From contig CAJYDM010000003.1 in the NCBI GenBank assembly GCA_913757435.1, positions 186,001-250,000 on the forward strand: a DNA stretch of 64,000 nt, read 5' to 3'. Numbering within the stretch: the stretch's first letter is position 1; every line of letters begins with the position of its first letter. Source of the DNA: Syntrophomonas sp. DTU019 (lineage in GTDB: Bacteria > Bacillota > Syntrophomonadia > Syntrophomonadales > Syntrophomonadaceae). The translations under genes and the position numbers were made by a program. Under the pieces are notes generated by a model, which made no database searches, had not been told where the DNA came from, and worked only from the letters and a program-made list of their open reading frames with translations. This document shows, piece after piece, positions 1 to 64,000 of the stretch.

Positions 1-2
1 AG

Positions 3-1427
3 GAGGAAAACTACTGCCTGCCTCCATTAGATCTGTTGAGTGATGTCAGCAATGAACGGCTTATTGATAAAAAGAACATTAAAGAGAGTATCACCGTATT
101 GGAGGACACGTTCGCCAGCTTTGGAGTGGCGGTCAAGGTAAACCAGGTGAGCTGCGGCCCGGCAGTCACCCGCTATGAATTGACCCCGGGTGCGGGAGTG
201 AAAATCAGCCGCATCATCAGCCTGACCGATGACCTGCAGCTCAACTTGGCGGCACCGGGCATCCGTATCGAGGCCCCTATACCTGGAAAAGCCGCCATCG
301 GCATCGAGGTGCCTAACCGCAAAATACTCAGTGTGGGCTTACGCAGTCTGATATCATCTCCAGCCTTCAAGAAGCTGAAGAGTCCGTTGGCTTTCGCCCT
401 GGGGGAGGATATCAGCGGCAATGCGGTAGTGGCCCGCTTAGGTGATATGCCCCATTTACTGATAGCGGGCTCTACCGGTTCGGGCAAGAGTGTGTGTTTG
501 AACTGTATTATTATGAGCATGTTGTATCACAGCACACCAACAGAACTTAAGATGGTATTTATCGATCCCAAGATGGTGGAGTTGACCGTTTACAACGGCA
601 TACCGCACTTGATGACTCCAGTGGTGACCGATCCCAAAAAGGCCTCTTTGATTCTGCGCTGGATGGTCAGGGAGATGGAGAAGCGCTATCAGCTCTTCGC
701 CAGCAGCGGAGCCCGGGACATTCTGCGCTACAATCAGATCACTGCCGAGAAACTGCCGTATATTGTTATAATCATCGATGAACTGGCCGATTTAATGATG
801 GTAGCACCCGTAGATGTGGAAGATGCCATTTGCCGCCTGGCCCAAATGGCCCGTGCTGCCGGCATGCATCTCATCGTAGCCACACAGCGGCCTTCGGTCG
901 ATGTAGTCACAGGCATAATCAAGGCCAATATTCCTTCACGGATAGCATTTGCGGTTTCATCCCAGACCGATTCCCGTACCATACTGGACTCTGGCGGGGC
1001 TGAGAAACTGCTGGGCAAAGGAGATATGCTGTTTCTCCCCGTGGGAGCAGCCAAGCCCTTCCGCATTCAGGGGGCTTATGTCTCTGATCGTGATATCGAA
1101 CAGACCGTGGAGTACATAAAAGCTCAGTTCAATGAAGCCGATACGCCTGATGAGATCGAAACCCTGGAATTGGAAGACGGTGATGACGGTGATGGCAGCG
1201 AAGATGAACTGTTCTGGGATGCCCTGAAGATTTTCGTCGAAGGGAAAAAGGCTTCAGTTTCACTCTTGCAGAGACGTTTGCGGGTGGGCTATGCCCGCGC
1301 TGCCAGATTAGTTGATATGATGGAAGAAAGAGGCCTGATATCAGAGCAGGATAACAATAAACGACGCGAAGTCTTGATTGATGAGGAGCAATTTGAAAAA
1401 CTATACGCCAGGAATAAACTATGTTAG
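3..1427 (+). CDS. DNA translocase FtsK/SpoIIIE family, 5' end outside window
   Basis: Hexameric ATP-driven DNA pump that moves chromosomal DNA through the division or sporulation septum. The frame is open to the window edge. The residues before the TTG at 36 read YCLPPLDLL, the conserved linker just ahead of the motor domain, so the N-terminal membrane region lies upstream and TTG 36 is not the real start. The motor has Walker A (AGSTGSGKSV) and Walker B (IVIIIDELADLM). An acidic linker leads to a C-terminal winged-helix gamma domain (LFWDALKIFVEGKK to REVLI), which in this family reads KOPS/SRS orientation sequences. The next gene follows after 42 bases. The sequence does not separate vegetative FtsK/SftA from sporulation SpoIIIE; a spore-forming host makes SpoIIIE likely. 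Confidence 0.95.
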   Translation, partial: EENYCLPPLDLLSDVSNERLIDKKNIKESITVLEDTFASFGVAVKVNQVSCGPAVTRYELTPGAGVKISRIISLTDDLQLNLAAPGIRIEAPIPGKAAIGIEVPNRKILSVGLRSLISSPAFKKLKSPLAFALGEDISGNAVVARLGDMPHLLIAGSTGSGKSVCLNCIIMSMLYHSTPTELKMVFIDPKMVELTVYNGIPHLMTPVVTDPKKASLILRWMVREMEKRYQLFASSGARDILRYNQITAEKLPYIVIIIDELADLMMVAPVDVEDAICRLAQMARAAGMHLIVATQRPSVDVVTGIIKANIPSRIAFAVSSQTDSRTILDSGGAEKLLGKGDMLFLPVGAAKPFRIQGAYVSDRDIEQTVEYIKAQFNEADTPDEIETLELEDGDDGDGSEDELFWDALKIFVEGKKASVSLLQRRLRVGYARAARLVDMMEERGLISEQDNNKRREVLIDEEQFEKLYARNKLC

Positions 1428-1469
1428 TATGAAAATCAAGAGATCAATCGTTCAGCAAGGGGAGCAATC

Positions 1470-2435
1470 ATGCGGTTAACCTCCCGGGAAAAGGAGATTC
1501 TCGACCTGCTCAAGAAGGAACCCCTCATATCCCAGGAGGAAATGGCCCAGAGGTTCGGAATCACCCGCTCTTCGGTAGCGGTGCATATATCCAACCTGAT
1601 GAAGAAAGGCGTGATCCTGGGTAAAGGCTATGTGCTGAATGAGGCGGTTTCTGTTGTTGTCTTGGGGAACTGTGTGCTGACCGTAGAGGTCAAGAAACAG
1701 GGCGGGGCAACTGCAATCGATTTAAACTGGGGTGGTTTTGCATACAAAGCCAGCCAGACCCTGGCCGACTTCGGGTCGAATGTTAAGATAGTATCTGTTA
1801 TTGGAAACGATGAACAGGGAGACTTAATGGTCAGTCACCTGTCCAGTAAAAAGGTTGACATATCCAATATATACCGCCATAACAGTCGGCGTACCACCCG
1901 TCAGATAAGATGTGATGGGGAAATACTATTTAGCGAAGGCTTTTTCGCCGATGATTATGAAAAGGCGCTAAACCTCCGCGAATGGGTCATATTCAATTGT
2001 GAATGGCTGGTGGTTGAGCCTGCCTGGCAGGAATATGTTTATCGCAAGGCGTTGAGCAAGGATGGGGAGAAACTGCCCTGTATGTGCACCTGTTTGAGCC
2101 TGGAGCATGGTCAAACCCTCCCTGAGTATCTGGATGGTTATGATGTTGTGGTTTTAGGTTTGGAGGATCTGTTCAAATTCGATTCTTATCGAGGCCCGAT
2201 TCAGGAGTTGATAGATGCTGGGATGGAACACTGTATAATAACAGATGGCCATTCTGCCGTAATACATATGAAACAACAAGGAATTCAAGAATATTCCTTA
2301 CTTCCTAATCAGTCGTTTCATTATTCCCGTCAACTGTTGTACCTATTGTGTGGCCTGGTATATGGCCTCTCCAATAATTATCCCCTGCGGCAAGCGGTGC
2401 GCATGGGCGTAGGCACAGCAACAGCGGGTTCGTGA
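1470..2435 (+). CDS. Winged-helix regulator fused to a degenerate PfkB-type sugar kinase domain
   Basis: Residues 1-55 form a winged helix (EKEILDLLKKEP, then the recognition region TRSSVAVHISNLMKKG). Residues 60-321 resemble a PfkB/ribokinase fold, with segments such as GGFAYKASQTLADFGSNVKIVSVIGND and a C-terminal LYLLCGLVYGLSNNYPLRQA. Active family members carry a GAGD anion-hole and catalytic-base motif just before that last helix. Here the stretch reads FHYSRQLLYLL, with no GAGD. I therefore infer a sugar- or nucleoside-sensing transcription factor rather than a working kinase. An SD-like AGGGGAGC lies upstream of the ATG. It sits between the translocase and rodZ with no promoter I can recognise. 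HTH-PfkB fusions are a known architecture; the missing active site is the unusual part. Confidence 0.8.
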   Translation: MRLTSREKEILDLLKKEPLISQEEMAQRFGITRSSVAVHISNLMKKGVILGKGYVLNEAVSVVVLGNCVLTVEVKKQGGATAIDLNWGGFAYKASQTLADFGSNVKIVSVIGNDEQGDLMVSHLSSKKVDISNIYRHNSRRTTRQIRCDGEILFSEGFFADDYEKALNLREWVIFNCEWLVVEPAWQEYVYRKALSKDGEKLPCMCTCLSLEHGQTLPEYLDGYDVVVLGLEDLFKFDSYRGPIQELIDAGMEHCIITDGHSAVIHMKQQGIQEYSLLPNQSFHYSRQLLYLLCGLVYGLSNNYPLRQAVRMGVGTATAGS

Positions 2436-2477
2436 TGACAGACCAACTGGTTTTGACCATATAAAGGAGTTGACAAA

Positions 2478-3230
2478 ATGCAATTTGGTCAGGTTTTTAA
2501 GGACAAAAGGCTGAGTATGGGGCTTACTCTTGAGTATATTGAAGAAGAGACTAAAATACGCAAGCTTTATCTGGATGCCATCGAGAAGGAAAGGTTCAAT
2601 ATCCTGCCACCACGAGTCTATGCGACCGGTTTTGTAAAGAAGTATGCCCGCTATTTAAATCTTGACGAAACAGAAATGGTGAACCTGTTTGTGGAGATGG
2701 CCTACGGGCATGAGGAAGTGGAAATAACCATGGTAGAGCCCCGCAAAACCAGGCCTGATTTTCAGCTTCAATCTATGAACTGGCGCAATATAATTGTGGC
2801 CGGCACTTTCTTGCTGGCGGTAGTGTGGGTGGGCAATATGGTGGTAGGAGCCATTACCGATCGCAGCCCTAATGTGGCTGACAAGGTCCCGCAACAGCAG
2901 CAGAGCCAGCCGGCCACGCCTCCCAAGGCGCCCAGCAATGAGACCGACAACAACCAAGACAATCCCCTTAATCCCACTCAGAGCGCCACAGTGCGTGTGT
3001 CCGCCCTGAGCGACTGTTGGGTTAAGGCTATCGTGGACGGTCAGACAGTATTCTCCAGCACCCTCACCGCAGGACAGGAAAAGGTCTTTGAGGGGCGTGA
3101 AGCGGTCTTGTTGACGGTAGGCAATGCCGGGGGGATCGAGGTCTATTATAACGGAGATAAAATCGGACCCTTAGGAGAGAGGGGCGAGGTTATCCAGAAG
3201 GAGTTCCGGGTAGCCCGCTTAGGTTCGTAG
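2478..3230 (+). CDS. rodZ: RodZ-like membrane protein, cytoplasmic HTH plus external domain
   Basis: Cell-shape factor that in rod-shaped bacteria links the MreB cytoskeleton to the wall-synthesis machinery. Residues 1-85 are a Cro/C1-type HTH of the RodZ class (FGQVFKDKRLSMGLTLEYIEEETKI, then YATGFVKKYARYLNLD). One membrane helix follows at about 102-120 (NIIVAGTFLLAVVWVGNMVVG). Then come a Pro/Gln/Asn-rich linker and a C-terminal beta-rich domain like DUF4115 (VRVSALSDCWVKAIVDG). The 250-residue length is normal for Firmicutes RodZ. AAAGGAG lies upstream of the ATG. Placement just before rimO and pgsA matches the common clostridial order. Confidence 0.88.
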   Translation: MQFGQVFKDKRLSMGLTLEYIEEETKIRKLYLDAIEKERFNILPPRVYATGFVKKYARYLNLDETEMVNLFVEMAYGHEEVEITMVEPRKTRPDFQLQSMNWRNIIVAGTFLLAVVWVGNMVVGAITDRSPNVADKVPQQQQSQPATPPKAPSNETDNNQDNPLNPTQSATVRVSALSDCWVKAIVDGQTVFSSTLTAGQEKVFEGREAVLLTVGNAGGIEVYYNGDKIGPLGERGEVIQKEFRVARLGS

Positions 3231-3244
3231 CAAAGGATTTAGCA

Positions 3245-4582
3245 GTGAATATAGGCCTAATAAGCCTGGGATGTTCCAAGAACAGGGTTGACAGTGAAGT
3301 GATGCTATATCGGCTTAAAAAAGCCGGTCACCGTTTGGTATCCCAGCCTGAAAAAGCGGATTTGATAATAGTCAATACCTGCGCTTTCATTGATGATGCC
3401 CGCCAGGAAGCTGTCGACAAACTCATAGCGACCGGGCAATTAAAAAGCGGGGGACAACTGAAATATCTGGTTGCTGCCGGATGTCTGGCGCAGCGCTATC
3501 GTGAATATTTGCTGGAAGAGATGCCTGAACTGGACGCTTTAGTAGGCATCTCTCATTGTGATGAGATAGACAAAATTGTAGATCAAATACAGACCGGTCA
3601 AAGGGTCATAGCCTGCCAGGAACCTGGGACAGAGAGCCTGAACTTCAGCGGACGGGTGCTCACCACCCCCAAAGGCATGGCTTACCTGCGCATTGCCGAT
3701 GGGTGTGACAACCGCTGCACTTATTGCGCTATCCCCACCATACGAGGGGGGTTGCGTTCCCGGCTTTTGCCTCAGCTGCTTCAGGAAGCCTCCCGTTTGG
3801 TTGAAAAAGACCAGGTTAGGGAATTGGTAGTTATCGCTCAGGATACCGCCGCCTACGGTATGGACCTGTATGCCCAAAAAGCACTGCCAGAACTTCTAGA
3901 CGGTTTGCAGAACATCGAAGGGCTAGAGTGGATACGATTGATGTACCTTCACCCGGCACATTTGGATGAGGTGCTGATTGAGGCGATTGCCTCTCATGAT
4001 AAGGTAGTGCCCTACCTGGATATTCCTGTGCAGCATGTATCAGACCGCATCCTGGCTGCCATGAACCGCAAGCATGACAGCTTACATTTGCAAAAGCTGT
4101 TGGTCAGGATAAAGAGTCAGATTCCGGGGTTAGTGCTGCGGACCACGGTGATGACAGGGTTTCCTGGAGAAAGTCGGGATGATTTCCAGCGCCTCTATGA
4201 TTTTGTAGCTGAAACCAGGTTTGACTGGCTGGGCGCGTTCCGTTACAACCCTGAGGAAGACACCGCAGCGGCATTGATGCCCGCTATAGTTCCTGATGAA
4301 GTCAGTCAGGAGCGACTGGACAGAATAATGAAATTACAGAGCCGCATCAGCCGCAGCCAAAACATTGCCCGCATCGGCACCCGGCAAAAGGTATTGATTA
4401 CCGAGAAGGTTTCCAGGCATCTCTACCTGGGGAGAGGTTATTATCAGGCACCAGAGGTCGATGGCATAACCATGATCAGAAGCGCCCGGGCATTGCCCGT
4501 CGGCGAGTTTGTCAAGTCCGAACTTAAAGCGGTCAAGAATTACGATATGATCGGAGAGGCAGAAGATGAATCTTCCCAATAG
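3245..4582 (+). CDS. rimO: Ribosomal protein S12 methylthiotransferase RimO
   Basis: Radical-SAM enzyme that adds a methylthio group to a conserved aspartate of ribosomal protein S12. The N-terminal UPF0004 domain has its three cluster cysteines (SLGCSKNRVDSE, VNTCAFI, AAGCLAQR). The radical-SAM core has CDNRCTYC, which binds the second 4Fe-4S cluster. A C-terminal TRAM domain begins near residue 375. The SLGCSKN start and overall length (445) point to RimO rather than MiaB or MtaB. Translation starts at GTG 3245, 14 bases after rodZ. Its last 17 bases overlap the start of pgsA, so the two are probably translationally coupled. Confidence 0.95.
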   Translation: MNIGLISLGCSKNRVDSEVMLYRLKKAGHRLVSQPEKADLIIVNTCAFIDDARQEAVDKLIATGQLKSGGQLKYLVAAGCLAQRYREYLLEEMPELDALVGISHCDEIDKIVDQIQTGQRVIACQEPGTESLNFSGRVLTTPKGMAYLRIADGCDNRCTYCAIPTIRGGLRSRLLPQLLQEASRLVEKDQVRELVVIAQDTAAYGMDLYAQKALPELLDGLQNIEGLEWIRLMYLHPAHLDEVLIEAIASHDKVVPYLDIPVQHVSDRILAAMNRKHDSLHLQKLLVRIKSQIPGLVLRTTVMTGFPGESRDDFQRLYDFVAETRFDWLGAFRYNPEEDTAAALMPAIVPDEVSQERLDRIMKLQSRISRSQNIARIGTRQKVLITEKVSRHLYLGRGYYQAPEVDGITMIRSARALPVGEFVKSELKAVKNYDMIGEAEDESSQ

Positions 4583-5105
4583 TCTTACTTTATTGCGCAT
4601 TATTTTAATACCGGTCTTCGTCGTCATTATCTCGGTCAAGGTGCCCAATGGCGATTACATAGCAGCAGCAATATTTGTTATCGCGGCACTAACCGACAGC
4701 CTGGATGGCTATCTGGCCCGCAAGATGAAACAGGTTACCAAATTGGGGATAATACTCGACCCCTTAGCCGACAAACTCCTGATCACCGCCGCCTTGATAA
4801 GCCTGGTGGAACTCGGGCGGGTACCTGGATGGATAGCCATAGTCATCTTAGGCCGGGAGTTTGCGGTATCCGGATTGCGTATCCTCAAGGCGGAGGAAGG
4901 GGTCATCATTCCCGCCAGTATGTGGGGCAAAATAAAGACCATCAGCCAGATCGTGGCAGTGGTAGCGATTATCTTGCAGGATAATTTTGCAGTCACTACT
5001 TTTCTGTCCCTGGGGACATGGTTGCTATATTTGGCTTTAATAATCACCGTCTATTCGGGTGGTGAATACTTTTACCGTTACATAAGAACAAGGGAACTGC
5101 TGTGA
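4566..5105 (+). CDS. pgsA: CDP-diacylglycerol--glycerol-3-phosphate 3-phosphatidyltransferase
   Basis: Makes phosphatidylglycerol phosphate from CDP-diacylglycerol and glycerol-3-phosphate, the committed step to acidic phospholipids. The CDP-alcohol phosphotransferase signature DG-x2-AR-x8-G-x3-D-x3-D is complete, starting at DGYLARKM and ending at ILDPLADK. The protein (179 residues) is largely membrane-spanning, with helices at about 5-25, 30-45, 80-100, 125-145 and 148-170. It overlaps the end of rimO. A hairpin 55 bases downstream closes the unit. Confidence 0.95.
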   Translation: MNLPNSLTLLRIILIPVFVVIISVKVPNGDYIAAAIFVIAALTDSLDGYLARKMKQVTKLGIILDPLADKLLITAALISLVELGRVPGWIAIVILGREFAVSGLRILKAEEGVIIPASMWGKIKTISQIVAVVAIILQDNFAVTTFLSLGTWLLYLALIITVYSGGEYFYRYIRTRELL

Positions 5106-5158
5106 GTTCTATCCAGGACTGATTGTGGTGGTAATCAATACCATATAGCCAACATGAC

Positions 5159-5182
5159 AGGGCCGCTAAATGCGGCCTTTAA
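5159..5182 (+). terminator. Intrinsic terminator after pgsA
   Basis: GGCCGC (5161-5166), a five-base loop TAAAT, and GCGGCC (5172-5177) followed by TTTAATT. The stem extends by a G-U and an A-U pair. It lies between pgsA and a separately promoted unit, as expected for the end of the upstream operon. Confidence 0.7.
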
Positions 5183-5239
5183 TTATTCAGGGGCTGGTTG
5201 CCCTACCATATATTGTCCAAAGTTAGGGACTTTAGTCTA

Positions 5240-5248
5240 TGTTATAAT
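5240..5248 (+). promoter_or_regulatory. Extended -10 promoter for the 5272-7285 unit
   Basis: TGTTATAAT, a perfect TGn plus TATAAT extended -10 element, 23 bases before the ATG at 5272. No good -35 is visible at 16-18 bases, which extended -10 promoters tolerate. It lies just after the pgsA terminator. Confidence 0.55.
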
Positions 5249-5271
5249 TACGGGAAAAGGGGGTTGGCTAA

Positions 5272-5799
5272 ATGAAAAAAGGCGATTTTAGAACTGCCAT
5301 TTCCCTGCTGGTCTTTGTTTGTGCACTGGGGCTGCTGCTGGGTGGCTACCAGTTATATTCCAAGTATGGCATGGTCAACCCGCTGGAACGCGAGTTGCAG
5401 GCTCGTCCAGCCATTGCCAAAGTCGAGATATCAAAAGTGGAGGGGCAATACCATTTCGCGGTTGAACTCCAGGAGGTCGAAAACCTGCAGAAGGAGTACC
5501 AGGCCATAGTGGAGATCTTGGATAAAAACCTAAAAGGTGGCCCTTATCAGCTGATTTTGACCGATCCTGAGGACAAGGTGCTACAGCAAGCCTATCTGCA
5601 TCTTCAGCCGGCCATATATGAGGCTGCGGCCACGCATCGCTATGTATGGCTGGAGGAGACTGTAAGCCAATATGCGGTCGACGCTGGCATCAACTATCGC
5701 CTCTACGTCGATGACCGCTATTTATACCTGCATCTGGCTGAAGGGGAGCACAGTCTTTACCGAGTCATTGAAGTGAAAAGCAGCCAGAACATTACCTAG
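5272..5799 (+). CDS. Unknown single-pass membrane protein upstream of an FtsH-like protease
   Basis: I do not recognise this 175-residue protein. It begins MKKGDFR, then one hydrophobic helix (about 10-30, ISLLVFVCALGLLLGGYQLY). A soluble part of about 140 residues follows and would face outside the cytoplasm. That part alternates beta-like segments (AIAKVEISKVEGQYHFAVEL, YRLYVDDRYLYLHLAEG) with helices, and has no cysteine or catalytic motif. It has its own promoter and is followed after 16 bases by the short FtsH-like gene, so the two are co-transcribed. A partner, adaptor or substrate role for the protease is inference from context only. Confidence 0.75.
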   Translation: MKKGDFRTAISLLVFVCALGLLLGGYQLYSKYGMVNPLERELQARPAIAKVEISKVEGQYHFAVELQEVENLQKEYQAIVEILDKNLKGGPYQLILTDPEDKVLQQAYLHLQPAIYEAAATHRYVWLEETVSQYAVDAGINYRLYVDDRYLYLHLAEGEHSLYRVIEVKSSQNIT

Positions 5800-5815
5800 G
5801 TGAGGAGAATCGCAG

Positions 5816-7285
5816 ATGAAAGAAATTTTGATAGGGCTGGGAGCTGCCGTGTTGGTCTTCCTGGCCATTATCGACGTTAATATCATGCCCTTAATGCTGT
5901 TTGGGGGGCTGGCGGTTGTCGCCTATATGTTCTTGAACATGCAGGGAGCGATCCGATTCAGCATTCTGGGTGGACAGCAGAGCAAAAAGCGCAGCCAGGA
6001 AATCTCCTTTGATGATATCGGGGGGCAGGATACCGCCATAAATGAATTGGGCGAAGCCTTAGAGTTCCTGCGCTGCCCTGAACTGATCAGCAGGATGGGC
6101 ATAAGGCCGCTGAAGGGGGTACTCTTAGTCGGACCGCCAGGCACCGGTAAAACCCTGATGGCTAAAGCTGCGGCCAATTATACCAGTTCGGTATTCATCG
6201 CCGCTTCAGGCAGTGAGTTCATTGAGATGTATGCCGGGGTAGGGGCGAAACGAGTTAGACAATTATTCACTGAGGCTCGCAAAAAAGCCGCTAAACAGAA
6301 CAGTTCCAGCGCCATAATCTTTATCGATGAATTGGAGATCCTGGGGGCTAAAAGGGGCAAGAACACCAGTCACATGGAATACGACCAGACCTTGAACCAA
6401 CTGTTGGTGGAGATGGATGGTGTCAATCCCGATGATTCAGTGCGCATTCTGCTTATCGGGGCCACCAACCGCGCTGATATGCTGGATCCGGCTCTTTTAA
6501 GGCCAGGACGTTTTGACCGCCAGGTTCAGGTCGACCTGCCTGACAGGCAGGGGCGCAGAAAGATACTGGAGATTCACACCCGCAATAAACCGCTGGCTAA
6601 CTACGAAGATCTTGATACTATCGCGGCTGCAACCTTCGGCTTTTCCGGGGCCCACCTGGAGAGCTTGGCCAATGAAGCCGCCATACTGGCCATGCGGGAG
6701 AAAAGCCATCAGGTTATGAGTTATCACTTCAATGAAGCCATCGATAAGGTGATACTGGGTGAAAAACTAGACCGCAAGCCTTCTATAGAGGAAATTGAAC
6801 GGGTCAGCGTGCATGAGAGCGGTCATGCCTTGTTGAGTGAGACTTTGATGCCGGGTTCGGTATCCTCAGTCACTATAGTGCCGCGTGGCCAGGCCTTGGG
6901 CTTTATGCGCAAGAATCCTCCCGATGACCAATATCTATATACTCGTGAGCAATTGGAGAATGAGATCATGATAGCCCTGGGAGGCGCAGCAGCCGAGGAA
7001 ATCAAATACGGCAACCGCAGCACCGGAGCCCGAGGTGATTTCAAAGTCTGCTGGGACACTGCCCGGCAAATAGTGGAGGCGGGATTATCCTCCTTGGGAA
7101 TCGTACATGCCGATGACCTTCCTCAGGACAGCCTCTTTAAAGAGTGCAAGCAAATCATCATGGACCTTGAGGAACGGACCATTAAAACTTTGCTGGATAA
7201 AAAGGAGTCCCTATTGTCACTGGCGTCCAGTATTCAGAAAGAGGAGACCATAGACCGACAGCGCTTTGTGGAACTCATCAACTAG
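5816..7285 (+). CDS. Short FtsH-type AAA+ zinc metalloprotease lacking the external domain
   Basis: Membrane-anchored ATP-dependent protease. Two helices lie back to back (about 4-22 and 24-42), without the roughly 75-residue extracytoplasmic domain that separates them in ordinary FtsH. The AAA+ module has Walker A GPPGTGKT (106-113), Walker B IIFIDE (167-172) and the second region of homology ending [10 protein letters not shown]. The peptidase has HESGH (333-337, the HExxH zinc site) and a downstream acidic residue at D408 in STGARGD, the position of the third zinc ligand. All catalytic residues are therefore present. At 489 residues it is about 120 shorter than housekeeping FtsH, and it sits away from the usual tilS-hpt-ftsH locus. 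I take it to be a second, specialised protease. SD GTGAGGAG precedes the ATG. Confidence 0.88.
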
Positions 7286-7292
7286 CTTACAA

Positions 7293-7319
7293 ACGGGCAT
7301 GGGACGGTTTTGTGCCCGT
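7293..7319. terminator. Hairpin between convergent genes
   Basis: ACGGGCA (7293-7299) and TGCCCGT (7313-7319) can pair around a 13-base loop. No T-run follows on the plus strand and only a weak one on the minus strand. It lies between the FtsH-like gene and the reverse-strand permease, so it may end either transcript. Confidence 0.35.
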
Positions 7320-7389
7320 CCCCATACCCGCATTGGTTGATAGCCATCCTGTACCCAAACCGAATGAGCCCTTCAAGAACCACCCCTGC

Positions 7390-8172
7390 CTACAGTTCGA
7401 TGCGGTGGTTATAGATCCAAACTGAGCCCAGATAGATGAAGCTGCTGGCAGTTAATAAGGATACGGTGCACAAGAGCAGTAACTTGTTGAAGGCCGCCAC
7501 AGTCCACTGATCAGCCAGCAACAATGAGAAATAAGGGCTGAATGGGTATGCCAACAGAGCGCCCAGATACTGTACCACATACAACAGGACGATAAAAACC
7601 ACCAAAGTAACCAGACCTGAATGGGATCTCACCAATTTGCCCACCATCTGACTGCCGAAACTGATACTCACCAGATAAACCAATCCCGCCATGCTGAGGA
7701 TGTAACAGAGCATCCCCGTGCCCAGCAACTGATTCAAGTTTATCTCCGGATGAATATATAATTGCCTGATAGCCGCACCGATTTCCGGGCCGGCCAGGGC
7801 TAAACTGACCAGAACCGAGCTGACCGCCACGGCCATAGTCCCTGCCACATATTGGGTCAGTAAAGCGGCGGCTTTAGCTCCCAATACCGCAGTTCCTTTG
7901 ACCGGCAGGGATAACAGCATATAGATGGTATTGCTCTTCCATTCTCGGGAGATCAGCTTGAAAGAGGAGATAAAAGGCAGCAAGCCGGCCAGTCCCAAAA
8001 GCATCAGATTGGGCACTATGAGTAAATGCACATAAGGGCCATGATTCAATTTGAAAAAAAGATATACATTGACCAGTACCGCCAGTACGGTTACGATTAC
8101 TATGTCTATGGCCAGTTCGCGCAGCTCTTTGCGGTATAGGGCGGAAAACATCCGATAACCATTAGCCTGCAT
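7390..8172 (-). CDS. ABC-2-type transporter permease
   Basis: Membrane component of an ABC exporter, 260 residues with about six hydrophobic helices, including VTVLAVLVNVYLFF, LIVPNLMLLGLAGLLPFI, VAGTMAVAVSSVLVSLALAG and LVTLVVFIVLLYVVQYLGALL. The charged sequence SREWKSNTIYMLLSLPV after the second helix is typical of ABC-2 permeases, where it contacts the ATPase. Its start overlaps the end of the ATPase gene by 11 bases. With the GntR gene this gives the YtrA-YtrB-permease arrangement that answers cell-envelope stress in Bacillus. The substrate cannot be read from sequence. Confidence 0.85.
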   Translation of the reverse strand: MQANGYRMFSALYRKELRELAIDIVIVTVLAVLVNVYLFFKLNHGPYVHLLIVPNLMLLGLAGLLPFISSFKLISREWKSNTIYMLLSLPVKGTAVLGAKAAALLTQYVAGTMAVAVSSVLVSLALAGPEIGAAIRQLYIHPEINLNQLLGTGMLCYILSMAGLVYLVSISFGSQMVGKLVRSHSGLVTLVVFIVLLYVVQYLGALLAYPFSPYFSLLLADQWTVAAFNKLLLLCTVSLLTASSFIYLGSVWIYNHRIEL

Positions 8173-8857
8173 GACGAAATGCCTCCTTCATAATTTCTAG
8201 CAGGGACATACCCCGCTCCTGGCGCAGGTCTTCAGCATTTCCCTGAAGCTGGACAGAACCCTGCCGGATAAATATAACCTCATCAACTATGCCTTCAACC
8301 TCGGCGATTTCATGGGTGGATATGATTATGCTCTGCTCGCCCTCACGAAAATCGCGGATCAGGGTCTTTATGATTTCCTCTCTGGTGAGCACATCGATCC
8401 CGGACAGGGGTTCATCCATCAGAACATATGGCGCTCGACGGGACAGGGTCAGCAAAAGTTTGACCTTGGCACGTTGTCCTTTGGAGATAGCCGAAATTTT
8501 CATATCCTTATTCAGATTTAAGTATTCCATGAGCTCCCCAAATCTCACTTCATCCCAGTCGGCATAGAATGATTGCAAAAACCGCGCCGCCTGCCGTATA
8601 TCCATCCAACTGTAAAAATGGTCGATTTCAGGCAAAAAAGCCACTTTCATCTTGAGATCCTGCGGGCTTCCTCCGTCGATCAATACACGTCCGGAATCTG
8701 GTCGGTTAAGCCCGGCGATCATTTTCAAGGCTGTGGATTTGCCAGCGCCATTGGGACCGAACAACCCGCTTATGTTTCCCGCCCTAAACTGCGCTGAAAA
8801 ATCATTTAAGGCCACAGTGCGGCCGAATCTCTTGCTTACCTGCTGGAACTCGATCAC
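8162..8857 (-). CDS. ABC transporter ATPase, YtrB-like
   Basis: Nucleotide-binding subunit for the adjacent permease. Walker A is GPNGAGKST and Walker B runs YVLMDEPLSGID. The signature loop reads ISKGQRAKV instead of LSGGQ, a variant common in ABC-2 ATPases of the YtrB/BcrA type. The H-loop is STHEIAEVEG. The length (231 residues) fits a single nucleotide-binding domain. Its GTG/ATG region abuts the stop codon of the GntR gene (shared base 8857), so translation is probably coupled. Function is inferred from context as drug or envelope-stress export. Confidence 0.9.
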   Translation of the reverse strand: MIEFQQVSKRFGRTVALNDFSAQFRAGNISGLFGPNGAGKSTALKMIAGLNRPDSGRVLIDGGSPQDLKMKVAFLPEIDHFYSWMDIRQAARFLQSFYADWDEVRFGELMEYLNLNKDMKISAISKGQRAKVKLLLTLSRRAPYVLMDEPLSGIDVLTREEIIKTLIRDFREGEQSIIISTHEIAEVEGIVDEVIFIRQGSVQLQGNAEDLRQERGMSLLEIMKEAFRHAG

Positions 8858-9228
8858 TAATCATTACCTCCTTGTAGTTCGATCTGGTCTATCAACTGCT
8901 TTACTATCTCCTGGTTATCAAAGCCCAGTTCGCGCATTTCCAGCAGATACTGCTGCACATATTCTCTGGCCAGTTGGGCTTTGCTATGTTCCAGGTTTTG
9001 TTCTGAAATTTTCACAAAGGTTCCTTGACCGCGCAAAGTTTCCACCAGGTCTTGTTGTTCCATTTCCCGATAAGCCCGCTGAACGGTGTTGGGATTGACC
9101 CGGGCCATCTCGGCATATTCGCGCTGAGAGGGAATTTTATCACCGAATTTAAGTTCGCCGCGAATCATCTTTTTTAGATATTCGCTGATGATTTGGCGAT
9201 AAATAGGTCGTGAAGGGTCGAAAGACAC
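8857..9228 (-). CDS. GntR-family repressor, YtrA subfamily
   Basis: Short (123-residue) transcription factor, first gene of the ABC operon. The N-terminal GntR winged helix is clear: DPSRPIYRQIISEYLKKMI, then KIPSQREYAEMARVNPNTVQRAYREM. The C-terminal part is only about 45 residues, the small dimerisation tail that defines the YtrA subfamily, rather than a full effector domain. GTG 9228 is chosen because GGGAGGTG sits 7 bases before it. Two copies of a 15-base sequence lie just upstream, the expected place for autorepression. Confidence 0.9.
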   Translation of the reverse strand: MSFDPSRPIYRQIISEYLKKMIRGELKFGDKIPSQREYAEMARVNPNTVQRAYREMEQQDLVETLRGQGTFVKISEQNLEHSKAQLAREYVQQYLLEMRELGFDNQEIVKQLIDQIELQGGND

Positions 9229-9243
9229 TGGCTCACCTCCCGT

Positions 9244-9275
9244 CTAGTGTACTATAACACTAGTGTACTATAACC
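9244..9275 (-). promoter_or_regulatory. Tandem operator of the GntR/ABC operon
   Basis: CTAGTGTACTATAACA (9244-9259) is repeated head to tail as CTAGTGTACTATAACC (9260-9275), 15 of 16 bases identical. The junction forms the palindrome AGTGT-N6-ACACT (9246-9261), which resembles sites bound by YtrA-type regulators. On the minus strand a TTGCAA (9285-9290) and a TACACT 17 bases later could be the promoter, placing the operator over the -10 region. This supports autorepression. Confidence 0.65.
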
Positions 9276-9393
9276 ATATTTGATTTGCAAACGCTTTATT
9301 GAGGAATGAATGGAAGAAGCTATACTTCTGGTGTCCTATCAGCAGAAAATGCTTATAATAATAAGGATGGATTAAAGGAGTTGAAAAACGAGC

Positions 9394-10665
9394 ATGAAAA
9401 AGGCTTATATAATATCCACCGGAACCGAGCTTTTGCTGGGTACTACAGTGGATACCAATTCCATGTTTCTAGCTCAGAAACTCGGAGAATTGGGCATAAA
9501 GGTGATGGGCAAGAGCATCGTGGGGGACAACCGCGAAACCATGACGGCCGCATTTAAAACTGGCCTGGATCTGGCCGATCTGGTAGTTGCCTCGGGGGGC
9601 CTGGGGCCGACACGCGATGATCTCACCAAAGAAGTGGCCTGTGAATTGATGGGCTGCGAATTACAACTGGTGGAGGAAGAGCTTGAGACCATCAGATCTT
9701 TTTTCGCCAAACGCAACCGTCGGATGACAGACAGCAACCGCAAACAAGCCATGTTTCCGCCGCAGGCTACCGTATTGAAAAACCGCCTCGGGACAGCCCC
9801 GGGGATGTATCTGGCCCAGGATGGCAAGGTATTGATACTGCTGCCCGGACCTCCCCGAGAGATGCAGGATATGTACCTAAATGCTGCGGAACCCCTGCTG
9901 CGGGGGGATGAGATTATGACCGGCCCGGCTTCGCAATCCAGGGTCATCAGGGTTTTGGGGCCAGGCGAATCCCAGGTGGAAGATATATTGAGCGGAATCC
10001 TGGATAAAGGTGCAGATTATGGCATCGCACTGTTAGCCCAGGAAGGAGAGATACTAATAAAAATCACTGTGGACAGTGGAAATTGCCAGGATGACCAAGA
10101 GCGGGCCGCGCGTCGCCTGAATCAACTGAGCCAGCGCATCCGAGATGCGCTCGGTATAAACATCGTATGTGAGGGTGACGACACTCTGGTTGGGGTAGTG
10201 GCCCGGCATCTGACCGAGAAGAGGCTGACCCTGGCTGCAGTGGAGTCCTGCAGTGGCGGGTTATTGAGTAAAATGATCACCGATCTGCCCGGCAGCTCTC
10301 AGTATTTTTGGGGGTCGGTGGTATCATACAGCAATGAGGCCAAGCAGGGGCTCTTGGGAGTAAAGCCGGAAACCCTGGAGAAATATGGCGCTGTCAGCGA
10401 ACAGACCGCCGCCGAGATGGCATTGGGTATGCGCCAGCGCTCCGGCGCGGATATAGCAGTATCAATCACCGGAATAGCCGGCCCGGATGGGGGCAATGAG
10501 GCAAAACCGGTTGGCCTGGTTTATATCGGCCTGGCCTGCAAAGACAACCTGGAAGTGAAGGAGATGAGATTTGTCGGTGATCGCAATGGGATTCGCACCC
10601 TGGCTGCGAAAAGCGCCCTGGATCTGGTGCGGCGCCGGCTGATGAGCGGGGGGGGCGGACAATGA
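9394..10665 (+). CDS. cinA: CinA: pyridine-nucleotide pyrophosphatase/NMN deamidase-type protein
   Basis: Two-domain protein of 423 residues. The N-terminal MoaB/MogA-like domain (1-170, GTELLLGTTVDTNS, ASGGLGPTRDDLTKE, LPGPPREMQ) is the COG1058 ADP-ribose/NAD-repair pyrophosphatase type. The C-terminal domain (about 265-420, AAVESCSGGLLSKMITDLPG, SITGIAGPDGG) is a PncC-like nicotinamide-mononucleotide deamidase. The usual AESCTGG reads VESCSGG here. AAAGGAG precedes the ATG. The stop overlaps the start of thpR, and recA follows, the classic cinA-recA neighbourhood of Firmicutes. Its part in competence in other species is mostly through co-transcription with recA. Confidence 0.93.
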   Translation: MKKAYIISTGTELLLGTTVDTNSMFLAQKLGELGIKVMGKSIVGDNRETMTAAFKTGLDLADLVVASGGLGPTRDDLTKEVACELMGCELQLVEEELETIRSFFAKRNRRMTDSNRKQAMFPPQATVLKNRLGTAPGMYLAQDGKVLILLPGPPREMQDMYLNAAEPLLRGDEIMTGPASQSRVIRVLGPGESQVEDILSGILDKGADYGIALLAQEGEILIKITVDSGNCQDDQERAARRLNQLSQRIRDALGINIVCEGDDTLVGVVARHLTEKRLTLAAVESCSGGLLSKMITDLPGSSQYFWGSVVSYSNEAKQGLLGVKPETLEKYGAVSEQTAAEMALGMRQRSGADIAVSITGIAGPDGGNEAKPVGLVYIGLACKDNLEVKEMRFVGDRNGIRTLAAKSALDLVRRRLMSGGGGQ

Positions 10666-11222
10666 GGGCATTTGTGGCCATCCCTGCACCGAGGGTAGTT
10701 AAGGATCAGGCTGAACAGGTCCGGGTGCAATTGGCCCGTGCCAACCCGGATGTGAAATGGGTGGAGTATGTGAATTACCACCTCACCCTTAAATTCCTGG
10801 GCGATGTAGATGAGCAGCAGCTGGCCAGGATCAGGGAGCGTCTCCGGCAGGTGAGCGAGTACTGTCCGCCTTTTTATCTCAAAGTAAATGGGTTGGGCTT
10901 CTTCCCCAACAAGCGGAAACCCCGGGTGGTTTGGATGGGATTGGATGGTGATCTGGATAAAGCTGAGTTTCTGGCAGAACGCATTGATGTGTATCTGCAG
11001 GATATAGGTTTTGAACCCGAGAAAAGCCACCGTTTCCACATCACCCTGGGCAGGGTGCGTTCAGAGCGAAATATTGATGCTTTATTGCATCAGGCTGACC
11101 AGTTGGATACTGTCACCAGGAGCGGGTTGTTTGCGGTGCAGGCTTTCTATTTGATGGAAAGCCGGCTCTCCAAGGAAGGACCCGAATACAAGGTAGATCA
11201 AGCCTATGCTCTGCGCGGCTAA
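10662..11222 (+). CDS. thpR: RNA 2',3'-cyclic phosphodiesterase (2H family, LigT-like)
   Basis: Hydrolyses 2',3'-cyclic phosphates on RNA ends; homologues were first described as 2'-5' RNA ligases. Both HxTx catalytic motifs are present: HLTL in VNYHLTLKFLGDV and HITL in SHRFHITLGRV. The 186-residue length matches the family. The ATG overlaps the cinA stop (ATGA-type overlap), so the two are translationally coupled. recA follows from its own promoter. Confidence 0.92.
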   Translation: MRAFVAIPAPRVVKDQAEQVRVQLARANPDVKWVEYVNYHLTLKFLGDVDEQQLARIRERLRQVSEYCPPFYLKVNGLGFFPNKRKPRVVWMGLDGDLDKAEFLAERIDVYLQDIGFEPEKSHRFHITLGRVRSERNIDALLHQADQLDTVTRSGLFAVQAFYLMESRLSKEGPEYKVDQAYALRG

Positions 11223-11249
11223 GTTTACCAGTAATTTACAAAATGTGCA

Positions 11250-11302
11250 TTGACAGCGACGAAAACAATCGTTTATAATCAGGTAAAGCGAACATATGTT
11301 TG
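11250..11302 (+). promoter_or_regulatory. recA promoter with LexA (SOS) box
   Basis: A -35 TTGACA (11250-11255) and -10 TATAAT (11274-11279) are separated by 18 bases. Just downstream, CGAACATATGTTTG (11289-11302) matches every fixed position of the Gram-positive LexA/DinR box, CGAAC-N4-GTTYG. The box lies about where transcription would begin, so LexA would block initiation until DNA damage. It implies a lexA gene elsewhere in the genome. Confidence 0.92.
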
Positions 11303-11315
11303 AGGGGGAGATCCT

Positions 11316-12350
11316 GTGGACAAGATGGAGGGTAATCAAGGCAAGGTGGAGGCCTTAAACAGCACCATCAAAAATATCGAGAAGCAGTTCGGCAAAGGCG
11401 CCATTATGCGCCTAGGTGAAAATGCCGCCATGAATGTGGAAGTTATCTCCACAGGATGCATGTCAATTGACCTGGCACTGGGAGTAGGGGGCCTCCCGCG
11501 GGGGCGAGTGGTAGAGATATTCGGACCTGAATCTTCCGGCAAAACCACGGTGGCCTTGCATGCTATCGCTGAAGCTCAGGCCCAGGGTGGTATGGCGGCC
11601 TTCATAGATGCCGAACACGCTTTGGACCCGCTCTATGCCAAACGGCTGGGGGTGGATATCAGCAATCTGTTGGTGGCCCAGCCGGACAGCGGCGAACAGG
11701 CTCTGGAGATAGCCGAAGCCCTGGTCAGAAGCGGAGCTATCGATGTTATCGTGGTTGACTCGGTTGCAGCCCTGGTTCCCAGAGCGGAACTAGATGGTGA
11801 AATGGGTGACGTGCACGTCGGATTGCAAGCTCGCTTGATGTCGCAAGCCCTGCGTAAATTGACCGCCCATATCAGCAAATCCAGGACAACCTGTATTTTT
11901 ATCAATCAAATCCGTGAAAAAGTGGGAATAGTCTATGGCAATCCCGAAACGACCTCCGGGGGCCGGGCACTAAAATTCTACTCTTCGGTGCGTATGGAGG
12001 TGCGCAAGGGGGATACCATCAAGCAGGGTTCGGAGTTGATCGGCAACCGCACCAAGGTAAAAATCGTCAAGAATAAGGTGGCTCCGCCCTTTAAGACCTC
12101 GGAGTTCGATATCATGTACGGCAGCGGTATATCCCGAGAGGGCGACCTGCTAGACATTGCCACTGACATGGAGATCGTACAGAAGAGCGGTTCCTGGTTT
12201 TCATATCAGGGTGAGCGTTTGGGACAGGGCCGGGAGAACGCCAAAGAATACCTGAGAAATAATCCAGACTTTGCCAGGAATCTTCAGAATCTGATCCGTG
12301 AGAAATTGGCGGCAGGCCGTGCCCAACGTACAACAGAACTGGAATCTTGA
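11316..12350 (+). CDS. recA: Recombinase RecA
   Basis: ATP-dependent DNA strand-exchange protein and co-protease for LexA. Walker A is GPESSGKTT, Walker B is [11 protein letters not shown], and the L1/L2 DNA-binding region includes INQIREKVG and [16 protein letters not shown]. The 344-residue length is normal. It starts at GTG 11316 after GGGGGAG, 14 bases beyond the SOS box. The acidic C-tail is short. No recX follows; the next gene is rny after a long gap. Confidence 0.97.
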
Positions 12351-12374
12351 CACTGTAGTTGAAAGTAAATAAAA

Positions 12375-12410
12375 TTTAGATAGGACTCTGGTAGAAGTAT
12401 CCTATCTAAA
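12375..12410 (+). terminator. Hairpin after recA
   Basis: TTTAGATAGGA-type arms: TTTAGATAGGA (12375-12385) pairs perfectly with TCCTATCTAAA (12400-12410) around a 14-base loop. It lies 25 bases after the recA stop. There is no T-run behind it, so it may be a processing or stability hairpin rather than a strict terminator. Confidence 0.5.
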
Positions 12411-12453
12411 GAATTACCTTGACCAAAAAGACGGCCAGATTTATATATATTTA

Positions 12454-12672
12454 CACTGATGAAAAGTGACAAACAGGCAGACAAGTACTGGGGAATAGGC
12501 CTGACTGGATCATTTAAATATATTTAAAATAGTCTTGTAGGTTGAGCAAGCTTGCATAGCGGTGCAATGAGGGATGGATTTCTGGGAGAGAGGATTCTCC
12601 ATCGGCCTTCCGTTATGGGTGAGAAAATGGATATGATACTTCGTAAAACCAGGTATTGACCTGGTTTTTTGT
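12454..12672 (+). ncRNA. Candidate non-coding transcript or long rny leader
   Basis: The 370-base gap between recA and rny holds no convincing gene. TTGACC (12419-12424) and TATATA (12442-12447), 17 bases apart, could start a transcript near 12454. The strong terminator at 12645-12670 would end it at about 215 nt. Inside are small inverted repeats (TTGCA-N6-TGCAA near 12553, GGAGA-N6-TCTCC near 12585). A 30-codon ORF (12567-12659) runs into the terminator stem but has no ribosome-binding site. It could equally be an attenuated leader for rny. I recognise no known riboswitch or 6S-like fold. Confidence 0.35.
12645..12670 (+). terminator. Intrinsic terminator upstream of rny
   Basis: AAAACCAGGT (12645-12654), loop ATTG, ACCTGGTTTT (12659-12668), then two more T, with TGTTTG after. 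A textbook structure, but it lies before rny rather than after a recognisable gene. It therefore ends either recA read-through or a separate small transcript. Confidence 0.8.
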
Positions 12673-12720
12673 TTGTCAAATAAAAAGGATTCGCAAAATA
12701 TTTTAAGGAGGTGAACACGA

Positions 12721-14262
12721 ATCAACACTTTATTGCAGTTTATTGTTATAACCCTTTCTTTGGCCATTGGTTTAATCGCCGGCTATTATGGCCGACGCTT
12801 AATAGCAGAAAGCCGCCTGGGTGCTGCAGAAGAGGAGGCGCATCGCATCGTGGATGAGGCCGCTAAAGCTGCGGAGGCTCGAAAAAAGGAAATTCTGCTG
12901 GAGGGCAAAGAGGAACTGCATCGCAACCGCCAGGAGGCTGAGAAGGAGATCCGGGAACGACGCCGGGAACTGGATCGCTTAGAGCGGCGCCTGATCCAAA
13001 AAGAAGAGCAGTTGGACAGAAAGAACGAGAATGTGGAGATTAAGGAGAACCAACTGCAGGATAAAATCAGGGATGCAGAAAAGACCAATCAGGACTTGCA
13101 GACCGTGATGTCGCAACAGCTTAAGGAGCTGGAAAGACTGTCCGGGCTGACATCTGAAGAAGCCAAAGATTTACTGTTATATAACGTGGAACAACAGATT
13201 CGTCAGGAAACGGCCAGTTTGATCAAGACCCTGGAAGCGGAAGCTCGTGAAGAGGGCAACAAACGGGCCAAAAACATTGTCTCCCTGGCGATTCAAAAAT
13301 GTGCGGCTGATGTGGTTTCAGAGACCACGGTGTCGGTAGTAGCCCTGCCCAATGATGAAATGAAAGGTCGCATCATCGGCAGGGAGGGACGCAATATCAG
13401 GACTTTTGAAACCCAGACCGGGGTGGACTTGATCATCGATGACACCCCGGAAGCGGTCATTCTCTCTTCGTTTGATCCCATACGCCGTGAAGTAGCCCGC
13501 AAGGCCCTTTCGAACCTGGTTTCCGATGGCCGCATCCACCCCGCCCGCATCGAAGAGATGGTGGAGAAAGCTCAGAAAGAGCTGGATCAAGAACTCCGCG
13601 AAACCGGAGAAGGAGCTGCCTTTGAGGTGGGTGTGCACAACCTGCATCCCGAACTGATAAAGCTCCTGGGTCGACTGAAATATCGCACTAGTTATGGACA
13701 GAATGTGCTCAAACATTCCATTGAGGTAGCACATCTGGCCGGTGTTATGGCTGCGGAATTGGAGGTAGACATAGCCCTGGCCAAACGGGCTGGTCTGTTG
13801 CACGATATCGGCAAGGCAGTTGACCATGAAATCTCCGGACCCCATGTAGAGATCGGGGTGGAACTGGCCAAGAAATACCGCGAGAGCAAAGAGGTCATTC
13901 ACTGCATAGCGGCTCATCACAATGATATCGAGCCGGAGAGCATTGAGGCTGTCCTGGTGCAGGCTGCTGATGCCATCTCAGCATCCCGTCCCGGTGCCCG
14001 CCGCGAAACCCTGGAGGCCTATATCAAGCGCCTGGAAAAACTGGAGAACCTGGCCGATTCCTTCGAAGGAGTCGACAAGTCCTTCGCTATTCAGGCCGGA
14101 CGCGAGGTGCGCATAATCGTCAAACCGGAACAGATCGATGACCTGCAGTCCATCAATATGGCCCGGGATATTGCCCGCAAGGTGGAGCAAGATCTAGATT
14201 ATCCCGGACAGATCAAGGTTATCGTTATCCGTGAGACCCGTTCGGTGGAGTATGCCAAATAA
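12721..14262 (+). CDS. rny: Ribonuclease Y
   Basis: Membrane-anchored endoribonuclease that initiates mRNA turnover in Firmicutes. An N-terminal helix ([20 protein letters not shown]) is followed by a long charged coiled coil (about 25-200), a KH RNA-binding domain ([16 protein letters not shown]) and an HD domain ([13 protein letters not shown], then [12 protein letters not shown]). The start is unusual. The only good ribosome-binding site, AAGGAGG (12705-12711), is 9 bases before ATC 12721, giving (M)NTLLQFIV. The first standard start in frame is TTG 12733, 21 bases from that site and with none of its own. Upstream of 12715 the frame is closed by a stop. I favour AUC, but TTG cannot be excluded. 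Confidence 0.95.
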
Positions 14263-14285
14263 TTACCCACTAGCCAAAATCATGG

Positions 14286-14313
14286 AACAGGGCTCATAAG
14301 AGCCCTGTTTTCT
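14286..14313 (+). terminator. Intrinsic terminator after rny
   Basis: AACAGGGCTC (14286-14295), loop ATAA, GAGCCCTGTT (14300-14309), then TTCT. A perfect 10-bp stem 24 bases after the rny stop codon. Confidence 0.85.
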
Positions 14314-14396
14314 ATATTTTACATATTTTAATGAGCAGGATTTTCTCCCCTCTTGCAGAATTCGTTTATATTACGCAGTTTAAGGAGAAAATACAT

Positions 14397-14891
14397 ATGT
14401 ATCAGGATTCCGGTCTGGATGTCTTCATAAGTGCCAGCCTGAATTATCCCGAGCTAAGTGCTGTGAGATATGAAGCCGATCATGAACATTTGATCTTTGA
14501 GGCCGCACTACAAGGCGAATTGAGTTCCGAAAAACAAACCGCATTTGAACAGCAGGTCATAGCTGCTGTAAAGCTGTTTCATAGTTTTAAAGGCACCGAG
14601 CCCCGGTGGATTAGCTTAGAATATCGACATTATGCGCCCGGGCTTATTTTATTGCGTTACCACCGCGATAGCTATACTGTCTCCGAGGAAGAAATCCAGC
14701 TTTACATAACACTGCTGGCGGACGCCTTTAAAAATCAAGTCTATCGCGACAGCAACAATATGGAGATAGAAGAATCTTTAAAGAGGAAGGTAAAGAGGAA
14801 CTTAATACAGAAGATAAGTAGAGAAGACGCGGAGACTAATCGCTTTCTCTCCTATCGGGAAGGGGGAAGAGTGCTGGTCTTCAATAAGTGA
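14397..14891 (+). CDS. Conserved-looking protein of unknown function, 164 residues
   Basis: I do not recognise this protein. It is soluble, acidic in the N-terminal half (DVFISASLNYPELSAVRYEADHEHL) and basic near the C-terminus (SLKRKVKRNLIQKISRED). It has no membrane helix or cysteine pair. ATG 14397 is chosen because AAGGAG (14382-14387) lies 9 bases before it; an upstream in-frame ATG at 14331 has no ribosome-binding site and overlaps the terminator surroundings. It ends 10 bases before ymdB, so the two are probably one transcript. Confidence 0.7.
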   Translation: MYQDSGLDVFISASLNYPELSAVRYEADHEHLIFEAALQGELSSEKQTAFEQQVIAAVKLFHSFKGTEPRWISLEYRHYAPGLILLRYHRDSYTVSEEEIQLYITLLADAFKNQVYRDSNNMEIEESLKRKVKRNLIQKISREDAETNRFLSYREGGRVLVFNK

Positions 14892-14901
14892 GGGCTGAAC
14901 T

Positions 14902-15687
14902 TTGAACATTCTGGTTATCGGAGATATCGTGGGCAGACCTGGACGGCGTGCGGTCAAGAATCTGTTGCCGGTGCTCAGGCAGGAATTTGAGATAGATTTT
15001 GTGATCGCCAATGCTGAAAACGCCTCTGGAGGTCGGGGCTTAACCGGCGATGTTATGCATGAATTGCTGTTTACCGGGATTGATGTCTTAACCATGGGCA
15101 ACCATGTTTGGGATAACAAGGATATTTTTCGTATTATTGATGACGAACCCCGCCTGATCAGACCGCTTAACTATCCAGGCCCCTGCCCGGGCCAGGGTTA
15201 TCACATATACAAGGCCGGGTTCAGCACCAGGATAGCGGTGATAAACGCTTCCGGGCGGGTATTTCTACCTCCTTTGGATTGTCCTTTTGTTGCTGTGAAC
15301 GAGGTGTTAACCGAAATCGAGGGCAAGGCCGACATAATCATAGTGGATTTTCATGCCGAAGCCACCTCCGAGAAGGTTGCCTTCGGCCATTATTTTGATG
15401 GCCGGGTGCAGGCGGTATTAGGAACCCATACGCATATACAGACTAGTGATGAGCGTATCCTGCCGGGGGGCACTGCCTATATTACCGACCTGGGTATGAC
15501 CGGACCGTATGAGTCGGTTTTGGGAATGAAAAAAGAGCTGGTCCTGGAAAAATTCCTTACTGGCCGTCCGGTGCGTCTGGAAGTAGCAAGTGGCAAAGCC
15601 CAGCTTGAAGGGGTTTTACTGACTGTCGATGAGGATAGCTACCAGGTGAGCAAAATCACACGAATCTCAAAGCTACTCAACGAATGA
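14902..15687 (+). CDS. ymdB: YmdB-family metallophosphoesterase
   Basis: Calcineurin-like phosphoesterase of the TIGR00282 type; the Bacillus homologue hydrolyses 2',3'-cyclic nucleotides and affects biofilm and motility decisions. Metal ligands are visible in IGDIVGRPGR, ANAENASGGRG, TMGNHVWDNKD, VDFHAEATSEK and GTHTHIQTSD. The 261-residue length is normal. The gene lies directly between the rny cluster and spoVS, the same order as in Bacillus. Start is TTG 14902 after a weak GAGGG. The last strand ends in a basic tail (SKITRISKLLNE). Confidence 0.93.
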   Translation: MNILVIGDIVGRPGRRAVKNLLPVLRQEFEIDFVIANAENASGGRGLTGDVMHELLFTGIDVLTMGNHVWDNKDIFRIIDDEPRLIRPLNYPGPCPGQGYHIYKAGFSTRIAVINASGRVFLPPLDCPFVAVNEVLTEIEGKADIIIVDFHAEATSEKVAFGHYFDGRVQAVLGTHTHIQTSDERILPGGTAYITDLGMTGPYESVLGMKKELVLEKFLTGRPVRLEVASGKAQLEGVLLTVDEDSYQVSKITRISKLLNE

Positions 15688-15723
15688 TTATGAAAAATTA
15701 TCCAGCTCATTAGACTCTCAAAA

Positions 15724-15750
15724 GAAGGAATTGATGCTTCCATTTAGAAT
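15724..15750 (+). promoter_or_regulatory. Sigma-H-like promoter of spoVS
   Basis: GAAGGAATT (15724-15732) fits the sigma-H -35 consensus RnAGGAwww. After 11 bases, TTAGAAT (15744-15750) fits the -10 consensus RnnGAAT except at the first position. spoVS of Bacillus subtilis is known to be sigma-H-dependent, so this is the expected promoter type. Confidence 0.6.
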
Positions 15751-15804
15751 ATAGATGTAGGGAGCAACGCGCCTATATAAAGATATGAGGAGGAGGGTTA
15801 TTAG

Positions 15805-16065
15805 ATGGAAGTATTAAAAGTCTCAGCAAAATCGAGTCCAAATTCCGTTGCAGGAGCACTTGCAGGCGTACTAAGAGAAAAAGGAGCTGCAGAAATACAA
15901 GCAATTGGAGCGGGTGCCATCAACCAGGCAATCAAGGCAATAGCGATAGCGAGAGGATTCGTTGCTCCTAGCGGTATGGATCTCATCTGTATACCGGCAT
16001 TTACTGATATAATGATAGATGGCGAAGAGAGGACGGCGATCAAGCTTATCATAGAGCCGCGGTAA
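15805..16065 (+). CDS. spoVS: Stage V sporulation protein S
   Basis: Small (86-residue) Alba-like protein needed for spore coat assembly and late sporulation in Bacillus. The sequence is close to the family throughout: MEVLKVSAKSSPNSVAGALA, AIGAGAINQAIKAIAIARGF, then DIMIDGEERTAIKLIIEPR. GAGGAGGG stands before the ATG. It has its own sigma-H-like promoter and a strong terminator, so it is a single-gene unit. Its presence is the clearest sporulation marker in the window, although spoVS also occurs in some non-sporulating bacteria. Confidence 0.97.
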   Translation: MEVLKVSAKSSPNSVAGALAGVLREKGAAEIQAIGAGAINQAIKAIAIARGFVAPSGMDLICIPAFTDIMIDGEERTAIKLIIEPR

Positions 16066-16106
16066 AATAAGCCAGACTATTTAGAAATAATTAGAGGACA
16101 AAGTTG

Positions 16107-16138
16107 ATAACCTGCTGATATGGCAGGTTATTGTTTTT
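16107..16138 (+). terminator. Intrinsic terminator after spoVS
   Basis: ATAACCTGC (16107-16115), loop of seven, GCAGGTTAT (16123-16131), then TGTTTTT. Located 41 bases after the spoVS stop. Confidence 0.88.
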
Positions 16139-16182
16139 CAATGCGAGCGGGCATATTTCAGGATCATAACGGGAGGTATTCC

Positions 16183-17100
16183 ATGATCGATCTGCATTGT
16201 GACACATTATCGCGGGTGGTTGAGAGCAATCATACCCTTTGGCAAAATCCTTTTCATTTTGATATAACAAGGGCCCTGGATGCAGGCATGACAGCCCAGT
16301 TCTTTGCCCTTTTTAAGCATGACCAGGATGATAATGTGGTGTTGAGAGCGATTTTACACCAAATTGCTACCTTTCAATCCCAGTTCAACGAAGCCATGGG
16401 GGCACGGGTGGTGGAAAAGCCAGAAGACCTATCCATGGCATTAGCACACGGCCAGTTGGCCTGTATATTGCACTTGGAAGGTGCCGATGCTCTGGGGAAA
16501 GAAGCAGCGCTGTGGCCGCTGTTTCATCAGCTGGGGGTACGCAGCCTGGGTCTAACCTGGAATTACAATAATGCCTTTGCAGGCGGGGTCCTGGACAAAG
16601 AACCGGCTGGCCTAAGTACCATAGGGAGGAATCTCCTGGCCCGCATGGAATCCCTGGGAAGCATTCTAGACCTGGCACATGTGGCGGAAAGCAGTTATTA
16701 TCAAGCCCTGGACTGTTTCAGTGGTCTGGCCATGGTCTCCCATGCCAATGCCTACGCTCTGTGTGGCCATCCCCGCAACTTAAATGACCGGCAAATCCTG
16801 GCCTTAAGTGAGCATGGGGGGATCATCGGGGTGAACCTGGTGCCTGACTTCGTAGAGGCAGAGAACCCTGATCTGGACCGGCTGGTAGACCATATCGATT
16901 ATATCGCCTCATTGGTCGGAATCAGGCATGTGGCCTTGGGATCGGATTTTGACGGAGCAGATAAGCTCGTCCTGGCAGGTGTGGAAGAATATAAGCAATT
17001 AGAACAGCGTCTTTTAAAGAGGGGCTTCAGTGAGTCAGAGTGCCAGGCGGTTATGCATGACAATGCCCTGGATTTCTTGAAAAGGGTATTCTCTGCATGA
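16183..17100 (+). CDS. Membrane dipeptidase-type zinc hydrolase (peptidase M19)
   Basis: Renal-dipeptidase-family amidohydrolase; relatives cleave dipeptides, including D-amino-acid-containing ones. Binuclear zinc ligands are visible: HCD in MIDLHCDTLSRV, the bridging glutamate in HLEGAD, and later histidines in LDLAHVAESS and SHANAYAL. GSDFDG near the C-terminus is a further family signature. ATG 16183 is used because GGGAGG lies 7 bases ahead and MIDLHCDT is the usual start; the longer frame from 16120 begins inside the spoVS terminator. Length is 305. No membrane anchor is seen, so it is probably cytoplasmic. Confidence 0.9.
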   Translation: MIDLHCDTLSRVVESNHTLWQNPFHFDITRALDAGMTAQFFALFKHDQDDNVVLRAILHQIATFQSQFNEAMGARVVEKPEDLSMALAHGQLACILHLEGADALGKEAALWPLFHQLGVRSLGLTWNYNNAFAGGVLDKEPAGLSTIGRNLLARMESLGSILDLAHVAESSYYQALDCFSGLAMVSHANAYALCGHPRNLNDRQILALSEHGGIIGVNLVPDFVEAENPDLDRLVDHIDYIASLVGIRHVALGSDFDGADKLVLAGVEEYKQLEQRLLKRGFSESECQAVMHDNALDFLKRVFSA

Positions 17101-17110
17101 TAATACTTGA

Positions 17111-17121
17111 TGGTATATAAT
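17111..17121 (+). promoter_or_regulatory. Possible extended -10 element before the PHP gene
   Basis: TGGTATATAAT contains both TGn-TATATA and a perfect TATAAT (17116-17121), about 45 bases before the ATG. No matching -35 is visible. Confidence 0.35.
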
Positions 17122-17164
17122 ATAAACGGCTACGCTTAAGAGATTGCTGTAGAGAGGTGAAAAC

Positions 17165-18010
17165 ATGGTATATGACCTGCATATTCACAGCAGTGCATCA
17201 GACGGATTGTTCACCCCAACCGAGGTGCTGCGCCAAGCTGCGCAAATGAAGCTGCCGGGAATCGCCATAACAGACCATGACACCGTAGATGGGTTGCATA
17301 CAGCTTGGGCGTGCCTGGCAAAGGAGCATCTTGATCTGGAATTGATATCGGGAATCGAACTCAATACCGAAGTCGAAGCAGGGGAGATCCACATCCTGGG
17401 CTACTATATAGATTATCGGTGCCGGCCACTGTTGGACAATCTGCAGGACATCAAAGCGGCCCGGTTTGAGCGAGCCCGGCGTATGGTATCCCGTTTACGT
17501 GATATGGGCTATATGATCACTTTTGAAGAGGTGCAAAAACTGGCCCGCGAGGATTTGATCGCCAGGCCCCATGTGGCTCTAGCCTTGATGGAAAAAGGCT
17601 ATGTTTTTTCTATCCGTGAAGCCTTTAATAAGCTTATTGGCCGAGGCCGCCCGGCTTATGTGCCGCGCTACCGCTTCACCCCTCAGAAAGCCATCGAATT
17701 GATCCATGCCGCCGGGGGCATAACTGTGTTGGCCCATCCTGGTCTGCTGCGTCAACCTCGATTAGTAGAAGAGGTTCTAGACCTGGGGGTGGAAGGCGTG
17801 GAGGCTTTTTACCCCGAACACAGTACTGGGGAAACCGATTATTTTCTGGATGTGGCAGCGCGCCGGGGACTGCTGGTGACTGGGGGCTCTGACTTTCACG
17901 GCACAAAAGGCGATGATTCGCGCAACCGGTTGGGCTCTGCAGGAATAACTGCCGACTACATGGCCAAAATCAGGGCTTACAAGAGAGCAATAAGTCGAAA
18001 AACTCAATAA
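17165..18010 (+). CDS. PHP-domain phosphoesterase, RNase AM/YciV-like
   Basis: The 281-residue protein has the PHP metal site of the YciV/TrpH (COG0613) type: DLHIHSSASDG (HxH), ITDHDTVDG, SGIELN, ARPHVALALM, LAHPG and GSDFHG. Characterised relatives are 3',5'-nucleotide bisphosphate phosphatases and 5'-3' exoribonucleases that trim rRNA 5' ends, so an RNA or nucleotide role is likely; the exact substrate is not readable. GAGAGGTG precedes the ATG. It follows the dipeptidase by 64 bases with its own weak promoter. Confidence 0.9.
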   Translation: MVYDLHIHSSASDGLFTPTEVLRQAAQMKLPGIAITDHDTVDGLHTAWACLAKEHLDLELISGIELNTEVEAGEIHILGYYIDYRCRPLLDNLQDIKAARFERARRMVSRLRDMGYMITFEEVQKLAREDLIARPHVALALMEKGYVFSIREAFNKLIGRGRPAYVPRYRFTPQKAIELIHAAGGITVLAHPGLLRQPRLVEEVLDLGVEGVEAFYPEHSTGETDYFLDVAARRGLLVTGGSDFHGTKGDDSRNRLGSAGITADYMAKIRAYKRAISRKTQ

Positions 18011-18092
18011 AAATCCTTCCCTGGGCAGGAGATTATCCGGTTTTGTAGAATATACTACATTATTGGTAATATTCTGGAAAGGGTAGGATATC

Positions 18093-19109
18093 TTGAGAAA
18101 ATTTGTAACAATTTCACTGAGCTTTCTACTATGGGCATCCTCCTCGACAATGGCCGTGGCTCAGCCACTTACTCATACTGTCCAATCGGGTGATTCATTA
18201 TGGAAAATTGCTAACCAAAATGGTATTACTGTGGAATATTTAATAAGTCTTAATGGCCTCAGCAGTGATAAACTGCAGATAGGCGATGTACTTAAGCTCC
18301 GCAACAGCGCGCCCCAAGCCCCGGCCACTTCTCCTGCCGGTTCAGCCGCTGACGGCACCTATACCATCCAATCCGGCGATTGTCTGGGTTCCATTGCTGC
18401 TAAATTCAACATGACAGTTGATCAACTCAAAGCTCTGAACAATCTCCAGAGTGATTTTATACAGGCCGGGAAGACCCTGCGGGTAAACCAAGCCACAGTG
18501 ACCGCATCCGCTCCGGTAGTACAAACTTTGGCAACCCCGGACCCAACCCCAACCACCGGGGAACAACAATATGTGTTAGAGCCCGGTGATAGTCTGGCCA
18601 CAGTAGCTGCTCAATACGGGATCTCCGTAAGCTATTTGATGCAAATAAATAATCTGCAAAGTGACATCCTAGATGCAGGGGTTACTTTGCGCATTCTTCC
18701 CGAACCAGTCGCTGTATCCCGTTCGGGTGCGCCGGATACCTACATGCGTATTCTCAAAACGGCCGCGCAACATTTAGGCACCCCGTACAAATATGGAGGC
18801 AGCGGGCCGGGAGGCTTCGATTGTTCAGGTTTCGCGCAGTATGTGTTTAAACAGAATGGATATAGCCTGCCACGAACTGCTGCGGCGCAATATGGATTGG
18901 GTACCGCAGTGGCCAAGAGCAACCTTCAGCCGGGAGATTTGGTGTTCTTCAAATGCTATAGCTCTAGTATTGACCATGTAGGGATCTATACTGGCAGCGG
19001 TCAGTTCATTCACTCCAGTTCGCCGCGCAGCGGGGGAGTCATTTATTCATCCCTGTCAGAAAGTTATTATAGCCGCTCCTACTACGGAGCCAGGCGTATA
19101 ATCCAGTAA
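18093..19109 (+). CDS. Secreted LysM x3 - NlpC/P60 peptidoglycan endopeptidase
   Basis: Cell-wall hydrolase that cuts peptide stems in peptidoglycan. The N-terminus is a signal peptide (basic MRK, hydrophobic SLSFLLWASSSTMAVA, cleavage near AQP). Three LysM domains follow (QSGDSLWKIANQNGI, QSGDCLGSIAAKFNM, EPGDSLATVAAQYGI), each ending near a conserved LNGL/LNNL/INNL. Pro/Thr-rich linkers separate them. The NlpC/P60 domain (about 220-338) has catalytic cysteine FDCSGF, histidine DHVGIYTG and the third polar residue near HSSSPRSGG. TTG 18093 is the start. Such proteins act in vegetative separation or spore germination; the sequence does not decide. Confidence 0.93.
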   Translation: MRKFVTISLSFLLWASSSTMAVAQPLTHTVQSGDSLWKIANQNGITVEYLISLNGLSSDKLQIGDVLKLRNSAPQAPATSPAGSAADGTYTIQSGDCLGSIAAKFNMTVDQLKALNNLQSDFIQAGKTLRVNQATVTASAPVVQTLATPDPTPTTGEQQYVLEPGDSLATVAAQYGISVSYLMQINNLQSDILDAGVTLRILPEPVAVSRSGAPDTYMRILKTAAQHLGTPYKYGGSGPGGFDCSGFAQYVFKQNGYSLPRTAAAQYGLGTAVAKSNLQPGDLVFFKCYSSSIDHVGIYTGSGQFIHSSSPRSGGVIYSSLSESYYSRSYYGARRIIQ

Positions 19110-19122
19110 ATGGGGGACAACG

Positions 19123-19515
19123 ATGCCAGAAGAGAATGAAGGCTTGCTTTTTCTGCCGAAAACGATTTTTGGCAGCCTGGAATGGAAGGCCATGGAGGAA
19201 CGTGAATACAGCCAGGGACCTGATGCTCTCCTGGAGGAACTGCTGCAGCAGAAGGCCTGGTCCAATGTGGAGATGCTCTGGGTAATAAAGAGGATGATCT
19301 ATTTCTACGGTCGTAAAGAAGACGTCCTTAAAAAGGCACCCGCTAAACGCTTAATGATGAATATGAATGATGTATTACGAGTTTTTTATCTGATTATGGA
19401 CATAGTCGATCCTGATCTAGATGACAACATGCGCAGTTACATAACCAATAAACTATCTGATGCAACCTGGGGCATCAATCCCCGCACCAGAGAATATCTT
19501 TATAAAATAGACTAG
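19123..19515 (+). CDS. Hypothetical protein, 130 residues
   Basis: I do not recognise this protein. It is helical, acidic at the N-terminus, with no signal peptide or membrane segment. LEELLQQKAWSNVEMLWVIKRMIYFYG and DVLRVFYLIMDIVDPDLDDNM look like packed amphipathic helices. ATG 19123 lies 13 bases after the stop of the LysM/NlpC gene and is preceded by a weak GGGGG. Codon use resembles the neighbours. It may share the NlpC transcript and is followed by the UDG-like gene. Confidence 0.6.
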   Translation: MPEENEGLLFLPKTIFGSLEWKAMEEREYSQGPDALLEELLQQKAWSNVEMLWVIKRMIYFYGRKEDVLKKAPAKRLMMNMNDVLRVFYLIMDIVDPDLDDNMRSYITNKLSDATWGINPRTREYLYKID

Positions 19516-19582
19516 TAATTTGGCGTAGATAAGCCGAAGTCCAATTGTTACAGTTCGTAATACTGGGGTGGGAGGTCAAATT

Positions 19583-20212
19583 TTGGTCAACGGTTTCAGG
19601 GAGGAAAATATCCGGCGTATCATCGATCTGGAGGACCGCATCTCCGAATGCCGCCGCTGCCCGGAACAACTGCATTGTGTGCGTCGACCGGCCATGGGCA
19701 AAGGTGAATTGCATCCTGATATCATGATCGTTTTTGAGACTGAAAACCAGTATACTGCCGACCTGGAACGGGTTATAGAACTGCGCCGGCTGATAAAGAG
19801 TTGTTTTGGTGCAGACCGGATTTATCACACTTATATGATGCGTTGCACCCCCAAGGTCTGCTCTACACGGCACAGTGTGTGCTGCTATACTGACAGCAAA
19901 CTTCTTGACAAGGATTATCATTGCATACTTACTGAAGAACCCTGCACCGGTGTTCACGTCAAACCGGACACTGCGCAAATCATCAATTGCTTGGCTTATC
20001 TGATAGAGGAGATCGAAATATTGTCCCCCCGCTATGTGCTGCTCATGGGAGAGCGGGTAGGTGAGTTTGTGCTCAAATGCTATGGCATATTTGACTGCTT
20101 ATCGCCGGGACAGTTCTTTTATTCCAACCAGCGCAGCTTCATAGTCGCCCACAATGAAAAGTTATTCACCAGTGATGAATGCCGTCAACTGGCCTCCTCC
20201 TGTTCCGCCTGA
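19583..20212 (+). CDS. Uracil-DNA-glycosylase-fold protein, Cys-rich, catalytic motif lost
   Basis: Family 4/5 UDG-like protein of 209 residues. Shared with the family are CRRCPEQ (C23, C26), the MMRCTP block (C88) and LSPRYVLLMGERVGEFVL, which matches the strand-helix after the fourth cluster cysteine (C136). Between C88 and C136 is an insertion of about 30 residues with five further cysteines (93, 100, 101, 114, 121). The catalytic GEAPG motif is replaced by FETENQY (51-57), and the late HPS motif reads AHNEKLF. I infer an iron-sulfur nucleic-acid-binding protein without ordinary glycosylase activity. TTG 19583 fits GGGAGG seven bases upstream better than GTG 19568. Confidence 0.6.
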   Translation: MVNGFREENIRRIIDLEDRISECRRCPEQLHCVRRPAMGKGELHPDIMIVFETENQYTADLERVIELRRLIKSCFGADRIYHTYMMRCTPKVCSTRHSVCCYTDSKLLDKDYHCILTEEPCTGVHVKPDTAQIINCLAYLIEEIEILSPRYVLLMGERVGEFVLKCYGIFDCLSPGQFFYSNQRSFIVAHNEKLFTSDECRQLASSCSA

Positions 20213-20349
20213 CTTGCATTTATTGTAATTCTGCCGTTAGATCAGTGCTGGTATGCGGCTTCAGCTTAGAGCCGACCGCTACCTGTCGCCTTATAGCCCA
20301 GTTTGGCAAGACTTGTCAGTGCCCCTTTTGCCTGTCTACCGTTCTTTCG

Positions 20350-20390
20350 CCCCATTTGCTTGAATAACTATTCAAAAAGAGCAAACGGGG
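20350..20390 (+). promoter_or_regulatory. Nested inverted repeats upstream of the Ca2+ ATPase, ArsR-type operator candidate
   Basis: An inner palindrome TTGAATA-AC-TATTCAA (20359-20374) contains TGAA-N6-TTCA (20361-20374), the core of ArsR/SmtB-family operators. It is framed by CCCCATTTGCT (20350-20360) and AGCAAACGGGG (20380-20390), which pair with one mismatch. The structure ends 7 bases before the ATPase start codon, so it could act as an operator or as a hairpin covering the ribosome-binding site. Confidence 0.45.
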
Positions 20391-20397
20391 GCCTACC

Positions 20398-23106
20398 ATG
20401 AGCCAAACCCTATGGCACCAAAATTCTGTCCAACAGACCGTCAAACAGCTGCACACCAGGCTTGATAAAGGCCTCTTGACACATCAGGTGCAAACCCTGC
20501 AGCAACAGTATCCTAATATCCTCGAAGAAGGACATAGGCAAAACCCTTTAGTTATGTTGCTGGGCCAGTTTACCGATACCATGGTGCTGGTTCTTCTCGG
20601 CGCTACCGTTATCTCAGGTTTGGTGGGCAACATGGCGGATGCTTTTACCATTATGGCTATTGTGGTATTAAATGCCCTGCTGGGTTTTGTCCAGGAATTC
20701 CGTGCTGAGCGCTCTCTGGAAGAGATTAAAAAAATGGCATCGCCGTATGCCTTGGTATTAAGGGACGGGCAGCGCCGCAAGGTTCCGGCCGCAGAATTAG
20801 TGCCCGGGGACATAGTCTACCTGGAAACCGGTGATAAAGTACCGGCTGACTTGCGTTTAGCCGCAGTGAGTAATCTGGAAATAGATGAGTCGCCTCTGAC
20901 TGGGGAATCAATTCCGGTAAGTAAAGTGGCCGATTCCCTGCTGGCGGCCTCGACTCCTTTGGCAGATCAAATCAATATGGCCTTTATGGGAACTACGGTT
21001 ACCCGCGGACGAGGCACTGCAGTGGTGGTGGAGACTGGAATGCGCACTGTGATGGGGCAGATAGCGCGGATGATCTCAGAAACCAAACCAGCCCCCACCC
21101 CGTTGCAGATCAAATTAGATCAGCTCGGCAAAATGCTTATAATAATTTGTTTGGCAGTATGTTCGGCAGTTGCTCTCCTGGGGATATACCGGGGCGAGGA
21201 CCTTATGACCATGCTTTTGACCGGCATCAGCCTGGCAGTAGCTGCTATCCCCGAAGGTCTGCCAGCTATCGTGACGGTGGTTTTAGCCCTGGGGGTACAG
21301 CGCATGGCAAAAAACCACGCCATCGTCAGGCGTCTCTCCGCCGTTGAGACCCTGGGCTGCACCACAGTGATCTGCTCTGATAAGACCGGTACCCTGACCC
21401 AGAATAAAATGACGGTCACCAGAGTATCCACCTTGGATCGGGTCCTGCAAGTCAAGGGGCAAGGATACCGGACACAGGGGGAGTTTACCTGGAATGGGCA
21501 GCCATACCTGCCTGTTGCCGATCAAGCCTTTAAACAGCTTTTAATGGCTGCTTTTCACTGCAACAATGCCTACCTGGAGAAACTTTACGGAGAGGATATT
21601 GTACAGGGGGATCCGACCGAAGGCGCTCTGAAGGTATTGGCCTTAAAGGCCGGGCTGGGTGAAACAGAGCATACCAGGGTCAGGGAGGTCCCCTTCGATT
21701 CAGAGCGCAAGATGATGAGCGTGGTTACCCATGGTGAGGGCGGTTTACAGGTATTGACCAAGGGTGCCCTGGATATGCTTCTGCCGCGCTGCAGCAAGGC
21801 TATGGTCAATGGGCGGGCAGTTGCTTTGAACAGGGAACAGCGCGACAAGCTGTTGCAGATGCAGGATGAGTGGGCTCAGGAAGCTATGCGGGTACTTGGT
21901 TTTGCTTATCGTGACATTTCGCTTGCGGAAAGCCAGACCTTAACCGACCAGGAATTGGAATCCAACCTGATCCTTTTGGGGATCTGTGGCATAGTAGATC
22001 CGCCCCGTCCCGGGGTGGCACAGTCGGTAGCAGAGTGCATTCAGGCGGGGGTCGTTCCAGTGATGATCACCGGCGATCATCCCTTGACCGCCCAGGCTAT
22101 TGCCTCGCAGGTAGGTATGGGCGGGAAAGCGGTGATCACCGGAATGGAGATCGACCGCCTGGGAGATAAAGAATTGTATGACGGAGCGCTTCAAGCCCGT
22201 GTCTTTGCCCGGGTCTCCCCACAGCACAAACACCGCATAGTCAAGGTGCTGCAGGCCAGGCAACAAGTGGTGGCAATGACTGGAGACGGGGTGAACGACG
22301 CTCCTGCTCTGAAGGCTGCCGACATAGGGGTGGCCATGGGGATTTCCGGCACCGATGTCACCAAGGAAGCTGCCGCCATGATACTGGCCGACGATGATTT
22401 TTCCACCATTGTCAAAGCAGTGCACGAAGGCCGTGCCATCTATGACAATATCCGTAAATTCATCCGCTATCTCTTGGGCTGCAACATCGGCGAGGTGCTG
22501 GTGATGTTTCTGGCTTCGCTCCTGGCAATGCCTATGCCCCTGCTGCCTATTCAGATATTGTGGGTCAATCTGGTCACTGATGGACTGCCAGCTATGGCCT
22601 TAGGATTGGAACCGCCTGAACCCGGGATCATGAGCCAAAAACCCCGACCCCGCAGTGAGAACATATTTGCACGCCGTCTGGGATGGATTATCCTGAGCCG
22701 CGGTGTCTATATAGCGGCAGTCACACTGTTTGCGTTTGTGGTAGGGATGGCTGCGGCATCATGGATGAACTATGATGAACCGCTCGTATTAGCGCGCAGC
22801 ATGGCCTTGACCACATTGGTCTTCGCCCAATTGTGCTACGTATTTGAATGCCGCTCAGAACGATACTCTCCATTTGAACTGGGATTCTTCAAAAACAACT
22901 TTTTGGTATTGGCGGTATGCCTGTCTATCAGCATGCAGCTATCAGTTTTATATGTGCCTGCCCTGCAGAACATTTTTTTCACCTGTGCCCTCAACGCCTG
23001 GCAATGGGGCTTAATTCTGGTCATTACCGGAAGCAAACTGCTGTGGCGTTATCTGGGGTATCTGTATAAATGCCTCATGGCTCCTGCCTCGCTGCCTGCC
23101 GACTAA
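20398..23106 (+). CDS. P-type Ca2+-transporting ATPase (type IIA, SERCA/PMCA-like)
   Basis: Cation pump of 902 residues that would export Ca2+ from the cytoplasm. It has the actuator motif LTGES (167-171), the TM4 ion site AIPEGLPA (284-290), the phosphorylation site DKTGT (328-332), nucleotide-binding KGALD, MITGDHPLT and the hinge MTGDGVNDAPALK. TM6 reads NLVTDGLPAMALG, the N-x-x-TD arrangement of SERCA site residues, which favours Ca2+ over Mg2+ or K+. The N-terminal cation-ATPase domain (1-75) and a C-terminal six-helix bundle are complete. It is alone, with inverted repeats just upstream that resemble a metal-repressor operator. Confidence 0.94.
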   Translation: MSQTLWHQNSVQQTVKQLHTRLDKGLLTHQVQTLQQQYPNILEEGHRQNPLVMLLGQFTDTMVLVLLGATVISGLVGNMADAFTIMAIVVLNALLGFVQEFRAERSLEEIKKMASPYALVLRDGQRRKVPAAELVPGDIVYLETGDKVPADLRLAAVSNLEIDESPLTGESIPVSKVADSLLAASTPLADQINMAFMGTTVTRGRGTAVVVETGMRTVMGQIARMISETKPAPTPLQIKLDQLGKMLIIICLAVCSAVALLGIYRGEDLMTMLLTGISLAVAAIPEGLPAIVTVVLALGVQRMAKNHAIVRRLSAVETLGCTTVICSDKTGTLTQNKMTVTRVSTLDRVLQVKGQGYRTQGEFTWNGQPYLPVADQAFKQLLMAAFHCNNAYLEKLYGEDIVQGDPTEGALKVLALKAGLGETEHTRVREVPFDSERKMMSVVTHGEGGLQVLTKGALDMLLPRCSKAMVNGRAVALNREQRDKLLQMQDEWAQEAMRVLGFAYRDISLAESQTLTDQELESNLILLGICGIVDPPRPGVAQSVAECIQAGVVPVMITGDHPLTAQAIASQVGMGGKAVITGMEIDRLGDKELYDGALQARVFARVSPQHKHRIVKVLQARQQVVAMTGDGVNDAPALKAADIGVAMGISGTDVTKEAAAMILADDDFSTIVKAVHEGRAIYDNIRKFIRYLLGCNIGEVLVMFLASLLAMPMPLLPIQILWVNLVTDGLPAMALGLEPPEPGIMSQKPRPRSENIFARRLGWIILSRGVYIAAVTLFAFVVGMAAASWMNYDEPLVLARSMALTTLVFAQLCYVFECRSERYSPFELGFFKNNFLVLAVCLSISMQLSVLYVPALQNIFFTCALNAWQWGLILVITGSKLLWRYLGYLYKCLMAPASLPAD

Positions 23107-23207
23107 TATGCTCAATTGCTGGGCATAGCTTCTTCTAATAGTGTATAATATTAGGCATTCGGTAAAACAATTTTCCAAATCTTATTAATAATGAAGGGTT
23201 GTGCAGT

Positions 23208-24086
23208 ATGGTACGAAGTATGACCGGATTTGGCCGCAGCCAGGTTCGCGGCCAGGGTTATGTGGTTAACTGTGAGATGCGCGGGGTCAACCACCGCTTC
23301 CTGGATGTACACATCAGGACCTCGCGGCGTTACAGTATCTTAGAGGAAAAGGTCAAGGAAGAAGTCAAACAAGTGTTGGCCCGGGGACGCATAGAAATCA
23401 GCCTTACTATCGAAAAAACCGAAGATTCTAAGCGGGCCATTAAGGTTGACAAAGAATTGGCTTTAGCTTATTATAACTATTTGAAGGAATTAGCAGGAAA
23501 TCTAAATATTTCACCGGAAATAAGCGTTATTGAGCTTTTTCGGCTGCCAGAGGTTTTCAGCCTGGAGGACCAGGAAGAAAATCTGGAGATAGTGTGGCAA
23601 GTGACTCGTGAAGCCTTAAACCAAGCCCTGACAAGCCTGGTTGAAATGCGCACCCGCGAAGGTATTAATTTGAGCAGAGACATCCTGGCTCGTAATCAAG
23701 GGATATTACGAGCCGTTGAGTTATTGGAAGCTCGTTCACCTCTGGTAGTGGAGGAGTACCTGAACAAGCTCAGGAACCGTCTGGCCGAATTGCTCGCCAG
23801 TGAATCCATAGACGAACAGCGCATCCTGCAGGAGGCAGCCTTATTCGCCGATCGCATTAACGTAACCGAAGAGATGGTAAGGCTTAAGAGTCATATCATG
23901 CATTTACAGGAATTGATGAATTCAGATGAATCAGTAGGGCGCAAGTGTGATTTCCTGGTGCAGGAGATGTTTCGGGAGATCAACACTGTATCCTCCAAAG
24001 CCAATGACCTGGAGATGAACCGGGTGGTAGTCGATGTTAAAGCAGAACTGGAGAAGATTCGCGAACAATTGCAGAACATAGAATAG
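23208..24086 (+). CDS. YicC family endoribonuclease
   Basis: YicC/YloC protein, 292 residues, with the invariant N-terminus MVRSMTGFGRS and the C-terminal DUF1732 block (DEQRILQEAALFADRINVTEEMVRLKSHI, then GRKCDFLVQEMFREINTVSSKA). E. coli YicC has been described as an endoribonuclease acting on small RNA. ATG 23208 is used: AAGGG lies 9 bases before it, and MVRSMTGFG is the usual start. A TATAAT at 23144-23149 may belong to its promoter. It opens the remA-gmk-rpoZ-coaBC run. Confidence 0.92.
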   Translation: MVRSMTGFGRSQVRGQGYVVNCEMRGVNHRFLDVHIRTSRRYSILEEKVKEEVKQVLARGRIEISLTIEKTEDSKRAIKVDKELALAYYNYLKELAGNLNISPEISVIELFRLPEVFSLEDQEENLEIVWQVTREALNQALTSLVEMRTREGINLSRDILARNQGILRAVELLEARSPLVVEEYLNKLRNRLAELLASESIDEQRILQEAALFADRINVTEEMVRLKSHIMHLQELMNSDESVGRKCDFLVQEMFREINTVSSKANDLEMNRVVVDVKAELEKIREQLQNIE

Positions 24087-24116
24087 CTAGGAGGTGAACC
24101 GGTTTAACCGGGTACT

Positions 24117-24377
24117 ATGGATATTAAGTTAGTCAATATTGGATTTGGCAATATCGTAGCCGCAAACCGCATCGTGGCAATAGTCAGCCCAGAATCTGCG
24201 CCCATCAAGAGGATAATTCAGGAGGCCAGGGAGAAAGGCATCCTGATCGACGCTACTTATGGACGCAGAACCAGAGCGGTGATTATCTCCGACAGCGCAC
24301 ATGTCATCCTTTCAGCCGTTCAGCCGGAAACTGTAGCCAATCGATTGACTTCCAAGGATACTAATGAAGAAGTCTAA
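24117..24377 (+). CDS. remA: Extracellular matrix regulator RemA (DUF370)
   Basis: Small DNA-binding regulator, 86 residues. The family sequence is obvious ([32 protein letters not shown] split here as [11 protein letters not shown] and [16 protein letters not shown], then [29 protein letters not shown]). In Bacillus subtilis RemA activates biofilm matrix and osmoprotection genes by wrapping DNA in ring-shaped oligomers. AGGAGGTG stands upstream of the ATG. The yicC-remA-gmk-rpoZ order is the standard Firmicutes cluster. Confidence 0.96.
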
Positions 24378-24396
24378 CCTTTAGGAAGTGTTGTAA

Positions 24397-24987
24397 TTGA
24401 GCACCAGAACAGGCATTCTCTTCGTCATATCCGGACCCTCCGGGGTGGGTAAGGGCACGGTGAGGAATGCGGTAATGCCACTTGTCGATGATCTACAGAT
24501 GTCCATTTCGGCTACTACCCGTGCCCCGCGGCCGGGGGAAGTCGATGGCCTGGATTATTTTTTTGTCACCCCGGCACGGTTTCAACAAATGATCGCCGGG
24601 GGAGAATTGTTGGAATGGGCCCAGGTTTATGGAAACCTTTATGGCACCCCTTATGAGTATGTAACCTCTATGCTCAGTCAGGGAAGAGATGTGCTGTTGG
24701 AGATCGATATACAGGGAGCTCTGCAGGTCAAGGAAAAAATGCCCCAGGGAGTATTCATTTTTATCTCCCCACCTTCAGTGGAAGAACTCTCCAGGCGCCT
24801 GTGCGGGCGGGGCAATGATTCCGAAGAAAGCATACAGATCAGGCTGGCGGCCTGCCAACAAGAGATGGACCATATCAAATATTACGATTATGTGGTGGTA
24901 AACGACCGTGTTGAAGACGCGGTTGACAAGGTGCGTTCCATCATTATGGCGGAGCGCTGTAAAAGGAAAAACTTGAATCTGGGGTGA
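24397..24987 (+). CDS. gmk: Guanylate kinase
   Basis: Phosphorylates GMP to GDP; 196 residues. P-loop GPSGVGKGT, the GMP-binding stretch SATTRAPRPGEVDGLDYFFV, and the lid region LCGRGNDSEESIQIRLA are all present. The usual glycine-lysine-serine/threonine end of the P-loop reads GKGT, as in most bacterial enzymes. Translation starts at TTG 24397. It lies in the yicC-remA-gmk-rpoZ cluster, 19 bases after remA. Confidence 0.96.
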   Translation: MSTRTGILFVISGPSGVGKGTVRNAVMPLVDDLQMSISATTRAPRPGEVDGLDYFFVTPARFQQMIAGGELLEWAQVYGNLYGTPYEYVTSMLSQGRDVLLEIDIQGALQVKEKMPQGVFIFISPPSVEELSRRLCGRGNDSEESIQIRLAACQQEMDHIKYYDYVVVNDRVEDAVDKVRSIIMAERCKRKNLNLG

Positions 24988-24994
24988 TTATTTC

Positions 24995-25204
24995 ATGATA
25001 CCTCCGTCTACAAAAGACATAATGCAGATCGCATCCAGCAAATACGCGGTGGTGGTTGCTGTGGCCAAACGTGCCAGAGTCTTGTCGGAACAGAACAAGA
25101 ACAATGAAAACAACCGGTTATCCACCATGGTCACCGAGGCTTTAGAAGAGATCAGCAACGGCAAACTGAATGTGGAACTGCTGCCGGATTCCAGGGAGGA
25201 CTGA
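24995..25204 (+). CDS. rpoZ: RNA polymerase omega subunit
   Basis: Small (69-residue) assembly subunit of RNA polymerase. Family features are the N-terminal MIPPSTKDIMQIASSKYAVV, the AKRAR motif (VAKRARVLSEQ) and the helix MVTEALEEISNGKLNVE. It follows gmk by 7 bases and is followed by coaBC with a one-base gap, so all are co-transcribed. Confidence 0.95.
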   Translation: MIPPSTKDIMQIASSKYAVVVAVAKRARVLSEQNKNNENNRLSTMVTEALEEISNGKLNVELLPDSRED

Positions 25205-25205
25205 C

Positions 25206-26408
25206 ATGCCGAGAACAGTAGGTATAGGTATTACCGGCAGCATTGCCGCTTATAAAATGGCTGATCTGGTCAGCAGGCTGAAGAAAGATGAACAGGATAT
25301 TGATGTAATCGTAATTATGACCGCAGCAGCCACACAGTTCATCACCCCTTTGACCATGAAAACCCTTTCGGGGCGCGAAGTATTGACTGATATGTGGACT
25401 TCTTCGCAGGAGTGGAAGGTGCAGCACATCGGGGTGGCTGAGCAGTTGGACCTGCTGGTGATCGCTCCAGCCAGCGCCAATTTCATCGCTAAAATGGCTC
25501 ATGGCTTAGGAGATGATCTGCTTTCCACCATCGTGTTGGCCAACACCGCCCCGATCCTGGTAGTACCGGCCATGAACACCAATATGTATCGCAATGCCAT
25601 GGTGCAGGAAAACATTAAGAAGCTTATCAATAGGGGCGTCAATTTCATGGATCCGGAAACCGGTATGCTGGCCTGCGGGGTCAGCGGAGAAGGACGCCTG
25701 CCTGAGGTGGATGCGATTTATAAACAGATTAAGACCATGCTTTTTCCCCGTACTGATTTAATGGGCAAGCGGGTCCTGATCAATGCCGGGACAACCTGCG
25801 AGGACATAGACCCGGTGCGTTTTATTTCCAACCGCGGCACCGGGAAAATGGGCTATGCCATCGCCGAAGAGGCGGTATTTCGCGGAGCCGATGTGATTCT
25901 AGTCAGCGGACGCACCTATTTACCTGCTCCGCAAGGGGTCAAAGTGGTCTCGGTATGGGGCGCAGAGGAGATGTGTGACACTATGCTCAAGTATCAGCCA
26001 GCCTGTGATATTATCATCGGTGCGGCTGCGGTAGGGGATTTCACCGTAGCCCGGGCGGCTGAACAGAAGATCAAGAAAACCGGCGAAAGGGACCAGACTC
26101 TGGTCTTGGAACTGGTGGGCACCCCGGATATACTCAAGAATCTGGGCGCTAGAAAACAACCCGGCCAGATCTTGGTGGGATTTGCGGCTGAAACCGAAAA
26201 TCTGATGGAAAATGCCCGCAAAAAGCTGTCCGCCAAGAACCTGGATTTTATAGTTGCCAATGATATAACCATAGAAGGCGCAGGTTTTGCCAGCGACACT
26301 AACATAGTCACTTTTATTGACCGCGACGGGGAGAGCACCGCGCTTCCCAAGATGAGTAAAAGGGATGTAGCCGCAGCTATTATAGATAAAGTAGTAGCCA
26401 TGCTGTAA
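25206..26408 (+). CDS. coaBC: Bifunctional phosphopantothenoylcysteine decarboxylase/synthetase
   Basis: Two steps of coenzyme A synthesis: joining cysteine to 4'-phosphopantothenate (CoaB) and decarboxylating the product (CoaC). The N-terminal flavoprotein domain has [10 protein letters not shown] and [18 protein letters not shown]; the catalytic cysteine region is [14 protein letters not shown]. The C-terminal CoaB domain (from about 185) has [25 protein letters not shown] and the KIKK site. ATG 25206 is preceded by GGGAGG; the in-frame ATG at 25170 lies inside rpoZ. Length is 400 residues. A redox-poor anaerobic lifestyle is not indicated or excluded by this gene. Confidence 0.95.
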
Positions 26409-26431
26409 GCCAAATTAAGGAGATGAAATCG

Positions 26432-27622
26432 GTGAGCAAGAGATTATTCACATCAGAATCGGTTACTGAAGGGCATCCCGATAAGATAGCGGATCAGATT
26501 TCGGATACTATACTAGACGCCATCCTGGCCCAGGATCCTAATGGCCGGGTGGCAGCAGAGACCCTGGTGACGACTGGCCTGGTCATGGTTTCCGGGGAGA
26601 TCACCACCGAATGTTATGTGGACATTCCCAAGCTGGTTCGGCAGACGGTGCGCGATATTGGCTATACCCGGGCCAAATTCGGTTTTGATTCGGAAACCTG
26701 TGCGGTGATCACATCGCTGGATGAACAGTCCGGTGATATCGCCCTGGGGGTGGACCAGGCTTATGAAGCCAAGGCTGGGGAGATGCAAGATGAAGCCCAG
26801 CAGAGCTTGGGAGCCGGCGACCAGGGGATGATGTTCGGCTATGCCAGCAATGAAACCCCGGAACTGATGCCGATGCCTATCTCACTGGCCCATAAACTGG
26901 CCATGCGCCTCTCCGAGGTGCGCAGGCAGCAAATTGTCGACTACCTGCGTCCTGATGGCAAGACTCAGGTCACCGTGGAGTACATCGATAACCAGCCTAC
27001 CCGTATTGATACTATCGTGATTTCCTGCCAGCATCATCCCGAGGTCGACCATGCCACCATCGAACGGGATGTGCGGGAACATGTTATAAAACCGGTGGTG
27101 CCTGAAAACATGTTGGATGACAAGACGCGTTACTTTATCAACCCCACCGGGCGCTTTGTCATAGGAGGCCCACAGGGAGACACTGGTTTGACCGGGCGCA
27201 AAATCATTGTGGATACTTATGGCGGTATGGCCCGTCATGGAGGCGGGGCGTTTTCCGGCAAGGATCCCACCAAAGTGGACCGTTCTGCGGCTTATGCAGC
27301 CCGGTATGTGGCCAAAAATATCGTTGCCGCAGGTATTGCCGACCGCTGTGAAATACAATTAGCCTATGCTATTGGGGTGGCCTACCCGGTATCAGTAGGG
27401 GTGGAGACCTTTGGCACCGGGCGGATACCTGATGAAACCATCATTGAGTTGATTTATAAGAACTTTGACTTACGGCCTGGAGCAATCATCAAGAATTTGC
27501 AGCTGCGCAGGCCGATCTACCAAAAGACCGCGGCATATGGTCATTTCGGCCGCAATGATCCCGATTTCACATGGGAACAGACTGATAAAGCCGAGTCTTT
27601 GAGACAACAGGCCGGATTATAG
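26432..27622 (+). CDS. metK: S-adenosylmethionine synthase
   Basis: Makes S-adenosylmethionine from methionine and ATP. Family motifs are [32 protein letters not shown] and [22 protein letters not shown] 26432 is preferred: AAGGAG (26417-26422) is 9 bases ahead and [11 protein letters not shown] is the usual start. The upstream ATG at 26423 touches the ribosome-binding site. The result is 396 residues. I see no SAM riboswitch or T-box before it; it follows coaBC by 23 bases. Confidence 0.96.
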
Positions 27623-27647
27623 AGATCATTACATAGCTAAGACTATG

Positions 27648-27710
27648 CCGCAGGTTAATGATGACAAGCTGCCCACCGGGCCGGTCGCATCCATCTGCGG
27701 TTCGTTTTTA
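27648..27710 (+). terminator. Possible terminator after metK
   Basis: CCGCAG (27648-27653) can pair with CTGCGG (27695-27700), followed by TTCGTTTTT. The enclosed 41 bases contain further short pairing (ATGATG-like with CATCCAT). The long loop makes it less certain than a compact terminator. Confidence 0.4.
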
Positions 27711-27736
27711 CCAAACCGTCTGATAAAGGATATAGT

Positions 27737-30121
27737 ATGCAGTGTGTACAAGTTCTTATAAACCTGCCTACGGCTCGAATGGATAATTACTTGACTTACC
27801 GGGTCCCCCGGAGTCTGATCGAGCAGGACCTCTTGGGGAAAAGAGTATTGGTAAATTTGGGTGCCCAGCTCTGCGAAGGCTATGTGGTGGCCAGGGGCGT
27901 TCCAGATACAGGCCAGGTTTTAAAGCCGGTCCTGCAGGTTCTCGATCCTTTACCGGTTGTCGATGAGGCTATGTTGGATTTGGCCAGGTGGATGGCTGAA
28001 ACCTATCTTTGCCCGGTTTCGGTGGCGCTTCAGGCCATGCTGCCGAGGCCCTTGCGGCATAAAAAGGGGCGGGTGGTAGTGCCCTTGGTGGAACCGGGGG
28101 AGGCTCAATATCCAGCAGAAATTGATTCTTCCGCTGGTGAACTGATGCAGCGTTTATGGTCATCAGGGCCGCTGCCTTATCAGCAAGCCCTGCAAGTCCT
28201 CAATGCTAATGAGCTGGAGCAATTGAAACTCCAGGGATTGATAACCGTCTCGGGCTATTATCAGATGAAGCCTCCTAAGGCGGAGCGCTATTATGCCCTG
28301 GGAGATATTGACCTTCAAGAGGTGGAGGGCCAGTTGAACCAAAAGGCCCCTCGCCAGGCGGAAGCATTGAGAATGTGTAGGCAGCATGGCATTATCGCCG
28401 CCGAAACCCTGGAACGGGCTGTGCCCCGGTCCAGTCTTAAGGCTTTGCTGGAGAAGGGGTATTTGCGCCTGTCGGCCCCGGCGGCTCAGCCGATTTCATC
28501 AGGACCCAGCCTGACCGCGGAGCAGCATGCCGCTTTGGCGGCCTTGGAGCCTGATCTTATCAATAAGCAGCCTGGTGTGTGGCTGTTGCATGGGGTCACT
28601 GCTAGCGGCAAGACAGAAATATATATGCAGGCCATTCAAAAGGCGCTGGATAGCGGGCGTCAGGCCATCATGATGGTGCCGGAAATCGCTTTGACACGGC
28701 ACCTGGAACAATTGTATCAAACCCGTTTCCCGGGACTGGCGGTACTGCACAGCCAGATGCCGGACCGGCAGCGCTATCAATCCTGGCAGGCCGTCAAAGC
28801 CGGTGAAGCCGGGGTGGTTCTGGGAACTCGCTCAGCGGTATTTGCGCCGCTTCCCAGGCTGGGTTTGATCATATTGGATGAAGAGCACGAGACCACTTAT
28901 AAACAGGAAGAGACCCCGCGTTATCATGCGCGTGAGGTGGCCTTATTCCGCGCTGCCAGGCAATCCGCTACAGTTATCTTGGGAAGCGCCACCCCGGCCG
29001 TGGAAAGTTATTATCGGGCAGTACACGGTGATTACCGGTTGTTGACTATGCCTGAGCGTATCGCCCCGGCCCGTTTGCCAAAAGTCATACTAATAGATAT
29101 GCGCCAGCATTATCGCCAGGGTGCTCATGGGGCCATATCGGTACAACTGGCTGAAGCTATGCAGCAACGCCTGCAACGTGGGGAGCAGACCATCTTATTC
29201 CTCAACCGCCGGGGTTATGCACCGGTTACCATTTGTCGCGCCTGCGGGGAAAGCCTTATGTGTCCCCATTGTGCGGTGGCCTTGACGTTTCATCGCGACA
29301 CTGACAGCTATCTATGCCACTACTGCGACTATCGCCAGCAGGTGCTGCACGCCTGTCCTGCCTGCGGGGTCCCAGGGTTATCAGCGCTGGGCCTGGGTAC
29401 ACAAAAGCTGGAAGAAGAGGTCATGAAGCTTTTCCCGCAGGCCCGTATCGGACGGCTGGATATGGACAGCAGCCGACGGCAGGGAGTGCAGAAAACCATT
29501 TTGGATAGCATGAAGTCCCGCCAGATGGATATATTAATCGGTACGCAAATGGTGGCCAAAGGTCTGGATTATCCAGGGGTAAGCCTGGTGGGCATTGTGG
29601 ATGCCGACATTTCTCTGCATCGGCCTGATTTCCGCGCCTATGAACGCACCATGCAGCTCATCGTTCAGGCTTCGGGGCGGGCCGGTCGGGGGCAGGACCC
29701 CGGAGAGGTGCTGATACAGACCTACAACCCAGACCACGACGTGATTAACTGGGCTGCGCAGCAGGATTATGAAGGCTTTTTTCAGGCCGAGATCGCATCT
29801 CGGGAGCTGTTGCAATATCCGCCCTACACCTGCATAATGCGTATAGTAGTCTGGGATGTCGAAGAAAAGCGGGGCCAGCTTATTGCTGCAGACCTTTCTA
29901 ATCGGATTTATGAGATAATAGATGCCAAAGAAGATCAGATAACCATTCTGGGCCCGGCGCCATGCCCCATTAACCGGCTGCGCGGCAAGTATCGGCAGCA
30001 GATTCTGGTTAAGGCAGATAACAGGATGATGTTGAGCAGTATAGGACAGAGCTTGCTCGCTTTGAAACATCCTCAGCAAGTGCGCATAGAGATAGATATA
30101 GACCCTCTGTCGACATTGTAA
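27737..30121 (+). CDS. priA: Primosomal helicase PriA
   Basis: 3'-5' DNA helicase that reloads the replisome at stalled forks. The N-terminal DNA-binding region (1-100) is followed by Walker A GVTASGKTEIYMQ, DEEH box ILDEEHETTYKQEE, and the zinc-binding insertion with paired cysteines (CRACGESLMCPHC, then CHYCDYRQQVLHACPACG). The C-terminal helicase lobe has GTQMVAKGLDYPGV and QASGRAGRG. At 794 residues it is full length. It lies in the usual coaBC-(metK)-priA-def-fmt order. Confidence 0.96.
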   Translation: MQCVQVLINLPTARMDNYLTYRVPRSLIEQDLLGKRVLVNLGAQLCEGYVVARGVPDTGQVLKPVLQVLDPLPVVDEAMLDLARWMAETYLCPVSVALQAMLPRPLRHKKGRVVVPLVEPGEAQYPAEIDSSAGELMQRLWSSGPLPYQQALQVLNANELEQLKLQGLITVSGYYQMKPPKAERYYALGDIDLQEVEGQLNQKAPRQAEALRMCRQHGIIAAETLERAVPRSSLKALLEKGYLRLSAPAAQPISSGPSLTAEQHAALAALEPDLINKQPGVWLLHGVTASGKTEIYMQAIQKALDSGRQAIMMVPEIALTRHLEQLYQTRFPGLAVLHSQMPDRQRYQSWQAVKAGEAGVVLGTRSAVFAPLPRLGLIILDEEHETTYKQEETPRYHAREVALFRAARQSATVILGSATPAVESYYRAVHGDYRLLTMPERIAPARLPKVILIDMRQHYRQGAHGAISVQLAEAMQQRLQRGEQTILFLNRRGYAPVTICRACGESLMCPHCAVALTFHRDTDSYLCHYCDYRQQVLHACPACGVPGLSALGLGTQKLEEEVMKLFPQARIGRLDMDSSRRQGVQKTILDSMKSRQMDILIGTQMVAKGLDYPGVSLVGIVDADISLHRPDFRAYERTMQLIVQASGRAGRGQDPGEVLIQTYNPDHDVINWAAQQDYEGFFQAEIASRELLQYPPYTCIMRIVVWDVEEKRGQLIAADLSNRIYEIIDAKEDQITILGPAPCPINRLRGKYRQQILVKADNRMMLSSIGQSLLALKHPQQVRIEIDIDPLSTL

Positions 30122-30165
30122 CCAACGAAAAGGTACATTTAAATGCCATGTAAGGAGAGTGTTTA

Positions 30166-30618
30166 ATGGCGGTATACCAAGTTTTGAAGCTTCCTGATGA
30201 AACCTTGCGGGCCCGCTCGGCACCGGTTTCCAAGATCAATGATGGCATTCTGCGGGTTCTGGACAATATGCGTGATACCCTTCATGCTGAACAGGGCTTG
30301 GGGTTGGCGGCCCCGCAGATAGGGATATTAAAGCGCCTTATAATAATTGATACCGGAGAGCAGTATATCGAACTGATAAACCCAGAAATCATCAGTCGTG
30401 AGGGTGAAAAGATCAGCACCGAAGGCTGCCTGAGTGTACCCGGAATCATCGGGCGGGTAGCGCGTTCCCTGCACGTTAAGGCCAGGGGTTTAAACCGTCA
30501 TGGAGAAGAGGTGGAGATCTCCGCCAGCGATCTTCTGGCCAAGGCTTTGCAGCATGAGATCGATCACCTGGACGGGATACTGTTTATTGACAAAGCCATT
30601 GAGACCAGAAGAGAATGA
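30166..30618 (+). CDS. def: Peptide deformylase
   Basis: Metalloenzyme that removes the formyl group from nascent proteins. All three motifs are present: GLGLAAPQIG, EGCLSVPG (metal cysteine) and HEIDHLDG (HExxH). At 150 residues it is a type-1, compact enzyme. AAGGAGAG precedes the ATG. It is followed after 13 bases by fmt, which performs the matching formylation of initiator tRNA. Confidence 0.96.
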   Translation: MAVYQVLKLPDETLRARSAPVSKINDGILRVLDNMRDTLHAEQGLGLAAPQIGILKRLIIIDTGEQYIELINPEIISREGEKISTEGCLSVPGIIGRVARSLHVKARGLNRHGEEVEISASDLLAKALQHEIDHLDGILFIDKAIETRRE

Positions 30619-30631
30619 TGAGGAAAGCTTA

Positions 30632-31564
30632 GTGAAGATAGTATTCATGGGAACAGCCCCATTCGCGGTGCCCAGTCTGCAGGCCCTCTTAGAGGCCGGG
30701 CATACCATCTGCGGGGTCATAACCCAACCCGACAAACCACGGGGGCGGGGGCACAAAGTGTCTTACAGCCCTGTCAAGGAGTATGCTTTAAAGCAGGGGC
30801 TGGAGATATTCCAACCGGATAAAATCAAAACTCCGGATGCTTTGCAGCAGATATCAGCCTGGAATCCTCATCTGATAACCGTGGTAGCCTATGGACAGAT
30901 CATCCCGGAGAATATTCTCACTCTGCCGCAGTATGGATGTATTAACGTGCATGGCTCACTGCTGCCCCGTTACCGCGGCGCGGCCCCTATTCAGAGGGCA
31001 CTCATGGCCGGTGAGAAACTGACCGGGGTGACCACTATGTTTATGGATAAGGGCCTGGATACCGGCGACATGATCAGACGGGCGGAGATGATCATCGATG
31101 ATGATATTGATTATGGTGAACTGCAGGATCAGCTGGCTGTATTGGGGGCAGAGCTATTGTTACAGACCATAGAAGATCTCACTTCAGGTACGGCCTGCCG
31201 TCAGCCTCAGGATGCCAGCCAGGCTACTTATGCTCCGGCTCTAACCAGAAGCGATGAACTGATCTCTTGGGAGCAACCGGCGTTGGTGATCCATAATCAG
31301 ATCCGCGCCCTTAGTCCGCAACCCGGCGCCTACACCACTTTTAAAGGCAGCAAACTCAAAGTGTTCCGCAGTCGCGTAGTCAGCACCACCGCTCAGGATG
31401 GAGCTCCAGGCCAAATCGAAGCGGTATCAAACGGCCTGTTGGTCATTACCGGACAAGGCCTGCTGGAACTCTTGGAGGTTCAAAAAGAGGGACGCAAGCG
31501 CATGCCAGCCCGGGATTTCGCAGCTGGCCAGCGTATATCGGCGGGACTTGCCCTGGGAACTTGA
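30632..31564 (+). CDS. fmt: Methionyl-tRNA formyltransferase
   Basis: Formylates initiator Met-tRNA using 10-formyltetrahydrofolate. The catalytic loop and substrate site are visible: VFMGTAPFAVPSLQAL, TQPDKPRGRGHK, and NVHGSLLPRYRGAAPIQRA with the asparagine-histidine pair. The C-terminal OB-like domain recognises tRNA. Start GTG 30632 gives MKIVFMGT; the longer frame to 30500 runs inside def. AGGAAAG lies upstream. Length is 310 residues, the normal size. Confidence 0.95.
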   Translation: MKIVFMGTAPFAVPSLQALLEAGHTICGVITQPDKPRGRGHKVSYSPVKEYALKQGLEIFQPDKIKTPDALQQISAWNPHLITVVAYGQIIPENILTLPQYGCINVHGSLLPRYRGAAPIQRALMAGEKLTGVTTMFMDKGLDTGDMIRRAEMIIDDDIDYGELQDQLAVLGAELLLQTIEDLTSGTACRQPQDASQATYAPALTRSDELISWEQPALVIHNQIRALSPQPGAYTTFKGSKLKVFRSRVVSTTAQDGAPGQIEAVSNGLLVITGQGLLELLEVQKEGRKRMPARDFAAGQRISAGLALGT

Positions 31565-31575
31565 AGGAGAGGGTA

Positions 31576-32328
31576 ATGCAGGTCAAAAAACGTCTCTATG
31601 TCGGTTTATTGAGTGTAAGCCTGATGATGGCAGTCGGGCTGGCAGCTCTGCTGTGGTATCTGTTCGCCAACCGGGCCCTGCTTATCAACCAGGTGGTACT
31701 GATAAGCCTGGCATACCTGGCGGTGGTGATTTTCGTTGTTCTGGGCCTGGGAATACTGGGCATCGTAATTATGATCATCCGCTCCAAAAGCGTACCTTCG
31801 CTGGAGGCGGTCACCCTCTGGGCTAATGAATTATTGTTTCCCATAGCACTGGCGATAGGAAAATTTTTTGGCATCGAAAAAGAAAAAATCCTCAAATCTT
31901 ATATATCAGTGAATAACTATTTAGTAGGCAACAAACAACTGTCCTTAAAGACTTCCGATATCATGATCCTGTTGCCGCACTGCCTGCAGGATTCGGAATG
32001 CAAGTTCAAAATAACCATAGACGTTGACAACTGCAAGAATTGCGGTAAATGTAAAATAAGTGATTTAAGGGAATTAGCCGACCGCTATCAGGTTAGACTG
32101 CGCGTGGCTACCGGCGGCACTTTGGCCAGAAAATGGATACAGGAAAACCATCCCAAGGCGGTTATTGCCGTGGCCTGTGAACGCGACCTGTCTTCGGGCA
32201 TACAAGACAGCGGCGGACTTCCAGTATTGGGTGTCTTAAACTGCAGGCCTAATGGACCCTGTATCAATACAGACGTTGATGTGGCAGAGATCGAACGAGC
32301 TTTGCTCACACTTAGCAAAGGAGGCTAG
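31576..32328 (+). CDS. DUF116 membrane protein with cysteine motifs
   Basis: Protein of unknown function that commonly sits after fmt in Clostridia. Two membrane helices (about 8-30 and 38-65) precede a cytoplasmic domain with conserved cysteines: LPHCLQDSEC, DNCKNCGKCKISDL, VACERDL and LNCRPNGPC. The CxxCxxC grouping suggests an iron-sulfur or zinc site. ATG 31576 follows AAGGAG, which overlaps the fmt stop. It is followed by the YugP-like protease after 2 bases. Role unknown; a membrane-bound redox or metal function is inference. Confidence 0.8.
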   Translation: MQVKKRLYVGLLSVSLMMAVGLAALLWYLFANRALLINQVVLISLAYLAVVIFVVLGLGILGIVIMIIRSKSVPSLEAVTLWANELLFPIALAIGKFFGIEKEKILKSYISVNNYLVGNKQLSLKTSDIMILLPHCLQDSECKFKITIDVDNCKNCGKCKISDLRELADRYQVRLRVATGGTLARKWIQENHPKAVIAVACERDLSSGIQDSGGLPVLGVLNCRPNGPCINTDVDVAEIERALLTLSKGG

Positions 32329-32330
32329 CT

Positions 32331-33005
32331 ATGATTTATCTGGTTTTTATTCTACCGGCTCTGGCTTTATCTTTTTATGCACAGTTCAAAATCAAATCCA
32401 CATTTGAAAGGTATTCACAGGTCAGGTCTCAGCGCGGCATCACCGGCAGGGAAGCGGCCGCCACCATACTGCGCCGCAACCAGATGGGAGGCATCGCCAT
32501 TGAAGCGGTGGCGGGATCGTTGTCAGATCATTACGACCCTGGGGCCAAGGTGGTGCGCTTGTCAGAGAGTGTATATGGCAGTAATTCCCTGGCGGCTATA
32601 GGGGTGGCGGCACATGAGAGCGGGCATGCCATACAGCATAGTGAGCGTTATGGGCTTTTGGAATTGCGCCACAGCATCGTGCCCATCAGCAATTTTGCCT
32701 CTTCGGCCTCCTTTCCCATCCTCTTGCTGGGATTTGTTATGCAAAGCCCCAGCCTGATACTGGGCGGTATCATCCTGTTCAGCCTGGTGGTCCTGTTCCA
32801 CGTAGTCACGCTGCCGGTGGAGATAAACGCTTCACAGCGCGCAGTAGCGGAGCTGAGTTCGGCCGGCCTGGTCAGCCATGACGAGATCCCGGCTATCAAA
32901 CAAGTATTGGGCGCTGCTGCCCTAACCTATTTGGCGGCCACTATATCAGCGGTTTCTAACCTGCTCTATTATTTGATGATTTTTACAGGGGGAAATGACG
33001 ATTAA
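32331..33005 (+). CDS. YugP-like neutral zinc metallopeptidase (Zn_peptidase_2)
   Basis: Integral membrane metalloprotease of 224 residues. The zinc motif is HESGH in GVAAHESGHAIQH. Hydrophobic helices lie at about 1-18, 120-145, 148-170 and 195-218. The stretch VTLPVEINASQRAVAEL after the third helix is a family signature that supplies a further acidic ligand. AGGAGG precedes the ATG. Its last 11 bases overlap the start of rsmB, so translation is coupled. Substrate is unknown. Confidence 0.9.
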   Translation: MIYLVFILPALALSFYAQFKIKSTFERYSQVRSQRGITGREAAATILRRNQMGGIAIEAVAGSLSDHYDPGAKVVRLSESVYGSNSLAAIGVAAHESGHAIQHSERYGLLELRHSIVPISNFASSASFPILLLGFVMQSPSLILGGIILFSLVVLFHVVTLPVEINASQRAVAELSSAGLVSHDEIPAIKQVLGAAALTYLAATISAVSNLLYYLMIFTGGNDD

Positions 33006-34407
33006 AGAGCCTATTAGCCGCGGCGGAATAAATTCTCAAACGGGGGCAGAGGCCCGCCTGATGGCCGTTCGCATATTATATCAGGTCCTGGAAAAAGGGC
33101 AATATGCCAATCTGGCCCTGGAACGCAGCCTGCGCCAGAGCACCCTTTCCTGGTTAGACCGACATCTCGTAACCGAAATAGTAAATGGCAGCATACGCAT
33201 GGTCAGGCACCTGGACTGGGTGCTTGACCTGTTTTTGGCATGGCCGGTCTCTAAACAGCAGACTCATACGCGCAATATTCTGCGCATCTCGCTTTATCAG
33301 CTTTTGTTCATGGACCGCATACCTGATTATGCTGTTGTGGATGATGCTGTCACAATGGCTAAAGCCAAGGCGGGAAAAAGGGTTGGAGCCATGGTAAATG
33401 GGGTGCTGCGCAATATTTTGCGCAACCGTGATAAGATACAACTTCCGCAAGATGATCCGGTTCATTGCCTGGCGGTAAAATATTCCTATCCCGACTGGCT
33501 GGTGAGGGAGTTTATGAAACTGGCCGATCTGAGCCAGGTAGAGCAGCTGCTGCTATACATGAATCAGCCCCCGGCAGTGGTGTTGCGTAACAATGCCTTG
33601 CGTATTGAACGCCCGGAGTTGATCAACATGCTGCAAACCGAGGGAGTTACAGCTCAGGCCGGAGCATATACCCCCTGGTCGGTCTACATATCCGGCCTTA
33701 AAAAGCCCATAACTGAACTGCCGTCCTATCAGTCCGGCTTATTCTACTTGCAGAATGAGGGATCTATGCTGGCTGCGGCCATCCTGGCTCCCGAACCGGG
33801 ATCGCTGTGCTATGACCTTGGCGCTGGGGTGGGTGGAAAGAGTACTCACCTGGCGGAATATATGGGGGATATAGGTGAGATCAGGGCAGTAGAGCTGCAT
33901 AACCACAAGGTGGAGCTTTTGAAAGCCAACTGCCGCCGCTTGGGGATAAACAGTGTGACTCCCATAAACTGCGACCTATTGCACCTCAAAACCGGACTGA
34001 CTGAAGCCGCCGGGGTGCTTCTTGATGCCCCTTGCTCAGGTTGGGGAGTGCTGAATCGCCGTGCTGATGCCAGATGGCGCCTCAAGGCAGAAACGCTTCA
34101 AGATTTGCCCAAACTGCAATACCAACTACTGCAGGCTGCATCACGGTTAGTAAGCCCGGGAGGATTGCTGTTATACAGCACCTGCACCATCAATCCGGCT
34201 GAGAACCAGGGTGTGGTGGAGGCGTTTCTAAAGGATCGGGGCAAAGATTTTGTTCCGCAGGGCTTTGACGATAAAATCAATTTTTTCCCCCTTGAAGAGC
34301 GGGATATCCAAGCGGCTAAGAGGGGAAGCCTGACCGTATGGCCGGGCCGATATCGGTGTGATGGGATGTTTTATGCTTTAATGAGGAGATTGGGTGCGGA
34401 TGAATAG
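32995..34407 (+). CDS. rsmB: 16S rRNA m5C967 methyltransferase RsmB
   Basis: Methylates cytosine 967 of 16S rRNA with SAM. The N-terminal NusB-like RNA-binding domain (about 15-150, AVRILYQVLEKGQYANLALER) is followed by a Rossmann methyltransferase: SAM site DLGAGVGGKSTHLAEYM, catalytic motifs LDAPCSGWGVLNRR (motif IV) and LLYSTCTINPAEN (motif VI with the nucleophilic cysteine). Length 470 is full size. It overlaps both neighbours, which puts it inside one transcript with fmt and rlmN. Confidence 0.95.
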   Translation: MTIKEPISRGGINSQTGAEARLMAVRILYQVLEKGQYANLALERSLRQSTLSWLDRHLVTEIVNGSIRMVRHLDWVLDLFLAWPVSKQQTHTRNILRISLYQLLFMDRIPDYAVVDDAVTMAKAKAGKRVGAMVNGVLRNILRNRDKIQLPQDDPVHCLAVKYSYPDWLVREFMKLADLSQVEQLLLYMNQPPAVVLRNNALRIERPELINMLQTEGVTAQAGAYTPWSVYISGLKKPITELPSYQSGLFYLQNEGSMLAAAILAPEPGSLCYDLGAGVGGKSTHLAEYMGDIGEIRAVELHNHKVELLKANCRRLGINSVTPINCDLLHLKTGLTEAAGVLLDAPCSGWGVLNRRADARWRLKAETLQDLPKLQYQLLQAASRLVSPGGLLLYSTCTINPAENQGVVEAFLKDRGKDFVPQGFDDKINFFPLEERDIQAAKRGSLTVWPGRYRCDGMFYALMRRLGADE

Positions 34408-35470
34408 TATCGACAAGATCGAATTGATAGGGATGAATATCGGGGAATTGGAGGATTTCGCGTCCAGGCTGGGACAGCCGCGTTTTCGAGGACGGCAACT
34501 GCACCGCTGGATCTATGTAAAAGACACCTCCTCTTTTTATGAAATGAGCGACCTGCCCCGTCAAGTCAGGCAGCAGTTTGATGATCGGGCGCGTATTTCG
34601 ATCCCTCGGGTACTAAAACAGCGGGTGGCTTCTGATGGAACCCGCAAGTTTTTGATGGAGATGAATGACAAGAAACGGGTGGAAACGGTATTGATACCCC
34701 AGTCCCGCGACTTGAATGGACGTTATACACTGTGCGTATCCTCACAGGTGGGATGCCCGCTGCGCTGCGCTTTTTGTGCCACCGGGCAAGGGGTATTTCA
34801 GCGCAACCTGGCTGCTCATGAAATAGTAGGTCAATTTTTAGGTTCACGGCGTGAACTGAAAAGACGCCTTAAAAATCCTGAAGAGCCCCTGATAACCAAT
34901 GTGGTGTACATGGGCATGGGAGAGCCTTTACTGAACTTGACCGAAGTGATCCATTCTATTCGCATCCTCAATGACCCGCGCGGTATTCAGCTGGGCCAGC
35001 GCCACATTACCATTTCCACCTGCGGAGAAGCTACCGGCATCTTGCGCCTGGCTGAAGAGGACCTGCAGATAACCCTGGCCATTTCTCTGCATGCCGCCGA
35101 TGACCAGTTGCGCGATGAATTGGTGCCGATCAACAAGAAATATCCTCTGGCTGCTTTAATGACAGCGGTCAAAAAATATGTGGAAAAAACCGGACGCCGG
35201 GTGACTTTCGAATATATCATGTTAGATGGGGTCAATATCAGCCGTAAAGATGCGGAAAACCTGGCTAAGCTGGTAAAACCTTTACTGGCGAATATCAATC
35301 TAATTCCCTATAATGAAGTAGATGGTTTACTTTACCGCAAGCCTGAGGCGCAGGATGTTCAAGCCTTTTGCAACTGGCTGAAGGCGGCCGGGCTTAATGT
35401 GAGTGTGCGCGAAGAACATGGCGGAGACATTGAGGCTGCCTGTGGACAATTGGCGGTAAAACAAAGTTGA
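34394..35470 (+). CDS. rlmN: Dual-specificity 23S rRNA/tRNA adenine C2-methyltransferase RlmN
   Basis: Radical-SAM enzyme that methylates A2503 of 23S rRNA and A37 of some tRNAs. The 4Fe-4S motif is CPLRCAFC, within VSSQVGCPLRCAFCATGQ. Catalytic residues include C near the C-terminus (EHGGDIEAACGQL). NVVYMGMGEPLLNL is the GGE-equivalent SAM-binding element. GAGGAG lies 5 bases before GTG 34394 and 11 before ATG 34400; either start is possible and they differ by two residues. It overlaps rsmB. Confidence 0.95.
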   Translation: MRMNSIDKIELIGMNIGELEDFASRLGQPRFRGRQLHRWIYVKDTSSFYEMSDLPRQVRQQFDDRARISIPRVLKQRVASDGTRKFLMEMNDKKRVETVLIPQSRDLNGRYTLCVSSQVGCPLRCAFCATGQGVFQRNLAAHEIVGQFLGSRRELKRRLKNPEEPLITNVVYMGMGEPLLNLTEVIHSIRILNDPRGIQLGQRHITISTCGEATGILRLAEEDLQITLAISLHAADDQLRDELVPINKKYPLAALMTAVKKYVEKTGRRVTFEYIMLDGVNISRKDAENLAKLVKPLLANINLIPYNEVDGLLYRKPEAQDVQAFCNWLKAAGLNVSVREEHGGDIEAACGQLAVKQS

Positions 35471-35499
35471 TCAGCTGGAGAGAGGCCACGAGTATAAAC

Positions 35500-35525
35500 A
35501 GGTGCGACCCTAAAGACTCGCACCT
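35500..35525 (+). repeat. Perfect inverted repeat between rlmN and the PP2C gene
   Basis: AGGTGCGA (35500-35507) and TCGCACCT (35518-35525) form an 8-bp stem with a 10-base loop, 19 bases before the phosphatase ATG. No T-run follows. It may be a processing site or a translation-control hairpin within the operon. Confidence 0.5.
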
Positions 35526-35543
35526 AATGGGTCAGGGTGGATA

Positions 35544-36257
35544 ATGAGAGTAAGTGTAGCAACTAATATCGGCAGGGTCAGGCAAAAAAATGAAGACAGC
35601 TATCTGGTAGATACCGCAAGAGGACTCTTTGCGGTTTGTGATGGCATGGGGGGGCATAGCGGTGGTGATGTGGCTTCACGGACCGCCGTTCGCAGCATTC
35701 ATGCCTGGGTGAAGGACAACCCGCCGGGCAACTCCATAACTCCGTTGGAGGGTGCCCTACAACACGCCAACCGCATGGTTTGGGAAGAGAGCCAGGCCAA
35801 TGCTGACCTGCACGATATGGGTACTACTGCGACCGTTGCCTTGATATGGGAAAATCGCCTCTTTGTAGGCCATGTAGGGGACAGCGCCTTATTTCTGATA
35901 CGCAACGGACAGATCGAGAAGCTCACCCGGGATCACACCCTGGCTGAACAAATGGTTAGCCAGGGATTGATAACAGCGGAAGAATCCCGCAGCAGCGCCT
36001 ATAACCACATCTTGACCCGGGCTATTGGCATCGCCCCGCGGGTGGAGATAGACAGCTGCCAGGTTCCACTGGCTTATGGAGATGCAATACTGATGTGCAG
36101 TGATGGTTTGAGCGACCTGCTGACTCCCGAGGATATTTTGGAGATCTACCAACAGAATCCCCATCATTTGGACGAGATCGCTGAGGAATTGGTCCAGACT
36201 GCTCTGGCCCGAGGCGGATATGACAATATAACCCTCATACTTCTACTCACCGACTAG
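35544..36257 (+). CDS. prpC: PP2C-type serine/threonine phosphatase (PrpC/Stp)
   Basis: Metal-dependent phosphatase that reverses phosphorylation by the neighbouring PASTA kinase. PP2C motifs are complete: RVRQKNEDSYL, CDGMGGHSGGDVAS, HVGDSALFLI, RDHTLAEQMV, ILTRAIG, CSDGLSDLL and GGYDNITLI. These aspartates bind two or three Mn/Mg ions. Length is 237. No membrane helix, so it is cytoplasmic. The kinase gene follows after 12 bases, the conserved prpC-prkC pair. Confidence 0.96.
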   Translation: MRVSVATNIGRVRQKNEDSYLVDTARGLFAVCDGMGGHSGGDVASRTAVRSIHAWVKDNPPGNSITPLEGALQHANRMVWEESQANADLHDMGTTATVALIWENRLFVGHVGDSALFLIRNGQIEKLTRDHTLAEQMVSQGLITAEESRSSAYNHILTRAIGIAPRVEIDSCQVPLAYGDAILMCSDGLSDLLTPEDILEIYQQNPHHLDEIAEELVQTALARGGYDNITLILLLTD

Positions 36258-36269
36258 GAGGTTAAGAGA

Positions 36270-38102
36270 GTGAAAGATATGGTTTTAGGCGATAGATATG
36301 AACTCCTGGAGGGTGTCGGCGAAGGCGGCATGGCCAAAGTGTACAAAGCGCACTGCAAAAGTCTGGACCGCATCGTAGCTATCAAAATCCTCAAGGAAGA
36401 ATACTCCCGGGACCAAGCTTTTGTGCAGAGCTTTAAAACCGAAGCCCTGGCCGCAGCTCGCCTATCACACCCTAACATAGTCAACATTTTTGATGTCGGG
36501 CAGGAAAACGACGTTCATTACATAGTGATGGAATATATCGAAGGGCAGACCCTGCAGGAGATAATCGCCGCCGAGGCCCCCCTGTCACCGGAAAAGGCCT
36601 CCGAAATCGCCATTATGATCTGTGAGGGCATTCACCATGCCCATGAAAATGGCATTATACATCGAGACATCAAACCACATAATATACTGGTTACCAAAAA
36701 AGGCATCGTCAAGGTGGCCGACTTCGGCATCGCCCAGGCTATCAGCAAAAAAACCCTTACTTTTGCCCGTGACCTGGTTGGGACAGTGCACTATATATCT
36801 CCGGAACAGGCCAAGGGAGAACCGGTCACTCCGGCCACTGATATATATTCATTGGGCTGTGTTTTATACGAGATGCTCACCGGTAGGCCTCCATTTGACG
36901 CTGAGAGCACCATTACCGTAGCTTTGAAACATATTCATGATGAACCTCTGCCCCCCGAACAGATCAATCCTGCGGTCAGCAAAGCACTATCGGCGGTGAT
37001 CCTCAAAGCATTGGAAAAACACCCCTCCCACCGCTTCACTACTGCCGAGGAAATGAGCAATGCTCTCATCTCCCAGGACGCCTCACTAAGCTGGATGAGG
37101 AAGGAACGCAACGGTACCACCATTATTATGAGCCCTATCCAGGCTGGGCAAAAAACGCCTTCCAAGCGGCGTAAATTCCGGCCCGCGGGCATGGTAATAA
37201 TCGCAGTGGCTATCCTGGGCTTATTGTCAGGCATTTGGTGGGTGATGGGCGGCAGCATATTCGGCAAGGAAGTTCAGGTTCCCAACCTGCAAGGGATGGA
37301 ACTAAAAGAAGCCACCGACACGCTGGCCGCCCTGAACCTAAAAATAGCTGTAGCCGGCCGCAACTTCAGCGATGAGGTGGAAAAAGACCTGATCATCTCT
37401 CAGGAACCGCCAGCGGAACAGACCGTAAAAACCGGTCGGGAAATTGCGGTGGTGCTGTCTAAAGGGCCGGAGATGGTGGCGGTACCGCATGTGGTGGGCT
37501 TGTCTCAGGCCGACGCTGAGATACAATTCCGCAACGCCGGGCTGGTTCGAGGAGAAGTATCGCAGAATTATGATGATCGCTATGAACAGGGAATAGTGAT
37601 CTCTCAGAGTCCATCGGGCGGAGAAGCCGTCAAAGGGTCCAAAGTGAATCTCCTGGTGAGCAAGGGTAAAACCCCACCCAAGGTGCCTATGCCTGCTCTG
37701 GAAGGCATGACTCTGGAAAAGGCTAAAGAAAAGCTGTCCGAGTACGGACTGGTACTGGGTCAGGTCACCCGACAAGAGAGCAGCACCTATAAGGTAGATG
37801 TAGTTATTTCCCAGGATACCACTGCAGGCATCTTAATCGAACAGGGCAGCACTGTGAATCTGGTGGTCAGCAAAGGCAGCACCGGGACGGCTAAAACCAA
37901 GACACTGCAGTTTACTCTGCCTACCGGACAGAAATCCTATCAGGTAGTGATTAATGTCACCGACAGTCAGGGTAGTCGTCAGGTGTATAAACAAACTCAT
38001 AACTCCGGAACCAGTGTCAGCGTGGGAGTCAGCTACAGCGGCAGCGGAACGGCTGAAGTGCGGCTTGATGAGGAACGCTACAAGGTGTTCAACCTTCAAT
38101 AA
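36270..38102 (+). CDS. prkC: Serine/threonine kinase with three PASTA domains (PrkC/Stk)
   Basis: Transmembrane kinase that senses muropeptides or lipid II and controls growth and germination in Firmicutes. Kinase domain 8-270: glycine loop GVGEGGMAKVY, lysine K39, HRDIKPHN (131-138), DFG (151-153), and VGTVHYISPEQ activation loop. One helix at about 306-326. Outside are three PASTA repeats (about 335-401, 402-468, 469-538), each ending VVLSKG, LLVSKG or LVVSKG. A final beta-rich tail (about 545-610) is extra. GTG 36270 follows AGGAGG. It has three PASTA units, as in Bacillus subtilis PrkC. Confidence 0.96.
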   Translation: MKDMVLGDRYELLEGVGEGGMAKVYKAHCKSLDRIVAIKILKEEYSRDQAFVQSFKTEALAAARLSHPNIVNIFDVGQENDVHYIVMEYIEGQTLQEIIAAEAPLSPEKASEIAIMICEGIHHAHENGIIHRDIKPHNILVTKKGIVKVADFGIAQAISKKTLTFARDLVGTVHYISPEQAKGEPVTPATDIYSLGCVLYEMLTGRPPFDAESTITVALKHIHDEPLPPEQINPAVSKALSAVILKALEKHPSHRFTTAEEMSNALISQDASLSWMRKERNGTTIIMSPIQAGQKTPSKRRKFRPAGMVIIAVAILGLLSGIWWVMGGSIFGKEVQVPNLQGMELKEATDTLAALNLKIAVAGRNFSDEVEKDLIISQEPPAEQTVKTGREIAVVLSKGPEMVAVPHVVGLSQADAEIQFRNAGLVRGEVSQNYDDRYEQGIVISQSPSGGEAVKGSKVNLLVSKGKTPPKVPMPALEGMTLEKAKEKLSEYGLVLGQVTRQESSTYKVDVVISQDTTAGILIEQGSTVNLVVSKGSTGTAKTKTLQFTLPTGQKSYQVVINVTDSQGSRQVYKQTHNSGTSVSVGVSYSGSGTAEVRLDEERYKVFNLQ

Positions 38103-38133
38103 CAGGGCTTCGGTATAATGAGGGAGGGAGTAG

Positions 38134-39024
38134 ATGCCCCATCAACCGGTTACTGGCTTGATTCTAAAAAAATACAGCGGTTTTTATTACGTGCAGGATT
38201 CCACTGGCAAAATATACGAATGTAAACTGCGCGGCAAGGTGAAACAACAGTTGATACTGACTGGTGATAAAGCCATGTTCACCCCTATAGATGAGGAACA
38301 TGGCATCCTGGAGGGTATTGTCGCTCGCCGCAACCAGCTATACAGGCCTCGCATCGCCAATGTGGATGTGGTGTTGATCGTTATGGCTTATGAACGTCCA
38401 GAGCCGGTGCCGATGCTTCTGGACAGGTTACTGGTATTGACCCTTCATGCCGGTCTAACCCCTGTGATCATCATGAATAAATGCGACCTACAGGCCAGTG
38501 ACAAAGCCCGGGCCATTATGAGCATCTATCCCGACCTGGGCATCCCGATTATCAATACCTCGGCCAAACAGCGCTGCGGTTTGGATCAGCTGCGCTGTGC
38601 CATAGCGGATAAAATCGCTGTATTTGCCGGGCCCTCCGGAACTGGAAAATCAACTCTTTTAAATAACCTAGCCCAAGATCTTACCATTAAGACACAGGAG
38701 GTAAGCAGCAAAATCGGACGGGGCCGACACACCACCAGGCATGTGGAGCTTTATCCCTTGCCTGAGGGGGGATGGATAGCAGACACCCCGGGATTTTCCA
38801 CCCTTGATCTGCCTGAGGATCTGGTTAGCCGCCGGTTGACAGCTTATTACCCGGAATTTGCGCCTCATCAGGAGAAGTGCCGATTTTTGGACTGCCTGCA
38901 TTATCGGGAGACGGAATGTGGAGTAAAAGATGCCCTGCAGAGCGGAACAGTAGCTGAACTGCGCTACCAGAACTATGTGGCTATACTGGAGGAAGTGATG
39001 AGGAATGAGAGGTGCTACCGGTGA
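38134..39024 (+). CDS. rsgA: Ribosome small-subunit-dependent GTPase RsgA
   Basis: Checks late 30S assembly. An N-terminal OB fold (5-70) is followed by a circularly permuted GTPase: G4 NKCD precedes G1 GPSGTGKST, then G3 DTPGF. A C-terminal zinc finger carries FLDCLHYRETEC. The 296-residue length is normal. It follows prkC after 31 bases in the conserved prpC-prkC-rsgA-rpe order, and its end overlaps rpe. Confidence 0.96.
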   Translation: MPHQPVTGLILKKYSGFYYVQDSTGKIYECKLRGKVKQQLILTGDKAMFTPIDEEHGILEGIVARRNQLYRPRIANVDVVLIVMAYERPEPVPMLLDRLLVLTLHAGLTPVIIMNKCDLQASDKARAIMSIYPDLGIPIINTSAKQRCGLDQLRCAIADKIAVFAGPSGTGKSTLLNNLAQDLTIKTQEVSSKIGRGRHTTRHVELYPLPEGGWIADTPGFSTLDLPEDLVSRRLTAYYPEFAPHQEKCRFLDCLHYRETECGVKDALQSGTVAELRYQNYVAILEEVMRNERCYR

Positions 39025-39674
39025 TACTGATTGCCCCTTCGATTTTGAGCGCAAACTTCACCAGATTGGGAGAAGATATTAAGGCGGTGCAAGAGGCCGG
39101 TGCTGATTGGCTGCATATTGATGTCATGGACGGTCACTTTGTTCCCAATCTTACCATCGGTCCGCAGGTGGTTGCTGACATTCGGGAAATCACCGGTCTG
39201 TTTTTGGACGTGCACCTGATGATCGAAAAACCGGAACAATTGATACCGGCTTTTATCGATGCCGGTGCCGACATGATTACGGTCCATATTGAAGCCTGCC
39301 ACCATTTACACCGGGTGATCGCTTCCATCAAAGAATGTGGCTGCAAGGCCGGGGTGAGCCTAAATCCGGCCACCGCGGAATGCCTTTTGCAGCCTATACT
39401 GCCCGAACTTGACCTGGTGTTGGCGATGTCTGTCAACCCCGGTTTCGGGGGACAGCGTTTCATAACTAGCGTCTTGAGCAAGATCCTCAATATCAGAGCC
39501 ATGATAGACAGCCAGAGGCTGAACTGTTATTTAGAGGTCGACGGTGGCATAAACGATAAAACGGGCTGGGATGCTGTCCAAGCGGGATGTGATGTCCTGG
39601 TAGCGGGATCTTATGTGTTTCAGGGGAGCGGGCTGCAAGAAGCCATTCAGAGCCTGAAAGCCCTTAAAGCTTGA
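39021..39674 (+). CDS. rpe: Ribulose-phosphate 3-epimerase
   Basis: Interconverts ribulose-5-phosphate and xylulose-5-phosphate. A TIM-barrel of 217 residues with LIAPSILSANFTRLGEDI, DVMDGHFVPNLTIG, VHIEACHHLHRV, MSVNPGFGGQRF and DGGINDKTG; the metal and catalytic residues (H, D, H, D) are in these blocks. I place the start at GTG 39021, 8 bases after GAGAGG; a GTG at 39012 is the alternative. It closes the rsgA operon, and its stop codon overlaps the rib promoter. Confidence 0.94.
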   Translation: MILIAPSILSANFTRLGEDIKAVQEAGADWLHIDVMDGHFVPNLTIGPQVVADIREITGLFLDVHLMIEKPEQLIPAFIDAGADMITVHIEACHHLHRVIASIKECGCKAGVSLNPATAECLLQPILPELDLVLAMSVNPGFGGQRFITSVLSKILNIRAMIDSQRLNCYLEVDGGINDKTGWDAVQAGCDVLVAGSYVFQGSGLQEAIQSLKALKA

Positions 39675-39699
39675 CCTTAAGCATTACTAGTGCTACTAT
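39671..39699 (+). promoter_or_regulatory. Promoter of the riboflavin operon
   Basis: TTGACC (39671-39676) and TACTAT (39694-39699), spaced exactly 17 bases, about 29 bases before the first conserved base of the FMN riboswitch. The -35 overlaps the rpe stop codon. Confidence 0.65.
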
Positions 39700-39727
39700 C
39701 TAGTATATCAAAAATATTATATTAACC

Positions 39728-39837
39728 TTTCTTCGGGGATGGGTGGAATTCCCTATCGGCGGTACAGCCCGCGAGCCGCAAGGCATGATCCGGTGAAACT
39801 CCGGGGCCGACAGTTACAGTCTGGATGGTAGAAGAAG
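39728..39837 (+). promoter_or_regulatory. FMN riboswitch (RFN element)
   Basis: All conserved RFN blocks are present in order: TTCGGGG, GGGTGGAATTCCC, CGGCGGTACAGCCCGCGAGCC, GATCCGGTGAAACTCCGG, GCCGACAGTTACAGTCTGG, and the closing GATGGTAGAAGA. It binds FMN and, with the terminator at 39880, stops transcription of ribD-ribE-ribBA-ribH when FMN is plentiful. Confidence 0.96.
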
Positions 39838-39879
39838 GGCTGGTTGAGCACGGTTTGTTCAGCCTAGCTTGTTATGTCC

Positions 39880-39905
39880 AACCCGATGAAAGCGTCGGGT
39901 TTTTT
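39880..39905 (+). terminator. FMN riboswitch terminator
   Basis: AACCCGA (39880-39886) pairs with TCGGGTT (39895-39901), followed by TTTT. It sits 43 bases after the RFN aptamer and 21 before ribD, the standard transcription-attenuation expression platform. Confidence 0.85.
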
Positions 39906-39925
39906 GTGTTTTGGGAGGCAGTGAA

Positions 39926-41041
39926 TTGCAGCAGCATGATGAGAGATATATGCGCCGGGCCTTGGAACTGGCAGCCTTGGCAACTGGACGCACCAGCCCC
40001 AACCCCCTGGTCGGGGCAGTGGTGGTAAAGAATGGTGAAGTAGTAGGCGAAGGCTACCATCAAAAAGCTGGCACCCCTCATGCCGAGGTTCATGCCCTCA
40101 ATCAAGCCGGGAATAAAGCTTTGGGGGCGACCTTGTATGTGACCCTGGAACCGTGTCATCACCAGGGTTTGACACCGCCGTGCACCCGGACCGTGATAGC
40201 GGCGGGAATAAAAAGGTGCGTAGTGGCTATGGAGGATCCCAATCCATTGGTAAATGGGCGCGGTATCGACACTCTGCGCCAGGCCGGCATCGAGACCGAA
40301 ACCGGGTTGCTGCAAGCGGAAGCCGAAAAACAGAATGAAGTCTTTTTGAAATATATCTGTACCGGGCTGCCTTTTGTTACTTTGAAAACGGCGATGACCC
40401 TTGATGGCAAAATTGCCACTCATACTGGGGATTCCAGGTGGATCACCTCTGACCTGGCCCGCTTAAAGGTTCATCAGATGAGGGATCAGGCTGACGCTAT
40501 ACTGGTTGGCATAGGCACGGTTATGGCTGACGATCCCCGACTGAATACGAGACTTGCTGACCGGCAGGGCCGGGACCCGGTACGGCTAATAATAGACGGA
40601 GCCCTGGACCTGCCCTTAGAAAGCCAGATCGCGGCCAGCAGCACGCAGCAAAAGACCCTGGTTTTCACCGCTGATAGCGCGGATCCTGAGAAGGTCAGGC
40701 GGCTTCAGGATATAGGCATAGAGGTCATTGCCGTGGACGGTTCCCGTGATGATCTGAACCTGGAGCAGGTTTTGCAGACTGCGGCCCATCGCAAGCTGAG
40801 CCACGTGCTGGTGGAGGGCGGCGGAGGAATTAATGCCAGCTTGTTGAAATACGGGCTGATCGATAAAATCTACTGGTTTATCGCTCCCAAGATAATCGGT
40901 GGAAGTAATGCACCGACTCCCGTAGAGGGCCGCGGACTGGAGACTATGGCGGAAGCCATTGGGATCGAGGATTTGGAGATAAGCTGCATCGGCCCCGACC
41001 TACTGGTGAGCGGTTATGTAAAAAAGTCAGCCTATCGTTGA
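39926..41041 (+). CDS. ribD: Bifunctional riboflavin deaminase/reductase RibD
   Basis: Performs the second and third steps of riboflavin synthesis. The N-terminal deaminase has the zinc motif HAEVHAL and TLEPCHHQGLTPPC. The C-terminal reductase (from about 145) has KTAMTLDGKIATHTGDSRWI and VEGGGGINASLL. TTG 39926 is chosen from GGGAGG (39913-39918), 7 bases ahead; a TTG at 39911 overlaps that site. Length is 371. First gene of the operon, directly behind the riboswitch terminator. Confidence 0.94.
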   Translation: MQQHDERYMRRALELAALATGRTSPNPLVGAVVVKNGEVVGEGYHQKAGTPHAEVHALNQAGNKALGATLYVTLEPCHHQGLTPPCTRTVIAAGIKRCVVAMEDPNPLVNGRGIDTLRQAGIETETGLLQAEAEKQNEVFLKYICTGLPFVTLKTAMTLDGKIATHTGDSRWITSDLARLKVHQMRDQADAILVGIGTVMADDPRLNTRLADRQGRDPVRLIIDGALDLPLESQIAASSTQQKTLVFTADSADPEKVRRLQDIGIEVIAVDGSRDDLNLEQVLQTAAHRKLSHVLVEGGGGINASLLKYGLIDKIYWFIAPKIIGGSNAPTPVEGRGLETMAEAIGIEDLEISCIGPDLLVSGYVKKSAYR

Positions 41042-41076
41042 ACGAAGTATGCAAATGGAAGTGGCGGTGAGAGATT

Positions 41077-41724
41077 ATTTTTACCGGAATAGTTGAAGAG
41101 ATCGGCAACATAAGTGAAATCAAACTTGGGGCGCAATCCATTCGTCTCGGTGTGAAGGCTCAAACTGTTTTAGAGGATGTCAAACTGGGTGACAGTATAG
41201 CTGTTAACGGGGTCTGTTTGACCGTAGTCAAATATGAATCCCGGCAGTTCTGGGCTGATGTGATGCCTGAAACCTATAATAAGACAACTCTAAAGAGTCT
41301 CAGCGCTGGCGACTGGGTCAATCTGGAGCGGGCCTTAAAGCTCACTGACCGCCTGGGAGGACACCTGGTGCAAGGGCATGTGGATGCCGTTGGTTCCATA
41401 GTCAAGCGGGAGCCATTTGATATAGCCATAATATTGCGCATCAAGGCCCCGGCGGAGGTATTGAAATACACCGTGGCCAAAGGTTCGATCGCCATAGATG
41501 GGGTCAGTCTGACTGTGGTGGAGGTGGGCCGCGATTTTCTGACTGTTTCGCTCATCCCGCACACCGCCCATCTCACCGTTCTCGGTTCCAAACAGCCCGG
41601 AGATGAGGTGAACCTGGAGAGTGATATTATTGGCCGCTATGTGGAGAGACTACTTACAGGTGCGCAGCAGACCGAGAAGAGCTCCATGAGCATGGATTTC
41701 CTATCCCAGCACGGATTTTTATAA
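41077..41724 (+). CDS. ribE: Riboflavin synthase (alpha chain)
   Basis: Dismutates two lumazines to riboflavin. Two similar lumazine-binding barrels: (I)[11 protein letters not shown] to about 95, and [16 protein letters not shown] to the end, with NGVCLTV and IDGVSLTV as paired motifs. The invariant N-terminus MFTGI begins here at ATT 41077, and no ATG, GTG or TTG exists in frame between the stop at 41068 and GTG 41152, which would remove 25 conserved residues. So either AUU is the start, or a T has been added to the run at 41078-41082, in which case GTG 41067 (MRDYFTGI) would be the start. Length about 215. Confidence 0.9.
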
Positions 41725-41738
41725 AGGAGGCACTTATT

Positions 41739-42935
41739 ATGTTCAACACTATTGAAGAAGGCATTGCTGATATTCGTGAGGGCAAAATGATAATCATGGT
41801 CGATGATGAAGACCGCGAAAATGAAGGGGATATAGTAGTAGCCGCAGAAAAGGCCACCCCTGATGTGATCAATTTCATGGCCACCCATGGCCGTGGTCTG
41901 ATATGCGTGCCCATGGAAGGTAAACGCCTGGACCTGCTGGACATCAAACAGATGGTGACCAACAACACCGACAGCCATGAGACTGCCTTTACCGTGTCGG
42001 TGGACCACTTTACCTGTACCACCGGGATATCTGCTCACGAAAGGGCCGCCACCATAGCCGCCCTGATATCCCCCAACAGCACCCCCAAGGATTTCAGGCG
42101 ACCCGGGCACATCTTCCCGCTCCGCTACCGCGAGGGTGGGGTATTGCGCCGGGCCGGGCATACCGAAGGCTCGGTCGACCTGACCCGTTTGGCTGGTCTT
42201 TATCCGGCTTCAGTCATCTGTGAGATAATGAGCTCCGATGGGAATATGGCCCGGGTACCGGAATTAATTGAGTTCGCCCAGCGCCACGATTTAAAAATCG
42301 TCACCATAGCCGAATTGATCGAATACCGGCGGCGTCGTGAAAAGCTGGTGGTAAGGGTGGCGGATGCCAAACTCCCCTCGCATTTTGGCGATTTCAAAGC
42401 GGTGGCCTACCAGTCCTTATTGGACAATAAAGAACACCTGGCTCTGGTCAAAGGCGAATGGCAGCCGGAAGAACCAATTCTGGTAAGAGTGCATTCGGAA
42501 TGCCTCACCGGGGATGTAATGGGTTCCTCACGCTGCGACTGCGGTGATCAACTGCAGAGGGCCTTGCAGATGATCGAGGCCGAAGGCAAGGGGGTTCTGT
42601 TATATATGCGCCAGGAAGGCCGCGGCATCGGGCTATGCAATAAGATCAAGGCTTATAAGCTGCAAGACAAGGGCATGGACACGGTTGAAGCCAATATCAA
42701 TCTCGGATTTGCCCCAGATTTGAGGGACTATGGTATAGGGGCCCAGATTCTGGCCGATCTGGGTATACACAAGATGCGCCTCATGACCAATAACCCCAAA
42801 AAGGTCAAGGGCTTGGAAGGCTACGACCTGGAGATAACTGAGCGGGTTCCCATCGAGGTCCCCAGCAAGGAGGAAAACCGCCACTATCTGCAGACCAAGA
42901 AAGAGAAGATGGGCCATCTTCTGGTCAACCTGTAA
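41739..42935 (+). CDS. ribBA: Bifunctional DHBP synthase/GTP cyclohydrolase II RibBA
   Basis: Supplies both precursors of riboflavin. Residues 1-200 are 3,4-dihydroxy-2-butanone-4-phosphate synthase ([43 protein letters not shown]). Residues 205-398 are GTP cyclohydrolase II, with zinc ligands in [17 protein letters not shown] and catalytic [14 protein letters not shown]. Both halves are complete. AAAGGAGG precedes the ATG, 14 bases after ribE. Confidence 0.96.
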
Positions 42936-42964
42936 ACGATCATCAACATTGAGGAGGAATAGCA

Positions 42965-43412
42965 TTGGCACAGGTATTTGAAGGAAAACTGGTGGGGCAG
43001 GGGCAGCGCTTCGGATTGATCGTATCACGATTCAACGAATTCATCACTAATAAACTGCTGTCCGGTTGTATGGATGCATTGATCCGCCATGATGTGGAGC
43101 CTGATAACATCGATGTGGCCTGGGTGCCGGGAGCTTTCGAAATGCCTCTGGCTGCACAGCAGATGGTGCGGAGAGGATATGACGCGGTAATCTGTTTAGG
43201 AGCCGTGATTCGTGGGGCCACCCCGCACTTTGAATATGTATCGGCCGAAGTCACCAAAGGCATAGCCCAGGTGGGATTGCAGTCCGGGGTTCCGGTGATC
43301 TTACGGGTCATTACCACGACACCATCGAGCAGGCTATAGAACGGGCCGACCAAGGTTCGGCAATAAAGGTCGGTTTACCGTTACCGCTATCGAGATGCCT
43401 ATCAATTCATAA
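42965..43412 (+). pseudogene. ribH: 6,7-dimethyl-8-ribityllumazine synthase, frame broken twice near its end
   Basis: Condenses the RibD and RibB products to lumazine. The first 119 residues are normal ([42 protein letters not shown]). The frame then fails at about 43316: GAC ACC ATC GAG CAG ([11 protein letters not shown]) continues in a different frame from 43318, and NKGRFTVTAIEM continues in a third from 43362, ending at a TAA at 43410-43412. Each shift is one missing base. As read, the product stops after 124 residues, short of the family's 154. The gene is otherwise intact and essential to this pathway, so a sequence fault is more likely than loss. TTG start after GAGGAGG. Confidence 0.75.
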
Positions 43413-43491
43413 AACAGCTATAGCAAAGTTGAGGGTTGAACAGACGCTGTTGACAACAAAATGCTTCGTCAACAACCGTCCCCTGACAAAT

Positions 43492-44028
43492 CTACCGCGG
43501 ATGTTCCTTCTGTATGATTATTTTGGTTACCACATTATCCCTGACTTGAATGATTACCGCGCCATCATTGTCGCCGTAAATACATCGACCTGATTGAACC
43601 CGGTTTTTGGCGCAGCCGTATAACCGGCCCATAAGCCATGAGATCATCAGCCGCAGGTTCGTGGTAATGCCTAATTTTAATGCCTCGTGCAGTCGATAAT
43701 TGCATCTCTATGGCGCATGACCATGAGTTTGTCCAGCTGGTATAGCGTACGTGCTGTACAGTCCTGGCTTTGACGAAACAGACGGTGCTCATGCCTGGTG
43801 GTTTTTGCTGTTAAATTCAGCCCTGATTCAGCCTGGAGTTGACTCTCCGACAGTAAAATCGTACTGGGTGAACTGACCGGTCTGTACTCTGCATGTCCCC
43901 TGATTGAACATCGTTTTGCCCCAGGATCTGCACCGGCCCGGAGCAGGCTGGCGGTCCATAACCCGAACGCCACCGCCATTTCATGGCTACCAGGCCGAGT
44001 ACAACGATATTGTCTTTGGTTACGTCAC
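43492..44028 (-). pseudogene. Frameshifted remnant of an unrecognised reverse-strand gene
   Basis: On the minus strand a strong ribosome-binding site (GAGGAGGG, plus-strand 44033-44040) stands before GTG 44028, but the frame meets a stop two codons later. Pieces in different frames still look protein-like: DNIVVLGLVAM then AVAFGLWTASLLRAG (a likely membrane helix) near the start, and YGDNDGAVIIQVRDNVVTK ending QKEHPR-stop at 43492-43494. Several indels are needed to join them. I do not recognise the family. A membrane-anchored protein with a short external domain is a fair reading. Confidence 0.4.
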
Positions 44029-44082
44029 TTTACCCTCCTCTTGCCAAGATACCATTTATCATTATACCTTGGCGGCTAAGGC

Positions 44083-45085
44083 ATGAATAGCTCACCAAAT
44101 CCAGGTACTGCCGACCTTCGAATGTATGAGGAAGCATGTTCAAGACTGATCGCCTGCTATAAGTGACAACGCTACCACAGTCTGAATCATCATCTGCGTA
44201 ACAAATATAGCAAAGCTCAAATCCCTTGACGCCGTGGATTTATTACGCCCCACCGGATGGCACTTATCGTCTTCCGGTTGCTTGTTCTGCGTTCCGGGGA
44301 TCAGGTGATTTTCATAAGCGCGCCGCCTGACCTGGTGCAGCAATTTGCCAGAAGTTAAGATTATAATGCACTTCAAATGGCCTAAATATATTGCTTACTT
44401 TCAGGCTTTCAGCAATACCTATGATCATCCCCAGAGGCTCAGGGACCTATACCTGCAGGCCGCCGCTCAGCCTGGGGTGGTCGGACTTGCGATTGCTACC
44501 CGACCCGACTGTTTGCCTCCTGAGGTAATCGAGGTGCTCGATGAGGTCAAGTGTCATACTGATTTATGGGTAGAACTCGGCCTACAGACAATCCATGCTG
44601 CAACTGCCCGGGCCATGAATCTGAGATATGAGCAGGCTGATTTTGAAAATGCAGTGCAGATTCTGGGCCGCCATAACATCGATATTTGCGCCCATATAAT
44701 CCTGGGACTGCCAGGGGAAAGCCGTGAGGACATGATGGCAACCGCTCATTACGTAGCTCAGTGCAGACTGGCAGGTATAAAAATACATCTGCTCCACGTG
44801 ATGAAAAACACCCCCCTGGGGATCTCTTACCAGGAGCAGCCGTTTCGAATTTTAGATCAGGAGGAATATGTAAACCTGGTGGCAGAGATATTGGAGATCC
44901 TTCCCCCGGAAATGGTCGTGCACCGTTTGACCGGAGACAGCCCCCGCCACCTGCTGCTGGTGCCGCAGTGGAGCCTGCATAAACGTGAGGTCTTGAACCA
45001 GATCGAACGGGCCCTGCTTGAAAAAGAAACCTGGCAGGGCAGACTCTATAGCAACAGCTGTAGAAAAGGCCCAGAAACGAATTAA
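44083..45085 (+). pseudogene. YhcC/TIGR01212-type radical SAM protein, first third frameshifted
   Basis: From about 44376 the frame is clean and matches the family well (KYIAYFQAFSNTYDHP, IATRPDCLPPEVIEVLDEV, WVELGLQTIHAATARAMNL, HIILGLPGESREDM). The N-terminal part is spread over several frames: RYHSLNHHLRNKY at about 44170-44210, a damaged CPNRDG equivalent near 44250, SGCLFC near 44277, and GSGDFHKRA near 44300. The cluster motif is therefore present in pieces. The start is probably ATG 44083. The intact reading frame alone (44345-45085) lacks the iron-sulfur cysteines. Function of the family is unknown. A sequence error is likelier than genuine decay. Confidence 0.65.
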
Positions 45086-45102
45086 GGGGGTTAAAAACCC
45101 CC
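45086..45102. terminator. Two-way terminator between the radical SAM gene and tRNA-Leu
   Basis: GGGGGTT (45086-45092), loop AAA, AACCCCC (45096-45102). It begins at the base after the radical SAM stop codon. On the minus strand it lies 11 bases past the tRNA and is followed by TTAATT, so it serves that transcript too. Confidence 0.65.
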
Positions 45103-45113
45103 GGTATTTCCTA

Positions 45114-45199
45114 TGGTGCGGCAGAGAGGACTCGAACCTCCACCACCTTGCGGGACTAGAACCTGAATCTAGCGCGTCTGCCAATTCCGCCACTGCCGC
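45114..45199 (-). tRNA. tRNA-Leu (anticodon CAG)
   Basis: Read on the minus strand, an 86-nt sequence begins GCGGCAG and ends CTGCCGC plus encoded CCA. The anticodon stem-loop is CTAGA-TTCAGGT-TCTAG, giving CAG (reads CUG). It has the long variable arm of class II tRNAs (TCCCGCAAGGTGG region) and the T-loop GGTTCGAGTCC. The paired acceptor arms are perfect. Confidence 0.97.
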
Positions 45200-45494
45200 T
45201 TAGTGCTAATTTATGCTCAGCAAGACAAATTATATTACATGCCTGGCTCGCTTGTCAAGCAATTCTATGCCACATTGTTGTCGGTCAGCGTATTTTGGGG
45301 GTATTTCTCAGCCCTGGCCAGACTTGATGCAGCTAGGCCAACCTGACCTGCAGAGGTGGCACAACTTTCGTCATATTCCAGCATTCCCGTTTACGTGGTG
45401 GGCTTGATAAATTTTGGCACTGCTGGTACTAGCACCGGATGATGCTCTTGAAGGATATATTACCTATATCAGAAACACAAAAGAAGGATGATAA
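45200..45494. other. Intergenic stretch without a recognised gene
   Basis: Apart from the tRNA promoter, I see no gene. Short frames exist on the plus strand (for example 45213-45407) but have no ribosome-binding site and look random. The last 20 bases hold GAAGGATG, the ribosome-binding site for the small gene at 45495. Confidence 0.5.
45229..45258 (-). promoter_or_regulatory. Promoter of tRNA-Leu
   Basis: On the minus strand, TTGACA (plus 45253-45258) and TATAAT (plus 45229-45234) are both perfect and 18 bases apart, about 30 bases before the tRNA 5' end. Confidence 0.88.
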
Positions 45495-45689
45495 ATGAAT
45501 ACCCGCAGTCAGAGCCGCCTGGAAAAATCTTTGACCAGAATCCTGGATCAGATCGAGTACCTGCAGGAACAGATAGCCCATGCCCAGAATGAGGAAGAGG
45601 AGTCCGCCCTGAAGTATCGGCTGAGAAACCTAAAGATACTAAGGGCCTACTATGTGCAGTTGATTCTTATCAAGTACGGAAGTTGCTAA
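45495..45689 (+). CDS. Small coiled-coil protein, 64 residues
   Basis: Unknown. The whole protein is a charged helix with heptad-like spacing (SLTRILDQIEYLQEQIAHAQ, then LKYRLRNLKILRAYYVQLIL), a likely coiled coil or helical hairpin. GAAGGATG lies upstream of the ATG and an inverted repeat follows 9 bases after the stop, so it looks like a free-standing gene. Confidence 0.6.
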   Translation: MNTRSQSRLEKSLTRILDQIEYLQEQIAHAQNEEEESALKYRLRNLKILRAYYVQLILIKYGSC

Positions 45690-45698
45690 ATAGTAATT

Positions 45699-45741
45699 AA
45701 AGGGATGGCCGGGCTGGTCTTCATTTAGCCCCCATCCCTTT
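45699..45741 (+). terminator. Long hairpin after the 64-residue gene
   Basis: AAAGGGATGG (45699-45708) pairs with CCATCCCTTT (45732-45741); inside, GGGCT (45711-45715) pairs with AGCCC (45726-45730). Only the three T of the stem are available as a tail, so termination strength is uncertain. Confidence 0.55.
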
Positions 45742-45845
45742 ACTGTGGCGGTGCCAAAGATTCCAAGACATCCGCATCCCTGGTGCTTTAAGCAGTCAAC
45801 GATTAATGCTACAATTGTGGCATGCTCAAATAAGGAGGAGTTGGC

Positions 45846-46403
45846 ATGGAAATTAGCAGATTCAGGCTGGATCGATTGGAGTCTTTATTATTGATCATTG
45901 ATTTACAGGACAAGCTGCTGAACGCAATGAAATACAAGGATGCGGTGATCAAAAATACCAACCTGCTGCTGAAACTGGCTGGACAGACTGGCATACCGGT
46001 GGTGGTCACCGAGCAATACCCGCAGGGCCTGGGGCCTACGGTCCCCGAACTGAAGGAGAATTTCCCTGCAGGGACTGAGATTATAGAGAAAATGTCCTTC
46101 ACGGCTTGCACCCTGGATACGAGAAAAGCCTTGTTCGCCCACAACAGGTCCAAGATTATCGTCACCGGCAGCGAGACTCACGTTTGTGTTTACCAGACGG
46201 TTAGGGACCTGCTCCAGGCTGGTTACACCGTTCACTTGGTTGAAGATGCGGTCTGCTCCAGGTTCAAACCGAATTACCGCAGCGGACTGGACTTGATGAA
46301 ACAGATGGGAGCGGTGACAACCAATGCCGAGACCGTCTTCTTTGATATCCTCAAGACTTCTGGGACCCCTGAGTTTAAAGCCCTGTCGCCACTGCTGAAA
46401 TAG
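45846..46403 (+). CDS. Isochorismatase-family cysteine hydrolase
   Basis: 185-residue hydrolase of the YcaC/nicotinamidase fold. The catalytic triad is visible: aspartate in LLIIDLQDKL, lysine in IIEKMSFTAC, and cysteine in ETHVCVYQTV, with the preceding cis-peptide region VTGSETHV. The amide substrate cannot be told; the YcaC branch has no settled substrate. AAGGAGGAG precedes the ATG. It stands alone between two hairpins. Confidence 0.9.
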   Translation: MEISRFRLDRLESLLLIIDLQDKLLNAMKYKDAVIKNTNLLLKLAGQTGIPVVVTEQYPQGLGPTVPELKENFPAGTEIIEKMSFTACTLDTRKALFAHNRSKIIVTGSETHVCVYQTVRDLLQAGYTVHLVEDAVCSRFKPNYRSGLDLMKQMGAVTTNAETVFFDILKTSGTPEFKALSPLLK

Positions 46404-46418
46404 TCCCGGAATAGCAAC

Positions 46419-46439
46419 GGCGGGGGAGTCTCCCCCGCC
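46419..46439. terminator. Two-way hairpin between convergent genes
   Basis: GGCGGGGGA (46419-46427), loop GTC, TCCCCCGCC (46431-46439). A perfect 9-bp GC-rich stem between the isochorismatase gene and the reverse-strand SIMPL gene. No T-run on either side, but the stem is very stable. Confidence 0.6.
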
Positions 46440-46473
46440 AGGGTTCCTGTTCATATACCGAAGCCTATGGTAA

Positions 46474-47208
46474 TCATTTCAACTGGTAAACCATGGTGAC
46501 TGAAGCGGTTACCTTGAGCTCCCCGGGGTTGATGGGCACGCTGCCTTCGCCCAGGCCTTTGGCAGAATCCAGGGCAATATTGGCGACATTGGGGTAGAAA
46601 GCGGTATTATGGTCTTCGCTGATGCTCACCAAACCCCCCAGGCTCATCTGGGCGGCAGCGGCAATGATCTGCGCTTTGTCGCGCCCCCTGGATATAGCCT
46701 TGACCAGGGCTTCGTTTTCAGCCCCGTCCAGGTTGGACTTTTCGAAGGAGACAAAATTCACACTATTGGCGCCAGCCTGTACAGCCCCGTCTAGAATAAC
46801 TCCGACCTTACTAATATCTTTCACTACTACGGTGATCTCATTGCGGACTTGATAACCGGTCAGGGTGCTGGAGCCGTTTTTGTAATCATATTGGGGATAG
46901 ATATTGAAATTGCTGGTCTGGATGCGGTTCTTGTCTATACCCATGGATTGAACAGCGGCAATTACCCGCTCGGTTTTCTGGTTGTTTTCGTCCTGTGCCT
47001 GGGCCAGATCTTTATAAGTGGTTACCACTCCCAATGAAATACGGGCCTGGTCTGGCACTGCGGTGGCCGTTCCAGTAGCGGTCACCACCACTACAGGACC
47101 ATTGTACTGACCAGGGGCATCAGCGGCCATTACCGGCACGGCCAGGGCCATCACCAGCAGCACTATCAGGCTGAATAGGCCGCTTTTATGGATTTTCCGT
47201 TTTAACAC
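46474..47208 (-). CDS. Exported SIMPL-domain (DUF541) protein
   Basis: Secreted or lipid-free surface protein of 244 residues. It starts with a signal peptide (MLKRKIHKSG, LFSLIVLLVMALAVPVMA, cleavage after AADA). The mature part is a SIMPL/YggE domain: VVVVTATGTATAVPDQARISLGV, then IYPQYDYKNG, TGYQVRNEITVVVKDISKVG. YggE-type proteins have been linked to oxidative and envelope stress. GTG 47208 follows GGAGGG and overlaps the anti-sigma gene by 23 bases, so it belongs to the sigma factor's operon. Confidence 0.92.
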   Translation of the reverse strand: MLKRKIHKSGLFSLIVLLVMALAVPVMAADAPGQYNGPVVVVTATGTATAVPDQARISLGVVTTYKDLAQAQDENNQKTERVIAAVQSMGIDKNRIQTSNFNIYPQYDYKNGSSTLTGYQVRNEITVVVKDISKVGVILDGAVQAGANSVNFVSFEKSNLDGAENEALVKAISRGRDKAQIIAAAAQMSLGGLVSISEDHNTAFYPNVANIALDSAKGLGEGSVPINPGELKVTASVTMVYQLK

Positions 47209-48283
47209 CTTTATGTCCCTCCTCCAATTTAACTTTATCGGCTATAGCAGCCAATAGCTCATCATCCACATCGCCGCTCAAAACCATTTCATAAGACTGT
47301 TGGTTGTAATCCATCCTGGCTTTTAAGCTGTTGTGCGCGATCACCGTCTCTGCTGGCTGAGCTGATCCCTCCGAATTTTCCACATCTTGTGGCACAGCGC
47401 TCCTCAATAACAGGGGGGCGTCAGGAGCCTGATCCAACTCCTCCGCTGCTTCAACCGATGCTGTGAGTCTCAGGTTTAACTCCTGCCGGGTCAACTGATT
47501 CAGGTATACAAAAGTGATTTCCTGGTCCGAGTTGCTGATAACCTTCTGCAGAGAGTATTCCGGGGGCAGATTAACAGGATGCAGGGTCAACAATTCAGTT
47601 CCACGGTTAGGACTGGAATAGATGGGTGCTCTTACCATCTGCTCCTGGCGGGCTGCGGAGGTATAGAGTTGCGCCGTCTGGGAAGGTTGGGTCGACTCTG
47701 GTGGTGAAGCGTCTGTCCTTTTGGTAGCAGAATTCTGCTGTTTTTTAGCAATATCCTGCTGAGCGTTTTGGATAGGCCGGTCAGTGGTTTCCTGGCCTGC
47801 CACCGTCTGGGGAGGCTCTGCATCACTTTTCGGAGAAGCCGAGGGGCTCACCAGCAGCGGGGCCGTTTCAACCGGCGCACGGTCAGCGGCACTCTGTTCA
47901 GCGAGTTTGATTCCCAACGGCATCTGCATATTTAGCATCGGCAGTGAACATAATGCCAGCAACAAAACGGCCGCACCAGCTGCACCCCACCACCAGCGCA
48001 ATTGGCGTGGATAACGGGATGAAGGCCCGGCCAGAAAAGCCGCCGAGGCCGCGCCGCCATGCTTTTGCTTGACTGCGGCTAGCACCCGGTCGGTAAATTC
48101 CGGTCCTAAAGCCGGAATGATATCCATACTGCGCAAGAGCTGGCCTTCTTGGTCGGCTGCGGTTACTTTATCGCGGCAGCTTTCACATTGGTCCAAATGC
48201 GCTTGAATGCCGTCATGCATTTGGGGAGACAATTGTTTGTCACAAAATTCGTAGATGTATTTATCGATTTGCTGACAATTCAT
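47186..48283 (-). CDS. Transmembrane anti-sigma factor (zf-HC2 type)
   Basis: Holds the adjacent ECF sigma factor inactive at the membrane. The N-terminal zinc-binding anti-sigma domain has the H29-x3-C33-x2-C36 motif (HLDQCESC). One helix lies at about 97-116 (WWWGAAGAAVLLLALCSLPML). A long Ser/Pro/Gln-rich linker (about 125-215) leads to an external domain (LHPVNLPPEYSLQKVI, then YLNQLTRQELNLRL) that resembles DUF4367/RseB-like sensor folds. 365 residues. Its start overlaps the sigma gene by 23 bases. The external domain is the probable signal sensor. Confidence 0.85.
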   Translation of the reverse strand: MNCQQIDKYIYEFCDKQLSPQMHDGIQAHLDQCESCRDKVTAADQEGQLLRSMDIIPALGPEFTDRVLAAVKQKHGGAASAAFLAGPSSRYPRQLRWWWGAAGAAVLLLALCSLPMLNMQMPLGIKLAEQSAADRAPVETAPLLVSPSASPKSDAEPPQTVAGQETTDRPIQNAQQDIAKKQQNSATKRTDASPPESTQPSQTAQLYTSAARQEQMVRAPIYSSPNRGTELLTLHPVNLPPEYSLQKVISNSDQEITFVYLNQLTRQELNLRLTASVEAAEELDQAPDAPLLLRSAVPQDVENSEGSAQPAETVIAHNSLKARMDYNQQSYEMVLSGDVDDELLAAIADKVKLEEGHKGVKTENP

Positions 48284-48857
48284 GATTTATCCCCCTTTCG
48301 TTGCGGCGATTCAATAATACTTTTTGCAGGGCCTTGCGGGCACGATGCACCTTAACCTCGACATTTTCCTTACTTATTCCCAGTGTGTCGGCTATTTCCT
48401 GATTGTCCAAATCCATTTGATAGCGTAGCGCGATCACTACCCGGTAGTTTTCCGGCAAGGCCATTATGGCAGCATCAATCTCGCGATGTAACTCACGCTG
48501 TTCGAACACGGAATGGGGATCGCCTGTCTGTATTGGGGCATAACCATTCGCTGGGGCGCTATAGGCCTCATCAAAATTAACCAGGGCTATTTTTTTACGC
48601 TTACGCAAAGCACTTATGCTGGTGTTGGTGGCTATCCGATATATCCAGGGGGCAAATTTTTTATTGGGATCGAATTGGTACATCTTCTCGTATACGGTAA
48701 GAAATACCTCCTGGGTGAGGTCTTCAGCTTCCTGCGCATGGTTGATAATGCGATAGACAATGGCAAAGACCTGATTTTTATATCGGTTGACCAGTTCTTC
48801 ATAAGCTGCTATATCACCGCTCAGAGTCTGCCACGCCAGCATCTCGTCGCTAATCAA
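48261..48857 (-). CDS. ECF-type RNA polymerase sigma factor
   Basis: 198-residue sigma-70 of group IV. Region 2: YEELVNRYKNQVFAIVYRIINHAQEAEDLTQEVFLTVYEKMYQFD (helices separated here as YEELVNRYKNQVFAIV and DLTQEVFLTVYEKM), with KKFAPWIYRIATNTSISALRKRK. Region 4: LPENYRVVIALRYQMDLDNQEIADTLG split as LPENYRVVIALRYQ and EIADTLGISKENVEVKVHRA. TTG 48857 fits GGGGAG nine bases upstream. The operon is sigma, anti-sigma, SIMPL protein. The region upstream has no clear ECF -35, so I cannot say whether it autoregulates. Confidence 0.93.
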   Translation of the reverse strand: MISDEMLAWQTLSGDIAAYEELVNRYKNQVFAIVYRIINHAQEAEDLTQEVFLTVYEKMYQFDPNKKFAPWIYRIATNTSISALRKRKKIALVNFDEAYSAPANGYAPIQTGDPHSVFEQRELHREIDAAIMALPENYRVVIALRYQMDLDNQEIADTLGISKENVEVKVHRARKALQKVLLNRRNERGINHELSANR

Positions 48858-49290
48858 TAGAATCAGCTCCCCAATCCCCGTTCATAAACAATACGAAACT
48901 AACATTCTCAGCTTACACCAACCGGCTGTAGATGTGTGATAATTTTTAACTATAAGCCCGTCCAATTTGTGTTAAACTATTTTATGATTGATTAAAAGTG
49001 AAAAAGCTTGCGTTATCAACCAGGAGGTCAGGGAAGGGTATTTCTAGCTAAGCTGGAACCGAGCGATGATTTCCTCCAGAAAATATAACTTCTGTGTAAA
49101 GATACCGGTCTTAAATCGACTTATTTCTTGACTTATCTCTTTATGGTTGCACTGTAGACTCTAGCACCATAGTGATATAACCCCAGCAATGCGTTTTGCC
49201 AATGCAGCCCATAGATCTGGGGGTGACTGATAGCTGTCCGATAGTCGCCTGGGCAGGATTTTTTCTGACCGGGAAAGAGGTGAAGCGGTG
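48858..49290. other. Intergenic region between the sigma operon and the yaiI unit
   Basis: Divergent spacer of about 430 bases. I see no convincing gene or structured RNA. AACCAGGAGGTCAGGG near 49020 looks like a ribosome-binding site but is followed by no sustained frame. CCTGGGCAGG-ATTTTTTC near 49247-49265 could be a weak plus-strand terminator. Promoters for both flanking units must lie here; none is clear enough to name. Confidence 0.5.
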
Positions 49291-49476
49291 ATGCGCATAC
49301 ATGGCTCTCGGAGACGGGGAGATACTATTTTCACACGCTGCCTTGCCCCTGACAGCAGGGTTTTTTCCTTGGCGGAGATGCTGGTGGTGGATTTGATGGG
49401 TTTAACGGCCAGCAAAGGCCTAAATCCAGTCGTCCTGATTATTGACTCGGTCCTGGATACGGTTGATTGCCCATGA
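49291..49476 (+). CDS. Small protein, 61 residues, coupled to yaiI
   Basis: Unrecognised. The second half is hydrophobic (LAEMLVVDLMGLTASKGL, then NPVVLIIDSVLDTVDCP). GAGGTG lies 9 bases before the ATG (a GTG at 49288 is the alternative), and the stop codon overlaps the yaiI start as ATGA, which argues for a real, coupled gene. A chance frame is still possible. Confidence 0.4.
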   Translation: MRIHGSRRRGDTIFTRCLAPDSRVFSLAEMLVVDLMGLTASKGLNPVVLIIDSVLDTVDCP

Positions 49477-49925
49477 AAATACTGGTAGATGCAGATGCCT
49501 GCCCAGTCAAGCAGATTATAGAAAAAATCGCCCAGCGATATGGTCTGGAAGTGATTATGGTCAGCAATCCCCACCATGCTATCGAGAGCAGCTATGCCCA
49601 GGTAATACTGGTCGATTTCTCGCCTGAAGCGGCTGATATAGCCATCGTCAACCGGACAAATAAAGGCGATGTGGTGATAACTCAAGATTACGGACTGGCT
49701 GCGATGGTGCTTAGCAGGCAAGCGATAGCCATACATCCGAATGGCAAGGTGTATGACGAGGGTAATATAGACACTTTGCTCAGCTGGCGTTATTTAAACG
49801 CCAGAGCTAGACGTGCGGGGATGAGGATATCCGGTCCGTCCAAGCGTAATATAGCTCAGGATCAGCTTTTTGAAATGAATTTTTTGAAGCTGCTGCAGAC
49901 CAGCAGCGATTTGAAAGGAGACTGA
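49473..49925 (+). CDS. YaiI/YqxD family protein (DUF188)
   Basis: PIN-like NYN-domain protein of 150 residues; a nuclease fold with no settled function. Family blocks: MKILVDADACPVKQII, VDFSPEAADIAIVNRTNKGDVVITQDYGLA in two parts (DFSPEAADIAIVN, GDVVITQDYGLA), and SGPSKRNIAQDQLFEMNF. The acidic residues D7, D9 and those in TQDYG form the presumed metal site. ATG 49473 is used, since MKILVDADACPV is the common start. It is followed 3 bases later by the Mrp-type ATPase. Confidence 0.92.
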   Translation: MKILVDADACPVKQIIEKIAQRYGLEVIMVSNPHHAIESSYAQVILVDFSPEAADIAIVNRTNKGDVVITQDYGLAAMVLSRQAIAIHPNGKVYDEGNIDTLLSWRYLNARARRAGMRISGPSKRNIAQDQLFEMNFLKLLQTSSDLKGD

Positions 49926-49928
49926 TCA

Positions 49929-50768
49929 ATGTCAGACAAGTGCAACACATGTCCCTCCGCGGCTGGATGCAACCTGGATCGCAGTTCTTGCGGGGTTGAA
50001 AATCAGCCTAATACTCTGGTAGGGACTCTTAACAACATCCGCAATGTCATCACTGTGATGAGCGGCAAAGGCGGGGTGGGTAAATCATCGGTGACCGGGC
50101 TTTTGGCCTTGAGCCTGGCCAGTCAAGGCAAAAAGGTGGGAATTTTGGATGCTGATATCACCGGACCCAGTCAGCCGAAAGCGTTTGGCATCAAAGGCAA
50201 CATTAAAGCAGGGGATTATGGCATGATACCCCCCGAAAGCAAGAGCGGCATCAAATTAATGTCCATAAACTTTTTCCTGCCCAATGAGGACGACCCGGTG
50301 ATCTGGAGAGGACCGATGCTGGCCGGTGCAGTCAAACAGTTTTGGTCAGATGTGGACTGGCGCGATTTGGATTACCTTATAGTGGACCTGCCGCCTGGAA
50401 CCGGTGATATACCTTTGACTGTCATGCAGTCTCTGCCGGTCAATGGCATCATCATCGTCTCCTCACCACAGGACTTGGCTTTCATGGTGGTTAAGAAGAC
50501 CATAAAAATGGCCAAGAAACTGCAATTACCGATAATCGGCCTTATTGAGAATATGAGCCATGCATTATGTCCGCATTGCAATGAGAAGATAGAGATCTTC
50601 GGAAAGAGCCAGGGCGTTAAGGTATCGCAGGAGGCCGGGGTGGAGTTTTTGGGTGGCCTGCCCTGGGATGGAATATTCAACGCTTTGGTCGATGATGGCA
50701 AGATAGAAGAATATCATTCGGCGGAAATGGATGCCGTCGCCCTTAAGGTGATGGAACAACTGCCCTAA
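49929..50768 (+). CDS. Mrp/NBP35-type iron-sulfur carrier ATPase
   Basis: P-loop ATPase of the ApbC/Mrp group that carries iron-sulfur clusters to target enzymes. Walker A is the deviant GKGGVGKSS in VMSGKGGVGKSSVTG; the switch motif is DADITGPSQPKAFG and Walker B DYLIVDLPPGTGDIP. The N-terminal extension has four cysteines (CNTCPSAAGCNLDRSSC), as in NBP35, and CPHCNEKI provides the bridging CxxC near the C-terminus. 279 residues. AAAGGAG precedes the ATG. The stop overlaps the first base of the next reading frame. Confidence 0.93.
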   Translation: MSDKCNTCPSAAGCNLDRSSCGVENQPNTLVGTLNNIRNVITVMSGKGGVGKSSVTGLLALSLASQGKKVGILDADITGPSQPKAFGIKGNIKAGDYGMIPPESKSGIKLMSINFFLPNEDDPVIWRGPMLAGAVKQFWSDVDWRDLDYLIVDLPPGTGDIPLTVMQSLPVNGIIIVSSPQDLAFMVVKKTIKMAKKLQLPIIGLIENMSHALCPHCNEKIEIFGKSQGVKVSQEAGVEFLGGLPWDGIFNALVDDGKIEEYHSAEMDAVALKVMEQLP

Positions 50769-50794
50769 TGAAAATACCTACTGGGGTGGGGGAA

Positions 50795-51559
50795 ATGAAA
50801 ATCTATTCCTGGAATGTCAATGGCATTCGGTCAGTATACAACAAAGGCTTCATCGAATGGATGCAACGTGAAGCCCCCGATATCCTGTGCCTGCAAGAGA
50901 CCAAGGCCAGCCCGGAACAATTGCACCAAACACTGCTGGAGGTCCCGTGCTACCAGAGTTATTGGAATATTGGAGCCAAAAAGGGTTACAGCGGTGTAGC
51001 CACCTATGTTCGTCAAGCCCCATTGGATTGCTGGATGACGACCGGGGTGGAAATCCTGGATGTGGAAGGCCGTATACTGATTACCCACCATCCGCAATTT
51101 ACCTTGTTGAACGTCTACTTTCCCAACGGACAAATGAACAGCGATCGCCTGAACTTCAAACTGCAGTTCTACCAAGCCTTGATAGATTACTGTGAGGAGC
51201 TGAAAAAAAATCAGGCCAATATTATTATCTGTGGAGATTTTAATACCGCGCACCGGGAGATAGACCTGAAAAACCCAAAAAATAATGAAAAACGTTCAGG
51301 ATTTTTACCAATTGAAAGGGATGTCCTGGACCGGTTTCTGGAAATGGGCTATGTGGATGTTTTTCGTCACCTCTACCCGGACAAAGTTCAGTATTCTTGG
51401 TGGGATTATCGCACCCGTGCCCGGGAACGCAATGCCGGCTGGCGTATTGATTATTTCTATGTCAGCCGTCCCATGGTACCTCAAATCGTCGATTCCGCCA
51501 TTCTCGATCAGGTAACCGGCTCAGACCATTGCCCCATTACCTTACATCTCCAGTATTGA
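50795..51559 (+). CDS. xth: Exodeoxyribonuclease III
   Basis: AP endonuclease and 3'-5' exonuclease for base-excision repair. Motifs: MKIYSWNVNGIRSVY, DILCLQETKAS, GYSGVATYVR, CGDFNTAHREIDL, WRIDYFYVS, and SDHCPITL with the catalytic histidine. ATG 50795 gives the standard MKIYSWNVNGIR start at 254 residues; ATG 50768 is possible but adds a non-conserved leader. GGTGGGGGA lies upstream. Confidence 0.95.
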   Translation: MKIYSWNVNGIRSVYNKGFIEWMQREAPDILCLQETKASPEQLHQTLLEVPCYQSYWNIGAKKGYSGVATYVRQAPLDCWMTTGVEILDVEGRILITHHPQFTLLNVYFPNGQMNSDRLNFKLQFYQALIDYCEELKKNQANIIICGDFNTAHREIDLKNPKNNEKRSGFLPIERDVLDRFLEMGYVDVFRHLYPDKVQYSWWDYRTRARERNAGWRIDYFYVSRPMVPQIVDSAILDQVTGSDHCPITLHLQY

Positions 51560-51826
51560 ATTATTGGGCAAGCCATTTAGAAGCGTGGCATTTTATTATT
51601 AGTTATTAGCAAGATTTGTGGCCTACAAGGGAACTTCACGAAATTTCTGTACATTTGGGCCCATAAATATACGTTTTCATCGCTTTAATAGTGCATATAA
51701 ACAATTGGGGGAAAACAAAAAAGGGGTACGAATTCCGGCCGCAGATGTATATAATTATAGTGATGATGTGTATATTAGGAATTTAGCTGGATAAATTGTC
51801 GACTATGAAATGAACGGAGGGTTAAG
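51560..51826 (+). other. Intergenic region with leader of a small gene
   Basis: About 270 AT-rich bases with no gene. TATAAT at 51750-51755 is a candidate -10 for the small gene at 51827, but no -35 fits. ACGGAGGG at 51815-51822 is its ribosome-binding site. Confidence 0.45.
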
Positions 51827-51973
51827 ATGGCAACCAAACTATTATTAGAATTGAAGAATTTGCTTGCTGATCTGGCCTCTACTTTAATTCTCGGCAAGAA
51901 CAAAGACGCAGCTCGATTGGCATTAAAATTATCTGAAAAGAGCAAAGCCCTAGCAGAGGAATTGGTTAAATAG
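51827..51973 (+). CDS. Small protein, 48 residues
   Basis: ATG 51827 to TAG 51971-51973, a frame too short for most callers. It reads MATKLLLELKNLLADL, then STLILGKNKDAARLALKLSEKS, ending LAEELVK. The whole length should be amphipathic helix. GGAGGG is 5 bases before the ATG, and a terminator-like hairpin follows at 52041. Function unknown; structural or peptide-regulator roles are possible. Expression is supported by the good start site only. Confidence 0.55.
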   Translation: MATKLLLELKNLLADLASTLILGKNKDAARLALKLSEKSKALAEELVK

Positions 51974-52040
51974 TGGTGGCCATCAAGGCCATCAATTTAA
52001 AACCAGGTAATTGCATAATCGCAAGCCAAACCATAAAGAT

Positions 52041-52066
52041 TGACCTTAAAACACCGGTCAGTTTTT
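52041..52066 (+). terminator. Terminator after the 48-residue gene
   Basis: TGACC (52041-52045), ten-base loop, GGTCA (52056-52060), then GTTTTTG. A short stem with a good T-run, 68 bases after the small gene. The rest of 51974-52253 holds no gene I can support. Confidence 0.5.
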
Positions 52067-52253
52067 GTGGTTTCTGTTTTTGTGCAGCAATGCCAACCTC
52101 CTCTCCAACTGTAAAGATTATGATTGCAGTGAACCGCTGCAGTATTGTGATCAGTGTTGGCAGACGAGCTGTTGCCAATTAAGTAAACCGAGTTAGAATC
52201 TATTGCCAGAAAAACAAGGATAAGGATTAAGATTAGAAAGGTGGGTTACGCTG

Positions 52254-52850
52254 ATGTATAAAGATATATCCCCCCTGGAACTGGCTATACAGTTTCATGG
52301 CCATATCTGCCCTGGTTTGTTAATGGGGGTGCGGGCGGCTGAATTGGCCATGGAACAGCTTAATCTTAAAAGAGATCAAGATGAGGATGTCGTGGCCATA
52401 GTGGAAACCGATTCTTGTGGTGTGGATGCATTGCAGTCCATATTAGGGTGTACCTTTGGCAAAGGCAACCTTATCTTCAGGGATTATGGCAAGACGGTGT
52501 ATACCATTATAGACCGCTCAAGCAACCGCGCCTTGCGTATTGCGCAGATGAAGCGTGCCTCAATGGGCGCGGCAGGGCAACGCTACCGGGAACTGAAAGA
52601 GCGAAACGACCTTAATCAGAACGAACAGGCCGAACTTGAGCAGGTCAGGCAAGAGTTGTTTCAATATATCACGACTTGTCCTTATGAAGAACTGTTTGCA
52701 TGGAATGAAGTTGAAACCGAACTCCCTCCGCGGGCTTCTATTCATAAGACCCTGACCTGTGGCAAATGTGGGGAAGGAGTCATGGAACCAAGAGCCATCA
52801 AGACCGTTGAGGGGATTCTGTGCCAGCCCTGTTTTGACTTGGCTAGGTGA
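52254..52850 (+). CDS. FmdE-domain protein with zinc ribbon, next to a metal importer
   Basis: 198 residues. FmdE/formylmethanofuran-dehydrogenase-subunit-E-like domain: LAIQFHGHICPGLLMGVRAAELA, ETDSCGVDALQSILGCTFGKGNL (shown in parts), FRDYGKTVYTI. The HGHICPG and DSCGVD cysteines and histidine form its metal site. A C-terminal zinc ribbon has CGKCGEGV and CQPC. It is not accompanied by Fmd/Fwd genes, so a role in methanofuran chemistry is unlikely. It lies 17 bases before cbiM, so I infer a metal-binding partner or chaperone for cobalt or nickel, without proof. Confidence 0.85.
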   Translation: MYKDISPLELAIQFHGHICPGLLMGVRAAELAMEQLNLKRDQDEDVVAIVETDSCGVDALQSILGCTFGKGNLIFRDYGKTVYTIIDRSSNRALRIAQMKRASMGAAGQRYRELKERNDLNQNEQAELEQVRQELFQYITTCPYEELFAWNEVETELPPRASIHKTLTCGKCGEGVMEPRAIKTVEGILCQPCFDLAR

Positions 52851-52867
52851 AGGGAGTTTTGATTTAA

Positions 52868-53584
52868 ATGCATATTCCAGACGGGTATATGAGCCCTTTG
52901 ACAGCACTGCCGATTGCTGCGGTCATGGTTCCCATTATAGGGGTAGCGGTTAAAAAGGTACAGACCACCATGAAGAAGAAGCAGGTGCCGCTGCTGGCGG
53001 TTGGCGCTGCGTTTTCTTTCATTATTATGATGCTTAATCTGCCCATACCGGGAGGCAGTTCGGCGCATGCGGTCGGTGCAGTGCTTATCGCCATATTGCT
53101 GGGCCCCTGGGCGGCAACCGTCGCGGTTGCGGTGGCATTAACCATTCAAGCCTTGATTTTCGGTGATGGAGGCATCATCACCTTAGGGGCCAATTGTTTT
53201 AATATTGCCTTTCTAATGTCCTTTAGCGGCTACTACGCTTACCGCCTGTTCAAAGCCAAGGCAGAAATCAGTTCATTGCGCGGCCTGGTGGCTGCTGCTT
53301 GTGGAGGCTACATTGGAATCAATCTAGCCGCCTTGTCAACCGCATTAATGTTCGGTATGCAATACCATCTGTTCCAAGCACCTGATGGAACTCCATTGTA
53401 CTTCATGTATCCCTTGAAGTTTGCCGTAACCGTAATGATGGGAGAGCACCTGCTCTTTGCCGGACCAGTGGAAAGCGTGTTTACCGTGTTGGGAGTGCTG
53501 TTTGTAGCCCAGACCTATCCCGAATTAATTGGTACAGACCGAAATAACAGGGAAAATAAAAAGGGGGTTATGGCCAGTGTTTAA
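52868..53584 (+). CDS. cbiM: ECF transporter substrate-binding subunit CbiM (cobalt/nickel)
   Basis: Membrane S-component that binds Co2+ or Ni2+. The invariant N-terminus MHIPDGYMSP provides the metal-binding site through the free amino group and histidine 2. GGSSAHAVGAVLIAILLGPWA and ALIFGDGGIITLGANCFNIAF are the other CbiM/NikM signatures. 238 residues, about seven helices. First of four overlapping genes cbiM, PDGLE/cbiN-like, cbiQ and cbiO. Sequence alone does not separate cobalt from nickel specificity. Confidence 0.94.
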   Translation: MHIPDGYMSPLTALPIAAVMVPIIGVAVKKVQTTMKKKQVPLLAVGAAFSFIIMMLNLPIPGGSSAHAVGAVLIAILLGPWAATVAVAVALTIQALIFGDGGIITLGANCFNIAFLMSFSGYYAYRLFKAKAEISSLRGLVAAACGGYIGINLAALSTALMFGMQYHLFQAPDGTPLYFMYPLKFAVTVMMGEHLLFAGPVESVFTVLGVLFVAQTYPELIGTDRNNRENKKGVMASV

Positions 53585-53888
53585 GCATTACAGCAAATTG
53601 TGGTGGGGACTGCTGGCCTTGCTGCTGCTCACACCGCTGGGACTTATCGCTACTGGAACCGCGTTTGGGGAGTGGGGGATCGAAGAGCTGATTGAAGAAG
53701 TGGGGATGCTGCCGACCGGTTTGGCGGCTTTAGCTGATACCTGGAAATATGCCATTTTGGCCGACTATACCATCCCCGGTCTGCAAGGTACTCTGGGTTC
53801 AGTGGTGGGATACATAGTTTCTGGATTTGTTGGTATGGCTCTGGTGGTGGCAACAATCATGTTGTTCAGCCGGATGATCGAAGATTAA
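53577..53888 (+). CDS. CbiN-like/PDGLE-type small transporter subunit
   Basis: Small membrane protein, 103 residues, with two helices (about 7-25, LWWGLLALLLLTPLGLIATG, and 78-98, VVGYIVSGFVGMALVVATIML) and a loop between. It is the auxiliary subunit that cobalt and nickel ECF importers need alongside CbiM. The PDGLE motif itself reads TAFGEWGIEEL here. GTG 53577 is used; its frame overlaps the cbiM stop by 8 bases, which couples them. Confidence 0.82.
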   Translation: MFKHYSKLWWGLLALLLLTPLGLIATGTAFGEWGIEELIEEVGMLPTGLAALADTWKYAILADYTIPGLQGTLGSVVGYIVSGFVGMALVVATIMLFSRMIED

Positions 53889-53892
53889 AAAC

Positions 53893-54807
53893 ATGGAACT
53901 GTATATACCGGAATGGATGGGTGAAACCGACCATCAGCTGGGCACCTCGGTCAAGACTGGCAGCGGCAGGTTTGTGGGCAAAAGTCTGCAGAGCCTTAAA
54001 CGTATTATGACGGATGATGTGTTGGCGGAGAAATGGGCCCGACAGCCAGGGTTTCTGCAAACCCTGCGTCCAGAATATAAAGTAGCCGGGTGCATCTTCA
54101 TCCTGGTGGCGCTGTCACTGCTGAGAGATTATCGCTTATTGCTGTTTGTCTGGGCAGTAAGCCTGGGATTGATGATAGCCTCCGGGCTGCCGGTATTGAC
54201 CCTGCAAAAGCGGATATGGGGAATAATTCCTGTCATAACCTTGTTGGTCGGTCTGCCCGCTGTACTTAATATAGTGTCAGACGGCACACCCCTCATTACC
54301 CTATATCAGGGCGAGATCAGCGGGCCGGCAGCACTATCCAAACCTGTCTTCGTCACACGTCAGGGTGTGGAAGCAGTCACCATACTTTTTTTGAGAAGTG
54401 GCATCTCACTTTCCATGGTGGCCCTCTTGGTGATGACCACACCTATAGCCAGATTGTTCAAATCATTGCAGTCTATTGGAATTCCGGCACAATTCGCATT
54501 TATTATGGAGATGAGTTACCGCTATCTGATAATGCTGCTTAAAACCTCGATAGAAATGTATGAGGCTCGCAGAATGAGGACAGTGGGACCGCTGAAATAC
54601 AGGCAGCAAATGACTCTGCTGAGTTCATCGCTAGGATTTCTCTTCGCCAAGAGCATGCTGCTCGCGGGAGAGGTTTTCCAGGCTATGACAGCCCGCTGTT
54701 ACAGCGTAGCAAAGTGCAAGCAGGTGGTGCCCCAGGAAAGCGCCGCGTCGTTTCCACCGATGCCAATTATACTTATAGGAGCAGATAATGCTAAAAAAGA
54801 TTTTTGA
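53893..54807 (+). CDS. cbiQ: ECF transporter T component CbiQ
   Basis: Energy-coupling membrane scaffold, 304 residues. It has the usual four to six helices (FILVALSLL, LLLFVWAVSLGLMIASGLPVL, IWGIIPVITLLVGLPAVLN, and others). The coupling helix carries YEARRMRT, one of the two Ala-Arg motifs that dock into the ATPase; the second lies at AMTARCYSV. The N-terminal ~60 residues are soluble. It overlaps the start of cbiO by 20 bases. Confidence 0.93.
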   Translation: MELYIPEWMGETDHQLGTSVKTGSGRFVGKSLQSLKRIMTDDVLAEKWARQPGFLQTLRPEYKVAGCIFILVALSLLRDYRLLLFVWAVSLGLMIASGLPVLTLQKRIWGIIPVITLLVGLPAVLNIVSDGTPLITLYQGEISGPAALSKPVFVTRQGVEAVTILFLRSGISLSMVALLVMTTPIARLFKSLQSIGIPAQFAFIMEMSYRYLIMLLKTSIEMYEARRMRTVGPLKYRQQMTLLSSSLGFLFAKSMLLAGEVFQAMTARCYSVAKCKQVVPQESAASFPPMPIILIGADNAKKDF

Positions 54808-55585
54808 ACTGCGACAGGCCGCATACGCTTATCAGCCCGGTGAAAATGTGTTCGATTCCATTTCATTTGATGTTGTTGCCGGAGAGAGTGTGGCCGTCTT
54901 GGGTGCCAACGGTTCCGGCAAATCAACCCTGCTCAAGATGCTGTGCGGATTGCTCCATTCCCAGGCAGGTTCATTCAAAGCCTTTGGTGAGGCAATTAGT
55001 GAGGAACTATTGGAAGATGATCGTTTTGCACAGCGGTTTCATCGCCGGGTGGGGTTTATCTTTCAGAGTTCCGATGTACAACTGTTTACCAGCCGGGTGG
55101 AGGATGAGATCGCCTTCGGGCCTTCGCAACTGGGCTTGACCGAGCAGGAAGTAAAGCGCCGCACCGCTGATATATTGAAAATGCTGGACATAGGGCATCT
55201 GAGAGACCGCCCCCCATACCGACTGAGCGGAGGAGAGAAACGCAAGGTTGCCCTGGCCGCGGTGTTGATCTTGAACCCCGAGGTGCTGATTTTGGATGAA
55301 CCCGGTGCCGGACTTGATCCCAAAAGCCAACGTTGGCTGACCCACCTCCTCCTGGAATTGAATCGTCGCGGACGCACTATAATCTTGTCCACTCACAATC
55401 TTGAAATGGCTCACACCATTACCCGGCGCAGCCTGGTTTTGAGTGAGGACCATCGCCTGGTTTTCGACGGTCCCACTCAGCAGGTTTTGTCGGACCGGGC
55501 TTTACTGAGCCGGGTCAACCTGATCGATGAATTCACACACGAGCATGATGAAAACCGGCATATTCACCTTTATACCCATGGTTGA
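54788..55585 (+). CDS. cbiO: ECF transporter ATPase CbiO
   Basis: ABC ATPase that powers the cobalt/nickel importer. Walker A GANGSGKST, Q-loop GFIFQSSDVQLFTS, signature LSGGEKRKVALAAVL, Walker B VLILDEPGAGLDPKS, H-loop LSTHNLEMA. 265 residues. The C-terminus ends in a His/Asp/Glu-rich tail (EFTHEHDENRHIHLYTHG), an unusual run that might bind metal. The unit has a single ATPase, so it probably works as a homodimer. Confidence 0.95.
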   Translation: MLKKIFELRQAAYAYQPGENVFDSISFDVVAGESVAVLGANGSGKSTLLKMLCGLLHSQAGSFKAFGEAISEELLEDDRFAQRFHRRVGFIFQSSDVQLFTSRVEDEIAFGPSQLGLTEQEVKRRTADILKMLDIGHLRDRPPYRLSGGEKRKVALAAVLILNPEVLILDEPGAGLDPKSQRWLTHLLLELNRRGRTIILSTHNLEMAHTITRRSLVLSEDHRLVFDGPTQQVLSDRALLSRVNLIDEFTHEHDENRHIHLYTHG

Positions 55586-55587
55586 TC

Positions 55588-55666
55588 ACCGCCGGGAACA
55601 ACGGCCCGGTAACTTATGGGGGAGGACCGGAGCGAAATAAGCGTCGCGGGACTGAAAACCTGCCGG
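55588..55666 (+). promoter_or_regulatory. Cobalamin-riboswitch-like sequence, incomplete
   Basis: Blocks in the right order resemble the 3' half of a cobalamin riboswitch: CCCGGTAACTTATGGGGGAG (consensus CCGCAACTG...GGGGAG), AGCGAAATAA, and CTGAAAACCTGCC (55652-55664), which matches 10 of 13 bases of the B12 box CAGGAGACCTGCC. The GGTGAAA core and GGGAAGG block are not visible, and the region is about 100 bases too short. It lies just after the cobalt importer. It could be a degraded riboswitch or chance. Confidence 0.25.
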
Positions 55667-55783
55667 ATATGGTAGTGTGGGCAAAGCCGCTGAAATGGCT
55701 TTAAATACATGAGCGTTCTTCTTATAGAGTAGGACATATTTGGTTTAATATCAGTCGAACCTAAACTCAAGGGAGGTAGCTGT

Positions 55784-57445
55784 TTGAATATTAATAGGCA
55801 CATAAGACATGGTCTCCGTTACCGGCAAATCATCAAGACCTTTCTGAAGCATGGGCTGGGCTATTTCATACACCGTTTGGGACTAGATAGCGTGGTGCCT
55901 TTACCTGCGGTATATTCCGTACAAAAATGCCAAAGGGAATCAGATAGCTGTATGGCAGACAAGCTGACCAATGCCCTGATGGAATTGGGCCCTACATTTA
56001 TTAAGTTCGGTCAATTGCTCAGCACTAGATCAGACATTCTTTCACCAGCCTTTATTGAAGAATTGGAGAAGCTGCAAGATAAAGTAGCCGCTTTTCCTAT
56101 TGATCAGGTCAAAGCCCAGATAGCAGCCGAGATTGGACCGGTCGAGGAGGTTTTTGCCATCTTTAATCCTGTACCGCTGGCGGCTGCTTCTATTGGACAG
56201 GTGCACCGGGCTAGTTTAAAAAGTGGTGAAGAGGTCATAGTTAAAGTGCAGCGCCCGAACATCGAAAACCTGGTGGAAGATGATCTGGAGATACTAACAG
56301 AATTAGCCAGCCTGGCGGAAAAACACTCTCCAGACGCCAGGCAGATCGGCTTACAGGCTATGATTGAGGATTATGCTAAAATATTGCGCCTTGAATTGGA
56401 CTATGAACGGGAGGCTAAGAACACTGATAGAATGCGCGTGAATTTTGCCGCTGACAGTTCAGTGGTTATTCCTCGCATTTATTGGGAATACAGCACCAGA
56501 AAGGTTCTGACCGAGGAATACATTGATGGAGTAAAACTCAGTGATTTGGATACCATCGACGCTCGGGGATGGAATCGCAATAAGATTTCCCGTTTGGGAA
56601 CACAGGCCTTTTTGACGCAGGTTATGATGCACGGCTTTTTTCAGGCCGATCCCCATCCAGGGAACATACTGGTCCTGAATGAGGATAAAATAGCTTTTAT
56701 CGATTTTGGACAAATCGGCTTATTAACAGAAAAAAGGCTGACTGACCTGGGGCGGCTGCTTCTAGGGATTGAAAAAAAAGACTTGGACAGTGCCATGAGT
56801 GCTTTATATGACATGGGAATATTAAATGACCGAGTTGATCTGGACAGTTTCGAGGCTGACTTTTCGGACCTGGCAGAAAGAGTATATTCATCTAACATGG
56901 GGAATATTGACGCTGACCGCTTGCGGCGGGAAATGATGGATATTGCCTACCGTTATCAACTACGCTTGCCCAATTATCTCACTGCTCTTTTGAAGGCTTT
57001 GATAACTGTGGATGGCGTGGGCAAAAAACTCGATCCCAATTTCAACTTCTCCGAGGTGGCTGGCCCGTTAATTCGGGAGATGTTCCAGGAGAGGGTAAAA
57101 CCTGAGGGTATCTACCGCAGCCTGCGCCGCAATTACTATCGAGAAATCAGGCCTTTGTTTACTTTCCCCCGCAACTTGAACCATTTAATCAAAGTAGCCG
57201 GGCAGGGTGAGCTGGAAGTATCTCACAAACATGAGCTAAAGAAAAACTTTGAGGCTAAAATCACTCAGATCTCAAATCGCATCAGCGCCAGCTTGATTAT
57301 TGCCGGCGGCCTGGTCAGCACCTCTTTGCTGCTGGTGGCGGGGGACCATCCCGTGGCTCACTTGAACAATGTCCTTATGGCTACCAGCGGCTTTGCAGTA
57401 CTGATGGGCCTATATGCATTCCTAATTTCAGGACGACGATTCTGA
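55784..57445 (+). CDS. UbiB/AarF/ABC1-family atypical kinase
   Basis: 553-residue protein-kinase-like ATPase. Family marks are PTFIKFGQLLSTR (KxGQ, residues near 65-77), AAASIGQVHRA (alanine-rich loop), VKVQRP with the ATP lysine, HGFFQADPHPGNIL (catalytic loop) and IDFGQIG. Two C-terminal membrane helices (SLIIAGGLVSTSLLLVAG, FAVLMGLYAFLIS). In aerobes these support ubiquinone synthesis; in an anaerobe a lipid- or menaquinone-related role is more likely. TTG start after GGGAGG. Confidence 0.92.
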   Translation: MNINRHIRHGLRYRQIIKTFLKHGLGYFIHRLGLDSVVPLPAVYSVQKCQRESDSCMADKLTNALMELGPTFIKFGQLLSTRSDILSPAFIEELEKLQDKVAAFPIDQVKAQIAAEIGPVEEVFAIFNPVPLAAASIGQVHRASLKSGEEVIVKVQRPNIENLVEDDLEILTELASLAEKHSPDARQIGLQAMIEDYAKILRLELDYEREAKNTDRMRVNFAADSSVVIPRIYWEYSTRKVLTEEYIDGVKLSDLDTIDARGWNRNKISRLGTQAFLTQVMMHGFFQADPHPGNILVLNEDKIAFIDFGQIGLLTEKRLTDLGRLLLGIEKKDLDSAMSALYDMGILNDRVDLDSFEADFSDLAERVYSSNMGNIDADRLRREMMDIAYRYQLRLPNYLTALLKALITVDGVGKKLDPNFNFSEVAGPLIREMFQERVKPEGIYRSLRRNYYREIRPLFTFPRNLNHLIKVAGQGELEVSHKHELKKNFEAKITQISNRISASLIIAGGLVSTSLLLVAGDHPVAHLNNVLMATSGFAVLMGLYAFLISGRRF

Positions 57446-57579
57446 GCCCCCTACCTGGCGTGCCAATGTCAAAAGTATATCTTGATGACGTACAAGTCTG
57501 CAGCAACGATAACCCAGGCTTTATTATGCCCTCGCGCCCGTGCTACAATAGGATCAATGTTGCTATGAGGAAGGGCGAT

Positions 57580-58641
57580 ATGCAAGGACGCTTACAGGTA
57601 TTTGACTTATTGAGGGTATTGGCCACCCTGGCGGTCATTGGCATCCATGTATCGGCTGATTATGCGGGCACATCTGCAGGAGGATTACTTTTCAATCAGG
57701 TGGTGCGTTTTGCTGTACCCATGTTCATAATTATTTCAGGATTCCTGCTCTATTATCAGGATATCACATCGGTTTGCAGGGAATCGGTGGGACGTTTTTA
57801 TCGCAAGCGCTTCGGTAAAATCCTATGGCCTTATGTATTATGGACATTATTTTACACCCTGGTGACTCAATACCTGCTTCATACCTGGCCTGACACACGA
57901 GTGTTCATGGCCGCGCTGGGCAGGCATCTCCTCTGGGGGACCGGTGCCTATCACCTCTATTTCATGGTCATAATAATTCAGTGCTATTTGCTCTACCCCT
58001 TGTTGAAAGCCTGGATAGAAAAGCATGCTGTGAGCTTTGTGATTTCACTGCTATCACTGTGCCTGTTCTGTCAGGTAGTATTATACCTTAATACCATCGG
58101 CAGGTATTCGTTGCCCGGCGTTGTCCATCCGCAGGTATATCTGGTGGCATTTCCCATATGGATCGGCTATTTTGGCCTGGGAATGTATATGGCACAATTC
58201 AGGACCCGGATTGAGTCGGTTCTGGCTTCAGGATCAGGCCGATGGGGAATGCTGTGGGCAATTAGCCTGGCCTTTTTACTGTGGGACGGTCATACCACCG
58301 CCAGCTACGCTTCCTCTGGAAAACCCACCATAATGATCTATGCAATAATGTCCTTCCTGTTTTTCTACAGTTTAACCTTAAAATATGGAGGCAAAGGTCT
58401 GCCAATCACTGATTGGCTTTCCCGACAGAGCTTTCTGATTTATCTCTCCCACCCCGTAGTGCTTTTATTCTTGCAGCGCATAGTACATAAGATGGGTGTT
58501 TCTGCTGCCTGGGAAGGACCTGGGGGTATGATGATGCTTTATGTGCTGACTGTTGTTATAACCGTGACAGGCGTCTACTGTGTGCGACATGCCCCTTTAC
58601 TTTGGCTTCTGGGCGGGCAGAGTTACAGACCCCGTTATTAG
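57580..58641 (+). CDS. Acyltransferase family 3 membrane protein
   Basis: Integral membrane O-acyltransferase of 353 residues with about ten helices. It opens MQGRLQVFDLLRVLATLAVIGIHVSAD, given in parts as FDLLRVLATLAVIGIH: the R and H are family markers. RFAVPMFIIISGFLLYY and YRKRFGKILWPYVLW follow. Such enzymes acetylate or acylate cell-wall or surface polysaccharide. ATG 57580 is chosen since GAGGAAGG precedes it and the homology starts there; upstream in-frame starts at 57565 and 57460 add unconserved residues. Confidence 0.88.
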   Translation: MQGRLQVFDLLRVLATLAVIGIHVSADYAGTSAGGLLFNQVVRFAVPMFIIISGFLLYYQDITSVCRESVGRFYRKRFGKILWPYVLWTLFYTLVTQYLLHTWPDTRVFMAALGRHLLWGTGAYHLYFMVIIIQCYLLYPLLKAWIEKHAVSFVISLLSLCLFCQVVLYLNTIGRYSLPGVVHPQVYLVAFPIWIGYFGLGMYMAQFRTRIESVLASGSGRWGMLWAISLAFLLWDGHTTASYASSGKPTIMIYAIMSFLFFYSLTLKYGGKGLPITDWLSRQSFLIYLSHPVVLLFLQRIVHKMGVSAAWEGPGGMMMLYVLTVVITVTGVYCVRHAPLLWLLGGQSYRPRY

Positions 58642-58756
58642 GGATAAAACATCTCTGAATACCGTGGGGGCAGTCCATCGATTTATGAAAACCGCATGCA
58701 GGGATCCTGAGCCCGGTTCGTATGCTACTCACGGTTCCCACGGGGTATACTGAAGG

Positions 58757-58788
58757 CCCACCCTGTGATTTAAATCGGACAGAGTGGG
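58757..58788. terminator. Hairpin between convergent genes
   Basis: CCCACCCTGT (58757-58766) pairs with ACAGAGTGGG (58779-58788) with one mismatch. It lies between the acyltransferase and the end of the reverse-strand metal ATPase. No clear T-run. Confidence 0.45.
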
Positions 58789-58798
58789 AGGGGATAAA

Positions 58799-61180
58799 TT
58801 ACATTAATTTCTCTAATTGCTCTTGTTTTACCCCTAATAACCTCATTCCGTTAAGAGTTACCAGCAACGAACTGCCCATATCAGCAACTACCGCCAGCCA
58901 TAAGGTCAGCCATCCGGGAAAGACCAGTAATAGAATCAAACCCTTGATTATAAGGGCAAAAGCTATATTTTGCTTGATAATCGACACGGTCTGGCGGCTT
59001 AGTTTCATTGCGTAAGATAGTTTAGTCAAATCATCTGCCATCAAGGCTATATCCGCGGTTTCCAGGGCGGTATCGGTTCCCGCAACACCCATCGCAATAC
59101 CTACGGTCGAAATGGCCAGGGCTGGGGCGTCATTCACCCCATCGCCGACCATGGCTACCTTGCCGCACTGTCGTAAAAGGTCTTTCACAGCCTCTACTTT
59201 GTCCTCGGGCAGCAGATCAGCCCGGTACTCGTCCACTCCGGCCTGAGATGCTATAGCTCGGGCAGTTATCTCATTGTCACCGGTAAGCATTACAGTTTTC
59301 TTAATACCCAGCTTTTTCAACTTCTGTATAGCCTGATAGCTGTTGTTCCTGAGAACATCAGCTACAGCGATAAGCCCCAGAATTTTAGCTTCTTCCCCCA
59401 AAATCATGACGGTTTTGCCCTGATTTTGCAGTCTTCTTATATTGTCTTCCACCAGATCAATGTCAATATTATTATCCCTGAAGAATCTCACATTACCGAT
59501 TTGATAAGATACACCATCAACCCGGCCTATGGCTCCCATGCCCCAAACCGCCTCAAAGCCGCTCACTGCAGGGATATCCAACCCTTTTTGCCGGGCATAT
59601 TTGAGAATAGCCTCACCCAGGGGGTGCTCTGACCTGGATTCGATGGCAGCTGATATTGACAAAACTTGATCCTCAGAAAAGCCATTAACAGGTATTACAT
59701 CGGTCACCTGTGGTTTTCCCACTGTAAGGGTTCCGGTCTTGTCAAAGGCAATTACCGATAAGGCTCCGGCTTCTTCAAGATAAAGACCGCCCTTAACCAG
59801 AACCCCATGGCGGGCTGCGCTGCCGATGGCGGCCACTATCGAGACCGGGGTGGAAATCACCAAAGCGCAGGGGCAGGCCACCAGCAGCATAGCCATAGCC
59901 TCATAAAACCATTTGTGAAACGGCTGTCCCATAAACATGGTGGGGATGGCCACCACCAGGGCAGCCCCGATTATCACCAGAGGGGTGTAGTATTTGGCAA
60001 ATCTATCTACAAACTGCTGCGAAGGGGCTCTCTGTCCTTGGGCTTCTTCCACCATGGCAATTATTCTGGATATGGTATTGTCTTTAGCCAGGCGGGTAAC
60101 CTTGATCTGCATAGAACCGCGCTCATTGATGGTGCCTGCATAGACCTCATCACCAGCGGTTTTTTCAACCGGCACCGACTCGCCGGTTATCGAAGCCTGA
60201 TTTACCGTGGATAAGCCTGCAATGACCCTGCCATCCATGGCAATTTTCTCTCCCGGCCTGACTATAATGACGTCTCCAATGACAATATCATTTAAAGGCA
60301 TTGTGATCTCAGCCCCATTGCGAACTACCAGGGCTTGATTAGGGGCCAGATCCATTAGAGTACGAATGGAATTGCGGGTCTTATCCAGGGTGTAGCCCTG
60401 CAGGGCATTGCCCAGGGAGAACAAGAAGACCACCGCTACAGCCTCCTCGAATTCTCCAATAGCTGCGGCGCCGACAACCGCAATAGACATGAGAATGTTC
60501 ATATCCAGTTCACGGGCATTGAGCAAAACAGCCATGCCATTCTTGGCGGGCAGGAAACCGCCCAGGATGATTCCGGCTATGAAAAATCCGGTTGATACAG
60601 GGGTATTGTAACCAATCCATTCAGTCACCAGCCCCAGGATCAACATGATCAAGGAAATGGCTGTAGGCATAACATATTGATTACGCTTCCAATAGGGACT
60701 TTTATTGCTGGGCTGAGACGGTTCGTCAACCTCACTCTGGTATCCCATGCTGTTAATGGTGTTTATTATCTCAGTGACAGATCCCTGATGAGTGACAGCT
60801 AATTTGGCGGCTCCGAAATTGACTAAAACCTCTTCAACTCCCGGTAAGGCTGCGATGCGCCTCTCCAATTTGGACGCACAGTCGGCGCAATCCATACCTT
60901 CGATGCGCAGGGTAGTGGAACGGGGGCCGGCGTCTCCGGAATCCAGTTGGGCCTCATAACCCAGGGCTCGAACCCTCTCTATGAGCTCCTTGGTCCCCAT
61001 TTGTGCCGCATCGAAAGCAACATTCAGTTTTCCCAATGGGAAGATAACGGTAGCGGAGGCGACACCAGGCATCATTCTGACCGCCTTCTCGACTTTGGCT
61101 GCGCAGTCCGGGCAGTCCAGGCCTTTTAAATATAGACTGCGAGTGGTTTCCAGATCTTTTATCTCAATTGCTTCTCCCAT
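58799..61180 (-). CDS. cadA: Cd/Zn/Pb-exporting P1B-type ATPase
   Basis: Heavy-metal efflux pump, 793 residues. Two N-terminal HMA domains have the metal motifs CPDC (23-26) and CADC (98-101). TM6 carries CPC in VACPCALVIST. DKTGT in IAFDKTGTLTVG is the phosphorylation site, with MLTGDNEIT and MVGDGVNDAPAL behind it. The CPC motif with a lysine and aspartate later in the membrane domain (VADMGSS near the end) fits the Zn/Cd/Pb group rather than copper. The CadC-like repressor gene lies 37 bases upstream and is transcribed first. Confidence 0.93.
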   Translation of the reverse strand: MGEAIEIKDLETTRSLYLKGLDCPDCAAKVEKAVRMMPGVASATVIFPLGKLNVAFDAAQMGTKELIERVRALGYEAQLDSGDAGPRSTTLRIEGMDCADCASKLERRIAALPGVEEVLVNFGAAKLAVTHQGSVTEIINTINSMGYQSEVDEPSQPSNKSPYWKRNQYVMPTAISLIMLILGLVTEWIGYNTPVSTGFFIAGIILGGFLPAKNGMAVLLNARELDMNILMSIAVVGAAAIGEFEEAVAVVFLFSLGNALQGYTLDKTRNSIRTLMDLAPNQALVVRNGAEITMPLNDIVIGDVIIVRPGEKIAMDGRVIAGLSTVNQASITGESVPVEKTAGDEVYAGTINERGSMQIKVTRLAKDNTISRIIAMVEEAQGQRAPSQQFVDRFAKYYTPLVIIGAALVVAIPTMFMGQPFHKWFYEAMAMLLVACPCALVISTPVSIVAAIGSAARHGVLVKGGLYLEEAGALSVIAFDKTGTLTVGKPQVTDVIPVNGFSEDQVLSISAAIESRSEHPLGEAILKYARQKGLDIPAVSGFEAVWGMGAIGRVDGVSYQIGNVRFFRDNNIDIDLVEDNIRRLQNQGKTVMILGEEAKILGLIAVADVLRNNSYQAIQKLKKLGIKKTVMLTGDNEITARAIASQAGVDEYRADLLPEDKVEAVKDLLRQCGKVAMVGDGVNDAPALAISTVGIAMGVAGTDTALETADIALMADDLTKLSYAMKLSRQTVSIIKQNIAFALIIKGLILLLVFPGWLTLWLAVVADMGSSLLVTLNGMRLLGVKQEQLEKLM

Positions 61181-61217
61181 AATTATCGCTCCTTAAATGG
61201 CACCTGGTTAAGGATGA

Positions 61218-61619
61218 TTATCTACACAAGTCAAGAAACTGGGCAGCCCAGGCTTCATCGTGGCTAGCGTGCTCCAAACCCTGTTTAAATAGGGTTATTA
61301 CATGATCATCAGCCAGTGAATAATAAAGCATCTTGCCGTCACGGCGAAACCTCACCAGTTTGTTGGTACGCAATACCCTTAACTGATGGGAGACTGATGA
61401 TTCCGATGCTCCTATTACTGCAGCCAGATCACAGACGCACAATTCTCGTTGCATGAGGGCAAATAACATCTTGACCCGGGTGCGGTCAGCCAGGGTTTTA
61501 AAAATATCAGCCAGTGACTGGGCCTCATCATCGCTTATCATAATCTGCTTCACTGCAGAAACCGCTTCTTCATGGATGCATGTTACTTCACAGCGGTCAA
61601 CCTGTTCACGATCCGCCAT
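61218..61619 (-). CDS. cadC: CadC/SmtB-type ArsR-family metal repressor
   Basis: Metal-sensing repressor, 133 residues. Winged helix with the recognition region SESSVSHQLRVLRTNKLV. Both known metal sites are present: alpha3N with C10, C14, C61 and C63 (RCEVTC and LCVCDLA), a pattern exactly three residues shifted from CadC's C7/C11/C58/C60, and alpha5 with D104, H106, H117 and H120. So it should sense Cd/Pb at one site and Zn at the other. ATG 61619 has GGGAGGG seven bases before it; a longer frame from 61658 lacks one. Confidence 0.92.
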   Translation of the reverse strand: MADREQVDRCEVTCIHEEAVSAVKQIMISDDEAQSLADIFKTLADRTRVKMLFALMQRELCVCDLAAVIGASESSVSHQLRVLRTNKLVRFRRDGKMLYYSLADDHVITLFKQGLEHASHDEAWAAQFLDLCR

Positions 61620-61638
61620 AGTCATCCCTCCCAGAAAT

Positions 61639-61662
61639 ACATATGAATAAGTGTTCATATGT
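61639..61662 (-). promoter_or_regulatory. CadC-type operator
   Basis: ACATATGAA (61639-61647), six bases, TTCATATGT (61654-61662): perfect 9-base arms with a TGAA-N6-TTCA core. It lies just downstream of the -10, over the start of transcription, as in cad operons. Confidence 0.85.
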
Positions 61663-61665
61663 TAA

Positions 61666-61694
61666 ATTGTATAATTGATTTTATATGTTGTAAA
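61666..61694 (-). promoter_or_regulatory. Promoter of the cadC-cadA operon
   Basis: On the minus strand, TTTACA (plus 61689-61694) and TACAAT (plus 61666-61671) are 17 bases apart. The operator begins 4 bases after the -10. Confidence 0.75.
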
Positions 61695-61707
61695 TAAGTA
61701 TTTCACT

Positions 61708-61908
61708 TCAGTTTGCTAATGATGTCTGGGGATAAGACTTGTATATTGGAACAGGGCAACCATTGTGGCTTGATTCATCCAGACCGTTTCTTTTAGCCTC
61801 TCTACTGGCTAGTAGGTAGGCGGTTAGAGAACCTACTGCTATGGCCGCTCCGAAGGTGTATATTGTCAACGGGCCAAACTGAAACAGAATTCTATCCATA
61901 TGTTCCAA
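61708..61908 (-). pseudogene. Truncated lgt (prolipoprotein diacylglyceryl transferase)
   Basis: The first 42 residues (MDRILFQFGPLTIYTFGAAIAVG, given in parts as ILFQFGPLTIYTFGAAIAVG and AYLLASREAKRNGLDE) match the N-terminus and first helix of Lgt. The frame then turns into unrelated sequence (SSHNGCPVPIYKSYPQTSL) and stops at 66 residues, where Lgt should have about 260. It is probably a broken copy left beside the cad operon. A real lgt must lie elsewhere. Confidence 0.65.
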
Positions 61909-62185
61909 AGTCCTTTCTGTTCAGGGCTTATTGTCACTGGTCAGGCAATTAGTTCTTTAACCAGACTAGCGTTAACAAATGAATATTTTATGAAGAAGTA
62001 TTCAACAGTAAACAAAGCCCGCTCAGGTGCGGATTTCCCACACTATCAGCCATACTGATATCGAGAAGTGTTACCGTTAAGGACAGGCGGGTAATCATGG
62101 TTTCAAAGTAGGAATGCTTGCATTCACTGTTGATGATATATTATTGTTCATATATGAAAACTATATTATATGTGGGGGCTGGATA
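61909..62185. other. Spacer between the lgt fragment and the Rrf2 gene
   Basis: About 280 bases, no gene. It includes TGAAGAAGTATTCA (61991-62004), another TGAA-N6-TTCA site, about 90 bases upstream of the lgt fragment. A possible short hairpin CCGC-N6-GCGG lies near 62027. Confidence 0.45.
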
Positions 62186-62626
62186 ATGAAGATGTCAACC
62201 AAAGGCCGTTATGGTTTGAGGGCGATGCTTGATCTTGCTATAAACTCAGGCAGCGGCCATGTTGCCTTAAATACCATAGCTGAACGACAGGATATCTCTA
62301 CCAATTACTTGGAGCAGGTATTCTCGACCCTTAGAAAAGCTGGACTGGTAGTCAGCATAAAAGGGGCTCAGGGAGGCTATGTGCTGGCAGATAGCTTAAA
62401 TCGAATTACAGTTGGCCAAATACTTCGGGCATTGGAAGGGGATCTGGCTGTAGTCAAGGTTACTGATAGCGAAGCCACTAATCCGGTTGAAAACTGTTTA
62501 AAAACCCAGGTATGGGATAAGATCAATGCGAATATCGACAAGGTGGTTGACAACATCAGCTTGGAAGATCTGTTGATCGAATACTGGAAAACGCAGGAGC
62601 CTGGTGCTCTTATGTATTATATTTGA
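62186..62626 (+). CDS. Rrf2-family transcription regulator without the iron-sulfur cysteines
   Basis: 146 residues. The Rrf2 winged helix is clear: MSTKGRYGLRAMLDLA, NTIAERQDISTNYLEQVFSTLRKAGLV in parts (IAERQDISTNYLEQVFSTL), and SIKGAQGGYVLA. The dimerisation helix ends NISLEDLLIEYW. IscR-type members have three cysteines near residues 92-106; here only one is present (ENCLKTQVW). It therefore resembles CymR, the cysteine-metabolism repressor. ATG 62186 is preferred; a longer frame from 62114 has no ribosome-binding site. No cysteine-synthesis gene is in the window. Confidence 0.9.
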   Translation: MKMSTKGRYGLRAMLDLAINSGSGHVALNTIAERQDISTNYLEQVFSTLRKAGLVVSIKGAQGGYVLADSLNRITVGQILRALEGDLAVVKVTDSEATNPVENCLKTQVWDKINANIDKVVDNISLEDLLIEYWKTQEPGALMYYI

Positions 62627-62670
62627 CCTGTATATCCACAAATTGCATGGGTAAGGGACAGATTTTAAAT

Positions 62671-62742
62671 ACCACCTTTTCCTCGCTTAAAAGCATCATT
62701 AATCCGTATCAGGGATATGCTCATATAGCCCGAAAAGGTGGT
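62671..62742 (+). repeat. Inverted repeat downstream of the Rrf2 gene
   Basis: ACCACCTTTTC (62671-62681) and GAAAAGGTGGT (62732-62742), a perfect 11-bp pair 50 bases apart, with AGCAT/ATGCT nested inside. Just after it, CGGTATTACCG forms a small hairpin. A 78-codon frame (62623-62859) crosses the region without a ribosome-binding site. The stretch may be structured RNA or the remains of a mobile element. The rest of 62627-62942 has no gene I can support. Confidence 0.5.
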
Positions 62743-62942
62743 CTCGGTATTACCGAAGACCTTAAAAGCGAATCAAGCCACTCGGCTATCACCATGACAA
62801 TACAGCTGGCGAGACCTGGTGTAAACGGTAAAATAAAAGGGAGAAAAATTGGCCACTAAAAACGGAGAATATTTACCTTAATGTTCCAAACCAGCTAAAA
62901 TTGTAGGGTAAAAGACTACAATTATGCGAGGAGAGGAACCAG

Positions 62943-64000
62943 GTGAAGGGGTGGCCGATGTATCAAGAATTACAGCAGCTAAAGGAGATGGGGCTTAATA
63001 AATCACAAGTTCAACGGCAGTTGGGCATAGATTGGAAAACAGTTGATCGTTATTGGGAGGTGACGCCAGACGAATATGACGAAATAAGAAAAAACACAAA
63101 AAGAACCAGAAAGCTTGAAAAATACGAAGAACAAATTGTGAGGTGGTTACAGGAACATCCCGACATGTCATCAGCACAAATACAAGATTGGCTTAAAAAG
63201 CATTATTTAGATTATCAGGGAAAGGAGAGAACGCTTAGACGATTTATCAGGAGTTTACGGATTCAGTATAACATTAAGAAGCCTATTATCCAGCGTCAAT
63301 ACCAAGCAGTGGAAGAACTGCCCATGGGTTATCAGGCACAAGTAGATTTAGGTTTTACCACCCTGGTAAATACCCAGGGGCAGCGGGTAAAGCTCACAGG
63401 ATTTGGGCTGGTTCTCTCACACAGCCGTTATAAATATGTTGAATGGGACGATAAGCCACTTACAGCAGCCAGATTCATACAGGTGCATTATCGGGCCTTT
63501 GAATACATAGGAGGGGTGCCAGAAGAAATTGTGTACGATCAGGACAGGCTCCTGGCTATAAACGAAAACTTTGGGGATATCATATACACAGCAGAATTCG
63601 AGAGATTCCGGCAGCAGATGGGTTTTAAGATATATCTTTGCCGCAAAAGTGATCCGGAGACCAAGGGCAAAATTGAGGCAGTTATCAAATATGCCAAAGG
63701 CAACTACGCCAGGCACCGGATATTTGACAACATTCAAGCATTTAATCAGGGGTGTATAGAATGGCTGAACAGAACAGCAAACGCCAATATACATGGCACA
63801 ACAAAAAAGGTACCGGCAGAAGTGTTTAAAGAAGAACAAAAACACTTAAAACCGATACCGACCATAATTAATCAACCTGAAGAAATTATAACAAGACAGG
63901 TACGCAAAGACAATATCATTTGGTACAACAGCAACCGATATACTTTGCCCCTGGGCACTTACCATCCTGAAAGAGAAGTGAAGATTAAAGCAGACCAGGG
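62943..64000 (+). mobile_element. istA: IS21-type transposase (IstA), cut by window end
   Basis: An open frame from GTG 62943 runs off the window at about 352 residues. An N-terminal HTH (MYQELQQLKEMGLNKSQVQRQLGIDWKTVDRYW, in parts as KEMGLNKSQVQRQLGID) is followed by an integrase core with DDE residues: QAQVDLGFT, IVYDQDRLLA and KGKIEAVIKYAKGN. This arrangement is IstA of IS21. GAGGAGAGG lies upstream. A left end is not certain; ATTGTAG-N9-CTACAAT (62900-62922) is a promoter-proximal repeat, and the end may be near TGTTCC at 62882. istB should follow beyond the window. Confidence 0.85.

Follow-up and report, generated by a model that had tools for sequence, protein, structure and literature searches.

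A paralogue of family 4 uracil-DNA glycosylases without catalytic motifs and with eight conserved cysteines in a class of syntrophic anaerobes

The role of the [4Fe-4S] cluster in family 4 and family 5 uracil-DNA glycosylases (UDGs) is not fully settled, and one study is reportedly devoted to the cluster loop of the Archaeoglobus enzyme. Passages of PMC5295032 describe a flexible loop held in place by two UDG cysteines, report that disruption of the cluster costs only part of the activity, read the cluster as a stabiliser of the loop and present motif B as stabilising the protein–DNA complex. Closely related in fold is UdgX (family 7, profile TIGR03914), for which sections of PMC10359453 trace a new function to a change in the flexible loop and set out the roles of residues E52, N91, H178 and R184. 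The gene described here encodes a protein predicted to have the same family 4-like fold, in which the corresponding loop appears to have been enlarged and the catalytic motifs are gone.

This gene lies in a window of 64,000 nucleotides – the whole stretch of DNA that was analysed – within a 3.2 Mb genome (G000). It occupies positions 19583–20212 of the plus strand and encodes 209 amino acids from a TTG start codon, which is preceded by GGGAGG and lines up with the starts picked in 38 relatives by a script that favoured ATG (ATG in 29, GTG in five and TTG in four). Orthologues were compared as two sets, namely 38 full-length proteins (alignment A1) and 50 distinct proteins, a part of all copies. 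One of the four dN/dS comparisons was usable and gave 0.10, so that in this comparison the gene is under purifying selection; the other three could not be read because dS was saturated. Promoter-like sites numbered 3, fewer than the mean of 4.4 in shuffled sequence, and terminator-like sites 5 versus 3.1 (s.d. 1.8), which is within about one standard deviation.

The original prediction had taken the product for a UDG-fold protein, and the similarity held up in profile searches. Pfam family PF03167 matches the window protein with 29.8 bits, above its curated cut-off of 24.3, and matches 38/38 orthologues at E ≤ 1 when they are scanned as proteins. In a genome-wide scan with the same family, 26 of the 38 scored above the curated cut-off, nine were listed below it and three (those of G023, G025 and G040) were unlisted at E ≤ 0.001; with 12/38 below the cut-off or unlisted, some members carry only a weak signal in their sequence. 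The NCBIfam models for family 4 and the UdgX profile fall well short of their curated cut-offs on the window protein – for family 4, NF040953 with 30.6 bits versus 250 and TIGR00758 with 20.4 versus 125.3, and for UdgX, TIGR03914 with 27 versus 189.95 – and at E ≤ 0.01 the first two each match all 38 members and the third 28. Nine other Pfam families appeared at E ≤ 1, the commonest being PF25031 (5/38, best E 0.0025), and were put down to chance in a cysteine-rich sequence; among PHROGs there were weak matches to the unnamed phrog_4335 (7/38 orthologues) and to two others (1/38 each).

Structural comparison points the same way. A profile search of PDB sequences gave the Sulfolobus family 4 UDG 4zbx (E 1.1e-9), which was also the top Foldseek match (E 4e-10) of an AlphaFold2 model of the window protein (pLDDT 86.3, pTM 0.83); among the 36 structures that Foldseek matched at E ≤ 0.001, family 4 UDGs and UdgX stood at the head. 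By VIA the best matches of the model were family 4 UDGs, with 4zbx again in front (Z 18.9, rmsd 2.7 over 167 residues), while 2d3y, which we take to be a family 5 UDG, shares the fold with a lower score (Z 16.2, rmsd 2.8 over 166 residues). The window protein belongs to the UDG superfamily and is predicted from the model to have retained the UDG fold, the insertion discussed below being the least certain part (block mean pLDDT 57 to 77).

Compared with family 4 UDGs (4zbx, 4zby and the canonical enzyme of the same genome, L099), the protein has this fold in common over 167 residues, together with four cluster cysteines in the same order, and is without motif A, motif B, the uracil-binding Asn and the PFVG motif. 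These differences were read from a profile–profile alignment (E 6e-9) of the orthologues to 30 canonical UDGs, of which 27 belong to the same order as the window genome and three to other parts of the phylum. As had been predicted, FETEN (residues 51–55; 19733–19747) stands where motif A, GE(A/G)PG, would be, opposite GEGPG in L099. In a string search GE[AGQ]PG was present in 0/50 distinct orthologues versus 30/30 canonical UDGs, a control whose reading frames had themselves been picked by the motif A string (30/30 loci gave one). The Glu of motif A is nevertheless kept in its alignment column in 41/50 orthologues and replaced in nine. PFVG, found in 30/30 canonical UDGs, is present in none of the 50 orthologues, which have a gap at that place in the alignment.

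The uracil-binding Asn has likewise gone. Its place falls on Tyr84 in the stretch YHTYMMRC (19823–19846), the last residue of which is the cluster cysteine C88; by alignment column – the string patterns differed slightly between the two sets – this position is Phe in 38/50 orthologues, Tyr in the other 12 and Asn in 30/30 canonical UDGs, and a looser Asn-motif string occurs in four orthologues elsewhere in the chain. The predicted loss of the late HPS motif is borne out as well: the motif B place (191–193) reads NEK in the window protein, His is found at position 191 in none of the 50, and HP(S/A) is absent from that place in every one of them. HPS-like strings do occur in 6/50 orthologues, all of them away from the motif B place; the nearest (L029) lies about five residues beyond it. 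Judged from its sequences, then, the branch is real and conserved, and is without the functional motifs of a UDG.

What the branch has kept, and added to, are cysteines. The four that were expected to be placeable as cluster ligands, C23, C26, C88 and C136, are kept in 50/50 orthologues and align with C64, C67, C135 and C151 of L099, residues that we take to be the cluster ligands in canonical family 4 UDGs; C23 and C26 belong to a CxxCx5C stretch at 19649–19678, and C136, opposite the canonical C151 in the profile alignment, is encoded at 19988–19990. The third cysteine of that stretch, C32, lies outside the insertion and was missing from the earlier list. It is conserved in 49/50 orthologues, while in the one exception (L037) a cysteine follows one position further on, and its match to C73 of L099 follows from the common CxxCx5C spacing, with a one-residue alignment gap adjoining. 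The same spacing, and hence a fifth cysteine corresponding to C32, occurs in 29/30 canonical UDGs, so that the fixation of C32 need not imply a new role as ligand.

Between C88 and C136 there are 47 residues in the window protein versus 15 in 29/30 canonical UDGs. Five further cysteines (93, 100, 101, 114 and 121) are present in the translation of this insertion, just as originally described. That they would be conserved proved correct in part: C93, C114 and C121 are found in 38/38 full-length orthologues, as against 3/38 for C100 and 19/38 for C101. In the larger set, C23, C26, C88, C93, C114, C121 and C136 are each present in 50/50, with C101 (29/50) and C200 (25/50) variable, and the spacing C-x20/21/24/25-C-x6-C-x14-C runs through all 50; exactly these eight cysteines (the seven and C32) and no others are found in 4/38 full-length proteins. 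Little else in the enlarged cluster loop (residues 89–127; 19847–19963) is held constant, with only P90 (37/38) and the three invariant cysteines (38/38) conserved in at least 37 of the 38 sequences. Relative to family 4 UDGs, three fixed cysteines have therefore been added between C88 and C136, the last two of the cluster cysteines, in what is probably the same cysteine-anchored flexible loop that is described for UDGs.

The reading that we favour, with a probability of about 60%, is that of a family 4 UDG paralogue that does not excise bases, carries one [4Fe-4S] cluster and a second Cys4 site, and has a binding role. The base-excision motifs are lost, the fold is predicted to be kept and eight cysteines are fixed; C23, C26, C88 and C136 would still hold the [4Fe-4S] cluster, and C32, C93, C114 and C121 would form the second site, for zinc or for a second cluster. 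This second site would fold the enlarged loop into a new binding surface, and the protein would act by binding, without catalysis. The earlier suggestion of a two-cluster or zinc-binding protein fits the eight fixed cysteines.

As to what would be bound, the label of nucleic-acid protein in the original prediction seems to derive for the window protein from its descent only. Mean net charge is −0.8 across the 38 members versus +5.3 across 30 canonical domains, and this near-neutral charge somewhat weakens a nucleic-acid reading, which is also called into question because motif B, the stabiliser of the protein–DNA complex in the account given in parts of PMC5295032, is gone. A protein or redox partner is somewhat more probable than DNA or RNA.

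The main rival to a binding role is a redox use, in which two neighbouring clusters would pass electrons or sense redox state and nucleic acid would play no part. Eight fixed cysteines suffice for two sets of four, and both the reduced positive charge relative to canonical UDGs and the loss of motif B and of the other pocket motifs would suit such a protein. Against it stands the gene neighbourhood, since no obvious redox gene is found among the neighbours examined (h130, a cation P-type ATPase and a LysM/NlpC protein); moreover, we know of no electron carrier with a UDG fold. On balance we consider this redox use unlikely.

A new chemistry in the old pocket, by analogy with the covalent reaction that UdgX acquired through its flexible-loop change, seems more improbable still. 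The loop changed in UdgX would be the very one enlarged in the window protein, the motif A Glu is retained in most orthologues, and His190 of the window protein adjoins the motif B place. However, UdgX retains both motif A and motif B and has the KRRIH R-loop, whereas in the orthologues neither KRRIH nor GEQPG is found (0/50 each), motif A is absent and motif B is missing from its place. The position of N91 is taken by Phe or Tyr throughout, the motif B His is missing from every orthologue, His190 is present in 2/50 only, and even the Glu is replaced in nine. UdgX is a precedent for a scaffold loop that seeds a new function, but its catalytic residues are missing in the window protein.

The distribution of the gene is narrow. 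It was found in 38/61 relatives, in 53/63 genomes of the class to which the source belongs, and in 15/398 genomes sampled from the phylum, every one of the 15 belonging to the same order as the source. A scan with one peptide pattern gave 41 loci in the named genome collection, mostly titled Syntrophomonadaceae, Syntrophomonas, Thermosyntropha or Syntrophothermus; those titled otherwise – Gelria (L046), Bacillota (L055 and L072), Acetobacterium (L066) and Firmicutes (L071) – share the same neighbours. The syntenic locus L066, titled Acetobacterium sp., is possibly a misbinned Syntrophomonadaceae contig. Among viral contigs 18 pattern matches included no relative of the UDG-like protein, and a tblastn search of phages and plasmids came back empty at E 0.001.

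Upstream of the gene lies h130 (19123–19515, plus strand), the gene for an orphan helical protein of 130 amino acids, which precedes the UDG-like gene in 49/49 loci (some genomes being counted twice); a P-type ATPase gene lies downstream in 44/49, at a distance of 3 to 4 kb in some of them, and the remaining five contigs end before it would be reached. In searches of its own h130 was found in 44/61 relatives and in 5/149 genomes of the phylum sample, and in these searches was seen only in the same order. Its model (pLDDT 84.2) found no PDB match at E 0.001, and no Pfam family covers it; a profile match at E 0.0027, to a designed TIM barrel, was judged to be chance. Elsewhere in the window, at 39725–39840, there is an FMN riboswitch (107.8 bits).

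Ten class genomes gave no match. In five of them (L110–L114) h130 is still there, but the UDG-like gene does not follow it. Since the locus persists there without the gene, not every host needs it. For the other five, the contig ends too soon in one (L115), and G017, G021, G070 and G073 are 67 to 88% complete. In L110 (G009; from position 1627) a different gene follows h130; it is not the ATPase gene and looks to us like lepA. The window genome itself holds, besides the canonical family 4 UDG of L099, a third PF03167 gene, the product of which is presumably of the MUG family, so that uracil repair need not depend on the UDG-like gene.

That the gene is an ordinary degraded UDG on its way to being lost, with cysteines retained by chance or for stability, would accord with its patchy absence (10/63 class genomes without a match) but is very hard to reconcile with internal stops in 0/53 matches, the low dN/dS of the usable comparison and the fixation of the eight cysteines in three taxonomic families.

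A further-reaching form of the preferred reading is nearly as likely as not. As far as our searches show – and among the titles listed by one open-access library none dealt with an inactive or cysteine-rich UDG like this one – this might be the first UDG-fold protein with two metal sites, its cluster loop having been rebuilt around a second Cys4 site made of the spare C32 and three new cysteines. Such a protein would be a redox-linked or metal-dependent binding protein, so far seen in only one class of syntrophic anaerobes.

Having dropped the catalytic motifs while retaining the cluster cysteines and fixing another four, the branch would separate the cluster from catalysis, and it would show, as a natural experiment, what the cluster loop is capable of by itself. 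For annotation the consequence is practical: genes of this type score as UDGs, yet should not be named uracil-DNA glycosylases.
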